From assembly GCF_006716785.1 (NCBI RefSeq), contig NZ_VFPQ01000001.1, forward strand, positions 2,294,001 to 2,358,000: a stretch of 64,000 nucleotides of DNA, read 5' to 3'. The position numbers and the translations under genes are program-made. Positions 1 through 64,000 of this stretch are shown piece after piece. Numbering within the stretch: position 1 is the stretch's first letter; each line of letters begins with the position of its first letter. The stretch is from Thermopolyspora flexuosa (lineage in GTDB: Bacteria > Actinomycetota > Actinomycetes > Streptosporangiales > Streptosporangiaceae). The notes below the pieces were generated by a model. The model had not been told where the DNA came from. It did no database searches and saw only the letters and a list, made by a program, of their open reading frames with translations.

Positions 1-1
1 C

Positions 2-739
2 GGCGAGGACCTCGGCGGGTTCTGCATGCTCGGCACCTTCTCCGAGCGCGCCGTGGTGTCGCAGGCCTCCTGCGTGCCGATCGACCGCGACATCCCGTTC
101 GAGATCGCCTGCCTCGTCGGGTGCGGCGTGCCGACCGGGTGGGGCACGTCGGTCTACGCGGCCGGCGTCTCCGCCGGGGACACCGTGGTGATCTTCGGCG
201 CCGGCGGCGTGGGCATGAACGCCGTGCAGGGCGCGGCGTTCGCGGGCGCGGCGAACATCGTCGTGGTCGACCCGGTGAAGTTCAAGCGCGACAAGGCGCT
301 CGAGTTCGGCGCGACCCACGTGTTCGAGCGGGCCGAGGAGGCCCACGAGGCCGTGGTCGAGATGACGTGGGGGCAGCTCGCCGACCACGCGATCTGCACC
401 GTGGGCGTGCTCACCCACGAGGTGGTGGCGCAGGCCGCGGCGATCGTCGGCAAGGGCGGCCAGGTCACGATCACCTCCGTGGGCGACCACAAGGAGGACC
501 ACATCCGGCTCGCCGCCAACGGGATGGTCGTGGGCTGGCAGCGGCGCATCCAGGGCCACGTCTTCGGCATGTGCAACCCGCTCTACGACATCCCGCGGCT
601 GCTCCGGCTGTGGCGGCAGGGGCGGCTCAAGCTCGAGGAGCTGATCACCCGCAGGTTCCGCCTCGAGGAGATCAACGAGGGGTACCAGGCGCTCGACCGC
701 GGCGAGCTGATCCGCGGCGTGATCATCCACGACGTCTGA
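2..739 (+). CDS. NDMA-dependent (nicotinoprotein-type) alcohol dehydrogenase, 3' part
   Basis: The frame is open from the first complete codon of the window, so the N-terminal part, including the catalytic zinc ligands, lies upstream. The visible 245 residues are the Rossmann half of a zinc-type medium-chain alcohol dehydrogenase. The nucleotide-binding glycine motif GAGGVGMNAVQGA is followed by VVVDPVKFKRDKALEFGATH, the form typical of the NDMA-dependent family. Known of that family: the NAD(P) is tightly bound and not exchanged, and many members are linked to the mycofactocin redox cofactor. Inferred: it oxidises a small alcohol with an unknown recycling partner. No mycofactocin gene is visible here. 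The gene ends just before a strong hairpin at 745-782, so it is the last gene of its transcript. Confidence 0.85.
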   Translation, partial: GEDLGGFCMLGTFSERAVVSQASCVPIDRDIPFEIACLVGCGVPTGWGTSVYAAGVSAGDTVVIFGAGGVGMNAVQGAAFAGAANIVVVDPVKFKRDKALEFGATHVFERAEEAHEAVVEMTWGQLADHAICTVGVLTHEVVAQAAAIVGKGGQVTITSVGDHKEDHIRLAANGMVVGWQRRIQGHVFGMCNPLYDIPRLLRLWRQGRLKLEELITRRFRLEEINEGYQALDRGELIRGVIIHDV

Positions 740-744
740 CCCTC

Positions 745-782
745 GGGTGCGCGGCGCCACCCGGGCGGCGCGCCGCGCACCC
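745..782 (+). terminator. Hairpin terminator after the alcohol dehydrogenase
   Basis: A perfect 13-bp inverted repeat (745-757 with 770-782) and a 12-nt loop begin 5 bases after the stop codon. There is no U tract, which is common for actinobacterial terminators. Confidence 0.6.
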
Positions 783-944
783 GGCCGGCCGGGTCCGGGG
801 TACGGCGGGCGTACGGCCGGCGCGGCGGGCGGGCCGGCGCGGCGGGAAACGCCTCGCGTGCGGCAAGTCGGCCGACCATGTCGGCGGCGCTCAGTAAGAT
901 GCCCAGGTCCAGATCAAGACCCGGAACCCTGGAAAGGGCAGCAC

Positions 945-1373
945 GTGGCGCAGAAGGTGATTCTGGTTGACGACCTCGACAGCTCCGAGGGCGACGATGT
1001 GGCGAGACGCGAGTTCTCGCTGCTGAACCGGACCTTCGCCATCGATCTATCCGAGGCCAACCAGCGGCGGCTGACCGAGGCACTCCAGTTCATCGAGGAG
1101 GTGCTGGAGCGCTCCCGCGAGGTGAAGAAGCCATCGCGGTCGAGGAAGGCCGCCGACACCTCTCCGCGGCTGCGTGGCTACACGCTCACCGACGTGCGCA
1201 CGTGGGCGCGTGAGCAGGGGATCGATGTCCCCGAGCGGGGCAAGCTCCCCGACGAGGTGATCGACAAGTTCATCGCCGCCCACCCCGACGCCGCCGCCGA
1301 CGGCCCGGAGGCCGACGGGGCGGAGGCCGATGGGGCGGAGGGGACGGCCACTCAGCCGCAGCCCGAGGCGTGA
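945..1373 (+). CDS. lsr2: Lsr2-family nucleoid-associated protein (variant)
   Basis: This 142-residue protein is an Lsr2-type xenogeneic silencer, which bridges AT-rich DNA and represses acquired genes. The start is the GTG at 945, preceded by GGAAAGGG; it gives VAQKVILVDDLD, the classic Lsr2 beginning. The dimerisation region (about 1-60) includes FAIDLSEAN. The C-terminal DNA-binding part (about 76-115) has the usual TWAREQG helix, but the AT-hook-like RGR motif reads RGK at residues 98-100. The last 28 residues form an acidic tail with repeated EADGA units, so the protein is about 30 residues longer than the usual ~112. A possible -10 box TAAGAT lies at 895-900. It may be a paralogue rather than the main Lsr2 of the cell. 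Confidence 0.88.
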   Translation: MAQKVILVDDLDSSEGDDVARREFSLLNRTFAIDLSEANQRRLTEALQFIEEVLERSREVKKPSRSRKAADTSPRLRGYTLTDVRTWAREQGIDVPERGKLPDEVIDKFIAAHPDAAADGPEADGAEADGAEGTATQPQPEA

Positions 1374-1380
1374 CCGGGCC

Positions 1381-1444
1381 CGCCCCGCCGGCCGGCGGGG
1401 CGGCCGCGTCCGGGGGGAGGCACGGCGCGGGCCGTGCCTCCCCC
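1381..1444. terminator. Bidirectional terminator between convergent genes
   Basis: There are two consecutive structures: a perfect 22-base palindrome (1381-1402) and a 14-bp stem (1413-1426 with 1431-1444) closed by a 4-nt loop. They lie between the Lsr2 stop (1373) and the oppositely oriented acylase stop (1455), so they can serve both transcripts. Confidence 0.7.
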
Positions 1445-1454
1445 GGTTCGCGCG

Positions 1455-4400
1455 TCAGCGCGCGTAGACCTCGAACTCGTAGAGGGAGTAGCCGTAGGAG
1501 GTGCCGCGCCGCACCCCCTGCATGCGCACGTACCGGGCGTCCACCGGGGCGAAGGACACGTTGTCCGTCCCGCCGTCGCCGGTCTCCGTGGCGTACACCG
1601 TCGTCCAGGTGGCGCCGTCGACGGAGGTCTGGATCCGGTACGCCCTGCCGTACGCGGCCTCCCAGCGGAGGATGACCCGGGCCACGGTGCGGACCGTGCC
1701 GAGGTCCACCTGGAACCACTGATTGTCGCGGTACGAGCTCGACCAGCGGCTCGACAGGTCGCCGTCGACCGCCTTGCCCGGCGGGTAGAGCAGGTTCTCC
1801 CGGCTGGACGCGGTGGCGGTGGCGCCCTTGGCGAGGTTGCCGACCGGGTCGCCGCGGCGGGCCGGGAACGAGACCACCTGCTGGTAGGTCGGCCGGTTCT
1901 GCCAGGAGATCAGCGGGTGGCCGATGCCGCCGAGCGGCGACTGCCGTACCGCGTCGGCGCACCACTGGTCGCCCGCCGCGCACACGTCGTCGCCCGGGTA
2001 GGTGGTCGTGGCCGGCTCGGCGAGCGCGTCCGCGAGGCTGTCGAGCAGCACCGCCCGGCACCCGGCCACGGTGCCGTCCCCGCAGTACCGGCGCGGCAGC
2101 GGCGCCTGCACCGGGTCGCCGAGCACCGCGCGCAGGTCCTTGCTCACATAGCCCCACCAGCCGAACTGGAACGCCGACCCGCGGTGCGGCTGCGACTCGT
2201 TCGCCGACACCGGAAGGTCGGTCACGTCGCCCCGCATCAGGCCCGACGGCGGCTCGTCGATCTGCAGCGCGTCGACCAGCGCCCGGTACAGCTCGTCGCC
2301 GAGTCCCGGCCGGAACTGGGCGGCGACCAGCTTCGGCCACCAGGCGTCCATGATGCGGATCGCGTCCGCGTGGGCGTACCTGCGGCTGCCGGGCGAGGTC
2401 TCCTCCCGCTTGGCGCCCGCCCGCTCCCAGGCGCGGAGCTTGGCCACCGCGTCGGCGAGCGCCGGGTCGGTCACCGGGGCGGAGTCGATCACGCGCAGCA
2501 GGTCGGGCAGCACCCGCCTGCCGCGCAGGTCCACGACCGCGGCCTCGGCGACGATCCGCGCGGTCTCGGCCCGGTCGAGCCTGCCGCCGTTCGCCAGGGC
2601 CTCGCGGATCGGCCGGTCGAGCAGGTCGCCGCGGTGCACCGCGCCGAAGCTGAAGTTGCCGTCCGCCGCGCCGTAGTCCTTGGCCTGCTTGTTGTTCCAG
2701 CTCACCAGGTAGTCCTGGTCGACCGCCTGCGGGTGGGTGGACGGCGGGTGGTAGTCGGCGGTGTTGGTCTCCGGGTCGTACCCGGACCACTCGTGCGCCT
2801 TGTCGGCGACCATCGGCAGGTTCGGGTCGGAGACCGGGGAGCGGACCGGGTTGCCGCCCGACATGAAGTACGCCGACTCGGTGGCGTTCACGTAGAACCA
2901 GTTGAACGCGAACGCGATGTGCGACGCCGACTCGATGAAGCCGGCCGCGGTGCCCATCGCGTCCGGGTCGTTGAACATCTGGAAGCCGATCGCCGAGTCG
3001 GCCTCGTGGCGGTAGGTGGAGCGCAGCGTGGTGAACGCGGTCGGCACGCCGTTCACCGTGCCGCGCCAGGTCACCAGGCCGTACCGGGTGCGCTTGATCA
3101 CCAGGTCGTACGAGCCCGCCGGGGTGGGGTCGGCGACGGTCGGCTTCCAGGAGTTGGTCTTGCGCAGCGTCTCCATCGGGACGCAGCGGCCCTCGTGCAG
3201 GTAGTGGTCGGAGTCGACGGTGGGCGTGCCGCCGTCCGGCTCGCAGAGGGTGAGCGCGTAGGTGTCGGTGATGTCCTGCAGGCTGGAGGTCGCGCTCCAC
3301 GCGTAGTCGGTGCCGCGGCCGAGCAGCACGTACATGCTGAGCCCGGCGAACGCGGCGCCGCGCGCCCGGATGCCCGGGCCGGACAGCTCCTGCAGCATGA
3401 GCAGCTGCGGGGCGAAGTAGCCGGTCTGCGGGCCGAACACCGCGATCGGGTGGCCGTCCTTCGACCTGGCGGCGGAGATCACCACCGCGTTCGACATGCC
3501 GGGCTTGGCGTTGTCCACCACCAGCCCGGCGAGCGCCGGGAGCGCGGGCGACCCCGTCTCCGTCGTCGCGGCCCCCGCGGCCTGGGCGGAGACCGCCGAG
3601 CCGGTCTCGTTCTCGGTGACGTCGACCGGCCGGGCGCCCGGGTCGGGCAGCACCACGCCCGTGGCGCCGGCGGGCGCGGCGCCGAACGGGAAGCTCTGGC
3701 CGTCGTGCAGGGTGAGCACGGTCTCCGGGTCGTTCTGCGAGCGGAACGCCTCCCACACCCGGTCGCCCTCGGCCGTGCCGTACCTGGCCCGCGCGGCGAC
3801 CCGCACCAGCGCGGACTGCATCTCCGCGCCGCCACCGCCGCCGAACAGGCCGCCGATCACCCCGGCGATCGCGATGAGGTCGGTGGCCTTGAAGTGCTTG
3901 GGGCCGCCCTTGTTGGTCACCGCGTCGAGGTGGCCGGTGAGCACGTACTCGCCGGGACAGTTCCGATTGGCCATGCACCGGTCGATGTAGGCGTTGATCC
4001 CGGCCACGTACTCGCGCACGTCGTCGTAGAGCCGCCGCCCGCGGTCCCCCATCCGCCGCAGCCGCTCCACCTGCGCCTCGAGGTCGGCCTCGGTGTACGG
4101 CGAGTTCCGCCACACGCTCTGCTCGAGCGCCCGGTTGCCCGGGGCGCCGCCCGCGAACGAGGTGAGCTCGCCGCGCCCCACGTGCCGCAGCAGGTCCATG
4201 ACCCACAGCCGGTCCTGCGCGGCCGCGTACCCGGCGCCGAACATGGTCCCGGCCCGCGTGGTGCCCGTGATGTGCGGGATGCCGGTGGCCTTGTCCCGCA
4301 CGATCGTCACGTCCGAGCGCGGCTTGACCGTGCTCTCCACCTGTCCGGGCGGTACGCCGAAGGAGGCGTCGTTGAAGAACCTCTCGAGCCGGTCCTCGGT

Positions 4401-4712
4401 GAGCCCGTTGTAGCCCGCGAGCAGGTTCGCGTACTTGGCGAGCTGGTCGCCGGTGTGCTTCGGCATGGTGCCGAGGGCCTGGTGGGCGAGGATGTCGACG
4501 AGCGTGGCGTTGCCGTTCTGCCCCGGCGGCAGGATGTCGAGGCACTGGCCGAGGCAGTGGTCGTCGGGGGAGAAGGAGGTGGCAATCGGTTGCTCGGCGG
4601 CGGCCGGGGCCGCGGCGGAGGCGGCCGGGGTCGTGGGGAGTCCGAGCGTGGTGAGCGCGACCACGGTGACGAGGGTGATCGCGCGGCGGAGGGATGGGAG
4701 GGGTGTGGGCAT
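1455..4712 (-). CDS. Secreted penicillin acylase family protein with C-terminal F5/8 (discoidin) domain
   Basis: This large secreted Ntn-hydrolase of the penicillin/acyl-homoserine-lactone acylase family hydrolyses amide bonds of acylated small molecules. I prefer the ATG at 4712 (1,085 residues), which has GGGGG 8-12 bases upstream and directly opens a signal peptide ending near ASAAA; an in-frame ATG at 4733 adds seven residues. The alpha-chain motif GIPHITG is followed by AAQDRLWVMD. The autocatalytic beta-chain start is G-M-|SNAVVIS, with the predicted nucleophile Ser at about residue 407. Residues from about 960 to the end form a discoidin-like domain (SSRWSSSYRDNQWFQVDLG) that may bind cell-surface sugars. 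The natural substrate cannot be read from the sequence. It is monocistronic and converges on Lsr2. Confidence 0.88.
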   Translation of the reverse strand: MPTPLPSLRRAITLVTVVALTTLGLPTTPAASAAAPAAAEQPIATSFSPDDHCLGQCLDILPPGQNGNATLVDILAHQALGTMPKHTGDQLAKYANLLAGYNGLTEDRLERFFNDASFGVPPGQVESTVKPRSDVTIVRDKATGIPHITGTTRAGTMFGAGYAAAQDRLWVMDLLRHVGRGELTSFAGGAPGNRALEQSVWRNSPYTEADLEAQVERLRRMGDRGRRLYDDVREYVAGINAYIDRCMANRNCPGEYVLTGHLDAVTNKGGPKHFKATDLIAIAGVIGGLFGGGGGAEMQSALVRVAARARYGTAEGDRVWEAFRSQNDPETVLTLHDGQSFPFGAAPAGATGVVLPDPGARPVDVTENETGSAVSAQAAGAATTETGSPALPALAGLVVDNAKPGMSNAVVISAARSKDGHPIAVFGPQTGYFAPQLLMLQELSGPGIRARGAAFAGLSMYVLLGRGTDYAWSATSSLQDITDTYALTLCEPDGGTPTVDSDHYLHEGRCVPMETLRKTNSWKPTVADPTPAGSYDLVIKRTRYGLVTWRGTVNGVPTAFTTLRSTYRHEADSAIGFQMFNDPDAMGTAAGFIESASHIAFAFNWFYVNATESAYFMSGGNPVRSPVSDPNLPMVADKAHEWSGYDPETNTADYHPPSTHPQAVDQDYLVSWNNKQAKDYGAADGNFSFGAVHRGDLLDRPIREALANGGRLDRAETARIVAEAAVVDLRGRRVLPDLLRVIDSAPVTDPALADAVAKLRAWERAGAKREETSPGSRRYAHADAIRIMDAWWPKLVAAQFRPGLGDELYRALVDALQIDEPPSGLMRGDVTDLPVSANESQPHRGSAFQFGWWGYVSKDLRAVLGDPVQAPLPRRYCGDGTVAGCRAVLLDSLADALAEPATTTYPGDDVCAAGDQWCADAVRQSPLGGIGHPLISWQNRPTYQQVVSFPARRGDPVGNLAKGATATASSRENLLYPPGKAVDGDLSSRWSSSYRDNQWFQVDLGTVRTVARVILRWEAAYGRAYRIQTSVDGATWTTVYATETGDGGTDNVSFAPVDARYVRMQGVRRGTSYGYSLYEFEVYAR

Positions 4713-4827
4713 GGGAGGACCCCCATAAAACATGAGGCATGCTCAACCTTTGAGAGGAAGATACGATCACCCGCCGGGCCCGACAATGGCCTAATCGATC
4801 AATCCGCCCCGCCCGCCGTCGCGTGCC

Positions 4828-5400
4828 TCAGAGGTCGCCGATCTCGGTCAGGTCGATGTCGATGCCGAAGGGAACGGCGAGCCGCAGCCGGTCGCGGTGT
4901 ATCCCGGCCGGCACGCAGGCCGGGACGGCCGGATCGAGCTCGTGCACGTACACGGTGGGGCGTCGTCGTTCTCCACCCGCCAGAAGGGGGATTGCGGCCA
5001 TCGCGTAGAGCCGCGGCCTGCGCCCCCGGTCGCGCACCTCCGAACCGGGGGAGACCACCTCGACGGCGAGGACGACGTCCGCCGCCCGGCACGCGGTCGT
5101 CCCGGGCTCTCGTGCGCCTCGGCGCGGATCACGGTGAGGCCGGGCTCGGGCCGCTGCCGTGGCCCCAGCACCACGCTCATCTCCGCGGCGCACCCGGAAC
5201 CCCGGCGGCGCGGTACGCCTCGTGCCGGCCTCCGGCAGATAGAGCGCGGCGGTGTGGAAGTCCGTCCGCAGCCCGGGGCGGACCAGGGTACCGTCGATCG
5301 GCTCGGTGTGGGCCGGCAGCCCGGGAACGCGATCGAGGTCGTCCGCGGTAAGGTCCTTCGGCGAAGGCGCCGGCCAGGCGGGAGTCAGCGGGTCGGTCAT
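4828..5400 (-). pseudogene. Uma2-family (DUF820) nuclease-like protein, broken by frameshifts
   Basis: Read from the ATG at 5400, the frame gives the usual Uma2 start (LTADDLDRVPGLPAHTEPIDG). The recognisable family sequence then jumps between two frames. The piece MSVVLGPRQRPEP is in another frame after one extra base near 5184. DVVLAVEVVSPGSEVRDR returns to the first frame near 5105. FWRVENDDA lies in the other frame near 4990, beside a run of five identical bases. YVHELDP onward returns near 4955 and runs to the stop. At least four frame changes are needed to rebuild one protein of about 190 residues. Uma2 proteins have a PD-(D/E)XK-like fold and are abundant in actinobacteria with unknown roles. 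Either the gene is decayed or the assembly has indels in G/C runs. Confidence 0.75.
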
Positions 5401-5592
5401 GCGATCACTCCGCACCGCAACCGTGGGTGTCCCGCGTAGCCGTCGCCCCGCCCGGTGTCCCGGAGTACGGCGCAGCCCGGAAGGCTCATCGGCCCGACGC
5501 GTTCCCGGCCACGCGTGGCGCAACGCGCCGGGAACGCCGGTGAGGTCCGAATCGGTTTACCGATCGGAATCGGATATGGATCGGAGTTCAGG

Positions 5593-6699
5593 ATGGCGGT
5601 AAACCGTACGGTTCGGAACGTGCTCGTGGCCGGCGCGGTCGCCGCGGCGGCGGGGGTCGTGCTCCGGGATCTCCCGGCCTCGCTGGGCAGGCGGCCGTCG
5701 GGGCCGCGTGCCGATCGGGTGCGGCGGTCGCCGAACTTCCGCGACGGGGCGTTCCACAACCCCCCGTCGGCCGTCGCGGTGCCGATACGGCCCGGCTTCA
5801 AGGTCGTCGTGAAGCAGCTCGGTGACTTCGCGTCCCGTCGGCCGCGCGGGGACGTGCCGCTGGTGTCCGCCGTGCCGGAGCCCGTGCGCGACGGGCTGCG
5901 GGCCACCTGGTACGGCCACTCGAGCGTGCTGCTGGAGATCGAAGGGCGGCGCGTGCTGCTCGACCCGATATGGAGCAGGCGGCCGTCGCCGGTGCGGTTC
6001 GCCGGGCCGCGCCGGCTCCATCCCGCGCCGGTGCAGCTCGACGCGCTCCCGCCCGTCGACGCCGTGGTGATCTCGCACGACCACTACGACCACCTCGACA
6101 TGCCCACGGTGCGCGCGCTGAGCCGTACCCAGGCCGCGCGGTTCGTCGTGCCGCTCGGCATCGGCGGCCACCTGGAGCGCTGGGGCGTGCCCGCCTCGCG
6201 CATCGTCGAGCTCGACTGGGAGGAGGAGGCGAAGGTGGCCGGCCTGCGGTTCGTCGCCACCGCCGCCCGCCACTTCTCCGGGCGCACGCTGCGCCGCAAC
6301 GACACCCTGTGGGGTTCCTGGGCGATCATCGGCGACCGGCACCGCGCCTTCTACGCCGGGGACTCGGGCTACTTCGACGGCTTCCGAGGCATCGGCGCCG
6401 CGCACGGGCCCTTCGACCTCACCCTCATGCCCATCGGCGCCTACAGCACGCTCTGGCCGGACGTGCACATGACCCCGGAGGAGGCGGTCACCGCCCACCT
6501 CGACCTCGGCGGGCGGCTGCTCCTCCCGGTGCACTGGGCCACGTTCAACCTCGCCCCGCACCCGTGGGCCGAGCCCGCCGACCGCCTCTGGCGTGAGGCC
6601 AAGGCCCGCGGCGTCGACGTCACCGTGCCCCGCCCGGGCGAGCCCGTCGACATCGCCGCCCCGCCGCCGGTGGACGGCTGGTGGCAGACGCTCGCCTGA
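5593..6699 (+). CDS. Metallo-beta-lactamase-fold hydrolase (NAPE-PLD/UlaG-like)
   Basis: This 368-residue protein has an N-terminal hydrophobic stretch (about 9-25), so it is probably membrane-anchored or exported. The metal-binding motif is SHDHYDHLD. Further family signatures are TWYGHSSVLLEI, LDPIWS, FYAGDSGYF and a late LLPVHWATFNL. This set resembles the N-acyl-phosphatidylethanolamine phospholipase D-like and UlaG-like branch of the superfamily, so a lipid phosphodiester or a lactone is a possible substrate; that is inference. The ATG at 5593 is chosen because a GGAG lies about 8 bases upstream and translation from there gives the hydrophobic leader; the frame stays open upstream to 5455. 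A perfect 12-bp palindrome (5602-5613) sits just inside the gene. Confidence 0.78.
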   Translation: MAVNRTVRNVLVAGAVAAAAGVVLRDLPASLGRRPSGPRADRVRRSPNFRDGAFHNPPSAVAVPIRPGFKVVVKQLGDFASRRPRGDVPLVSAVPEPVRDGLRATWYGHSSVLLEIEGRRVLLDPIWSRRPSPVRFAGPRRLHPAPVQLDALPPVDAVVISHDHYDHLDMPTVRALSRTQAARFVVPLGIGGHLERWGVPASRIVELDWEEEAKVAGLRFVATAARHFSGRTLRRNDTLWGSWAIIGDRHRAFYAGDSGYFDGFRGIGAAHGPFDLTLMPIGAYSTLWPDVHMTPEEAVTAHLDLGGRLLLPVHWATFNLAPHPWAEPADRLWREAKARGVDVTVPRPGEPVDIAAPPPVDGWWQTLA

Positions 6700-6710
6700 C
6701 GGCCCGTCAG
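6696..6710. terminator. Small palindrome covering both convergent stop codons
   Basis: A 7-bp inverted repeat (6696-6702 with 6704-6710) contains the stop codon of the MBL gene on the plus strand and that of the OsmC-like gene on the minus strand. It may act as a minimal shared terminator. Confidence 0.35.
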
Positions 6711-7078
6711 ACGGCCTCGAAGACGAGCAGGTTGCTCAGCGTGGTACGGACCGGCGAGGTCGCCAGGCGGCCCATGATGACGGGCCGGTGGTGCTCGTGC
6801 GCGGGATCGAGGATGAGCTCGTAGCGGAACCGGGTCACCGACGGCGCACGGTCCACGTGGACGCGCACGCTCACCTCGGCGTCCGGGGCGCCGAGCTCGG
6901 CGAGCGCCTGCCGCGCGGTGATCGTCATGCAGCTGGCGAGCGCGGCCTCCAGCAGCTCGTGCGGGCGCAGCCCGGCCGCGCCGCCGACCCCGTCCTTGCA
7001 CGTGTCGGCGACGCCCTCGTGCGTGCCGGAACGGAACCGGACCTGCCAGGGCGTCGCCAGAGCCGTTGCCTCGATCAT
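6707..7078 (-). CDS. OsmC-family protein lacking the second cysteine
   Basis: OsmC/Ohr proteins are small dimeric thiol peroxidases that detoxify organic hydroperoxides with two cysteines. Here the 123-residue protein has the fold signatures GLRPHELLEAALASC and MTITARQAL, with the first cysteine at residue 50. The position of the second cysteine in the usual CPV-x2-TL motif reads TSPVRTTLSN, so it is Ser (about residue 108). The two-cysteine mechanism is therefore not available, and a peroxidase role is doubtful; such members may bind ligands instead (inference). The ATG at 7078 is chosen because GAGGAAAGGG precedes it. The gene converges on the MBL gene with a 7-base gap. Confidence 0.85.
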   Translation of the reverse strand: MIEATALATPWQVRFRSGTHEGVADTCKDGVGGAAGLRPHELLEAALASCMTITARQALAELGAPDAEVSVRVHVDRAPSVTRFRYELILDPAHEHHRPVIMGRLATSPVRTTLSNLLVFEAV

Positions 7079-7231
7079 GAACCCTTTCCTCACGACCGGA
7101 ATGCGGCGCGTCCCAGACTAGGGCGTGTGTCCGCATAACGGGAACATCCGTCCCGCAGCGTGAGAACACCCGGGAGGCCGCCGGAAGGGCCGTGGCTCCC
7201 GTGCGGGTTCCGGTCACGAGGCGGCGTGCGA

Positions 7232-7261
7232 CCCGCCGCCGCGGGTGGCCGCGGCGGCGGG
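7232..7261 (-). terminator. Terminator of the acyl-CoA synthetase gene
   Basis: A perfect 13-bp inverted repeat (7232-7244 with 7249-7261) with a 4-nt loop ends three bases from the stop codon of the minus-strand gene at 7264. Confidence 0.65.
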
Positions 7262-7263
7262 CC

Positions 7264-8940
7264 TCAGGCGCCGAGCACCTCCTGGCGCAGGCGGGTCTTG
7301 ATGAGCTTGCCGGCCGGGTTGCGCGGCAGCTCGCCGTCCCGGAACCAGAACCGGGTCGGCACCTTGAAGTACGCGAGCCGCTCGCGCAGGAAGGCGCGCA
7401 GCTCGTCCGGGTCGGCCGAGGCGCCGGGGGCGAGCCGTACCACCGCGCCGACCTCCTCGCCGAGCTCCTCGTGCGGGACGCCGATGACCGCCGCCTCCTC
7501 GACCGCCGGGTGCTCGTAGAGGGCGGCCTCGACCTCGGCGCAGTACACGTTCTCGCCGCCGCGGATCACCATGTCCTTGGCCCGGTCGACGACGTAGACG
7601 AAGCCCTCCTCGTCGACCCGGGCGAGGTCGCCGGTGTGCACCCAGCCGTCGATGAACGTCTCGGCGGTCTCGGCGGGCCGGTTCCAGTAGCCCATGATCA
7701 CGTTCGGTCCGCGCAGGCACAGCTCGCCGACCTCGCCGGGCGGCAGCTCCTCGCCGCCGGGCCCGCAGATCTTCACGTCGCACACCGCGACCGGCAGGCC
7801 GATCGAGTCGGGCTTGGCGACGTAGTCCGGCCCGCTGTTGATGATGGCGAGCGCGGTCGTCTCGGTCATGCCGTACCCGTTCGAGGCGGTACGGCTCGGC
7901 AGCCGCGTGTTGAGGCGCTCGAGCAGCTTGGGCGGGGCGGGCGCGCCGCCGTAGCCCACCCCGCCGAGGCTGGAGATGTCGTACTTGTCCAGGCTGGGGT
8001 GGGAGAGCAGCTGCCAGGCGTTGGTGGGCACGCCGGTCATCGCGGTGACCTTCTCCCGCTCGATGAGCTGGAGCGCCCGCTCCGGGTCCCACTTGTGCAT
8101 GAGCACCAGCGTGCCGCCGGAGAACATGGTCGGGATCAGCGCGGCGAAGCAGCCGGTGGCGTGGAACAGCGGCACGGTGAGCAGCGTCACCCGCGGGCCG
8201 CCCATGCCGCCGTACGGGTCGGCGCCGGCCCGGGCGCGGGTCCGCGCCAGCGCGTAGGCGACGCTCATCGGCGCCTGGCCGAGGTTGCGGTGGCTGCCGA
8301 GTGCGCCCTTGGGCCGCCCGGTGGTGCCGGACGTGTAGAAGATCGTGGCCGGGTCCTCCGGGCCGACCTCGACCGCGGGCGGCCTGGCGTCCGCGGCGAC
8401 CTCGCCGAGCACCTCGTCGAACAGGCGCGCCCCCGGCGGCAGGTCCCACCCGTCGGCCCGGGCCACGATGAGCCGGGCGGCGATGTCGGAGCCGTGCAGC
8501 CGGGCGGCCCGCTCGCCGTCGGCGATGAGCACCTTCGCCCCCGAGTCGGCCAGGCCGTACTCCAGCTCGGGCGCGGTCCACCAGGCGTTGAGCGGTACGG
8601 TCACCGCCCCGGCGGCGAGCGCCGCGGAGAACGCGATCACCCACTCGGGCAGGTTGCGCATGGCGATCGCCACCCGGTCGCCCTTGGCCACGCCGTACTC
8701 CTCGGCGAGGCGGCGGGCGAGCGTGGCGGCGCGCCGGTAGTGGTCCTCGTAGCTGAGCCGTTCGTCCTCGTAGACGACGAAGTCCTTCGCCCCGTGCCCG
8801 CGGCTCGCCTCGAGCACCGCGGGGAAGTGGAGCGGGGCGTGCTTCCAGGTGCGGATCACGGTGCCGCGCACCTCGACCTCGGCCATCTCGAACAGCTGGC
8901 CGGGAGCGGTGAGCAGGGCCTCGGGGGAGGAGGTACTCAT
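7264..8940 (-). CDS. Acyl-CoA synthetase (FadD-like AMP-binding enzyme)
   Basis: This 558-residue class I adenylate-forming enzyme activates a carboxylic acid through an acyl-AMP and transfers it to CoA. The P-loop is FYTSGTTGRPKG, followed by GYGMTETTA, GWVHTGDLARVDEEGF and the hinge RAKDMVIRGGENVY; the catalytic lysine lies in the terminal NPAGKLIKTRLR. The length is normal for medium- to long-chain ligases. The ATG at 8940 is preferred, with GGAGG 9 bases upstream; an ATG six bases earlier sits only 3 bases from the same GGAGG. The gene is divergent from argC, sharing an intergenic region of about 190 bases. Chain-length preference cannot be read from the sequence. Confidence 0.9.
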   Translation of the reverse strand: MSTSSPEALLTAPGQLFEMAEVEVRGTVIRTWKHAPLHFPAVLEASRGHGAKDFVVYEDERLSYEDHYRRAATLARRLAEEYGVAKGDRVAIAMRNLPEWVIAFSAALAAGAVTVPLNAWWTAPELEYGLADSGAKVLIADGERAARLHGSDIAARLIVARADGWDLPPGARLFDEVLGEVAADARPPAVEVGPEDPATIFYTSGTTGRPKGALGSHRNLGQAPMSVAYALARTRARAGADPYGGMGGPRVTLLTVPLFHATGCFAALIPTMFSGGTLVLMHKWDPERALQLIEREKVTAMTGVPTNAWQLLSHPSLDKYDISSLGGVGYGGAPAPPKLLERLNTRLPSRTASNGYGMTETTALAIINSGPDYVAKPDSIGLPVAVCDVKICGPGGEELPPGEVGELCLRGPNVIMGYWNRPAETAETFIDGWVHTGDLARVDEEGFVYVVDRAKDMVIRGGENVYCAEVEAALYEHPAVEEAAVIGVPHEELGEEVGAVVRLAPGASADPDELRAFLRERLAYFKVPTRFWFRDGELPRNPAGKLIKTRLRQEVLGA

Positions 8941-9033
8941 GTCCATCGACCTCCGGCGGGGACCAGGCTGATCACCCGCCAGGGTACCGACCGGTAGGTA
9001 TGTAGACCAGAGGTGAATTGTCACTCCCCCGCC

Positions 9034-10157
<1,124 letters not shown>

Positions 10158-10248
10158 CCGAACCGCGACCGGCCGCCGCGCACCGGCGGCCCGGCCCGAC
10201 ACCCCGCCCTGGCACCGGCGTGACACCCGGCATCGAGGAGAGGACGAG

Positions 10249-11399
10249 ATGAGCGTCACCGCACCCCTGGGCTTCGTCGCCGCGGGCGTCGCCGCCGGCA
10301 TCAAGGCGAACGGCGCCCGCGACCTGGCCCTCGTCGTGAACGAAGGCCCCTCCCGCGCCGCGGCCGGGGTCTTCACCCGCAACCGCGTCAAGGCGGCCCC
10401 GGTGCTGTGGTCGCAGCAGGTGCTGCGCGGCGGCCGGGTCAAGGCGGTCGTGCTCAACAGCGGCGGCGCCAACGCCTGCACCGGCCCGCTCGGCTTCCAG
10501 GACACCCACGCCACGGCGGAGAAGGTCGCCGAGGTGCTGGGCGACTCCGCCGGGGAGATCGCGGTCTGCTCCACCGGCCTGATCGGCGAGCGGCTGCCCA
10601 TGGACAAGGTGCTCTCCGGCATCGAGCTCGCTGCCGGGCAGCTGTCCCGGGACGGCGGCCTGCCGGCCGCGGACGCGATCCGCACCACCGACACCGTCTC
10701 GAAGATCTCGTTCCGCCGGGGTGAGGGCGGCTACATGGTCGGCGGCATGGCGAAGGGCGCGGGCATGCTCGCCCCCGGCCTCGCCACCATGCTCAGCGTC
10801 ATCACCACCGACGCCGACCTGCCCGCCGACGTGCTCGACCGCACGCTGCGCCAGGCGGTCGAGGTCACCTTCGACCGGGTGGACACCGACGGCTGCATGT
10901 CCACCAACGACACCGTGCTGCTGCTCGCCAGCGGCGCCACCGGCGTCGTGCCCGACCTCGACGAGTTCACGGCGAAGGTCACCGAGGTCTGCGCGGACCT
11001 CGCCCGCCAGCTCGTGATGGACGCCGAGGGCGCCACCAAGGCGATCGCGATCGAGGTGATCGGCGCGGCGAGCGTGCGCGACGCGGTCACCGTGGGCCGC
11101 TCGGTCGCCCGGTCGAACCTGCTCAAGTGCGCCATCCACGGCGAGGACCCCAACTGGGGCCGGGTGCTCGCGGCCGTCGGCGTCACCGACGCGGAGTTCG
11201 AGCCGGACCGGCTCAACGTCGCCATCAACGGCATCTGGGTGTGCCGGGGCGGCGCCGCCGGCGACGACCGCTCCAAGGTCGACCTGCGCCCCCGCGACGT
11301 CACCATCACCATCGACCTGTCGGCCGGACCGCACTCGGCGACGATCCACACCACGGATCTGACCGCCGAGTACGTCCACGAGAACTCGGCGTACTCCAC

Positions 11400-11403
<4 letters not shown>
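10249..11403 (+). CDS. argJ: Bifunctional glutamate N-acetyltransferase / ornithine acetyltransferase
   Basis: ArgJ moves the acetyl group from N-acetylornithine to glutamate, which makes the pathway cyclic; some members also accept acetyl-CoA. The 384-residue precursor is normally self-cleaved before a threonine. The corresponding motif here is [14 protein letters not shown], with the Thr of ATML as the expected nucleophile. Other signatures are [12 protein letters not shown] and [15 protein letters not shown]. The ATG at 10249 follows GAGGAGAGGA. The stop overlaps the argB start (ATGA), so the two are translationally coupled. Having argJ fits the absence of argE from the operon. Confidence 0.95.
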
Positions 11404-14467
<3,064 letters not shown>

Positions 14468-14469
14468 CC

Positions 14470-14976
14470 GTGAAGATCCCGACGACGAAGGCGGCCCGGC
14501 ACGCCCGGATCGCGGAGCTGCTCCGGCAGCAGCCGATCCGGTCCCAGCCCGAGCTCGCCAAGCTCCTCGCCGAGAGCGGCCTGGAGGTCACCCAGGCCAC
14601 GCTCTCCCGCGACCTGGAGGAGCTCGGCGCGCTCAAGCTGCGTGCCGAGGACGGCTCGCTCGTCTACGCGCTCCCGGGCGAGGGCGGGCACCGCATCCCG
14701 CCCGCCCGGGTGGGCTCCTCGGAGACGCCCGCGGCCCGGCTGCGGCGCATCGCCGAGGAGCTCCTCGTCTCCGCCGAGGCGTCCGCGAACCTGGTGATCG
14801 TGCGGACCCCGCCGGGGGCGGCCCAGTTCCTCGCCTCGGCGATCGACCACGCCGGGTGGGAGTCGATCCTCGGCACCGTGGCGGGCGACGACACGATCCT
14901 GGTGATCGCCCGCGACCCGCAGGGCGGGGACGCGGTCGCCGAGGCCCTGCTGCGGGCGGCGGACCGGCGCGCCTGA
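14470..14976 (+). CDS. argR: Arginine repressor
   Basis: ArgR is a hexameric regulator that binds arginine and represses the operon. The 168-residue protein has an N-terminal winged helix (about 8-75: [25 protein letters not shown]) and a C-terminal arginine-binding and oligomerisation domain with [20 protein letters not shown] and [15 protein letters not shown]. The GTG at 14470 has GGAGG six bases upstream. It is the last gene before a hairpin, so it is co-transcribed with its targets and probably autoregulated through the sites before argC. Confidence 0.95.
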
Positions 14977-16704
<1,728 letters not shown>

Positions 16705-16711
16705 CCGCGCG

Positions 16712-17422
16712 GTGGCCCGCACGCCCGGCGTGACCGCGGAACCGGCCTCCGCCTCCTGGCGGCTGCTCGACCGGTCGTTCTTCGACCGGCACCCGGCGGA
16801 GGTCGCCCCCGACCTGCTCGGCCGCGTCCTCGTGCACGACTCGCCCGGCGGACGGGTCGCGGTACGGCTCACCGAGGTCGAGGCGTACGGCCTGCCGGGC
16901 GAGGACCCGGCCTCGCACAGCTACCGGGGGCGGACCCGCCGCAACGCGGTCATGTTCGGGCCACCGGGCCACCTGTACGTGTACTTCATCTACGGCATGC
17001 ACTTCTGCGCGAACCTGGTGTGCATGCCGGAGGGCTCCGGCGCGGCCGTGCTGCTGCGGGCCGGGGAGGTGGTCGCCGGGGCCGAGCTCGCCCACGCCCG
17101 CCGTACCGGGCGGCGGGTCCCGCCCGGCGAGCCCGCCGCGGACACCGGCACCGGGACGCCGGCCGCGGCCCCGGTCCGGGAGCTCGCCCGGGGACCGGCG
17201 CGGCTCGCCGTGGCGCTCGGGTTCGCGCGCGAGCACGACGGCGTGGACTGCTGCGGGGAGGGGCCGGTGCGCGTGCTCGAGGGCCTGCCGCCCGACCCGG
17301 CGCGCGTCCGCAGCGGCCCGCGGACCGGGGTGCCGAACGGCAAGCACACCCCGTGGCGGTTCTGGATCGACGGCGACCCCACGGTGTCGCCCTACCGGGA
17401 GCACCGGCCGCGGGCCCGCTGA
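16712..17422 (+). CDS. DNA-3-methyladenine glycosylase (AAG/MPG family)
   Basis: This base-excision enzyme removes alkylated purines from DNA. The 236-residue protein has the family core [20 protein letters not shown], with the catalytic Glu in EVEAY, then [20 protein letters not shown] and [11 protein letters not shown], and late motifs [11 protein letters not shown] and GPRTGV. I use the GTG at 16712. A second in-frame GTG at 16730 is also possible, and neither has a clear ribosome-binding site, so translation may be coupled to argH, which ends 7 bases before. The insert of about 20 Pro/Gly/Ala-rich residues near 140-155 looks like a flexible loop. Confidence 0.9.
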
Positions 17423-17766
17423 CGGGCGGCGCGCCGCTCGCCGTACCCGTGGCCATTCCGTGATCGACTTCGGCGGCCCGGGCCGCCGCCGCGGCCGTGG
17501 GTTTGTCCCATCCCTTGGTAGCCTTCTGGTGTTCGCGATGACCAAGGCGGGCTCGCCGCAGGGCCTGCGGTGACCGGGCGTGGTGACCTCGCCGAAGGGC
17601 GCCCGCGCAGCGCGCCGCCCCTTCGGTCCGGCCCTTCCGCGGTCGATCGGGAGTAAACCGGTTGCCCGGCATCCCCTCCGAGGCCCTATACATGAAGGCA
17701 CGCGAGGCGCGCACCGGAGGCCATCGCGCATCGTTCAGGCAACCCTACGGAGACGAGGCCAGAACC
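17423..17766 (+). other. Leader region upstream of tyrS
   Basis: These 344 bases lie between the glycosylase and tyrS. An inverted repeat of about 9-10 bp with one bulge (17592-17601 with 17616-17626, enclosing a CG-rich loop) could be a terminator or attenuator. No T-box signature (the TGGNACCGCG-type antiterminator bulge) was found, and no further gene is supported. Confidence 0.4.
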
Positions 17767-19044
17767 GTGACGGACATCCTCGATGAGCTGGAATGGCGCG
17801 ATGTGATCGCGCAGACCACCGACGCAGACGCGCTTCGGAAGGTACTCGCCGAGGGCCCGATCACGGTCTATGCGGGCTTCGACCCGACCGCCCCGTCCCT
17901 GCACGTCGGCAACCTCGCCACCCTGCTCATCCTCACCCGGTTCCAGCGGGCCGGCCACCGGCCCATCGGCCTGGTCGGCGGCGCCACCGGGCTGATCGGC
18001 GACCCGAGCGGGCGCAGCGAGGAACGCCAGCTCAACCCGGTCGACGTCGTGGCGGAGTGGGTGCGCCGCATCCGCGTCCAGCTCGAGAAGTTCCTCGACT
18101 TCACGCCCGGCCCGACCGCGGCGCTGCTGGTGAGCAACCTCGACTGGACCGCGGAGCTGTCCGCGATCGACTTCCTGCGGGACGTCGGCAAGCACTTCCC
18201 GGTGAACCGCATGCTCGCGCGCGAGTCGGTCGCCGCCCGGCTCGCCGGTGACGGGCTGAGCTACACCGAGTTCAGCTACCAGATCCTGCAGGCGTACGAC
18301 TACCTCGAGCTCTACCGGCGGTACGGCTGCAAGCTGCAGGTCGGCGGCAGCGACCAGTGGGGCAACATCACCGCGGGCTGCGAGCTGATCCGCCGGGTCA
18401 CCGGCGGGCAGGCCCACGCCCTCACCGGCAAGCTCATCACCAAGGCCGACGGCACGAAGTTCGGCAAGACGGCCGGGGGCGCGATCTGGCTCGACCCCGA
18501 GCTGACCTCGCCGTACGCCTTCTACCAGTTCTGGCTCAACACCGACGACCGGGACGTCGTCCGGTTCCTCAAGGTGTTCACCTTCCGCAGCCGGGAGGAG
18601 ATCGAGGAGCTGGAGAAGGCGGTGGCCACGCGGCCGGCCGCCCGGGAGGCGCAGCGGGCGCTCGCCGAGGACGTCACCCGGATGGTGCACGGCGAGGAGG
18701 AGCTGGCCCGGGTGGTGGCGGCCTCCCGCGCGCTGTTCGGCCAGGGCACGCTCGCCGAGCTCGACGAGCGCACGCTCGAGGCCGCGCTCGCCGAGGTGCC
18801 GCGCGCGACCGTGCCCGCGCTGGGCGCGACCATCGTCGACCTGCTCGCCGAGTGCGGCCTGGTCGAGAGCAAGTCGGCCGCGCGGCGGACGGTGAAGGAA
18901 GGCGGGGCGTACCTCAACAACACGCGGGTCACCGACGAGTCGTACGTCCCGACCGCCGACGACCTGCTGTGCGGGCGGTTCCTCGTGCTGCGCCGGGGCA
19001 AGCGCTCCATCGGCGGCATCGAGGTCGCCGCATCCCAGGCGTAA
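17767..19044 (+). CDS. tyrS: Tyrosyl-tRNA synthetase
   Basis: TyrRS charges tRNA-Tyr. The 425-residue class I enzyme has the HIGH-equivalent [10 protein letters not shown], the tyrosine-binding region [21 protein letters not shown], and the KMSKS-equivalent KFGKT in [16 protein letters not shown]-terminal S4 RNA-binding domain covers about 355-420. The GTG at 17767 gives [12 protein letters not shown], the normal start; the frame stays open to 17662 but without family sequence. The same tyrS-then-rRNA order is known in fast-growing mycobacteria (rrnB). Confidence 0.95.
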
Positions 19045-19051
19045 CCGCGGC

Positions 19052-19111
19052 GCACCAGAGCGACAGGGACCGGAGCGGGCCGGCACTCGGCGTCGGCCCG
19101 CTCTCTGGTGC
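19052..19111 (+). terminator. Two-tier hairpin terminator after tyrS
   Basis: A 10-bp perfect inner stem (19073-19082 with 19094-19103) is enclosed by an 8-bp outer stem (19052-19059 with 19104-19111), with 13 unpaired bases on the left side only. It starts 7 bases after the tyrS stop and insulates the rRNA promoters from it. Confidence 0.7.
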
Positions 19112-19439
19112 TTCCGCCCCGGCGGACGTCGGCGCACCCGGCGCGAGATGCGCCGAAGGACGCGTCGGTGTGCGCGTCCGTCCGGCCGGGGAGGCGACCG
19201 CCGATCCGGCGACGGTACGGCGCAGCGCGGTCGACGTGCCACGAGGCCCTGAGCGACGCGAGCGCGCGGCCCTGCGAGTGGCGTGTGTCACAGAGCGACC
19301 ACGTCTCGGCCTCGGGGAATACTCCGGAGCCGCGCGACGTCCTAACCGTGGCGGGCCGGATGAATAACATTCCGGTAGCAAAGATGTGAGATCGCTTCGG
19401 ATGCGCCCCTTGACCAGCGGTGACCTCCGGCGGGTCGAT

Positions 19440-19468
19440 TTGACGCCGTTGGGGCGGCGACGTAATCT
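19440..19468 (+). promoter_or_regulatory. rRNA operon promoter candidate 1
   Basis: TTGACG (19440-19445) and TAATCT (19463-19468) are separated by exactly 17 bases, close to the vegetative sigma consensus. Confidence 0.7.
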
Positions 19469-19696
19469 TCTCTTCGCCCCGAAGGCAGGCGGCCCCATGG
19501 CGTCGCCGACTCGGGTCCACCCGAGAGGGCGACCGGAGCGGACGGAGAGTCCGGTACCGCGCGAGGTGTCAGCCGGGAAGCGGTTCGACACGGCGTCGGT
19601 GAAACGGTCGTCTCGCTGAGGCCGGACCGCACGGTGCCGGCCGGATTCCCTGCAGCGTCGAACGTTTCGAGCGGCATTGTCGCCGAGCGGAGCGAT

Positions 19697-19725
19697 TTGA
19701 CAGCGGATGGGAATCGGGTGAAACT
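19697..19725 (+). promoter_or_regulatory. rRNA operon promoter candidate 2
   Basis: A perfect -35 TTGACA (19697-19702) is followed after 17 bases by GAAACT (19720-19725), a weaker -10 that keeps the A at position 2 and T at position 6. Confidence 0.55.
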
Positions 19726-19800
19726 GCTGAAGCGATTCGGATGAAACGCCCCCGCTGACGGGATCGGCGGATTTCGTCGGCAGGTGTTCGCGTCCGTTCC

Positions 19801-19829
19801 TTGAGAACTCAACAGTGTGTCAAAAGCCA
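19801..19829 (+). promoter_or_regulatory. Conserved rRNA leader element (antitermination/processing region)
   Basis: TTGAGAACTCAACAGTGTG is the conserved leader sequence found before actinobacterial 16S genes, associated with boxA-type antitermination and RNase III processing. A related element recurs in the 16S-23S spacer. Confidence 0.7.
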
Positions 19830-19965
19830 GTGCATGAGCTTTACCCCGTCATGCCAGGCGCTGCTCGGCAAGCCCTTCCGGGGCTTTGCTGAGAGGTGTG
19901 TCTGGGTGATGGTTTTGCTGGGATGTCCCTCTTCGTGGGGGGTGTCTCAAGGGTTTTGAGGCATC

Positions 19966-25318
<5,353 letters not shown>

Positions 25319-25442
25319 GCATACGGAGCATGCGGCGCCGCATGGGTGGTGGCGTGTTCCGTGGTTTGCAGGGCGTTTCGTGTTCGCTGTGTGGTTCTCG
25401 AGCAGCAACCGGCCGTGTGGCTGTTGTTGTTCTTTGGGTGTC

Positions 25443-25560
25443 GTTTCGGTGGTTATGGCGGAAGGGAAACACCCGGTTACATTCCGAACCCGGTAGTTAA
25501 GCCTTCCTGCGCCGATGGTACTGCACCTTGGGGGGTGTGGGAGAGTAGGTCGCTGCCGGA
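25443..25560 (+). rRNA. rrf: 5S ribosomal RNA
   Basis: The roughly 118-base gene shows GTTTCGGTGGTTATGGCGGA, CCGGTTACATTCCGAACCCG, GCGCCGATGGTACTGC and GGGAGAGTAGGTCGCTGCC. It follows the 23S gene after a spacer of about 124 bases and completes a standard 16S-23S-5S operon. Confidence 0.95.
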
Positions 25561-25573
25561 CGACTTTATGTGG

Positions 25574-25610
25574 ACGCCCTCAGTCTTTGTGACTGGGGGC
25601 GTTCGCATTT
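25574..25610 (+). terminator. rRNA operon terminator 1
   Basis: A 12-bp stem (25574-25585 with 25591-25602, one G-U type pair) and a 5-nt loop are followed by TCGCATTTT, 13 bases after the 5S gene. Confidence 0.8.
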
Positions 25611-25630
25611 TGTGGGGTGTTTTTGGTTGT

Positions 25631-25659
25631 GGCTCTGGGGGTTCCCAGAGCCCTTTTTT
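25631..25659 (+). terminator. rRNA operon terminator 2 (intrinsic)
   Basis: A perfect 9-bp stem (25631-25639 with 25644-25652) with a 4-nt loop is followed by C and six T residues. It is the clearest Rho-independent terminator in the window, in tandem with the one at 25574. Confidence 0.9.
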
Positions 25660-25956
25660 CGTTTCGTGGTGGCAGGCCGGCCTGGGGCGTACGGCGGATT
25701 CGTTCACGTCCTGGCCGGTGGGGCCGGCCGGGGCGGGTGCGCCGGGAGATCGGCATCGACGGTTGTTGGGCCTTGCTAGGCTGGTATGGCCGGGCCACCC
25801 GAGGGGTGGCCTTCATCGCGTCAGACCAGTCAAGGCGGGACGGCGTCGAGCGAACGGGGCCAGTACCCCGCGGTCAAGTCCACCCGCATACCCATAGACG
25901 GCTGCCCGCGCGCGTATCACTGAACGGACGTGCTGGGCGGGCAACGAAGGACAGAA
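25660..25956 (+). other. Intergenic region before the TPR gene
   Basis: Nothing protein-coding is supported. An 8-bp hairpin (25793-25800 with 25804-25811) lies in the probable 5' untranslated region of the next gene, after a weak -10-like TAGGCT at 25777. Confidence 0.4.
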
Positions 25957-28038
25957 GTGAACAGAGAGAACGGGCGCGAGGACGTAGGACGGCCCGACAA
26001 GGGCGGCTCCCGATCGGGAGGCGCGAACTCCGGTCGCAACCGCGGGTTCCGCAACGATCGCGCGGGCGAGGGTCGAGGGAGGCGCGAAGGAGACGTGAGC
26101 CGTTCCGGTGAGCGCCCGGGCCGGCGTCCGGGGAAGGCCCCGCGGCAGGGCGAGCGATGGGAAGGCCGCTCGGCCTACGACCGTGGCCGGGGCCGTGACG
26201 AGCGAAACGGCCGCTACGGCGATCGCCGGGACGACCGTGGCGGCGACCGTGGCCATGGCGGCGGCCGACGAGGCCGTGACGACAACGAGTTCAGGCGAGG
26301 ATACGGCGGCGATCGCAGGGGAGGCCGCGACGACCGCCGCGAGTACGGCTACCGCGACCGAGACGACCGGAACCGTCCCGGCCGGTATCGCGAGAGCGCC
26401 GGCGGCGACCGCCAGACCGGGCGGCGCGACCGCTGGGACCGGGACGACCGTCCCCGGCGCTACTTCGACGACCGTGAGCCGGGCCGCCGGGAGTCCGGGC
26501 GCGGCCGGGAGGACCGCGTCTCCCGCGACCGCAAGGCTCGGCCGTTCACCCGGGAGGGCTACCGCGAGCGGGAGGAGGCCCGTGGCCTCCGGGCGCGGTA
26601 CGGCCGCGCCGAGACGAAGCCCGAGCCCGCAGCGGACGCCAAGGACGAGGTGCCACCGGTTCCGGAGGGCATCACGCCGAAGGACCTCGACAAGGAGGTC
26701 CGGGAGCGCCTCATGACGCTGCCCAAGGGCCTGGCGAACCTGATCGCCGTGCACCTGGTCGCGGCCGAGCGCGCGCTGACCGAGGAAGACCCCGACCGTG
26801 CGTACGAGCACGTCAAGGTCGCCCGCCGCTTCGGCAGCCGGGTGGGCGTGGTCCGCGAGGCCGCCGGCATCGCCGCGTACCGGGCCGGGCGGTACGCGGA
26901 GGCCCTCAACGACCTGCGCGCCGCGCGTCGGCTCATGGGCTCGGACGACCTGCTGCCGCTCCTGGCGGACTGCGAGCGCGGTCTCGGCCGCCCGGAACGG
27001 GCGCTCGAGCTGATCCGTTCCGTGGAGCCGGAGCGGATCGGACGGGCGGTACGGATCGAGCTGGCGATCGTCGAGTCCGGCGCGCGTCGTGACCTCGGCC
27101 AGAAGGAGGCCGCCGTCGTCACCCTGCAGCGGGTGCCGGAGCTGCGGGACACCGAACAGCGGCCGTGGTCGGCACGGCTCGCCTTCGCCTACGCCGACGC
27201 GCTCGCCGACGCCGGGAAGACCGAGGCGGCGATCGAGTGGTTCGCCAAGGCGATGATGTTCGACGAGTACGGCGAGACCGACGCGGCCGTGCGGTACGCC
27301 GAGCTCACCGGCACCGACGTGCCCAGCTACGAGATCGAGGACATCGAAGAGGACTTCGACGACCTCGAGGCGGGCGACGACGTCCGGCCACCGGCCCCGC
27401 CTGCCCGGACCGACCGGGCGGCCACGGAGGCGCAGGGCGACGCGGCCGACGAGAAGGCCGCCGCCCCGGCCGGGCGGGACGATGCGCAGCACGAGCCGGA
27501 GCACGGCCCTGCCCGACGGGACGCCGAGGCCGCGCTCGCCGAACGGGCACCCCAGCCGGACGACGACGCCGAGGACAAGGAGCCGACGGGCCACGAACCG
27601 GAGGATGCCGCGGACGAATCGCCCGCCCCCGAGCCCGGCGATGCCGCCGTGCGGCCCGAGCCGTCCGTGGAGCCGGCGGACACCGCGGCCCGCACGGACA
27701 CCGTGGAATCGGGCGAGGCCGGGGACGCGCGGAGCCCTGAGGACGCCGCCGACGCCCCGACCGAGCCGACCGCGGGCCGGACGGAATCCGTGGCTCCGGC
27801 GCAGCTCGACGATGAGCCGGGTCTCTTTGAGGAGACCGACGAGCCGCTCGATCTCGATGCGGAAGGGCCGAGCGAGCCGGGCTCCGGCGGCGACGCGGCC
27901 GGGCAGAGCCCCGACGCCTCGGTGAACGGGACCGCGAAGGGCACGGATGACGACGTCGTACCGGCCGACGCGGCCGCACCCGCTCCCGCCGCCGAGGAGG
28001 CGCCTGCCGCGTCCGTCCCGGTGCGGAACGAGGCCTGA
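25957..28038 (+). CDS. TPR-like protein with long charged disordered ends (Rv1691-like neighbourhood)
   Basis: The 693-residue protein has three parts. Residues 1 to about 225 are extremely rich in Arg, Asp and Gly, with many RD, DRR and RGG-like steps, and must be disordered. Residues about 230-455 form a helical repeat region resembling tetratricopeptide repeats (LPKGLANLIAVHLVAAERAL, AYRAGRYAEALNDLRAARRL, AIEWFAKAMMFDEYGETD). Residues about 455-693 are acidic and rich in Pro, Ala and Glu. In mycobacteria a shorter TPR-like gene (Rv1691) sits at the same place between tyrS and the HAD gene, so the middle part is probably the conserved core. The GTG at 25957 follows GAAGGA. The RD/RG-rich end suggests RNA or nucleoprotein binding, but this is inference. 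Confidence 0.8.
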   Translation: MNRENGREDVGRPDKGGSRSGGANSGRNRGFRNDRAGEGRGRREGDVSRSGERPGRRPGKAPRQGERWEGRSAYDRGRGRDERNGRYGDRRDDRGGDRGHGGGRRGRDDNEFRRGYGGDRRGGRDDRREYGYRDRDDRNRPGRYRESAGGDRQTGRRDRWDRDDRPRRYFDDREPGRRESGRGREDRVSRDRKARPFTREGYREREEARGLRARYGRAETKPEPAADAKDEVPPVPEGITPKDLDKEVRERLMTLPKGLANLIAVHLVAAERALTEEDPDRAYEHVKVARRFGSRVGVVREAAGIAAYRAGRYAEALNDLRAARRLMGSDDLLPLLADCERGLGRPERALELIRSVEPERIGRAVRIELAIVESGARRDLGQKEAAVVTLQRVPELRDTEQRPWSARLAFAYADALADAGKTEAAIEWFAKAMMFDEYGETDAAVRYAELTGTDVPSYEIEDIEEDFDDLEAGDDVRPPAPPARTDRAATEAQGDAADEKAAAPAGRDDAQHEPEHGPARRDAEAALAERAPQPDDDAEDKEPTGHEPEDAADESPAPEPGDAAVRPEPSVEPADTAARTDTVESGEAGDARSPEDAADAPTEPTAGRTESVAPAQLDDEPGLFEETDEPLDLDAEGPSEPGSGGDAAGQSPDASVNGTAKGTDDDVVPADAAAPAPAAEEAPAASVPVRNEA

Positions 28039-28058
28039 GTCCACGTCGCGACGCGGAA

Positions 28059-28116
28059 GCGGCGGGCACGCGGAATGCGGCGGTCCATCACCGCCGCCGG
28101 ACCGCCTGCCCGCCGC
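28059..28116. terminator. Nested hairpin terminator between convergent genes
   Basis: An outer 15-bp stem with one mismatch (28059-28073 with 28102-28116) encloses an inner 8-bp stem (28077-28084 with 28090-28097). It lies between the TPR gene stop and the MBL gene stop and can serve both strands. Confidence 0.65.
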
Positions 28117-28144
28117 CTACCCGTGCCTGCGGCGGAGCGCCGCG

Positions 28145-29086
28145 TCAGGACGGCGTCTCCGGGCTGATCTTGTTCAGCCAGTGGAGGATGCCGGCGACGT
28201 TCGAGGGCGCGCCGCTGAGCAGCTCGAAACGCTCGGCGGTCTCCGGGTCGTCGGTGGAGAGCGCGGCGTAGCGTTCCCGGGTGCGGTCGCGCACCATCGC
28301 CACGGCGTGGTCGAGGTCGAGGCCCTCGGCGTGGGCCTGCTTGGTGACGTCCACCCACACGCGCAGCTCCTCGGCCGACCGCTCCAGGGTCGCGGTCACG
28401 TCGTCGACCGGCCCGTAGTGGCTGAACAGCAGACGCTGCGGCCCGAGATCGCCGAACAGCTTGATCGAGTTGAGCGCGGTCTGCAGGTCGAAGTCCGGCG
28501 GCGGGGTGGCGGGACGCAGGTCGCCGGTCTCCGGCAGGTACACGCCCGCGGCGTCACCGACGTACAGGTCGCCGGTCTGCGAGTCGAGCAGTCCCACGTG
28601 GTGCTTGGCGTGGCCGGGGGAGTAGTGGCTGTCGAGCCGCCTGCCGCCGCCGAGGTCGATCGACCCGGTGTCGCCGAGCGCGCGGATGCGCGCGGCGTCG
28701 GTGGGGGTGAGCGTGCCGAACAGCACGTCGAGCTTGTCCCCCCACACCATGCGGGCGCTGGCCATCAGGCGGCTGGGGTCCGCGAGATGCCGGGCGCCCT
28801 TCTCGTGCACGACGATCTCGGCGTTGGGGTAGTGCCGGGCGAGGTCGCCGACGCCCCCGGCGTGGTCGAGGTGGATGTGGGTCACCACGATCGTGGCGAG
28901 GTCCTCGGGGCCGACCCCGAGCGAGGCGAGCGCGTCGATCACCGTCGGCGCGGAGGTGGAGGTCCCGGTCTCGACGAGGCAGGGCCGATCGCCGAGGATC
29001 AGGTATCCGGCCGTGATGCCGGAGAACCCGGCCATCCGCGTGTCGATCTCGTAGACGTCGCCGCCGAGTGCTTTCACGTTGTCCAC
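28145..29086 (-). CDS. MBL-fold metallo-hydrolase
   Basis: This 313-residue protein is of the metallo-beta-lactamase superfamily. The metal site motif is THIHLDHAGG, followed by the third-ligand region HYSPGHAKHHVG, LYVGDAAG and a late LLFSHYGPVDD. The architecture with a C-terminal helical extension (about 210-313) resembles glyoxalase-II-like and RNase Z-like single-domain hydrolases without a defined substrate. The GTG at 29086 has AGGGGT six bases upstream; a second in-frame GTG lies 12 bases later. It is monocistronic and separated from the next upstream gene on the same strand by about 600 gene-free bases. Confidence 0.85.
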   Translation of the reverse strand: MDNVKALGGDVYEIDTRMAGFSGITAGYLILGDRPCLVETGTSTSAPTVIDALASLGVGPEDLATIVVTHIHLDHAGGVGDLARHYPNAEIVVHEKGARHLADPSRLMASARMVWGDKLDVLFGTLTPTDAARIRALGDTGSIDLGGGRRLDSHYSPGHAKHHVGLLDSQTGDLYVGDAAGVYLPETGDLRPATPPPDFDLQTALNSIKLFGDLGPQRLLFSHYGPVDDVTATLERSAEELRVWVDVTKQAHAEGLDLDHAVAMVRDRTRERYAALSTDDPETAERFELLSGAPSNVAGILHWLNKISPETPS

Positions 29087-29694
29087 AGCGCACCCCTGGG
29101 TGTAAGCCGTCCCACGATGGCGATCAGATCATGCCCGTTTCAGCGTCTCTGACCGATCCAAGTGATCCTACTCACCACCGCCTGCCGGGGGCGGTGACGG
29201 GCCGCCGCGCACCGGCCACGCTCACGGCGGTACGGCGGGCGGTCATCCCGGACGTCGGCCGACCCGAGGGACGCATGTGGCACGGGCGAGGCGGACCACG
29301 CCCACCTGGGCGTCCGCTCGCGACGACGCGACCCAGGTGGCGGCCCTGCGGCGGGTACGGTGGGCACATCGCGTGCGGCGGAGCCGATGACGCGCGGACT
29401 CACCGGGGATCGCCACGCCCGACCTGTCCATACGACGTGACCACGTGAGAGGCGCGGTCGAGCCGTCTGTCGCCGGAACGTGAGAACGAGGGCTGCCGCC
29501 CCCGCCGACCTAGGCACCCGGCCGGGCTCCCACCGGGCGTATGCCGCCGGCCGCATCCGTCGCCGGGGAGAGCGGCCCGGACGGCGAGGTAGGGCCGGCG
29601 CACCCCGTGCGGCGACGCATGACGCGGGGCGTCGCCCCGCCGCGACGCGGCCACGCGCGGTCGGCCATCCACGCGCCGCCCCGGCGGGCCGCGG
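29087..29694. other. Gene-poor stretch of about 600 bases
   Basis: Short open frames exist on both strands, but none has a ribosome-binding site, a recognisable motif or a convincing third-position pattern. The right-hand part beside 29695 is downstream of the DUF1015 gene, and the left-hand part must hold the promoter of the MBL gene. It could be a decayed gene, but I cannot identify one. Confidence 0.4.
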
Positions 29695-30957
29695 TCAGTC
29701 GGTGAAGAACGTGCGCAGGACGAGGCCGGTGCGCGGCTTGGGGCCGAACGAGGTGGACTTGCGGGGCACGAGCTCGCCCTGCGCGGCCACGGCCAGCACG
29801 TCGTCCACGGACAACGGCCGGAGCAGGACCGCCGTGCCGCCGGTCGCGTCGGCCCGCCGTACCGCCTCGGCGTGGTCGTCGTGCACGACGAGCACCGAGG
29901 GGTCGTCGTCGGGCACCCCGAACACCCGCGGCAGCAGGAACTCGCCGAGCACCGCCGGGTCCAGCGACCGCCAGCGGGCCGAGCGGTCCTTCGGCATCGC
30001 GTGCTCGAGCTGCAGCGGGTCGGGCTCGGTGAGCAGGTGCGCGTGCCCGCCCCCGGCGAGCACGAACGCGGGCCCGGACGCGTCGGCGAGCGCCGCCAGG
30101 GCGTCGGCCAGGTCGGTGAAGTCCTGCACCCGGCAGGCGCCCTTGGCGCGGGCGGCGGCCTCCTCCGGCGTCAGCCCGGGCACCACGCGGTGGATCGCCC
30201 GCACCTGAGGCGGGTAGGCGGAGGAGTCGACGAGCATGGCGAGCCCGTAGTCCCACGGGCCGTCGCCCGCCCCGGCCTCCCGCCGCTCCCGCTGCAGCAG
30301 CCGGTAGGTCGCGTACCGGTGGTGGCCGTCGGCGATGAGCGCCCGCCGGCCGCGCAGGTCGGCCGCGACCGCGTCGATCTCGTCGGGGTCGGTGACCGCC
30401 CACAGCCGGTGCCGGATCCCGTCGCGGGTACGCACGTCGGCCAGCGGCAGGCGCGACTCGGCGACCTCGCCGACGAGCCGGGTGGCCGCCCCGCCGCCGT
30501 GGTACAGCAGCAGGATCGGCTCGAGATTCGCCTCGGTGGCCCGCATCAGCCCGAGCCGGTCGGCGACCACGGCGGGCACCGTCTCCTCGTGCGGCAGGAT
30601 GATCCCCTGGCCCGGGTCGGCCAGGCCCACGTTGCCGATGACGCCCCGCTGCAGGTGGCCGTTCCCGTTCTGTTCGTAGACGTACAGCGCGGGCAGGCCG
30701 TCGATGGTGAGCACCCCGGTGGCCAGCCAGTTCCGGAGGGTCTCGCGGGCCTCGCCGTACCGGTGGCGGTCCGCCCCAGGAAGGATCAGGCGCACCACGT
30801 TGTTGGGATGAAGGCTGAGAAGGTTACGCAGATCGTCCGGCGAGATCAGGTCGTACGGCGGGGAGGTGACGTCCGCGAGCTCGGGAACCGCGTAGCGCAC
30901 GCCACGCAGCGGTCGCAGCAGCAGGCCGTCCGGCAACGGCACCTCGGTGCTCGGCAT
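29695..30957 (-). CDS. DUF1015 family protein
   Basis: The 420-residue protein belongs to the DUF1015 family of bacteria and archaea, whose biochemical role is not established. The family signatures are present: RPLRGVRYAVPE near the start with SPPYDLIS, HPNNVVRLILP, the central ALYVYEQ and GVIGNVGL, HEETVPAV, and the strongly conserved ADGHHRYATYRLL around residue 215. No transmembrane segment is evident. The ATG at 30957 is chosen because AGGGGAGAG lies 8 bases upstream; the frame runs open far upstream without family sequence. It is divergent from the small TPR gene across a 114-base region with three CCTGATT repeats. Confidence 0.88.
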   Translation of the reverse strand: MPSTEVPLPDGLLLRPLRGVRYAVPELADVTSPPYDLISPDDLRNLLSLHPNNVVRLILPGADRHRYGEARETLRNWLATGVLTIDGLPALYVYEQNGNGHLQRGVIGNVGLADPGQGIILPHEETVPAVVADRLGLMRATEANLEPILLLYHGGGAATRLVGEVAESRLPLADVRTRDGIRHRLWAVTDPDEIDAVAADLRGRRALIADGHHRYATYRLLQRERREAGAGDGPWDYGLAMLVDSSAYPPQVRAIHRVVPGLTPEEAAARAKGACRVQDFTDLADALAALADASGPAFVLAGGGHAHLLTEPDPLQLEHAMPKDRSARWRSLDPAVLGEFLLPRVFGVPDDDPSVLVVHDDHAEAVRRADATGGTAVLLRPLSVDDVLAVAAQGELVPRKSTSFGPKPRTGLVLRTFFTD

Positions 30958-30979
30958 GTCGGGCACTCTCCCCTGTTTG

Positions 30980-31025
30980 CCTGATTGATCCTGATTCTGC
31001 CCCGATGATGAAGTGGTACCTGATT
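30980..31025. repeat. Three CCTGATT direct repeats in a divergent promoter region
   Basis: CCTGATT occurs at 30980-30986, 30990-30996 and 31019-31025, all in the same direction. The first two are 10 bases apart, about one helical turn. They lie between the divergently transcribed DUF1015 and TPR genes, so they could bind a regulator; the binding is inferred. Confidence 0.45.
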
Positions 31026-31071
31026 GGCCCGAAACTCGGGAGCTTTCACCGTTCGAAGGAGGTCCCACGTA

Positions 31072-31503
31072 ATGGTGCAAGGACCAAACCCCGCGTCTGA
31101 TTCCCCGGGGCACGGACCCGGCGTGCCGAGCGGGGACGTCTACGACTGGTTCCAGCGCGGGGTCCGGCTCCTCGAGGAGGGCAGCCCGGCCGCGGCCGCG
31201 GCGCTGCTCGAGCACGCCGCCACGGCCGAGCCGGAGTCGCGGAGCATCCGCGAGGCACTGGCGCGTGCCCAGTTCAACTCGCGCCGGTACACGGAGGCCG
31301 CCGAGAACTTCCGCTGGATCGTGTCCGCCAACCCGACCGAGGACTACGCCTACTTCGGCCTCGGCCTGTCGCTGTGGCGGAGCGGCGACATGGAGGCCGC
31401 GCAGGAGCCGCTCGCGATCGCCGTGGCGATGCGCCCGGATCTGCGGCACTATGCCAACGCGCTGCGGCAGGTCCGCGCCACCCTGAGGGCGAGGCGCGGG
31501 TGA
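31072..31503 (+). CDS. Small tetratricopeptide-repeat protein
   Basis: The 143-residue protein starts with about 20 disordered residues and then has three helical repeats of TPR type: DWFQRGVRLLEEGSPAAAAA, AREALARAQF-like and DYAYFGLGLSLWRSGDMEAA. A strong AAGGAGG (31056-31062) precedes the ATG at 31072 by 9 bases. The stop overlaps or nearly meets the HAD start, so the two form an operon. This small gene is the second TPR protein in this stretch, and it occupies the place directly before the HAD gene. It is probably a scaffold or partner protein; the partner is unknown. Confidence 0.85.
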   Translation: MVQGPNPASDSPGHGPGVPSGDVYDWFQRGVRLLEEGSPAAAAALLEHAATAEPESRSIREALARAQFNSRRYTEAAENFRWIVSANPTEDYAYFGLGLSLWRSGDMEAAQEPLAIAVAMRPDLRHYANALRQVRATLRARRG

Positions 31504-32561
31504 GTCGGGAGGTGGACGTGACCGAGACCGAGACCAAGGATTCCGACGTACCGGATGCAGAGGCGCCGCTGATCGCCGGGTACGACGCGCTCCTGCTCGA
31601 CCTCGACGGCGTCGTGTACCTCGGCCGCGGGGCCGTGCCGGGCGCGCCGCAGTCGCTGACCGCGGCGGCCGAGCGCGGCGTGCGCCTCGCCTACGTCACC
31701 AACAACGCATCGCGCACCCCGGCCGCGATCGCCGACCACCTCGCCGCCCTCGGCGTACCCGCCACGCCGGACGACGTGGTCACCTCGGCGCAGGCCGCCG
31801 CGCGGCTCGTCGCCGAGCGGGTGCCCGCCGGCTCCCCGGTGCTCGTGGTGGGCGGCATGGGCCTGCGGCAGGCCCTGCGCGCGCACGGCCTGCGCCCGGT
31901 CTCCACGGCCGCGGAGAACCCGGTCGCGGTCGTCCAGGGCATCGCCCCGGACCTGTCCTACCCGCTGCTCGCCGAGGGCGTGCTCGCGGTACGGCGCGGC
32001 GCCTGGTTCGTCGCCGCGAACGGGGACCGGACGATGCCGACCCACCGCGGCGAGCTGCCGGGAAACGGGTCGATGGTCCGGGTCATCGCCACCGCCACCG
32101 GGGTCGAGCCGGTCATCGCGGGCAAGCCCGAGCCGCCGCTGCACCGCGAGTCGATCCTGCGCACCGGGGCGCGGCGCCCGCTCATCGTGGGCGACCGCCT
32201 CGACACCGACATCGCCGGGGCCAACCGGGCCGGGACCGACAGCCTGCTCGTGCTCACCGGGGTCACCACGCCGCTCGACGTGCTCACCGCGGATCCGGCC
32301 CACCGGCCCACCCACATCGGCGCCGACCTGCGCGCCCTGCACCGGCCGGTGGCGCCGCTCGTGCGCGACGCGGCGGGCTGGCGGTGCGCGGGCTGGACCG
32401 CGCGCTGGGAGGACGGGCGGCTCCACCTCGACCGGGACGAGACCGCCGCCGACCCGGTCGACGGGCTGCGCGTCTCCTGCGCGGCGGTCTGGGAGGGCGT
32501 CGGCGACGGGCGGGCGGACGACGACGCGGTCAAGGCCGCGCTCGCCGCGCTCGACCGCTGA
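31500..32561 (+). CDS. HAD-superfamily IIA phosphatase, likely glycerol-3-phosphate phosphatase
   Basis: This 353-residue HAD hydrolase shows motif I LLLDLDGVVYLG, motif II YVTNNASRTP, the motif III lysine in VIAGKPEPP, and motif IV IVGDRLDTDIAGAN. The type IIA cap domain lies between residues about 90 and 220. The mycobacterial gene at the same position, Rv1692, is a reported D,L-glycerol-3-phosphate phosphatase, and the length matches; the substrate here is inferred from that. The GTG at 31500 overlaps the TPR stop (GTGA). The GTG at 31518 has a better GGGAGG five bases upstream and may be the real start. A C-terminal extension of about 80 residues follows the HAD fold. Confidence 0.9.
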   Translation: MSREVDVTETETKDSDVPDAEAPLIAGYDALLLDLDGVVYLGRGAVPGAPQSLTAAAERGVRLAYVTNNASRTPAAIADHLAALGVPATPDDVVTSAQAAARLVAERVPAGSPVLVVGGMGLRQALRAHGLRPVSTAAENPVAVVQGIAPDLSYPLLAEGVLAVRRGAWFVAANGDRTMPTHRGELPGNGSMVRVIATATGVEPVIAGKPEPPLHRESILRTGARRPLIVGDRLDTDIAGANRAGTDSLLVLTGVTTPLDVLTADPAHRPTHIGADLRALHRPVAPLVRDAAGWRCAGWTARWEDGRLHLDRDETAADPVDGLRVSCAAVWEGVGDGRADDDAVKAALAALDR

Positions 32562-32582
32562 GCGCCGGCGGCCCGGCGGGGG

Positions 32583-32930
32583 TCACAGCAGCCGGCGCAG
32601 GCGGAGCAGGTCGCCGAGGCTCGCGTCGATCTTCACCCGGCCGCCGAGCAGGGCGCGGGCGAGGTCGAGCTCGCCGTTCACCAGCTGGAGCAGGTCGTCG
32701 CTGGTGAGGGTGAGCCTGATCTCGGGGCGGCGGCCGTCCGGGAACGGCGTCTCGGTGAAGGGGTCGAGGCCGTCGGGGTGGATCCGGCCGTAGAAGACCA
32801 CGTCGATGTCGGAGAGACGGCAGCTGAGCGTGCGCTCCACGACGTGCTTGGTCCGGATCTCCTCGTCGAGCTCGTGGAACCGCTCGACGAGCTTGTCCAG
32901 CGCGGCGCGGCACTCCTCGACGCTCGCCAT
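32583..32930 (-). CDS. SCP2 sterol-binding-domain-like protein
   Basis: This 115-residue protein is a single SCP2-like domain: an N-terminal helix (MASVEECRAALDKLVERF), a beta sheet with DIDVVFYGRIHPDG, and the late helix SDDLLQLVNGELDLARALLG. Such domains bind lipids or hydrophobic small molecules; the ligand is unknown. The ATG at 32930 has GTGAGGG 7 bases upstream. It runs against the HAD gene, whose stop is only 21 bases away. Confidence 0.82.
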   Translation of the reverse strand: MASVEECRAALDKLVERFHELDEEIRTKHVVERTLSCRLSDIDVVFYGRIHPDGLDPFTETPFPDGRRPEIRLTLTSDDLLQLVNGELDLARALLGGRVKIDASLGDLLRLRRLL

Positions 32931-33338
32931 TCGGTGGCCCTCACTTTCTGCGGCCGCTCGAAATGTTCCTACCTACGGACCGTAGCGGTTCCCGGCGGTG
33001 CCGCGCGCGGCCCGCCGGGCGAACATTGCCCACCGGCATCCTGACGCGAAACCCCCTTTCACCCGCCGCTCACCTGTCCGCCGCGCATCCTTGAGCGGCG
33101 GCCCCGCCCCCGGCCCGGCCACGCCCGCCGTGCCGTACCGGAGGACCCTGAACCGGTTGATCACCGTGCGCGTAGCCCATCACACGTAGCCGGAAGACGG
33201 ATCGCGTCCACAGGACGGCATCGGCCGCGCCTGCCGGCCCTCGGGACGGCTAGGGTCGGGGCAGGCACGATGCGCGGGCCGCGAGGCCCGCCGTCCGACG
33301 CGCCTACCGACGACGGCACCGGTGATCGAAGGAGAAGC
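32931..33338. other. Divergent intergenic region, 408 bases
   Basis: This stretch lies between the SCP2 gene (minus) and the small gene at 33339 (plus). I see no protein or RNA gene; TTGATC at 33158 and TAGGGT at 33251 are isolated promoter-like words without a matching partner box at the right distance. Confidence 0.4.
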
Positions 33339-33658
33339 ATGATCGCAAGCGGCGGCGACGGCGCGGGACCCGCACAGGTCCCACGGCTTTCGCAGGCCAC
33401 CCCGGACCGGCACCAGGCCGGCCCGCCCGGCGGCGGCCGTCCCGGCGGCGGGACGGGCGGCTCCGCGGCGGCGCCGGTCGAGGCCGCGCTCGCGCCGCTG
33501 CGGCGGCTGGAGTCGCTGCCGGTGCGCGAGCACGTCGCCGTGTACGAGCAGGTGCTCGCCGACCTGGAGGCCACGCTCGCCACCGTCGCGGCCGACCCCG
33601 CCGCGCCCGGCGGCGGGCGCGACGACCGGGCCGGTGAGCCGGACGGGGTCGCCCGGCC

Positions 33659-33662
<4 letters not shown>
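33339..33662 (+). CDS. Small conserved actinobacterial protein upstream of tlyA (Rv1693-like position)
   Basis: The 107-residue product has a disordered Pro/Gly/Ala-rich first half and a compact helical second half, VEAALAPLRRLESLPVREHV followed by AVYEQVLADLEATLATV. A short gene of this sort (Rv1693 in mycobacteria) sits at this place before tlyA in many actinobacteria; its function is unknown. The ATG at 33339 follows GAAGGAGA at 4-5 bases. The stop overlaps the tlyA start (ATGA), so it is translationally coupled to the methyltransferase gene. Confidence 0.72.
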
Positions 33663-34474
<812 letters not shown>

Positions 34475-34730
34475 GCGATGACGGTGAACGGACCCCAGCA
34501 GAGTTTCGTCGGTTCGGGAGCCGGACCCCGGGGCGCGTCCCCGTCCCGGGGCCGGACGCCCGCTGAGCGGTTGGAGTCGGCTTGACGTTTACCCACGACC
34601 GTTCCCAACGGCCGGGCTCCGGGCGGCCGCGGTCCGCGCGGCCGGAGCCGGGCGCACCCGGCCTCCGCGGCCCGGCGCCGGCACACCCCCCGACGCCCGC
34701 GGCCAGGGCTTGCCAGGCTTGGGAGGTTCG

Positions 34731-35636
34731 ATGAACGCCGAACGGTCGGTCCTGCTCAACGTGCACACCGGACGGGGGGCGGCCGTGGAGAGCGCGCGCC
34801 TCGTCATCGAACGGTTCCTCCAGGCGGGCGTCTCCGTCCGCGTCCTTCGCGAGGAGGCCGAGCACATCGCCTGCGCGGGCGCCGAGATCGTGCCGTCCGG
34901 CCCCGAGGCCGTGGACCACGCCGAGATGCTCATCGTGCTCGGCGGGGACGGCACCCTGCTGCGGGCCGCCGAGCTCGCCCGGCCGTCGAAGACGCCGGTG
35001 CTCGGCGTGAACCTCGGCCACGTGGGCTTCCTCGCCGAGGCCGAGGTGGAGAACCTCACCTCGGTGGTGGACGCCGTGGTCGGACGCGACTACCAGGTCG
35101 AGGAGCGGATGACCGTCGACGTCACGGTGCGCAGCAACGGCACCGTGCTCGCCTCCACCTGGGCGCTCAACGAGGCCACCGTGGAGAAGACCGGGCGCAT
35201 GCTCGAGGTGGTCGCCGAGATCGACGGCCGCCCGCTGTCCCGCTGGGGCTGCGACGGGGTGATCTGCGCCACCCCGACCGGATCGACCGCGTACGCGTTC
35301 TCCGCGGGCGGCCCCGTGGTGTGGCCCGAGGTCGAGGCGCTGCTCGTGGTGCCGATCAGCGCGCACGCGCTGTTCTCCCGCCCCCTGGTGGTCTCCCCGC
35401 GTTCCACGGTCGCGATCGAGGTGCTGCCCGACGGCCCGCCCGGCGTGCTGTGGGCCGACGGCCGCCGCCGCATCGACCTGCGCCCCGGCGTCCGGGTCGA
35501 GGTCTGCCGGTCCGCCACCCCGGTACGGCTGGCGCGGCTGCACGGCATCGAGCACAGCGGGGCCCTGTTCACCGACCGGCTGGTGCGCAAGTTCGGCCTC
35601 CCGGTGGAGGGCTGGCGCGGCCGGGCGCGCCCCTGA
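34731..35636 (+). CDS. nadK: NAD kinase
   Basis: This enzyme phosphorylates NAD to NADP and sets the size of the NADP pool. The 301-residue protein has the catalytic GGDGT in MLIVLGGDGTLLRAAE, GVNLGHVGFLAE, LNEATVEK and CATPTGSTAYAFSAGG. These are the standard blocks of the ATP-NAD kinase family. The ATG at 34731 has GGGAGG four bases upstream. The gene lies between tlyA and recN, the same order as in mycobacteria (Rv1694-Rv1695-Rv1696). A 256-base gap before it contains only GC-rich repeats. Confidence 0.95.
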   Translation: MNAERSVLLNVHTGRGAAVESARLVIERFLQAGVSVRVLREEAEHIACAGAEIVPSGPEAVDHAEMLIVLGGDGTLLRAAELARPSKTPVLGVNLGHVGFLAEAEVENLTSVVDAVVGRDYQVEERMTVDVTVRSNGTVLASTWALNEATVEKTGRMLEVVAEIDGRPLSRWGCDGVICATPTGSTAYAFSAGGPVVWPEVEALLVVPISAHALFSRPLVVSPRSTVAIEVLPDGPPGVLWADGRRRIDLRPGVRVEVCRSATPVRLARLHGIEHSGALFTDRLVRKFGLPVEGWRGRARP

Positions 35637-35762
35637 CCGGCGCCCGCCGGGCCGTACCCCCGGGGCCGTCCCCAGGGCCGCACCGGTCATCGAAAGTCTT
35701 CGCGACAAGCGCGTAGGATCGAGCCGGCACGAGCTGAGATCGTGGCGGAACGGGAGGGACCA

Positions 35763-37484
35763 GTGCGGCCCAGGGTCGAGGAGGTCCGGATCCGGGGGCT
35801 CGGCGTCATCGACGAGGCGGTCCTGGAGCTGTCCCCGGGACTCACCGTCGTGACGGGCGAGACCGGGGCGGGCAAGACCATGGTGGTCACCGGGCTCGGC
35901 CTGCTCTTCGGCGGCCGGGCCGATCCCTCGCGGGTACGGCCGGGCGCCGACCGGGCCCTGGTCGAGGGCACGATCGTCGTCGACCCGGACGGCAAGGTGG
36001 CCCGCCAGGTCGAGGAGGCCGGGGGCGAGATCGAGGACGGCCGCCTGATCATCGCGCGCAGCGTGTCCGCCGAGGGGCGGTCCCGGGCCTGGCTCGGCGG
36101 CCGCACCGTGCCGGTCGGCACGCTCACCTACCTCGCCGACGACCTGGTGGCCGTGCACGGCCAGATGGACCAGCAGCGGCTGCTGCAGCCCGGCAGGCAG
36201 CGCGCCGCGCTCGACCGCTACGCGGGCGCGGAGCTCGCCGAGACGCTAGCCGCCTACCAGGAGGTGTACCGGCGGCACCGGGAGGTCGCCGAGCTGCTGG
36301 CCGAGCTCACCACCAAGGCGCGGGAGCGGGAGCAGGAGGCCGAGATGCTCCGCTTCGGCCTGGAGGAGATCGAGAAGGTCGACCCCCGGCCGGGCGAGGA
36401 CGTGGCGCTGCGCGAGGAGGAGGAGCGGCTCTCCCACGCCGACGCGCTCCGCACCGCCGCCGAGACCGCCCACCTGGCGCTGCTCGGCGACCCCACGACC
36501 ACCCAGGTCGCGCAGGACGCCGCCACCCTGATCGCCCAGGCCCGCTCGGCCGTCGAGGCGGTGCGCGGGTTCGACCCGGCGCTCGGCGCCATCGCCGACC
36601 GGCTCGCCGAGGCCGGCTACCTCGTCTCCGACGTCGCCACCGACCTCGCCGCGTACGCCGAGTCGGTCGACGCCGACCCGGTACGGCTCGCCGCCGTGCA
36701 GGAGCGGCGGGCCCAGCTCACCGGGCTCACCCGCCGGTACGGCGAGGACGTCGACGCGGTGCTCGAGTGGGCGCGGAACGCCGCGGCCCGGCTCGCCGAG
36801 CTCGAGGGCGACGACGAGCGCATCGCGGAGCTGGCCCGCGAGCAGGAGGAGCTGGTGGCCCGGCTCACCGAGCTGGCCGGGCGGCTCACCGAGATCCGCC
36901 GGGCCGCGGCCGAGCGGTTCGGCGAGGCGGTCACCGCCGAGCTGTCCGCCCTCGCCATGCCGCACGCCCGGGTCACCGTGGCGGTCACCCCGGGCGAGGA
37001 GTTCGGGCCGCACGGCGTGGACGAGGTCGAGCTGCGGCTCGCCGCGCACCCCGGCGCCCCGGCGCTGCCGCTGCACAAGGGCGCCTCCGGCGGCGAGCTC
37101 AGCCGGGTGATGCTCGCCATCGAGGTGGTGTTCGCCGGGGCCGACCCGGTGCCCACGTTCGTGTTCGACGAGGTGGACGCCGGGGTCGGGGGTAAGGCCG
37201 CGGTGGAGATCGGCCGCCGCCTCGCCCGGCTCGCCCGCACCGCCCAGGTGATCGTGGTCACCCACCTGCCCCAGGTGGCCGCGTTCGCCGACCAGCACCT
37301 GGTGGTGGAGAAGGCGAGCGACGGCAGCGTGGTGCGCAGCGGCGTGGTCGCGCTCGACCGGGAGGGCCGGGCCCGGGAGCTGTCCCGCATGCTCGCCGGC
37401 CTGGAGGACTCCGAGCTGGGCCGCGCCCACGCCGAGGAGCTGCTCGCGATCGCGGAGGCCGACAAGGCGGCCGCGGCCCGCTGA
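35763..37484 (+). CDS. recN: DNA repair protein RecN
   Basis: RecN is an SMC-like ATPase that acts early in double-strand-break repair. The 573-residue protein has Walker A GETGAGKTMVV at the N-terminus, two central coiled-coil arms (about 155-380, with heptads rich in Glu and Leu), and the C-terminal ATPase half with the signature HKGASGGELSRVMLAIE, Walker B TFVFDEVDAGVGG and the switch histidine in VVTHLPQVAA. I choose the GTG at 35763, four bases after GGGAGGG; an in-frame GTG at 35742 would add seven residues. No LexA-type GAAC-N4-GTTC box was seen before it. Confidence 0.95.
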   Translation: MRPRVEEVRIRGLGVIDEAVLELSPGLTVVTGETGAGKTMVVTGLGLLFGGRADPSRVRPGADRALVEGTIVVDPDGKVARQVEEAGGEIEDGRLIIARSVSAEGRSRAWLGGRTVPVGTLTYLADDLVAVHGQMDQQRLLQPGRQRAALDRYAGAELAETLAAYQEVYRRHREVAELLAELTTKAREREQEAEMLRFGLEEIEKVDPRPGEDVALREEEERLSHADALRTAAETAHLALLGDPTTTQVAQDAATLIAQARSAVEAVRGFDPALGAIADRLAEAGYLVSDVATDLAAYAESVDADPVRLAAVQERRAQLTGLTRRYGEDVDAVLEWARNAAARLAELEGDDERIAELAREQEELVARLTELAGRLTEIRRAAAERFGEAVTAELSALAMPHARVTVAVTPGEEFGPHGVDEVELRLAAHPGAPALPLHKGASGGELSRVMLAIEVVFAGADPVPTFVFDEVDAGVGGKAAVEIGRRLARLARTAQVIVVTHLPQVAAFADQHLVVEKASDGSVVRSGVVALDREGRARELSRMLAGLEDSELGRAHAEELLAIAEADKAAAAR

Positions 37485-37778
37485 GCCTCACCGTCGTCTT
37501 ATGCCGCCCGAACACCGGGGCGGCTAGGCTCTATCGCGGTGTCTCACGGTCCCGCCACCGGCGCCGCCACAGGCCCGTGACACGCGTTGTTAGGGTTGGT
37601 GCGCGGGGGGCGGGATCAATGGGTGTTCTGGGGGGCCGTCGCCCCGGCCGGCCCGGGTGCCGCGACGCGGTATCGGGCGGGCGGGGGCGGCGGCGGACGT
37701 GTGTACGGGGAGCGATGGCTGTGACACGCCGTGTTCGGCAAGGCGTCCCGACATGCTCGCTCTGGCAGGATGGTCGTG

Positions 37779-38975
37779 ATGAAGGTGCCGACCTTTAGGG
37801 TTCCGGGCCTCCGCAGGCGGAAGGGCGACGACCTTCCCGGGCTGACGGCGACGGCGAGGATCGATCGGCGGACCAAGAGGCTCACCAAGCGTCTCAGGAC
37901 CGGCGAGATCGCGATCATCGATCACGTCGACATCGACCGGGTGAGCGCGGAGGCGCTGGTCGCATGCGGTGCGGCGGCCGTGATCAACGTCGCCTCCAGC
38001 ATCAGCGGCCGGTACCCGAACCTCGGCCCGAAGATCCTGCTCGAGGCGGGCATCCCGCTGATCGACAACGCCAGCCCGGAGCTGTTTGAGCGGGTGCGCG
38101 ACGGCGACGTGGTACGCGTGCACGAGGGCCAGGTGTACGTCGGGGACGAGCTGGTCGGCAAGGGCGAGCCGCGCACCATGGAGAGCGTCGAGGCGGCGAT
38201 GGCCGAGGCGCGGGCCGGGCTGTCGCTGCAGATCGAGGCGTTCACCGCGAACACGATGGAGTTCATCCGCCGTGAGCGCGACCTGCTCATCGACGGCGTC
38301 GGCGTGCCCGAGATCCGCACCCGCATGGAGGGCCGGCACGCCCTGGTGGTGGTCCGCGGCTACCACTACAAGGAGGACCTCGCGGCGCTGCGGCCGTACA
38401 TCCGCGAGTACCGGCCGGTTCTCGTCGGCGTGGACGGCGGCGCCGACGCGCTGCTCGAGGCCGGGTACCGGCCCGACATCATCATCGGCGACTTCGACTC
38501 GGTCTCCGCCAAGGCGATCACCTGCGGCGCCGAGCTCGTCGTGCACGCCTACCGGGACGGCCGGGCCCCCGGCCTGGAGACGGTCCGCAGGCTCGGGCAG
38601 GACGCGGTGGTGTTCCCCGCGGCCGGCACGAGCGAGGACGTGGCGCTGCTGATGTGCGACGACAAGGGCGCGAGCCTCATCGTCACCGTCGGCACCCACT
38701 GGACCCTCGAGGAGTTCCTCGACAAGGGCCGGGCCGGCATGTCGAGCACCTTCCTCACCCGGCTGCGGGTCGGCAGCAAGGTGATCGAGGCGAAGGGCGT
38801 GAGCAGGCTGTACCGCAGCCGCATCTCCGCGGGATCGCTGCTCATGCTGGTCGCGACCGCCCTGATCACGATCGGGGTCGTGCTGTACAGCGCGCCCGTG
38901 GGCAAGGTCTGGCTGAACGGCCTGCGCGACACCTGGAACGGATTCATCTTCTGGCTGGTCGGACTGTTCTCGTGA
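37779..38975 (+). CDS. steA: SteA-like cytokinetic ring protein
   Basis: SteA-family proteins were identified in Corynebacterineae as division-site proteins that work with SteB to promote cell separation (M. tuberculosis Rv1697). The 398-residue protein has a central domain related to thiamine pyrophosphokinase (VGVDGGADALLEAG, DIIIGDFDSVS, FPAAGTSEDVALL) and one C-terminal membrane segment (about 355-380) followed by a short tail. The TPK-like site may be a nucleotide-binding remnant. ATG 37779 has AGGA 8 bases upstream; a GTG directly before it is an alternative. The stop overlaps the mctB start (GTGA). Confidence 0.9.
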   Translation: MKVPTFRVPGLRRRKGDDLPGLTATARIDRRTKRLTKRLRTGEIAIIDHVDIDRVSAEALVACGAAAVINVASSISGRYPNLGPKILLEAGIPLIDNASPELFERVRDGDVVRVHEGQVYVGDELVGKGEPRTMESVEAAMAEARAGLSLQIEAFTANTMEFIRRERDLLIDGVGVPEIRTRMEGRHALVVVRGYHYKEDLAALRPYIREYRPVLVGVDGGADALLEAGYRPDIIIGDFDSVSAKAITCGAELVVHAYRDGRAPGLETVRRLGQDAVVFPAAGTSEDVALLMCDDKGASLIVTVGTHWTLEEFLDKGRAGMSSTFLTRLRVGSKVIEAKGVSRLYRSRISAGSLLMLVATALITIGVVLYSAPVGKVWLNGLRDTWNGFIFWLVGLFS

Positions 38976-39943
38976 TCGATTTCCGGTATCACCTCGTCTC
39001 CATCGTCGCGATCTTCCTCGCGCTCACGGTCGGCATCGTGATGGGCAGCACCGTGCTGCAGGAGCCGCTGATCAAGTCGGCCGAGGAGACCACCGCGCAG
39101 CTGCGTCAGAGCAATGAGGAGTACCGGCGGGAGAACACCGGGCTGCGGCAGCGGGAGGCCGGGTACGACGCGTTCGTGACCGCCACCGGCCCGACGCTGC
39201 TGCGCGGCATGCTCGCCGGCGAGCAGGTCGTGGTCGTCGAGGCGCCGGGCGCCGACTCCGACATGCGCGGCCCGGTCACCGAGGTGCTCACCGCCGCCGG
39301 GGCCACGGTCACCGGCTGGATCACGCTCACCGACAAGTACCTCGCCGCCGACCAGGCCGGGCTGGTCGACCAGCTCGCCACCACGCTCAAGCCGGCCGAG
39401 GTCACCTTCCCCGAGCAGGCCGGGCCGTACGACAAGGCGGCGCTGGTGCTGGCGAACGCCCTGGTCAGCGGCGAGGCCGGCGGGTCGGCGAAGAAGGACG
39501 CCGGGGCGCTCGGCGTGCTCGGCGGGTTCGCGGACGCCGGGCTGCTCAGCGTCGAGGAGGAGCCGGAGGCGCGCGCCGGGTCGGCGATCGTGATCGCCCC
39601 CGCCGAGGTGTACGACGGCAAGGACGCCGAGGCGCGGACCGGGGCCGTGGTGGCGCTGGCCACCGCGCTCGACGACGCGGGCCGGGGCGCCGTGGTCACC
39701 GGGACGCTGGACGCTGCGGGCAACGGGGGCGTGCTCACCGCGATCCGCGACACCGGCGAGGTGGCCGCCAAGGTCTCCACCGTGGACACGCTCGACATGA
39801 GCGCCGGCCGCGCCGCCCTCGTCTTCGCGCTGCGCGAGCAGCTCGACGGCGGCACCGGCCAGTACGGCATCGGCCCCGCCGCGGGCTCCTTCCTGCCTGC
39901 CGTCTCGCCCAGCCCCACCCCGGCGGCCGAGTCCGGCGGCTGA
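38972..39943 (+). CDS. mctB: MctB/SteB-family membrane protein
   Basis: The 323-residue protein begins with an N-terminal membrane anchor (VIDFRYHLVSIVAIFLALTV) and a coiled coil (about 30-60), followed by an extracytoplasmic domain and a Pro/Ser-rich end. The family is known as MctB (Rv1698, a copper-linked channel in mycobacteria) and as SteB, the partner of SteA in corynebacteria. This organism probably has no mycolate outer membrane, so the SteB-like role in division is the more likely reading; this is inference. It starts inside the steA stop codon, so the two are coupled. Confidence 0.88.
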   Translation: MIDFRYHLVSIVAIFLALTVGIVMGSTVLQEPLIKSAEETTAQLRQSNEEYRRENTGLRQREAGYDAFVTATGPTLLRGMLAGEQVVVVEAPGADSDMRGPVTEVLTAAGATVTGWITLTDKYLAADQAGLVDQLATTLKPAEVTFPEQAGPYDKAALVLANALVSGEAGGSAKKDAGALGVLGGFADAGLLSVEEEPEARAGSAIVIAPAEVYDGKDAEARTGAVVALATALDDAGRGAVVTGTLDAAGNGGVLTAIRDTGEVAAKVSTVDTLDMSAGRAALVFALREQLDGGTGQYGIGPAAGSFLPAVSPSPTPAAESGG

Positions 39944-40163
39944 CGGCCCGCCGCCCGCGCGGCCGGATAACGGTTCGCGCGCCCGCCGGCGTCGGGTGTG
40001 CGTCGCGTGTCGCGCCGCACGGCGGGCGGTGGCAGGGTGGGCATCGCGGTGCGCCGCCCGCACCGGCCCCGGCGGGCCGGTCGCCGGACACCCGCCCGCG
40101 CGGGGCCGCGTTGCGATCGCGGGCCCGCCCCCGGTGACGGAATCTTTCACGAAGGGACCTTCC

Positions 40164-41123
40164 GTGGCGCGTTCACTCTCCCGCGCGTTGCTCGGCGCCG
40201 TGGCCGGCGCCGCACTCGGCGCGGCCGCCGCCCGTGCGGCCTACGCGGCGTTCCGCCGCAGGCCCCCGGCCGGCGACGAGAAGACCTGGACCCGTACCAA
40301 CCACCGCGGCGAGCCCATCACCCTGCTCGAGGGGCCGGCGTTCGTCGCCGGCGCCTCCGCCGCCGCGGCCGCCGTGCCCGGCCTGCCGGCCCGCCACCGG
40401 GCCGCGGCGGTGCTCGCCGGGCTGGGCAGCGGCGTGCTCGGCGCCTACGACGACCTGTACGGCGCGACCTCGTCGAAGGGCTTCAAGGGCCACCTCGGCG
40501 CGCTCGCCCGGGGCGAGGTGACCAGCGGGGCGGTGAAGCTGCTCGGCATCGGCGCCACCGGCCTCGCCGCCGCGGCGCTCGTCTCCCGCGGCCCCGCCGA
40601 CACCCTCGTCAACGGCGCGCTCGTCGCGGGCTCCGCCAACCTCGCCAACCTCTTCGACCTGCGCCCCGGCCGGGCGATCAAGGTCGGGCTGCTCACCGGC
40701 GTGCCGCTGCTCGCCGCCTCGCTGGCGAAGGCCGCCCGGGGCGACGCGGCCGGGGCGTCCGCCGCCGCGCTCGCCGCGGCCCCGCTCGGCGCGGCCGTGG
40801 CGCTGCTGCCGGAGGACCTCGGCGAGCGCGCCATGCTCGGCGACGCGGGCGCCAACGCACTCGGGGCGCTGGTCGGGCTCGCCGCCGCGACCCGGCTGGG
40901 CCGTGCCGGGCGGCTCGCCGCGCTCGGCACCGTGGTCGCGCTCACCGCCGCCTCGGAGAAGATCAGCTTCACCAAGGTGATCGCGGGCAACCCGGTGCTC
41001 AACCGGATCGACATGTGGGGGCGGCGCCCCGCGCCCGCACCCGCGCCCGAGCCCACCGGCGGCGACTCCCCGGCGAGCGAGGCCGCGCAGGCCCCGGCCG
41101 CGGCGGAGGCCGCCACCCCGTGA
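40164..41123 (+). CDS. Polyprenyl-phosphate sugar-phosphate transferase-like membrane protein (MraY/WecA superfamily)
   Basis: The 319-residue protein is almost entirely hydrophobic, with about eight to ten membrane segments. It shows the marks of the MraY/WecA superfamily: GAYDDLYG (Asp96-Asp97, the catalytic pair), N-x2-N-x2-D at 159-165 (NLANLFD), and MLGDAGANALGALVG (Asp227). The usual DGLDG after the second motif is replaced by DLRPG, and the histidine-rich loop of true MraY is missing. Members move a sugar phosphate onto undecaprenyl phosphate. The donor here is unknown. The GTG start at 40164 lies after GAAGGGACC, and the stop overlaps the start of the MurJ-like gene. Confidence 0.75.
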   Translation: MARSLSRALLGAVAGAALGAAAARAAYAAFRRRPPAGDEKTWTRTNHRGEPITLLEGPAFVAGASAAAAAVPGLPARHRAAAVLAGLGSGVLGAYDDLYGATSSKGFKGHLGALARGEVTSGAVKLLGIGATGLAAAALVSRGPADTLVNGALVAGSANLANLFDLRPGRAIKVGLLTGVPLLAASLAKAARGDAAGASAAALAAAPLGAAVALLPEDLGERAMLGDAGANALGALVGLAAATRLGRAGRLAALGTVVALTAASEKISFTKVIAGNPVLNRIDMWGRRPAPAPAPEPTGGDSPASEAAQAPAAAEAATP

Positions 41124-42814
41124 GCACCACCGCGCGGCGGCTCGGGCAGGGGGTCGCCGGGGCCGCGGTCCTCATCGCGGTGATCACGATCGCCGCCCGG
41201 GTGACCGGGTTCGGCAAGCAGCTCGCGTTCGCGCGCACGGTCGGCACCAACTGCCTGGCGACCGCCTACTACACCGCCAACCAGGTGCCGAACCTCGTGT
41301 TCGAGCTCGTCGTCGGCGGGGCGCTGGCGGGCATGGTGGTGCCCGTGCTCGCCGGGGCCGCCGCCCGCTCGCTCGGCGACGGGCCGGACGCCGCGGCGGC
41401 CCGGGCCGAGGCCGGGCACATCGCCTCCGCGCTGCTCACCTGGGTGCTCGTGCTGCTCGTGCCGCTCGCCGTGCTCGTCGCGCTCGCGGCCGGACCGGTG
41501 ATCGGCCTGTTCACCGGCGGCGACGTGGCGGGCTGCGACACCGCCGCGGTGGTCGACGTCGCCACCCGGATGCTGGTGGTGTTCGCCCCCCAGATCCCGC
41601 TGTACGGCCTCGCCGTCGTGCTCTACGGCGTGCTGCAGGCCCACCGCCGGTTCGGCCCGCCCGCGCTCGCGCCGCTCGTGTCGAGCCTCGTGGTGATCGT
41701 CGCGTACCTGGCGTTCCCGGCGCTGAGCGGCGGCGTCCGGGACGTGGGCGCGGTGCCGGCCGCGGCCGAGCTCGTGCTGTCCGTCGGCACCACCCTCGGC
41801 GTGCTCTCCCTCGTGCTCACCGTCGTCGGACCGGCCGCGCGGCTGCGCCTGCCGCTCAGGCCCACGCTGCGCTTCCCCGGCGGCGTCGCCGCGCGGGTGC
41901 GCCGCCTCGCGCTCGCCGGGCTCGCCGGGCTCGTCGCCCAGCAGCTCGCCATGGCCGCGGTGATCCTGCTCGCCAACCGGGAGATCGGCGGCGGGGCGCT
42001 CGCCGCGTACAGCTTCGCCTGGGCGATCTACCAGGTGCCCTACGCCGTGCTCGCCGTACCGATCGCCACCAGCGCCTTCCCCGCGCTGTCGGCGCAGGCC
42101 GACGGCCGGGACGGCGACCCGGAGGCCTTCGCCCGGCTCGCCGCGCAGACCACCCGGGCGGTGGTGCTCGTCTCCGGGCTGGCCGCGGGGGTGCTCGCCG
42201 CCGCGGCGGCGCCGATCGCGCAGGTGTTCATCGCGGGCATGGGCGGCAACGTGCCCGCCCCCTGGTTCGCCCGCGCCATCGCCCTGTTCGCCCCGGGCCT
42301 GGTCGGCTACGGGCTGATCGCCCACCTCAGCCGCGTGCTGTACGCCACCGGGCGGGGCCGGGCCGCGGCCACCGGGACGGTCGCGGGCTGGGGCGTGGTG
42401 ATCGTGGCCCAGGCGGCCTTCGCGGTCGCCCTGCCGCAGGACTGGAAGCTCGGCGGCCTCGCGGCCGGCAGCGCCGTCGGCATGACCGCCGGGGCCGCCG
42501 TCCTGCTCGTCTCCGTGGTCCGGGACCGGGGCGCCCGCGCGGTCGCCGGGCTGCCCAGGGCGGTGCTCGCCGCGCTCGCCGGCGGCCTGGCCGGGTGGCT
42601 CGCCGGGGCCGGGGTGGTCGCGCTCGCCGGGGACGCCGGGGTGTGGGGGAGCGTGGCGGTGACCGTGCTCGCCGCGCTCGCCGCCGGCCTCGCCGGGGTG
42701 GCCGTCGCCGCGGCCACCGACCCCGCCGACGTCCGCGCCGCGCTCGCCCGCGTGCGCCCCCGGGGCGGGGGAGGATGGACCGCACGATCGTCAGGGGAGG
42801 ACGCCGATGGGTGA
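41120..42814 (+). CDS. MurJ-like lipid flippase (second-type, MOP superfamily)
   Basis: The 564-residue protein has about 14 membrane segments and the MurJ/MviN opening (IAARVTGFGKQLAFARTVG, YYTANQVPNLVFELVVGGAL). MurJ turns lipid II over the membrane. The standard actinobacterial murJ lies near parAB at another locus, so this copy probably serves a different polyprenyl-linked substrate (inference from established gene order; the other locus is not in view). Its start overlaps the transferase-like gene, and its end overlaps the glycosyltransferase gene by 8 bases. The three therefore act as one translational unit. Confidence 0.9.
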   Translation: MSTTARRLGQGVAGAAVLIAVITIAARVTGFGKQLAFARTVGTNCLATAYYTANQVPNLVFELVVGGALAGMVVPVLAGAAARSLGDGPDAAAARAEAGHIASALLTWVLVLLVPLAVLVALAAGPVIGLFTGGDVAGCDTAAVVDVATRMLVVFAPQIPLYGLAVVLYGVLQAHRRFGPPALAPLVSSLVVIVAYLAFPALSGGVRDVGAVPAAAELVLSVGTTLGVLSLVLTVVGPAARLRLPLRPTLRFPGGVAARVRRLALAGLAGLVAQQLAMAAVILLANREIGGGALAAYSFAWAIYQVPYAVLAVPIATSAFPALSAQADGRDGDPEAFARLAAQTTRAVVLVSGLAAGVLAAAAAPIAQVFIAGMGGNVPAPWFARAIALFAPGLVGYGLIAHLSRVLYATGRGRAAATGTVAGWGVVIVAQAAFAVALPQDWKLGGLAAGSAVGMTAGAAVLLVSVVRDRGARAVAGLPRAVLAALAGGLAGWLAGAGVVALAGDAGVWGSVAVTVLAALAAGLAGVAVAAATDPADVRAALARVRPRGGGGWTARSSGEDADG

Positions 42815-44027
42815 GGAACCGGGGCAGGAGCGCGACCGCGCCTCCGTGGCGGAGACGCCGCAGGATCACGGTGCTCGCGGCCGGGAGGCGACGGGGGAGG
42901 CCGCCGCTTCCCGTGAGGGGGAGGGGCGCGCGCTGCGGATCGTGCTCGCGCTCGGCACGAGCGCGGGCGGCGTGGGGCGGCACGTGCGCATGCTCTGCGC
43001 CGGGCTGGCCGGCGCCGGGCACCGGGTGGTGGTCGCGGGGCCGCGCGGCACCGAGGAGACGTTCGGGTTCGGCCGGGCGGGCGCCCGGTTCGCCGAGGTC
43101 CCGATCGGGGACCGGCCGCGTCCGCTCGACGACGCCCGGGCGATCGCGCGGCTGCGCGCCGTCGCCGCGGGCGCGGACGTGGTGCACGCGCACGGCCTGC
43201 GCGCCGGGGCCCTCGCCGCGCTCGCCCTCACCGCCTCCCGCACCCCGCTCGTCGTCACCCTGCACAACGCCCCGCCCGCGGGCGGGCTCGCCGGGCGGAT
43301 CTTCGCCGCGCTGGAGCGCGTCGTGGCCCGCCGGGCCGACCTCGTGCTCGTGGTCTCCTCGGACCTGGCCGCGCGGATGCGCGCCCGCGGCGCCCGCGCG
43401 GTGGCGACCGCCGTGGTGCCCGCCCCCCAGCCCGCCCCCGCCGCGCGGCCGCCGGAGGCCGTCCGTGCCGAGCTCGGGGCCGGGAGGCGGCCCGTCCTGC
43501 TCACCGTCGCCCGCCTCGCCGCGCAGAAGGGCCTGGAGACGCTGCTCGACGCCGCGGCCGGGCCGTACCCGGAGGACCCGCTGTTCGTGATCGCGGGCGG
43601 CGGCCCGCTCGAATCCGGGCTGCGGGCGCGCATCGACCGCGAAGGGCTCCCGGTCCGCCTGCTCGGCCCCCGCGACGACGTGCCGGACCTGCTGCGGGCC
43701 GCCGACGCCCTGGTGGTGCCGAGCCGCTGGGAGGGCCAGCCGCTCGCCGTGCAGGAAGGGCTGCGGGCCGGGCTCCCGATCGTCGCCACCGCGGTCGGCG
43801 GCATCCCGGACATGGTCGGCGACGCCGCGCTGCTCGTGCCCGCCGGGGACGCCGCCGCGCTGCGCGACGCGGTCCGCCGCCTGCTCGGCGAGCCCGGCCT
43901 CGCCGCCCGCCTCGCCGAGGCCGCGGCGAAGCGCGGCGCGGACCTGCCCGGCGAGCGTGAGGCGGTCGCGGCGGTGCTGGGCGCCTACCGCGCGGCGGGC
44001 GCCGGGACGGACTCCGGCCAGAGGTGA
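42807..44027 (+). CDS. GT4-family glycosyltransferase
   Basis: This 406-residue GT-B enzyme carries an N-terminal disordered stretch (about 1-45). The acceptor half has TSAGGVGRHVRML and VVHAHGLRAG. The donor half has TVARLAAQKGLETLL, FVIAGGGPLE, and the E-x7-E nucleotide-sugar motif in EGQPLAVQEGLRAG. It is cytoplasmic or peripheral to the membrane. With the membrane transferase and flippase before it, it could extend the lipid-linked sugar before export. The ATG at 42807 overlaps the flippase gene. The gene is followed by a clean break before the riboswitch of terC. Confidence 0.9.
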   Translation: MGEEPGQERDRASVAETPQDHGARGREATGEAAASREGEGRALRIVLALGTSAGGVGRHVRMLCAGLAGAGHRVVVAGPRGTEETFGFGRAGARFAEVPIGDRPRPLDDARAIARLRAVAAGADVVHAHGLRAGALAALALTASRTPLVVTLHNAPPAGGLAGRIFAALERVVARRADLVLVVSSDLAARMRARGARAVATAVVPAPQPAPAARPPEAVRAELGAGRRPVLLTVARLAAQKGLETLLDAAAGPYPEDPLFVIAGGGPLESGLRARIDREGLPVRLLGPRDDVPDLLRAADALVVPSRWEGQPLAVQEGLRAGLPIVATAVGGIPDMVGDAALLVPAGDAAALRDAVRRLLGEPGLAARLAEAAAKRGADLPGEREAVAAVLGAYRAAGAGTDSGQR

Positions 44028-44096
44028 CCCGTTCGCCTCGTCCGCCCCGCAATGCCCGTACTGCCCACCCGATTAGGCGGCCGGAGATCCGATCCC

Positions 44097-44102
44097 TATA
44101 CT
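44097..44102 (+). promoter_or_regulatory. Promoter -10 box of the terC transcript
   Basis: TATACT at 44097-44102 matches the -10 consensus and lies 10-12 bases before the riboswitch starts. Only a weak -35 (TTAGGC, 44073-44078) precedes it at 18 bases. Confidence 0.6.
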
Positions 44103-44109
44103 GGCCGGG

Positions 44110-44222
44110 TTAGGAGGGGAGTATCCCTTCGCGGCAGTTCCGTCATCACGGTCGTCTCTGGACGGGACACCCGGGGCTGTCGGTCCGCGACGGTGCGGGC
44201 GGGAGAGACCTTCGGTCGTTTT
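44110..44222 (+). ncRNA. yybP-ykoY manganese riboswitch
   Basis: The leader contains the conserved blocks of this Mn2+-sensing riboswitch in order: GGGGAGTATCCCTTCGC (44115-44131), CGTCATCACGG (44141-44151) and the closing GGGAGAGACCTTCGGTC (44201-44217). The conserved GGGGAGTA and GAGACCTTCGG form the two L-loops that hold the manganese ions. The short terminal hairpin GACC-TTC-GGTC is followed by GTTTTGT, so transcription termination or ribosome-site control are both possible. It lies immediately before a TerC-family gene, the classic target in actinobacteria. Confidence 0.9.
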
Positions 44223-44245
44223 GTCATGCGTGCCGGAGGTGCTCC

Positions 44246-45538
44246 ATGGTTGTTCCCGCGTGGCTGTGGGCCGCCGTGATCGGCGGCCTTCTCCTTGTGC
44301 TGGTCTTCGACCTGTGGATCGTGGACCGGGGTGAGCCGCGGGAGTTCTCCATGCGGCAGGCCGGCCTGTGGGTCGGCTTTTACGTGACGCTCGCGGTGCT
44401 GTTCGGCATCGGGCTCTTCGTGCTGTACGGGGCCGATCCGGCCGGTGAATTTTTCGCCGGTTACATCACCGAGTACAGCCTCAGCGTGGACAACCTGTTC
44501 GTGTTCTACCTGATCATGAGCCGCTTCGCGGTGCCCCGGGTGTACCAGCACAAGGTGCTGCTCGTCGGGATCGTGATCGCACTGGTGATGCGCGGCTTCT
44601 TCATCGCCATCGGTGCGGCGGCGCTGCAGCGGTTCGACTGGCTGTTCTACATCTTCGGCGCGTTCCTGCTCTACACCGCGATCGGCATCCTGCGGGAGAA
44701 GGACGAGGACGAGGAGTTCAAGGAGAACCTCCTGCTGCGGTGGGCGCGGCGGGTGTTCCCCACCACCCCGGACTACGTCGGCTCCCGGATGACCGCCCGC
44801 GTCGACGGCCGGCTCATGGTCACCCCGATGCTCATCGTCATGATCGCCATCGGGACCACCGACCTGCTGTTCGCGGTCGACTCGATCCCCGCGATCTTCG
44901 GGCTGACCCAGGACGCGTTCATCGTCTTCACCGCGAACGCCTTCGCGCTCATGGGCCTGCGGCAGCTCTACTTCCTGCTGGGCGGCCTCATGCAGCGCCT
45001 GGTCTACATCGGCTACGGCCTCGCGGTCATCCTCGGCTTCATCGGCGTGAAGCTCATCCTCGAGGCGCTGCACGGCGACGGCGTGCACTGGGCCCCGGAG
45101 GTCCCGATCTGGCTCTCGCTCGCCGTGATCGGTGTGACCATGGTGATCACCACGGCGGCGAGCCTCGTCAAGTCGGGCCTCGACCGGCGGCGGCGCCTCG
45201 CCGAGCCGGCCGCCGAGCCCGCGCCGGGCGGCACCGGGGACGGCACGCCGGACGCCCCGGCCACCGGGACCCAGGACGGCACGGCGAACGGCGTGGCGGA
45301 CTCGTCGGCCGACGGCACCATGGAGGCCGTCACCGACGCCGCGCAGGACGGCGGGAAGGGCGGCACGCCGAACGGACGGCAGGCGCGCGTGACCGGCCCG
45401 CAGTCCGGCCCCGCGGGCACCCCGGTGACGAACCCGGCGCCGGAGCCGGTGCCGGACGCCGGGCCGAACGCCGTCCGGAACACCCCGCAGGGGTCCGTTC
45501 CGGGATCCGGAACCGCGGCGGAGCCCGGGCAGGCCTGA
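44246..45538 (+). CDS. terC: TerC-family membrane protein (probable manganese exporter)
   Basis: The 430-residue protein has seven to nine membrane segments in the first 310 residues, with the conserved acidic motifs YSLSVDNLFVFYLIMSRF and IGTTDLLFAVDSIPAIFGLT. TerC/Alx proteins export Mn2+ and load secreted metalloenzymes. The riboswitch just upstream supports a manganese role. The last 120 residues form a hydrophilic Gly/Thr/Asp/Pro-rich tail with repeated D-G-T steps, unusual in length for the family. The ATG at 44246 follows GGAGGT. A 16-base palindrome at 45583 may be the terminator. Confidence 0.92.
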   Translation: MVVPAWLWAAVIGGLLLVLVFDLWIVDRGEPREFSMRQAGLWVGFYVTLAVLFGIGLFVLYGADPAGEFFAGYITEYSLSVDNLFVFYLIMSRFAVPRVYQHKVLLVGIVIALVMRGFFIAIGAAALQRFDWLFYIFGAFLLYTAIGILREKDEDEEFKENLLLRWARRVFPTTPDYVGSRMTARVDGRLMVTPMLIVMIAIGTTDLLFAVDSIPAIFGLTQDAFIVFTANAFALMGLRQLYFLLGGLMQRLVYIGYGLAVILGFIGVKLILEALHGDGVHWAPEVPIWLSLAVIGVTMVITTAASLVKSGLDRRRRLAEPAAEPAPGGTGDGTPDAPATGTQDGTANGVADSSADGTMEAVTDAAQDGGKGGTPNGRQARVTGPQSGPAGTPVTNPAPEPVPDAGPNAVRNTPQGSVPGSGTAAEPGQA

Positions 45539-45582
45539 CGGGCGGGTAGCCTGGAAACCCACTCCCGGCACCCCGGGCCGCG

Positions 45583-45598
45583 GGGCGGCGCGCCGCCC
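45583..45598 (+). terminator. Candidate terminator after terC
   Basis: A perfect 16-base palindrome (GGGCGGCG and its complement) lies 45 bases after the terC stop. There is no U tract. The rest of the gap to 45819 holds the promoter of psd, with no clear boxes. Confidence 0.4.
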
Positions 45599-45819
45599 GC
45601 GATCGCGATGGCGCCGCTGCCGGGTCGCCGGTGGGCGCGGTGCGCGACGAGGCGCCTCGCGTCACCGGCGCGGAGCCGAACGCTCCTTACGGGGTGACGA
45701 ATTCGTCGACGAGCTTGTTTGCTTGTCGCGTTGTGCCGTAAAAGGGGTGGAGGATCGGTAACATCCAGCGTTGAACCGCATTCCGACCCTTACGTTAAGA
45801 ATCACGACAAAGGTTTCCA

Positions 45820-46476
45820 GTGTCCAACGATGCAGATAGTCGGGGGACCTCGCCTTCGCGCGGTCTCCGCCTGGCGCGGGGTGTCTCCCCCTGGCTCGCC
45901 CCGACTGCGGCCGCGGCGGCCGTCACCACCGCCCTCGCGACCCGCCGTCCCCGATGGGCTCTCGCGGCGGTCCCGCTGACCGCCCTCACCGGCGCGATGC
46001 TGTGGTTCTTCCGGGACCCGGAGCGCCGTCCCGGGACCGGGCGTCTCCTCTCGCCGGCCGACGGCGTGGTGCAGAGCATCGATCCCTGGCCGGACGGCCG
46101 CACCCGCGTGGCGATCTTCATGAGCCCGCTGGACGTGCACGTCAACCGGGCCCCCGCCGCGGGCACGGTGACCTCCGTCGAGTACGTGCCGGGCGGATTC
46201 CTGCCCGCGTTCAACAAGGACAGTGACAAGAACGAGCGCGTGGTGTGGCATTTCGACACCGCGCTCGGCGACCTCGAGCTGGTGCAGATCGCGGGAGCGG
46301 TCGCGCGCCGGATCGTGCCATACGTCGCCGCCGGAGCCAAGGTGGCGCAGGCCGAACGGATCGGGCTGATCCGGTTCGGCTCGCGGGTGGACGTCTACCT
46401 TCCCGAGGGCGTCGAACCCGCCGTGACCGTCGGGCAGAGGACCAAGGCAGGGGTGACACGCATTGACCGCGGCTGA
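45820..46476 (+). CDS. psd: Phosphatidylserine decarboxylase (short, archaetidylserine-type)
   Basis: Psd removes CO2 from phosphatidylserine to give phosphatidylethanolamine. The 218-residue protein is of the short class: a membrane segment at about 35-60, then PADGVVQSID, FMSPLDVHVNRAPAAGTV and the self-cleavage motif IRFGSRVDVYLP, whose Ser becomes the pyruvoyl cofactor. The GTG at 45820 follows AAAGG. pssA starts inside its last codons (TTG at 46463). Together they make phosphatidylethanolamine from CDP-diacylglycerol and serine. Confidence 0.93.
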   Translation: MSNDADSRGTSPSRGLRLARGVSPWLAPTAAAAAVTTALATRRPRWALAAVPLTALTGAMLWFFRDPERRPGTGRLLSPADGVVQSIDPWPDGRTRVAIFMSPLDVHVNRAPAAGTVTSVEYVPGGFLPAFNKDSDKNERVVWHFDTALGDLELVQIAGAVARRIVPYVAAGAKVAQAERIGLIRFGSRVDVYLPEGVEPAVTVGQRTKAGVTRIDRG

Positions 46477-47293
46477 AGCGAGCTTGCCCGCCGAGGGCTT
46501 GGACGAGGAACCTCAAGGACCGGTCGGTAAGGCGTTGCGGCTGTCGGCGGCGGACTCGCTGTCCCTCGGCAACGCCGTCTGCGGCTTCCTGGCCGTGTGC
46601 GTGCTCGCCTGGTCGGCGGTGACCCAGCTGCAGAGCGGGGCGCCGTTCCACCCCGACCAGCGCTACTTCGCCACCGCCGTGGTGCTGCTGCTGATCGGCG
46701 CCACCTGCGACCTGTTCGACGGGCTGGTCGCCCGCCGGTTCCGCGCCTCGGCGATGGGACCCGAGCTCGACAACCTCGCCGACGTGATCAGCTTCGGCTT
46801 CGCCCCCGCCTTCATGGTGGTGGCCTGGGCCGGCTTCTCGCACAAGCTGCCGCTGCCGATCGTGCTGCTCGCGGCCGGCTCGGTGCTGCTCGGCGGCGTG
46901 GTACGGCTCGCCCGGTTCGCCTGCATCAAGACCAAGAGCGGCGACTTCATGGGCCTGCCGATCCCGATGGGCGCGATGACCGTGGTGTCGATCGTGCTGC
47001 TCTTCGAGCCGTCCTACCTGACGATCACCGGGATCTTCCTCGTCGCCTGGCTCATGGTGAGCCGCATCGAGTACCCCAAGCCGAGGGGCCAGCTCGCCGC
47101 GGTGGTGTTCGCCTGGATCATGATCAACGTGGCCTGCCTCAGCATCTGGGCCGCGGATCTGCCGGGCGGCGACGAGCTGATCAAGGTGGGGGCGAGCATG
47201 CAGATCGCCCTGGTGGCCGCGATCCCGCTGCGCGTGCTGGTGTTCAAGCACGAGCAGCGCAAGGAGCGCCGCGCGGCGGAACGGGTCGGCTGA
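46463..47293 (+). CDS. pssA: Phosphatidylserine synthase (CDP-diacylglycerol-serine O-phosphatidyltransferase)
   Basis: PssA condenses CDP-diacylglycerol with serine. The 276-residue membrane protein has the CDP-alcohol phosphotransferase motif D-x2-D-G-x2-A-R-x8-G-x3-D-x3-D (CDLFDGLVARR followed by GPELDNLADV). About eight membrane segments follow and a basic tail (HEQRKERRAAE). The TTG at 46463 has AGGGGTGA eight bases upstream and overlaps the end of psd; no ATG or GTG lies nearby in frame, so TTG is the likely start. The pair psd-pssA is a common actinobacterial operon. Confidence 0.93.
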   Translation: MTAAEASLPAEGLDEEPQGPVGKALRLSAADSLSLGNAVCGFLAVCVLAWSAVTQLQSGAPFHPDQRYFATAVVLLLIGATCDLFDGLVARRFRASAMGPELDNLADVISFGFAPAFMVVAWAGFSHKLPLPIVLLAAGSVLLGGVVRLARFACIKTKSGDFMGLPIPMGAMTVVSIVLLFEPSYLTITGIFLVAWLMVSRIEYPKPRGQLAAVVFAWIMINVACLSIWAADLPGGDELIKVGASMQIALVAAIPLRVLVFKHEQRKERRAAERVG

Positions 47294-47393
47294 GCCGTAC
47301 CCGTCCCGGTCCGGGGCGCCCCAAGAAAGGATCTATCCACAGGTTCCGCGGATCCGGCTTCCACCCGGCCGCCCGGGCGCGTTGAATGGGGGC

Positions 47394-47696
47394 ATGGCCG
47401 CACCGACACGCGAGCACACGCGGACCTACTTCCTGGCCAAGCTCGCCAGGGAGCTGGAGGCGAGGGGTCTGGATGCGACCTTGCGCACGGACCCGCCGAC
47501 GCTGCGGATCACCGGCCCCGACGCGTCGATGGTCCGCGAGACCATCGACTGCGTCGCCCTCGCCGAGGGCTGGTTCTACCGGTGGTCCTGGGGAGAGGTG
47601 GTGGAGAGCACCGACAACCCGGGTGCGGCGGCCGACCGCATCCGCCACGTGCTCACCGCCACCGCACCCGCCCACGGGGAGCCGGGGCCGCGGTGA
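47394..47696 (+). CDS. Small protein of unknown function
   Basis: The 100-residue product is acidic-to-neutral and soluble, with no signal peptide or membrane segment. It has an N-terminal helix (TREHTRTYFLAKLARELEAR), a beta region (LDATLRTDPPTLRITGP) and an aromatic patch AEGWFYRWSWGEVVE. I do not recognise a family. The ATG at 47394 has GGGGG 1-5 bases upstream; an in-frame TTG at 47382 would add four residues. Codon usage fits a real gene. It follows pssA by 100 bases and ends before a strong hairpin. Confidence 0.6.
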   Translation: MAAPTREHTRTYFLAKLARELEARGLDATLRTDPPTLRITGPDASMVRETIDCVALAEGWFYRWSWGEVVESTDNPGAAADRIRHVLTATAPAHGEPGPR

Positions 47697-47700
47697 GGCG

Positions 47701-47747
47701 GCGCGGCGGTGGCCGGCCGGCGGTCCGGCCGCCACCCGCCGCCGCGC
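47701..47747. terminator. Hairpin between convergent genes
   Basis: A 9-bp outer stem (47701-47709 with 47739-47747) encloses a further GC-rich partial stem. It lies between the small gene (stop 47696) and the minus-strand MBL gene (stop 47785). Confidence 0.5.
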
Positions 47748-47784
47748 GCCGTGATCGGACGCGCCACAGAAGGTGCCGCCCGGC

Positions 47785-48441
47785 CTACCAGCCGCGGGCC
47801 TTCCACTCCGGAAGGGACGGGCGCTCGGCGCCGAGCGTGGTGTCCCGGCCGTGACCGGGGTAGACCCAGGTGTCGTCGGGCAGCCGGTCGAACACGCGCT
47901 CCACCACGTCGGTGAAGAGCTGCTCGAACCGCTTCGGGTCGCGGTCGGTGTTGCCGACCCCGCCGGGGAACAGCGAGTCGCCGGTGAACAGGTGCTGGTT
48001 CACGCCGCCGCCGTCGTACAGCAGGGCGATCGAGCCCGGCGTGTGCCCCCGCAGGTGGATCACCTCCAGGTGGGTCTCGCCGAGCGGGATGCGGTCGCCG
48101 TGCTCGACCGTCCGGGAGACCGGCACCGGCAGGTGCGGCGCGTCGAGCGGGTGGGCGACGACCTGGGCGCCGGTGGCCTTGGCCACCTCCTCCAGCGCCA
48201 TCCAGTGGTCCTGGTGCCGGTGGGTGGTGACGATCGTGCTGATCGGCCGGTCGCCGATGAGCCGGATCAGCCGGTCCGCCTCGGCGGCGGCGTCGATGAG
48301 CAGCCCGTCGCCGGTCCGGTTGCAGCGCAGCAGGTAGGCGTTGTTCTCGAAGTCGCCCACCTCGATCTTGGTGATCGTCACGTCGGCGAGCTCCCGCACG
48401 TCCGGCGGCCCGCCCTGCGTGACGTTCCCGGTGTAGCTCAC
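47785..48441 (-). CDS. MBL-fold hydrolase (glyoxalase-II-like)
   Basis: The 218-residue protein has the metal motif THRHQDHWMA, HLRGHTPGSIAL, HLFTGDSLFPGGVGNTD and YPGHGRDTTLG, the standard set of the glyoxalase II-like hydrolases. Such enzymes cleave thioesters, but the substrate is not known. The GTG at 48441 is chosen because GGGAGCAG lies upstream at about 6 bases and the sequence before it is not conserved in character. It is divergent from uvrA across about 310 bases, an arrangement I recall from other actinobacteria. Confidence 0.87.
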   Translation of the reverse strand: MSYTGNVTQGGPPDVRELADVTITKIEVGDFENNAYLLRCNRTGDGLLIDAAAEADRLIRLIGDRPISTIVTTHRHQDHWMALEEVAKATGAQVVAHPLDAPHLPVPVSRTVEHGDRIPLGETHLEVIHLRGHTPGSIALLYDGGGVNQHLFTGDSLFPGGVGNTDRDPKRFEQLFTDVVERVFDRLPDDTWVYPGHGRDTTLGAERPSLPEWKARGW

Positions 48442-48751
48442 TGGCCTGCTCCCTTCTGCTCTCTCAGGCGCTCCGCGGCCGCACCCCGCGGCATCCCCGT
48501 CCATCATGCCCCGGAGCCGTCGGGTAAGTTCGCACGCATGTTCGGTCGGTTTCCCGGGATCCGGCCATGATCCCGGAGCGGAGCACATACCCTAGGTGAA
48601 CGGGACCCGGCGAGGGGCACCGGGTCGGGGCATCGGGCGCCGCAGCGCCGTCCGGAAGCGCCAACCGGAAATGTCGGTCGCCCTGGCTACCATGCGCCGG
48701 GTGACGCCCTTGCCGCTACAGACAATCGGACTCGAGCTCGACGGGACGACC
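48442..48751. other. Divergent intergenic region before uvrA, 310 bases
   Basis: The uvrA frame is open through much of it (from 48596), but UvrA-like sequence begins only at 48752. No SOS (LexA) box of the actinobacterial type was seen. I see nothing else. Confidence 0.4.
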
Positions 48752-51592
<2,841 letters not shown>

Positions 51593-51634
51593 GCACGCCC
51601 GCCGCGGCGCGGGCCGGTGTCTCCCGGACGCTTC

Positions 51635-51698
51635 ACGGCCCCGGCGCACGGCGGTGGCGGCGCGTCCGCGCGCCCGCCTGCCCGCGCTCCGGGGCCGT
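51635..51698 (+). terminator. Long-loop hairpin after uvrA
   Basis: A perfect 10-bp stem (51635-51644 with 51689-51698) with a structured loop of about 44 nt lies 43 bases after the uvrA stop. Confidence 0.45.
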
Positions 51699-51721
51699 CG
51701 CCGTCAACCCCGGAACACGAA

Positions 51722-51757
51722 CGTGATCACGGATTCTTAACCTTTTCTAAGGAAAAG
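51722..51757 (+). promoter_or_regulatory. Two palindromes upstream of the Rieske gene
   Basis: CGTGATCACG (51722-51731, perfect palindrome) and CTTTTC-TAAG-GAAAAG (51742-51757) lie in an AT-rich patch 40-75 bases before the Rieske start, where a promoter would be expected. They are candidate operator sites with no regulator identified. Confidence 0.4.
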
Positions 51758-51797
51758 CCGGGCAGGGCACTCCGCCTGGTGCGGTTCACTGAACTCC

Positions 51798-52283
51798 ATG
51801 ACTGAGAGCACGAGCGAGACACGGCGCAGGGTGATCGTCGCCGGGGCCGGGCTCACCGGCCTTGCGGCACTTGTGGCGGCCTGTGGCGGCGGCGGGACGG
51901 ACTCCGCCGGTTCGTCGCAGGCGGCCGGTACGGGGGGCGCCGAGGCGGGCTCCGGCGGCTCCTCCGGCGGCGGGTCGGGTGGCTCCGGTGGCGCGTCGGG
52001 TGCGCTCGCCAGGACCTCCGACATCCCGGTCGGCGGCGGCAAGGTGTTCCAGGACCGGCAGGTCGTGATCGTCCAGCCGACCGAGGGCCAGTTCAAGGCG
52101 TACGACGCGCTCTGCACCCACCAGGGCTGCCCGGTGGACCGCGTCGCCGACGGCGCGATCATCTGCCCCTGCCACAACAGCCGGTTCAGCGTCGCGGACG
52201 GCTCCCCGCAGCAGGGCCCGGCGACCCAGCCGCTCGCCGAGAAGCAGATCACCGTGAACGGCGACGAGATCACGCTGTCCTGA
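51798..52283 (+). CDS. Rieske [2Fe-2S] lipoprotein
   Basis: The 161-residue protein has a twin-arginine-type signal (RRRVIVAGAG) that runs into a lipobox ending LVAAC, so it is probably exported folded by Tat and lipid-anchored. A Gly/Ser-rich linker covers about 30-67. The Rieske domain carries both cluster motifs, CTHQGCPV and CPCHNSRF, each with its Cys and His. It is much shorter than a cytochrome bc1 Rieske protein and there is no cytochrome gene nearby, so it is an orphan redox protein of unknown partner. The ATG at 51798 is preferred. Confidence 0.9.
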   Translation: MTESTSETRRRVIVAGAGLTGLAALVAACGGGGTDSAGSSQAAGTGGAEAGSGGSSGGGSGGSGGASGALARTSDIPVGGGKVFQDRQVVIVQPTEGQFKAYDALCTHQGCPVDRVADGAIICPCHNSRFSVADGSPQQGPATQPLAEKQITVNGDEITLS

Positions 52284-52380
52284 TATTTGCCCTATCCCGT
52301 GCGGTGTTTGGTCTTGGGCAGAGCCCCGAACGGCAAGTCCCTCTGCAGGGCCGTGATGCCGACAGGCGCAGGGGGACGTC

Positions 52381-54933
52381 GTGGCGACTTCGCCGTACGG
52401 GTCGATCTTCGATGAGGAACCCTTCCGCGATTTCGACCTGCTGACCGGCGGGTCGCCCGGCGGCCAGGACACCTGGCCGCCGGGCCGCCCCGGCGTTCAC
52501 CGGGTGGACATCGCCCGGCTGTTCAGCGAGGCCGCCCGAGGCCTGCTGCACCGCGCGGCCCGCTTCGCCACCGAACGCGGCGCGCCCGACCTGGACGTGC
52601 TCGACCTGCTCGTCGCCGCGATCGAGGAGGAGCCCACCCGCACCCTGCTGCGCGAGGCGGGGGCCGACCGCGAGGAGCTCGCCGAGCGCATCGCCGCCGC
52701 CCTCCCGCCCGGCGACGGGGACGGCACGCCGCCCGCGACGCTCAGCCCCACCGCCAAGCGCGCCTTCCTCGACGCCCAGCGCATCGCCCGCGCGCTCCGC
52801 TCCTCCTACATCGGCCCCGAGCACCTGCTGCTCGCCCTCGCCGCGAACCCGGCCTCGTCCGCCGCCCGGGTGCTGGAGGCCGCCGGCGCGGGCGCCGACC
52901 GGATCCGCGAGACGGTGCTCGGCTCCGGGCTCATCCCCGAGCCCGGCTCCGCGCCGCCGCCGCGCACCACCACCCCCACCCTCGACGCCTACGGCCACGA
53001 CCTCACCGAACGGGCCCGGCAGGGCGACCTCGACCCGGTCATCGGCCGCGAGGACGAGATCGAGCAGGTGATCGAGGTGCTCTCCCGGCGGCACCGCGAC
53101 CGGCCGCTGCTCGTGGGCGAGCCCGGCGTCGGCAGGCGGGCGATCGTCGCGGCGATCGCCCAGCGCGTGGTCAACGGCGCCGTCCCCGAGCCGCTGCGCG
53201 GCGCCCGGATCGTCGCGCTCGACGTGCCCGCCCTGCTCGGCGGCCCGGAACGGCGCGGCGAGGCCGCCGAACGGGTCGCCCGGCTGCTGGAGGAGATCCG
53301 CACCTGCGGCGAGCGCCTGCTGCTGTTCGTCGCCGACCTGCACGCCGTGCTCGGCCCGCAGGCGGACACCCCGCTGTGGCCCGTCCTCGCCCGCTCCGAC
53401 CTGCCGCTGATCGCCGCGACCACGCCCGACGGCCACCGCGCCGTGCTCGCCGCCGACCCGGCCGCCGCGGACCGCTTCCAGCCGGTCCCGGTGCGCGAGC
53501 CGGGCGTGGTGGAGACCGTCGGCATCCTGTCCTGCCTGCGCGACCGGTACGAGGCGCACCACCAGGTGCGGATCACCGAGGACGCGCTCGACGCCGCCGC
53601 CGAGCTCGCCGACCGCTTCCTGTCCGGCCGGTCCCTGCCCGGCAAGGCGGTCGAGCTGCTCGACCAGGCGTGCGCCCGGGTACGGCTGCGCGCGCTCACC
53701 CCCGGCCCCGAGGCGCTGCGCCTGGAGGAGCGGCTCGACGAGCTGCGCCGCGAGCGCGACCAGGCGGTCGCCGGCGAGGACTACGAGCGCGCCCAGGAGC
53801 TGCGCCACCACATCGACCTGCTGTGGCCGCGGCTGCAGGAGGCCCGCCGCGGCACGGTCCCGGAGCCGCGGGTCACCGTGCGCGACGTCGCCGAGATCGT
53901 CGCCCGGCACACCGGCATCCCCGCCGCCCGCCTCGCCGAGGGGGAGCGGAGCCGCCTGCTCGGCCTGGAACGGTGCCTGCACGAGCGCGTGGTCGGCCAG
54001 CAGGAGGCGGTGCGGGCGGTCGCCGACGCGGTACGGCGGGCCCGGGCCGGCCTCGGCGACCCGCACCGGCCGATCGGCGCGTTCCTGTTCGCCGGCCCGC
54101 CCGGGGTGGGCCGGGGCGAGCTGGCCCGCGCCCTCGCGACGGCGCTGTTCGGCGGCGAGGAGCACCTCGTGCGCATCGACCTGAGCGCCTACCGGGAGGC
54201 GGCCGACGCGGCCCGGCTGCTCGGCACCGCGCCCGGCGGCCCGGACGGCGGCAGAGCCGGGGACGTGGCGGACGCGGCCACGGGAACCCTCGGCGAGGCG
54301 ATGCGCCACCGGCCGCACGCGGTGCTCCTCCTCGACCGCGCCGACGAGGCCCACCCCGAGGTGCGCGCCGCGCTCGCCGACGCCCTGCGGCGCGCCCGGC
54401 CCCGGGCGGACCTGGCCCGCGCGATCGTCATCCTCACCGCGACCACGGCCGCCCACCCCGCCGGCGGCGACCCCGCCGAGGCGCGCCGGGCGGTCGTCGC
54501 GGAGCTGCGCCGCAGGCTCGGGCCGGACCTGGTGGACCGCGCGGACGCGCTCGACGAGATCGTGCTCTTCCGCCCGCTGGACCGCGCCGAGGTCCTGCGC
54601 ATCACCGAGATGGCGCTGGAGCCGCTGTGCCGCCGCCTGCGCGCGCACAACATCACCCTGGAGATCGCCGACCCGGTCGTGGCCTGGCTCGCCGACCGCG
54701 GCCACACCCCGGAGCACGGGGCCCGGCCGCTGCGCCGTACCGTGCGGCGGGAGCTGGAGGACCGGATCGCCGGGCTGCTGCTCGCCGGGCAGATCGGCCC
54801 GGGCGACACCGTGGTGGTCGGCACCGAGGACGGCGAGCTCGACATCCAGGTCCGCCTCCCGCAGCCGTCCGCCGACCGGCCCGCGCCCCCGGGACGCGCC
54901 GGCGAGCAGGAGCCGCTCACCGCCGGTACCTGA
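52381..54933 (+). CDS. ClpC/Hsp100-like protein with both ATPase sites degraded (pseudo-unfoldase)
   Basis: The 850-residue protein has the full ClpC layout: N-terminal Clp repeats (about 45-185), NBD1 (about 205-400), a middle UVR-type helix (ERDQAVAGEDYERAQELRHH, about 458-477), NBD2 (about 520-690) and a C-terminal small domain with GARPLRR. Neither ATPase site looks functional. Walker A reads GEPGVGRR (246-253) and GPPGVGRG (572-579), with Arg for the essential Lys in both. Walker B is LFVADLH (Asp to Ala318, Glu to Asp319) and LLLDRADEAHP (Glu to Arg653). The pore-loop aromatic residues and the ClpP-binding tripeptide are absent. It probably binds partners without unfolding them. The GTG at 52381 has AGGGGGA upstream. 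Confidence 0.9.
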   Translation: MATSPYGSIFDEEPFRDFDLLTGGSPGGQDTWPPGRPGVHRVDIARLFSEAARGLLHRAARFATERGAPDLDVLDLLVAAIEEEPTRTLLREAGADREELAERIAAALPPGDGDGTPPATLSPTAKRAFLDAQRIARALRSSYIGPEHLLLALAANPASSAARVLEAAGAGADRIRETVLGSGLIPEPGSAPPPRTTTPTLDAYGHDLTERARQGDLDPVIGREDEIEQVIEVLSRRHRDRPLLVGEPGVGRRAIVAAIAQRVVNGAVPEPLRGARIVALDVPALLGGPERRGEAAERVARLLEEIRTCGERLLLFVADLHAVLGPQADTPLWPVLARSDLPLIAATTPDGHRAVLAADPAAADRFQPVPVREPGVVETVGILSCLRDRYEAHHQVRITEDALDAAAELADRFLSGRSLPGKAVELLDQACARVRLRALTPGPEALRLEERLDELRRERDQAVAGEDYERAQELRHHIDLLWPRLQEARRGTVPEPRVTVRDVAEIVARHTGIPAARLAEGERSRLLGLERCLHERVVGQQEAVRAVADAVRRARAGLGDPHRPIGAFLFAGPPGVGRGELARALATALFGGEEHLVRIDLSAYREAADAARLLGTAPGGPDGGRAGDVADAATGTLGEAMRHRPHAVLLLDRADEAHPEVRAALADALRRARPRADLARAIVILTATTAAHPAGGDPAEARRAVVAELRRRLGPDLVDRADALDEIVLFRPLDRAEVLRITEMALEPLCRRLRAHNITLEIADPVVAWLADRGHTPEHGARPLRRTVRRELEDRIAGLLLAGQIGPGDTVVVGTEDGELDIQVRLPQPSADRPAPPGRAGEQEPLTAGT

Positions 54934-54987
54934 CCGGCCTCCGGCATGATCGAGCGGCCCGGGTGACCGGCCGGTAGGCTTGCATGC

Positions 54988-56964
54988 GTGGCGAACGCGG
55001 GAGTTTCCAGGGCATCCGGCACCCCCAGGGGCCCGGCCTCCTACCGGCCTGCCCCCGGCTCGATCCCCGAGTCGCCCGGCGTCTACCGCTTCCGCGACGA
55101 GCACGGCCGGGTGATCTACGTGGGCAAGGCGAAGAACCTGCGCCAACGGCTCAACTCGTACTTCGCCGACTTCGCCGGGCTGCACCCGCGCACCCAGACC
55201 ATGCTCACCACCGCCACCGGCGTCGACTGGACGGTGGTGAACACCGAGGTCGAGGCGCTGCAGCTCGAGTACTCCTGGATCAAGGAGTACGACCCGCGGT
55301 TCAACGTCAAGTACCGGGACGACAAGTCCTACCCGTACCTCGCGGTCACCATGGGCGAGGAGTTCCCCCGGGTCATGGTGATGCGCGGGGCCAAGCAGAA
55401 GGGCACCCGCTACTTCGGCCCGTACTCGCACGCCTGGGCGATCCGCGAGACCGTCGACCTGCTGCTGCGGGTGTTCCCGGTGCGCACCTGCTCGCCCGGC
55501 GTGTTCCGGCGCTCGGCGCGGATCGGCCGGCCGTGCCTGCTCGGCGACATCGGCAAGTGCTCGGCCCCCTGCGTCGGCCGGGTCACCCCCGAGGAGCACC
55601 GCGCGATCGCCGAGGACTTCTGCGACTTCATGTCCGGCAGCACCGCCCGGTTCATCAAGCGGCTGGAGCGCGAGATGTTCGAGGCCGCGGCGGTCGAGGA
55701 GTTCGAGCGCGCCGCCCGGCTGCGCGACGACGTCCAGGCGCTGCGCAGGGCGCTGGAGAAGCAGGCGGTGGTGCTCGGCGACGGCACCGACTGCGACGTG
55801 ATCGCGTTCGCCGAGGACGCGCTGGAGGCCGCGGTGCAGGTGTTCTACGTGCGTGACGGGCGCATCCGCGGCCGGCGCGGCTGGGTGGTCGACAAGATCG
55901 AGGAGGTCGGCACCGCCGAGCTCGTCGAACGCTTCCTGCTCCAGATGTACGGCGACGCCGCCCCCGAGGCGCTGCCCCGCGAGGTGCTCGTGCCCGCCGA
56001 GCCGCCCGACCGGGCCGCGCTCGCCGACCTGCTCAGCGAGCGGCGCGGCGCCCGGGTGGAGATCCGGGTGCCCCGGCGCGGCGACAAGAAGACCCTGCTG
56101 GAGACCGTGGCGCGCAACGCCGAGGAGGCGCTCGCCCAGCACAAGCTGCGCCGCGCCGGCGACCTGACCGCGCGCAGCCGCGCCCTGGAGGAGATCGCCG
56201 AGGCCCTCGACCTCGACCAGGCGCCGCTGCGCATCGAGTGCTACGACGTCTCCCACACCCAGGGCAGCGACGTGGTCGCCTCGATGGTGGTGTTCGAGGA
56301 CGGCCTGCCCCGCAAGAGCGAGTACCGCCGCTTCTCCATCCGCGGCCTCGCCGGGCAGGGCGACGTCGCCTCCATCCACGAGGTGATCACCCGCCGGTTC
56401 CGCCGCTACCTGGAGGAGCGCTCCTCCGTCGGGGAGCTGTCCGCGGACGGCGCCGCCGCCCCGGTCGGCGAGCCGATCGACCCGGAGACCGGCAAGCCGC
56501 GCAAGTTCGCCTACCCGCCGAACCTCGTCGTGGTCGACGGCGGCCCGGCCCAGGCGGCCGCGGCCCGCCGCGCCCTCGACGAGCTCGGCGTCACCGACGT
56601 CGCGGTGTGCGGGCTGGCCAAGCGCCTGGAGGAGGTGTGGCTGCCCGGGGACGACCAGCCGGTGATCCTGCCCCGCGCCAGCGAGGGCCTGTACCTGCTG
56701 CAACGGGTCCGTGACGAGGCGCACCGGTTCGCCATCACCTACCATCGGGCCAAGCGCTCCAAGAACCTGACCGAGAGCGCGCTGGACGGTATCGTCGGCC
56801 TGGGGCCGGCGCGCAAGCAGGCGCTGCTGCGGCACTTCGGCTCGGTGAAGCGGCTCCGGGCCGCCACCGCCGACCAGATCCGCGAGGTGCCCGGGATCGG
56901 CCCGGCCACGGCGGAGGCGATCGTGGCGGCGCTCGCCAAGAGCTCGAAGGGGGACGAGACGTGA
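54988..56964 (+). CDS. uvrC: Excinuclease ABC subunit C
   Basis: UvrC makes both incisions around UvrB-bound damage. The 658-residue protein has the N-terminal GIY-YIG nuclease ([20 protein letters not shown]), the cysteine-rich [22 protein letters not shown] region, a UVR helix ([20 protein letters not shown]), the C-terminal RNase H-like nuclease ([28 protein letters not shown]), and helix-hairpin-helix motifs at the end. The GTG at 54988 has no strong ribosome-binding site. The stop overlaps the rapZ start (GTGA). Confidence 0.96.
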
Positions 56965-57923
56965 GTTCGCCACACCCGGGTCGAGATCGGAACGCCACGG
57001 ACGTGGGCCCGCCCGCCCCGGAGGAGAAGGACCGTTCCACCGGGCGTTCCGGTAAGCAGGGCGCGGGCCACTCGCTCGTCGTCGTCACCGGCATGTCCGG
57101 CGCCGGGCGCAGCACGGCCGCCAAGGCGCTGGAGGACCTCGGCTGGTTCGTGATCGACAACCTGCCGCCGGGGCTGCTGTTCGCGATGGCCGAGGAGGCG
57201 GGCAAGGTCAACCTCGCCGCCGACCGCGTCGCGGCCGTCGTGGACGTGCGCAGCCTCGCCTTCACCACCGACCTGCACGCCGCCATCGCCGAGCTGCAGG
57301 ACCGCGGCGTGGAGGTGCGGGTGGTGTTCCTGGAGGCGAGCGACGAGGAGCTGGTGCGCCGGTTCGAGGCGGTGCGCCGCCCGCACCCGCTGCAGGGCGA
57401 CGGCCGCGTCGTCGACGGCATCGCCAAGGAGCGCGGCATCCTGCGCGAGGTGCGCGCCCACGCCGACCTGGTGATCGACACCTCCGGGCTCAACGTGCAC
57501 GAGCTGCGCCGCAAGATCGTCTCGTTCTTCGGCGGCGGCGCCCGGCCCGGCCTCCTGCTCACCATCGTCTCCTTCGGCTACAAGTACGGCCTGCCGGTCG
57601 ACGCCGACCTCGTGGTGGACTGCCGCTTCCTGCCCAACCCGCACTGGGTGCCCGAGCTGCGGCCCATGACCGGCCGGGACGCGCCCGTGCGCGACTACGT
57701 GCTCGGCAGGCCGGGGGCGAAGGAGTTCCTCGACGCCTACGAGGAGGTCCTCGGCGTCGTGGCCGACGGTTACGTGCGCGAGGGCAAGAACTACGCCGTG
57801 CTCGCGGTCGGCTGCACCGGGGGTAAGCACCGCAGCGTGGCCATCGCCGAGCAGCTCGCCGTACGGCTGCGCGAACGCGGCATGGAGGTGCAGGTGACCC
57901 ACCGGGACGTGGGCCGCGAGTGA
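56961..57923 (+). CDS. rapZ: RapZ-family P-loop nucleotide-binding protein
   Basis: In E. coli RapZ binds small RNAs and adjusts GlmS, hence amino-sugar synthesis. The actinobacterial role is not established. The 320-residue protein starts with about 35 disordered residues and then the P-loop GMSGAGRST, with Arg in place of Lys at the usual position, followed by [11 protein letters not shown]. The C-terminal domain has [33 protein letters not shown] and [12 protein letters not shown], the conserved RNA-binding half. It is coupled to uvrC and precedes yvcK and whiA, the classic order. Confidence 0.93.
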
Positions 57924-58093
57924 CCGCAGGACGCCAGGGCGACCTGTGGGCTGCGACCGGCCGGGTCCGGCCGGGCCGCGGGTGACACCGGCCGCGGCGA
58001 GGGCGGCCGGAGCCGGTCCGGACCACTCCGGACGCCCGGCGGGGCCGCGGGGGCCCGGCGCGAGATCGTCAACGGTGACGTGGTGAGGGTGAG

Positions 58094-59104
58094 GTGCCGG
58101 TGAACAACCCGGGCGAGGAAGGTGCCGAGGTCGTGGGCGAGCCCGAAGAGGAGGGAGGGCCGTGGGATCGCAGGCACGGCCCGAAGGTGGTCGCGCTCGG
58201 CGGGGGCCACGGGCTGTTCGCCGCGCTGTCGGCGCTGCGGCGGGTGACCGATGACCTGACCGCCGTGGTCACCGTGGCGGACGACGGCGGCTCCAGCGGG
58301 CGGCTGCGCCGGGAGCTCGGCGTGCTGCCGCCGGGCGACCTGCGCATGGCGCTCGCCGCGCTCTGCGGCGACGACGAGTGGGGACAGACCTGGAGCCGGG
58401 TGGTGCAGCACCGGTTCCGCAGCGAGGGCGAGCTGCACGGGCACGCGGTGGGGAACCTGCTCATCGTCGCGCTGTGGGAGCTGCTCGGCGACCCGGTCGC
58501 CGGGCTCGACTGGGTGGGCCGCCTGCTCGGCGCGCACGGCCGGGTGCTGCCGATGGCGTCGGTGCCGCTCGACATCGAGGCCGAGGTGGAGCTCGGCGGC
58601 GAGATCACCACGGTGCGCGGCCAGGTGGCCTGCGCGCTCACCCCGGGCCGGGTGCTCGCGATCTCGCTCGTCCCGGAGAACCCCCCGGCCTGCCCGGAGG
58701 CGGTGCGCGCGGTGCGCGAGGCCGACTGGGTGGTGTTCGGCCCCGGCTCGTGGTTCACCAGCGTGCTGCCGCACCTGATGGTGCCCGAGCTCGCCGAGGC
58801 CCTGCACACCACCGGCGCGCGGCGCCTGGTCAACCTCAACCTCGCCCCGCAGCCGGGCGAGACCGACGGCTTCTCCCCCCAGAAGCACCTGGAGGTGCTC
58901 CAGCAGCACGCCCCGGACCTGCGCGTGGACGTGGTGCTCGCGGACCGGTCGGTGGTGGAGGACGCGGCGCTGCTCGAGAAGGCGGTGAGCGCCCTCGGCG
59001 GGCGGCTCGTCCTCGCCGACGTGGCGGACCCCGGCGGCGCCCCGCGCCACGACCCACGACGTCTTGCCCCGATCCTGGCCGAGATTTTCCACGGGAAGCG
59101 GTGA
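58094..59104 (+). CDS. yvcK: YvcK/CofD-like gluconeogenesis factor
   Basis: YvcK proteins bind UDP-sugars such as UDP-GlcNAc and link carbon supply to peptidoglycan synthesis. The 336-residue protein shows [70 protein letters not shown] and [19 protein letters not shown], the family's set. GTG at 58094 and GTG at 58100 are both possible starts with GAGG upstream; I use the first. The whiA gene follows 68 bases after the stop. Confidence 0.92.
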
Positions 59105-59172
59105 AGCGCGTTGGCTGGGACGCCTCGTGCGAGACACTGAACAGGAGCCGATTCGGGGAGGTCGAAGAGCGT

Positions 59173-60153
59173 ATGGCCATGACGGGCGTGGTGAAGGATG
59201 AGCTGAGCCGCCTGCCGGTGCTCAAGCCGTGCTGCCGCAAGGCCGAGGTGTCGACGCTGCTGCGGTTCGCCAGCGGGCTGCATCTGGTCGGCGGGCGCAT
59301 CGTGATCGAGGCGGAGCTCGACACCAACGCCGCCGCCCGCAGGCTGATCAAGGACATCGGCGAGGTGTTCGGCCACCGCGCCGAGGTGCTCGTGCTCCAG
59401 CCCGCCGGGCTGCGCAAGGGCGCCCGGTACGTGGTGCGGGTGCACCGGGACGGCGAGGCGCTCGCCCGGCAGACCGGCCTCATCGACAACCACGGGCGGC
59501 CGGTGCGCGGCCTGCCGCGGCAGGTCGTCTCCGGCGGCACCTGCGACGCGGAGGCCGCCTGGCGCGGGGCGTTCCTCGCCCACGGGTCGCTCACCGAGCC
59601 CGGCAGGTCGATGTCCCTGGAGGTCACCTGCCCCGGCCCGGAGGCCGCGCTCGCCCTGGTCGGCGCGGCGCGCCGGCTGAAGATCCACGCCAAGGCGCGC
59701 GAGGTGCGCGGGGTGGACCGGGTGGTGGTGCGCGACGGCGACGCGATCAGCGCGATGCTCACCCGGCTCGGCGCGCACGACAGCGTGCTCGCCTGGGAGG
59801 AGCGCCGGATGCGCCGTGAGGTGCGGGCCACCGCGAACCGGCTGGCGAACTTCGACGACGCGAACCTGCGCCGCTCGGCGCGGGCCGCGGTCGCCGCGGG
59901 CGCCCGGGTACAGCGCGCCCTGGAGATCCTCGGCGACGACGCGCCCCCGCACCTGGTGCAGGCCGGCAAGCTGCGGCTCGAGCACAAGCAGGCCTCGCTG
60001 GAGGAGCTCGGCCAGATCGCCGACCCGCCGCTCACCAAGGACGCGATCGCCGGCCGGATCCGGCGGCTGCTGGCGATGGCGGACAAGCGCGCGATGGAGC
60101 TCGGGCTGCCCACCACGGAGGCGAGTCTCACGGCCGACATGCTCGCTCCCTGA
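59173..60153 (+). CDS. whiA: Sporulation/division regulator WhiA
   Basis: WhiA is a DNA-binding regulator that, with WhiB in streptomycetes, starts the switch from aerial growth to septation; relatives act in division of non-sporulating bacteria. The 326-residue protein has an N-terminal domain related to LAGLIDADG homing endonucleases ([38 protein letters not shown]) and a C-terminal helix-turn-helix ([20 protein letters not shown] followed by [19 protein letters not shown]). ATG 59173 or the second ATG at 59179 may be used. It is the last gene of the uvrC-rapZ-yvcK-whiA unit. Confidence 0.95.
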
Positions 60154-60169
60154 GGCATCGGGGGGTCGG

Positions 60170-61274
<1,105 letters not shown>

Positions 61275-61275
<1 letters not shown>

Positions 61276-62477
61276 TGAAGACCATCGAGGATCTCGACGT
61301 CAAGGGGCGGCGCGTCCTGCTCCGCGCCGACCTCAACGTTCCGCTCGACGGTGACGTGATCACCGACGACCGGCGCATCACGGCGTCGCTGCCGACGATC
61401 CGGGCGCTGACCGAGCGCGGCGCCCGGGTCGTGGTCTGCGCGCACCTGGGGCGGCCCAAGGGCAAGGTGGTGCCGGAGTTCTCGCTCGCCCCGGTCGCCC
61501 GGCGGCTGGGCGAGCTGCTCGGCACCGAGGTGCGGTTCGCCTCCGACGTCGTCGGCGACTCGGCCCGCCAGGTCGCCGAGTCGCTCGGCGACGGCGAGGT
61601 CGCCCTCCTGGAGAACCTGCGCTTCGAGCCGGGGGAGACGAGCAAGGACGACGCCGAGCGCGGCGCGTTCGCCGAGCGGCTCGCCTCCCTCGCCGAGCTG
61701 TACGTGGGCGACGGCTTCGGCGCGGTGCACCGCAAGCACGCCAGCGTGTACGACGTGCCCAAGCGGCTGCCGCACGCGGCCGGCCGCCTCGTCTTCGCCG
61801 AGGTCGAGGTGCTGCGCAAGCTCACCGAGAACCCGGCCCGGCCGTACGTGGTGGTGCTCGGCGGCGCCAAGGTGTCCGACAAGCTCGGCGTGATCGAGAA
61901 CCTGATCCCGAAGGTGGACCGGCTGCTCATCGGCGGCGGCATGGCCTACACCTTCCTCGCCGCGCAGGGCCACGAGGTGGGCGGCTCGCTGCTCCAGGCC
62001 GACCAGATCGACCAGGTGCGCGGGTTCATCGAGGAGGCCGAGCGGCGCGGGGTCGAGCTGGTGCTGCCGGTCGACGTGCTCGCCGCGACCCACTTCGCCG
62101 CGGACGCGCCGTACGAGGTGGTCGAGGCGACCGCGATCCCGGCGGACCGGCAGGGCCTCGACATCGGCCCGAAGACCCGCGAGCTGTTCGCCCAGAAGCT
62201 CGCCGACGCGGCCACCGTGTTCTGGAACGGCCCGATGGGCGTGTTCGAGTTCGACGCGTTCTCCGGCGGCACCCGTGCGGTCGCCGAGGCGCTCGTCGGC
62301 TCGAAGGGCTTCACCGTGGTCGGCGGCGGTGACTCGGCCGCGGCGGTGCGCAGGCTCGGCCTCCCCGAGGACGGGTTCTCGCACATCTCGACCGGTGGCG
62401 GCGCGAGCCTGGAGTACCTCGAGGGCAAGACCCTTCCCGGCCTCGCGGCCCTGGACGCCTACGCGCAGGAGGGCTGA
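61275..62477 (+). CDS. pgk: Phosphoglycerate kinase
   Basis: Pgk makes ATP from 1,3-bisphosphoglycerate. The 400-residue protein shows [37 protein letters not shown] and, in the ATP half, [40 protein letters not shown] and [15 protein letters not shown]. The ATG shares a base with the gap stop. tpiA follows after 3 bases. Confidence 0.97.
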
Positions 62478-62480
62478 ACG

Positions 62481-63272
62481 GTGAGCACGCCTGCCCGCAA
62501 GCCGCTCATGGCGGGCAACTGGAAGATGAACCTCAACCACCTCGAGGCGATCGCGCACGTCCAGAAGCTGGCGTTCGCGCTCACCGAGGCCGACTTCGAG
62601 CGGGTCGAGGTGGTGGTGCTGCCGCCGTTCACCGACCTGCGCGGGGTGCAGACCCTGGTCGACGCGGACAAGCTGCGCATCGGGTACGGCGCGCAGGACC
62701 TGTCCGTGCACGACTCGGGGGCCTACACCGGCGAGATCTCCGGCGCCATGCTCGCCAAGCTCGGCTGCAAGTACGTGCTCGCCGGGCACTCCGAGCGGCG
62801 GCAGTACCACGGTGAGGACGACGAGACCGTCAACGGGAAGGTCAAGGCCGCGCTGCGGCACTCGATCACCCCGATCGTGTGCGTCGGCGAGGGCCTGCCG
62901 GTGCGCCGCGAGGGCCGCCACATCGCCTTCACCCTCGACCAGGTGGACGGGGCCCTGAAGGGCCTGTCCGCCGACGAGGCGAAGAAGATCGTGATCGCCT
63001 ACGAGCCGGTGTGGGCGATCGGCACCGGTGAGGTGGCGACCCCCAAGGACGCCCAGGAGGTCTGCGGCGCGATCCGGGAACGGCTCGCCGAGCTCTACGA
63101 TGACGAGGTGGCCCGGACGGTCCGTATCCTTTACGGAGGATCGGTCAAGGCGAACAACATCGCCGGGATCATCGCGCAGCCCGACGTGGACGGCGGTCTC
63201 GTCGGCGGTGCGTCGCTGGACCCGGTGGAGTTCGTCAAGATCTGTCGCCTCGGGGAGGAGACCTCCGGCTAG
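62481..63272 (+). CDS. tpiA: Triosephosphate isomerase
   Basis: TpiA interconverts the two triose phosphates. The 263-residue protein has the catalytic lysine in AGNWKMNLN, the histidine in [10 protein letters not shown], and the catalytic glutamate in [22 protein letters not shown] completes the phosphate site. The GTG at 62481 has AGGAGGG at 62467-62473. A 7-bp hairpin (63268-63274 with 63282-63288) overlaps its stop codon. Confidence 0.97.
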
Positions 63273-63288
63273 AATACGCGGTTCTAGC
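63268..63288 (+). terminator. Hairpin overlapping the tpiA stop codon
   Basis: GCTAGAA and TTCTAGC pair perfectly around a 7-nt loop and include the TAG stop. It has no U tract and is a weak terminator candidate. Confidence 0.35.
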
Positions 63289-63310
63289 TGGGCTGTTCCG
63301 GGGGTGTAAC

Positions 63311-63338
63311 TTGACAGTAAGTCGTACCCTCGTAGAAC
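63311..63338 (+). promoter_or_regulatory. Promoter of secG
   Basis: A perfect -35 TTGACA (63311-63316) is followed after 16 bases by TAGAAC (63333-63338), a -10-like box. The secG start lies about 75 bases downstream. Confidence 0.6.
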
Positions 63339-63414
63339 AGGTTTGAATCGTCACGACGACGATGTGCAGACGTGAGGATCGCGCTCCGGCGCATGGACTG
63401 GGAACAGGTCAACG

Positions 63415-63645
63415 GTGACAATCGGTATCTCCATCGCCCTCATCCTGTCGAGCCTTCTGCTGATCTTGCTCGTCCTGCTCCACAAGGGCAAGGGTGGGGG
63501 TCTGTCGGATCTGTTCGGCGGCGGGTTCTCCTCGTCGTTCAGCGGATCCTCGGTGGTGGAACGCAACCTTGACCGGCTCACCATCATCACCGGTGTGATC
63601 TGGTTCGTCTGCATCATCGCTCTCGGCCTGCTTCTCAAGCCGTAG
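63415..63645 (+). CDS. secG: Preprotein translocase subunit SecG
   Basis: SecG is the small membrane subunit of the SecYEG channel. The 76-residue protein has two membrane segments (about 4-22 and 57-75) joined by the conserved cytoplasmic loop HKGKGGGLSDLFGGGFSSSF, followed by VVERNLDRLT. The GTG at 63415 is the start. Its position after gap-pgk-tpiA is standard for actinobacteria. Confidence 0.94.
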   Translation: MTIGISIALILSSLLLILLVLLHKGKGGGLSDLFGGGFSSSFSGSSVVERNLDRLTIITGVIWFVCIIALGLLLKP

Positions 63646-63649
63646 CGGT

Positions 63650-63690
63650 ACCGCCCGGGCCCAGGCGCGTCCCGCGCCCGCCCGGGCGGT
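63650..63690 (+). terminator. Terminator of secG
   Basis: A perfect 11-bp inverted repeat (63650-63660 with 63680-63690) with a 19-nt loop starts 5 bases after the secG stop. There is no U tract. Confidence 0.6.
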
Positions 63691-63773
63691 CTCCTGGCCT
63701 GAGGCCGGCCGAGTACGCGTGACAGAGATTCCCCTCCCCGTGCCCGCGGGGCGACCAAGCGAGGAGTACATCC

Positions 63774-64000
63774 GTGGCTAGTGGCAACGCGATCCGTGGT
63801 AGCCGTGTCGGTGCCGGTCCGATGGGGGAGGCCGAGCGCGGAGAGGCGGCGCCGCGCGTCCAGGTCTCCTTCTGGTGTGCCAACAAGCACGAGGTGCGTC
63901 CCAGCTTCGCGAGCGATGCACCGATCCCCGAGATCTGGGACTGCCCTCGCTGCGGTCTGCCTGCCGGCCAGGACCGTGACAACCCGCCCGCTCCGCCGCG
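63774..64000 (+). CDS. rbpA: RNA polymerase-binding protein RbpA, 5' part
   Basis: RbpA is an actinobacterial transcription factor that binds sigma and stabilises the open complex. The frame runs from the GTG at 63774, with GAGGAG seven bases before, to the window edge without a stop, 75 complete codons. It shows NAIRGSRVGAGPMGEAERG, the zinc-ribbon part FWCANKHEVRPSFA and IPEIWDCPRCGLPAG with C-x3-H and C-x2-C. The C-terminal sigma-interaction helix lies beyond the window. Confidence 0.93.
   Translation, partial: MASGNAIRGSRVGAGPMGEAERGEAAPRVQVSFWCANKHEVRPSFASDAPIPEIWDCPRCGLPAGQDRDNPPAPP

Follow-up and report, generated by a model that had tools for sequence, protein, structure and literature searches.

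The gene at positions 25957 to 28038 (forward strand) of the window, meaning the whole stretch of 64,000 nucleotides of Thermopolyspora flexuosa DNA analysed here, is best explained as a member of the actinobacterial orthologue family of mycobacterial Rv1691/MSMEG_3754. We tentatively read its product as a TPR adaptor of the HAD phosphatase encoded at the same locus, with an arm that binds polyanions and probably RNA (probability about 40%). The TPR solenoid would hold a partner by means of conserved charged residues. The acidic back tail, or the acidic linker of fused forms, would join or space the phosphatase. The arginine-rich, charge-blended front arm would touch polyanions, most likely RNA, weakly and at many points, and these contacts would set where the complex of TPR protein and HAD phosphatase sits. 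In the literature, mostly open-access and among the matches listed, no assigned function was found for this near-universal actinobacterial protein, and no account of the conserved front arm or of the HAD fusion. The disordered front arm, of lasting composition and for the most part under selection, and the phosphatase fusion in one clade make the function testable.

Gene and architecture of the protein

The reading frame encodes 693 amino acids. It starts with GTG at 25957 behind an AGGA-type site, and the coordinates and frame given in the initial annotation were correct. The start is common to many close relatives, not all of them, with openings such as VNRENG, VNRDNG and VNREDG that resemble the window protein. 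The mechanical ORF start, an in-frame GTG at 25930, lies upstream. On the minus strand an ORF of 743 amino acids (25813-28044) runs across the gene. The sense frame has a GC3 of 83-94% over a GC2 of 48-65% and, compared with the related locus L009, a pN below pS. Hence, the antisense ORF was rejected as a real gene; it is most likely a high-GC artefact.

A front of about 225 residues, a TPR-like core and about 240 acidic residues had been described, and this layout could be confirmed on the forward strand. Residues 1-226 (25957-26634) form the front tail, which is rich in arginine, glycine and aspartate, basic and, judged by composition, charge patterning and model, predicted to be disordered. 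The TPR core comprises residues 240-454 (26674-27318), as delimited by alignment, core model and fold matches. Residues 455-693 (27319-28035) form the acidic back tail, predicted to be disordered from composition and model, with the sequence EIEDIEEDF at residue 459. At the junction of front tail and core a stretch running from RPFTRE to RARYGR (residues 195-217; 26539-26607) is common to near relatives in the alignment. In an AlphaFold prediction of the full chain with a six-sequence alignment, nearly all residues of both tails had a pLDDT below 50, in agreement with the proposed disorder.

For the core modelled alone, a pLDDT of 86 and 12 helices of at least seven residues were obtained, and TPR solenoids head both the Foldseek and the VIA lists. 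Pfam TPR_12 and TPR_2 match the core at E about 2e-5, below the cut-off. The fold matches are generic TPR solenoids only and no function follows from them. Single-sequence search with E up to 0.01 gave no solved relative of the protein, and no RNA-binding domain was found in Pfam and NCBIfam scans at the thresholds used. Ten charged residues (R295, R300, E301, R321, R325, D338, E340, R341, R377 and D379) are shared by no fewer than 95% of the 105 cores in the alignment, which is probably more than a TPR scaffold alone needs.

The front tail contains 29.6% R, 19.5% G, 11.9% D and 8.8% E (net +24), the back tail 14.6% D, 13.8% E, 21.8% A and 13.4% P (net -53). The separation of charge along the chain claimed before was borne out, as the end-to-end difference in net charge was reached in none of 20,000 chain shuffles. 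The whole-chain 5-residue charge measure is at chance (z -0.3), and within the front tail positive and negative residues are interspersed more evenly than expected by chance (delta z -2.8). Thus, charge is separated between the two ends, yet blended inside the front tail. The described dominance of RD and RG steps has to be corrected: against shuffles of the same tail, RD (z 0.4) and RG (z -0.7) are at chance, whereas the orders DR (16, z 3.4) and GR (19, z 2.1) exceed it. RR is depleted (z -3.0). Across the front tails of 92 loci DR was also above chance (median z 2.0) and RD was not (0.2), an order preference without explanation. Among 659 ORFs of the own genome, taken by crude gene calling from 864 kb (the window and 40 stretches, one of which, L206, was chosen for containing Rho), the TPR gene ranks first for R+G+D in 100 amino acids (0.76) and second for acidity.

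Occurrence of the family

By core search the core was detected in 195 of the 200 order genomes (46 of 46 genera), in 223 of the 246 class genomes (95 of 104 genera) and in 81 of 198 genomes of the phylum sample. Some of the last matches are weak; outside the class they reach E 4e-4, and the orthology of the weakest is unsure. Within the mycobacterial family, a profile search detected the core in 119 of 121 genomes and in all 118 good assemblies. Most genomes have one core match; among the matches listed, at least seven class genomes have two. Thus, the core is present, mostly once, in nearly all genomes of the Actinomycetes. G224 and G297 (family f28, genus g71; compare loci L115 and L116) carry two copies of the core gene each. 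Profile re-search of 24 of the 27 hitless genomes of order and class gave one weak partial match. Two of them, G316 and G343 (family f27, genus g117), are one-contig genomes of 1.2 Mb in which the core appears absent by protein and profile search, unlike other small f27 genomes, which keep the core with its tail. The other 22 lie in 40 or more contigs.

The gene order is also that of the family. The window holds tyrS (tyrosine-tRNA ligase; 17662-19044, forward strand) as upstream synteny anchor, followed by the rRNA operon, the TPR gene, the HAD gene, an S4/FtsJ gene (TlyA-like) and a RecN-like gene. Amid this series lie genes on the opposite strand for a metallo-beta-lactamase-fold protein, a DUF1015 protein and an SCP2 protein. 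Rv1691/MSMEG_3754 of the lprJ-recN operon shares the core family, the upstream tyrS and the downstream HAD, TlyA-like and recN genes. These names presumably belong to our mycobacterial loci, a match based on synteny and on the TPR annotation in PMC7092591.

The mycobacterial counterparts had been called far shorter, and this holds: stop-to-stop frames of 281-323 codons were found in five genomes of genus g49. Their front tails have 49-94 residues with 15-23% R and an acidic back tail is lacking, whereas the window protein has both long tails. We tentatively take g49 to be Mycobacterium, as two of its genomes gave 83 and 106 matches to PE genes; three further genera and the E. coli control had PE matches as well.

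Fusion and linkage with the HAD phosphatase

The proposed partner is a HAD-IIA phosphatase with a GNAT-like C-terminal domain (31374-32561, forward strand), assigned to the Rv1692 type by synteny. For the Rv1692-type enzyme of M. tuberculosis, activity on glycerol 3-phosphate is described (PMC12722247). The phosphatase partner and its fusion to the TPR protein are new with respect to the initial annotation. In-frame fusions of TPR core, acidic linker and HAD domain were identified in 24 of 60 loci of family f6 (59 genomes), in six genera. This is not a frequency, as 15 of 20 regions had been selected because of their long open frames; L218-L247 represent the top 30 scores in the mycobacterial-family profile search, and L098 and L244, of one genome, are both counted. 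The fusion has one origin (support 95/99; 94% of bootstrap trees), and in genus g119 all eight sampled genomes are fused. In the fused L130 both the HAD and the GNAT-like domain are confirmed by Pfam. Each of the 24 linkers has an acidic net charge; for 19 of them the stretch as far as the HAD motif was measured, for five the first 60 residues, which in L258 extend into HAD. A front tail of at least 40 amino acids with at least 15% R is kept in 20 of the 24 fused loci, the others being L099, L129, L130 and L248.

Linkage is also close in the unfused f6 loci, where HAD lies 18-152 nt downstream on the same strand in 31 of 36 cases and 315-1266 nt away in five, the distances ending at the alignment start and not at the start codon. 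HAD is the next gene in mycobacterial loci, fused in six sister genera, and a separate gene in the window. Of the class loci, some of which are also among those of f6, 27 of 80 have HAD within 300 nt or overlapping; in the others it is 0.4-3.3 kb away or unseen in the stretch examined. Among the order loci none of the 20 has HAD within 300 nt. It was seen in ten within 4-5 kb downstream and may lie further in the rest. In L045, L060 and L063 the HAD gene follows the TPR gene at 3-4 kb and is encoded on the other strand; hence some members of the window's own family have a rearranged locus. In the window itself 3.3 kb separate the two genes, with the metallo-beta-lactamase-fold and DUF1015 genes on the opposite strand in between, so co-transcription is unsupported.

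From the fusion we infer a physical partnership in unfused species such as that of the window; because of the two intervening genes it stays an inference there. The acidic back tail occupies the position of the HAD linker found elsewhere. Against the adaptor reading count the distant HAD gene of the window, the HAD gene in only ten of 20 order loci examined, three of these on the opposite strand, and the near loss of the front tail in some fused members.

rRNA operon and possible contact with RNA

A 16S-23S-5S rRNA operon (19965-25561, forward strand) lies between tyrS and the TPR gene, and a terminator-like hairpin (25631-25652, forward strand) between 5S rRNA and the TPR gene. As had been remarked, the gene starts right after the operon, the 5S rRNA ending 395 nt upstream. 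An upstream 5S or 23S rRNA on the same strand was found at 16 of the 20 loci of the order, at 63 of the 76 of the class, 60 of them within a distance of 600 nt, and at 12 of the 19 from outside the class. No rRNA was seen despite at least 1.5 kb of upstream sequence at two, six and six loci of these sets, respectively, the rest being too short to tell. In L046 and L130 no rRNA intervenes and tyrS directly precedes the TPR gene; in L126 tyrS is located within 600 nt of it. For M. kumamotonense, rrnB was described downstream of tyrS (PMC10218544). The operon is best read as sitting in an old interval between tyrS and the TPR gene, that is, as inherited synteny. rRNA adjacency occurs also in tail-poor relatives outside the class, e.g. 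L144, L156 and L158. It is absent beside the tailed loci L062, L123 and L141 and present beside the nearly tail-less L143; thus, adjacency and tail are uncoupled. The neighbourhood therefore does not serve as the functional clue which the initial annotation saw in it.

Contact of the front arm with RNA is plausible. MSMEG_3754, given as Rv1691 orthologue, was chosen among the high-confidence proteins that co-purified with RNA polymerase after cross-linking (PMC7092591). The FLAG-purified protein gave no visible DNA, and the authors of the study allow that it may be RNA-associated; as the cross-linker was formaldehyde, the RNA polymerase pull-down is no demonstration of RNA contact (PMC7092591). 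MSMEG_3754 is also found in a table of the ClpC1 interactome (PMC10433963). N-terminal inserts of the Rho proteins of Micrococcus and M. tuberculosis raise RNA affinity, and the latter insert is predicted to be disordered (PMC8828861). The Rho of the window genome bears an arginine-rich N-terminal insert as well. It is the one gene identified among 18 other ORFs of the own genome over the thresholds for R and R+G+D, many of which look like out-of-frame extensions. The MSMEG_3754 data and the Rho parallel make RNA the most likely ligand of the arm, a claim that we hold less firmly than the partnership with HAD. It counts against the adaptor reading that there is no obvious reason for a glycerol-3-phosphate phosphatase to be located on RNA.

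In its best 100 residues Rho reaches an R+G+D of 0.52, compared with 0.76 in the front of the TPR protein. No homology of the front tail to the Rho insert was detected: the TPR protein has no Rho domain in Pfam or NCBIfam scans, and an own-genome search with the front tail returned only itself and one match at E 0.21, not Rho. The predicted disordered front segment is also similar to RGG/RG-type RNA-binding disordered regions: it is rich in R and G, has scattered Y/F and is low in hydrophobic residues. It differs from them in that about a fifth of its residues are acidic, so that it is charge-blended, and RNA binding is a candidate function.

Arm and TPR core may serve transcription or ribosome assembly alone, e.g. 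on nascent rRNA, with HAD as a neighbour of convenience. The recovery of MSMEG_3754 with RNA polymerase, the insert of Rho and the TlyA-like methyltransferase gene in the same neighbourhood agree with this. However, a HAD fusion of one origin, kept in 24 of 24 clade loci examined, hardly fits convenience, and rRNA adjacency is uncoupled from the tail. We regard this explanation as unlikely.

Arginine-rich tails are not selective for RNA. The arm could thus bind polyphosphate, acidic phospholipid headgroups or DNA and place the phosphatase near its substrate, which would suit an enzyme acting on glycerol 3-phosphate (PMC12722247). Among the analyses run there was no evidence for membrane or DNA, and FLAG-MSMEG_3754 came without visible DNA (PMC7092591). 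Another polyanion seems a rather improbable ligand.

Conservation of the tails

The tails were compared at 120 loci, 20 of the order, 80 of the rest of the class and 20 of the 64 matches outside the class. All counts are loci and not independent events. The start codon was set by a Shine-Dalgarno-like site, else as the first start; tail lengths carry error, and some tails take in upstream residues, e.g. L104. Among loci with complete 5' end, a front tail of at least 40 amino acids is present in 20 of 20 (order), 71 of 76 (class) and ten of 19 (outside the class). With at least 15% R and a positive net charge in addition, the numbers are 20, 69 and ten. At least one such locus was found in 32 of 34 families, a count including 5'-truncated loci; the remaining two families are represented by one locus each, L143 with a tail of 27 amino acids and L085 with an R content slightly short of the threshold. 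Among the loci outside the class, roughly half have front tails shorter than 40 amino acids, and D is scarce in the longer tails (median 5%).

A back tail of at least 20 amino acids was found in 20 of 20 order, 37 of 80 class and one of 20 outside-class loci, and a back tail with net charge of -0.15 or lower in 20, 36 and none. The class count sets aside three fused loci, and one tail among the 44 loci without stands at -0.12. Thus, the front tail is conserved in character in 32 of 34 families, the back tail only in part (36 of 80 class loci). The counter-case named at the outset, tails that are absent or vary freely, does not apply to the front tail and applies partly to the back tail.

Tail length ranges from 48 to 837 amino acids across the class sample, with repeats in some tails. 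In L072 and L089 the front tails consist of near-perfect repeats (SGGGRSYGPRSGDDSRGGDR-like and GGDRREGGFRGGDR-like, respectively), which suggests growth through repeat expansion. The front tail is nearly lost in L143 and the fused L099, L129 and L130, and in L093 by the chosen start. Across 101 tails, a higher R content goes along with more acidic residues (rho 0.75, ignoring descent); therefore, the net charge stays slightly positive. A motif like GPAFIEPDFGD, which looks like a docking motif, stands near the C-terminus behind the acidic tail in L010, L012, L017, L022, L026, L033, L036 and L049-L052. It is frequent in the window's family and not recognisable in the window protein or L009.

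The opposite net charges of the two ends would also allow the basic front and the acidic back to pair within or between chains and close the TPR groove until a partner competes. Front-tail and back-tail lengths are correlated (rho 0.62 over 101 loci, ignoring descent), which agrees with pairing. But 44 of the 80 class loci, including the five mycobacterial ones, are without an acidic back tail by the thresholds used; pairing thus cannot be the general role, and we consider it doubtful at best. Of slightly lower probability still, as a bolder form of the adaptor reading, the arm might hold the TPR-HAD complex on nascent or ribosomal RNA, possibly in condensates. If so, phosphate or glycerol-phosphate metabolism would be read out where rRNA is made, and each lineage would have adjusted the length of the arm and its charge blending.

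Selection on the tails

In 15 of 16 pairs of loci dN/dS of the front tail was below 1, and in 15 of 16 it was higher than that of the core. The only pair with a front-tail value above 1, L115-L116, exceeds 1 in core and tail alike, which is unexplained. In five close pairs of one genus, with shared members, the front tail had 0.10-0.18, compared with 0-0.06 in the core and 0.30-0.47 in the back tail. For the window and L009 the values were 0.48, 0.13 and 0.69, respectively. dN/dS of the back tail exceeds that of the front tail in nine of 11 pairs and lies at 0.30-0.73 in ten of them. Hence, the front tail is mostly under purifying selection and the back tail is less constrained.

The G content of the front tail tracks the GC content of the locus (rho 0.47, ignoring descent). 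Five f27 genomes have a GC content of 47-51%; their tails contain 16-22% R and 0-4% K, their cores 8-10% R and 4-5% K. The preference for R over K persists at this GC content; thus, the arginine of the front tail cannot be put down to high GC alone. That both tails are tolerated low-complexity filler from repeat slippage in GC-rich DNA, as the variable tail length, the repeats in some tails, the back-tail dN/dS and the dependence of G on GC might suggest, is the least probable explanation and already disfavoured by the front-tail composition kept in nearly all families, its dN/dS well below 1 in most pairs, R kept over K at 47-51% GC and charge blending beyond chance (z below -2) in 62% of 92 front tails.
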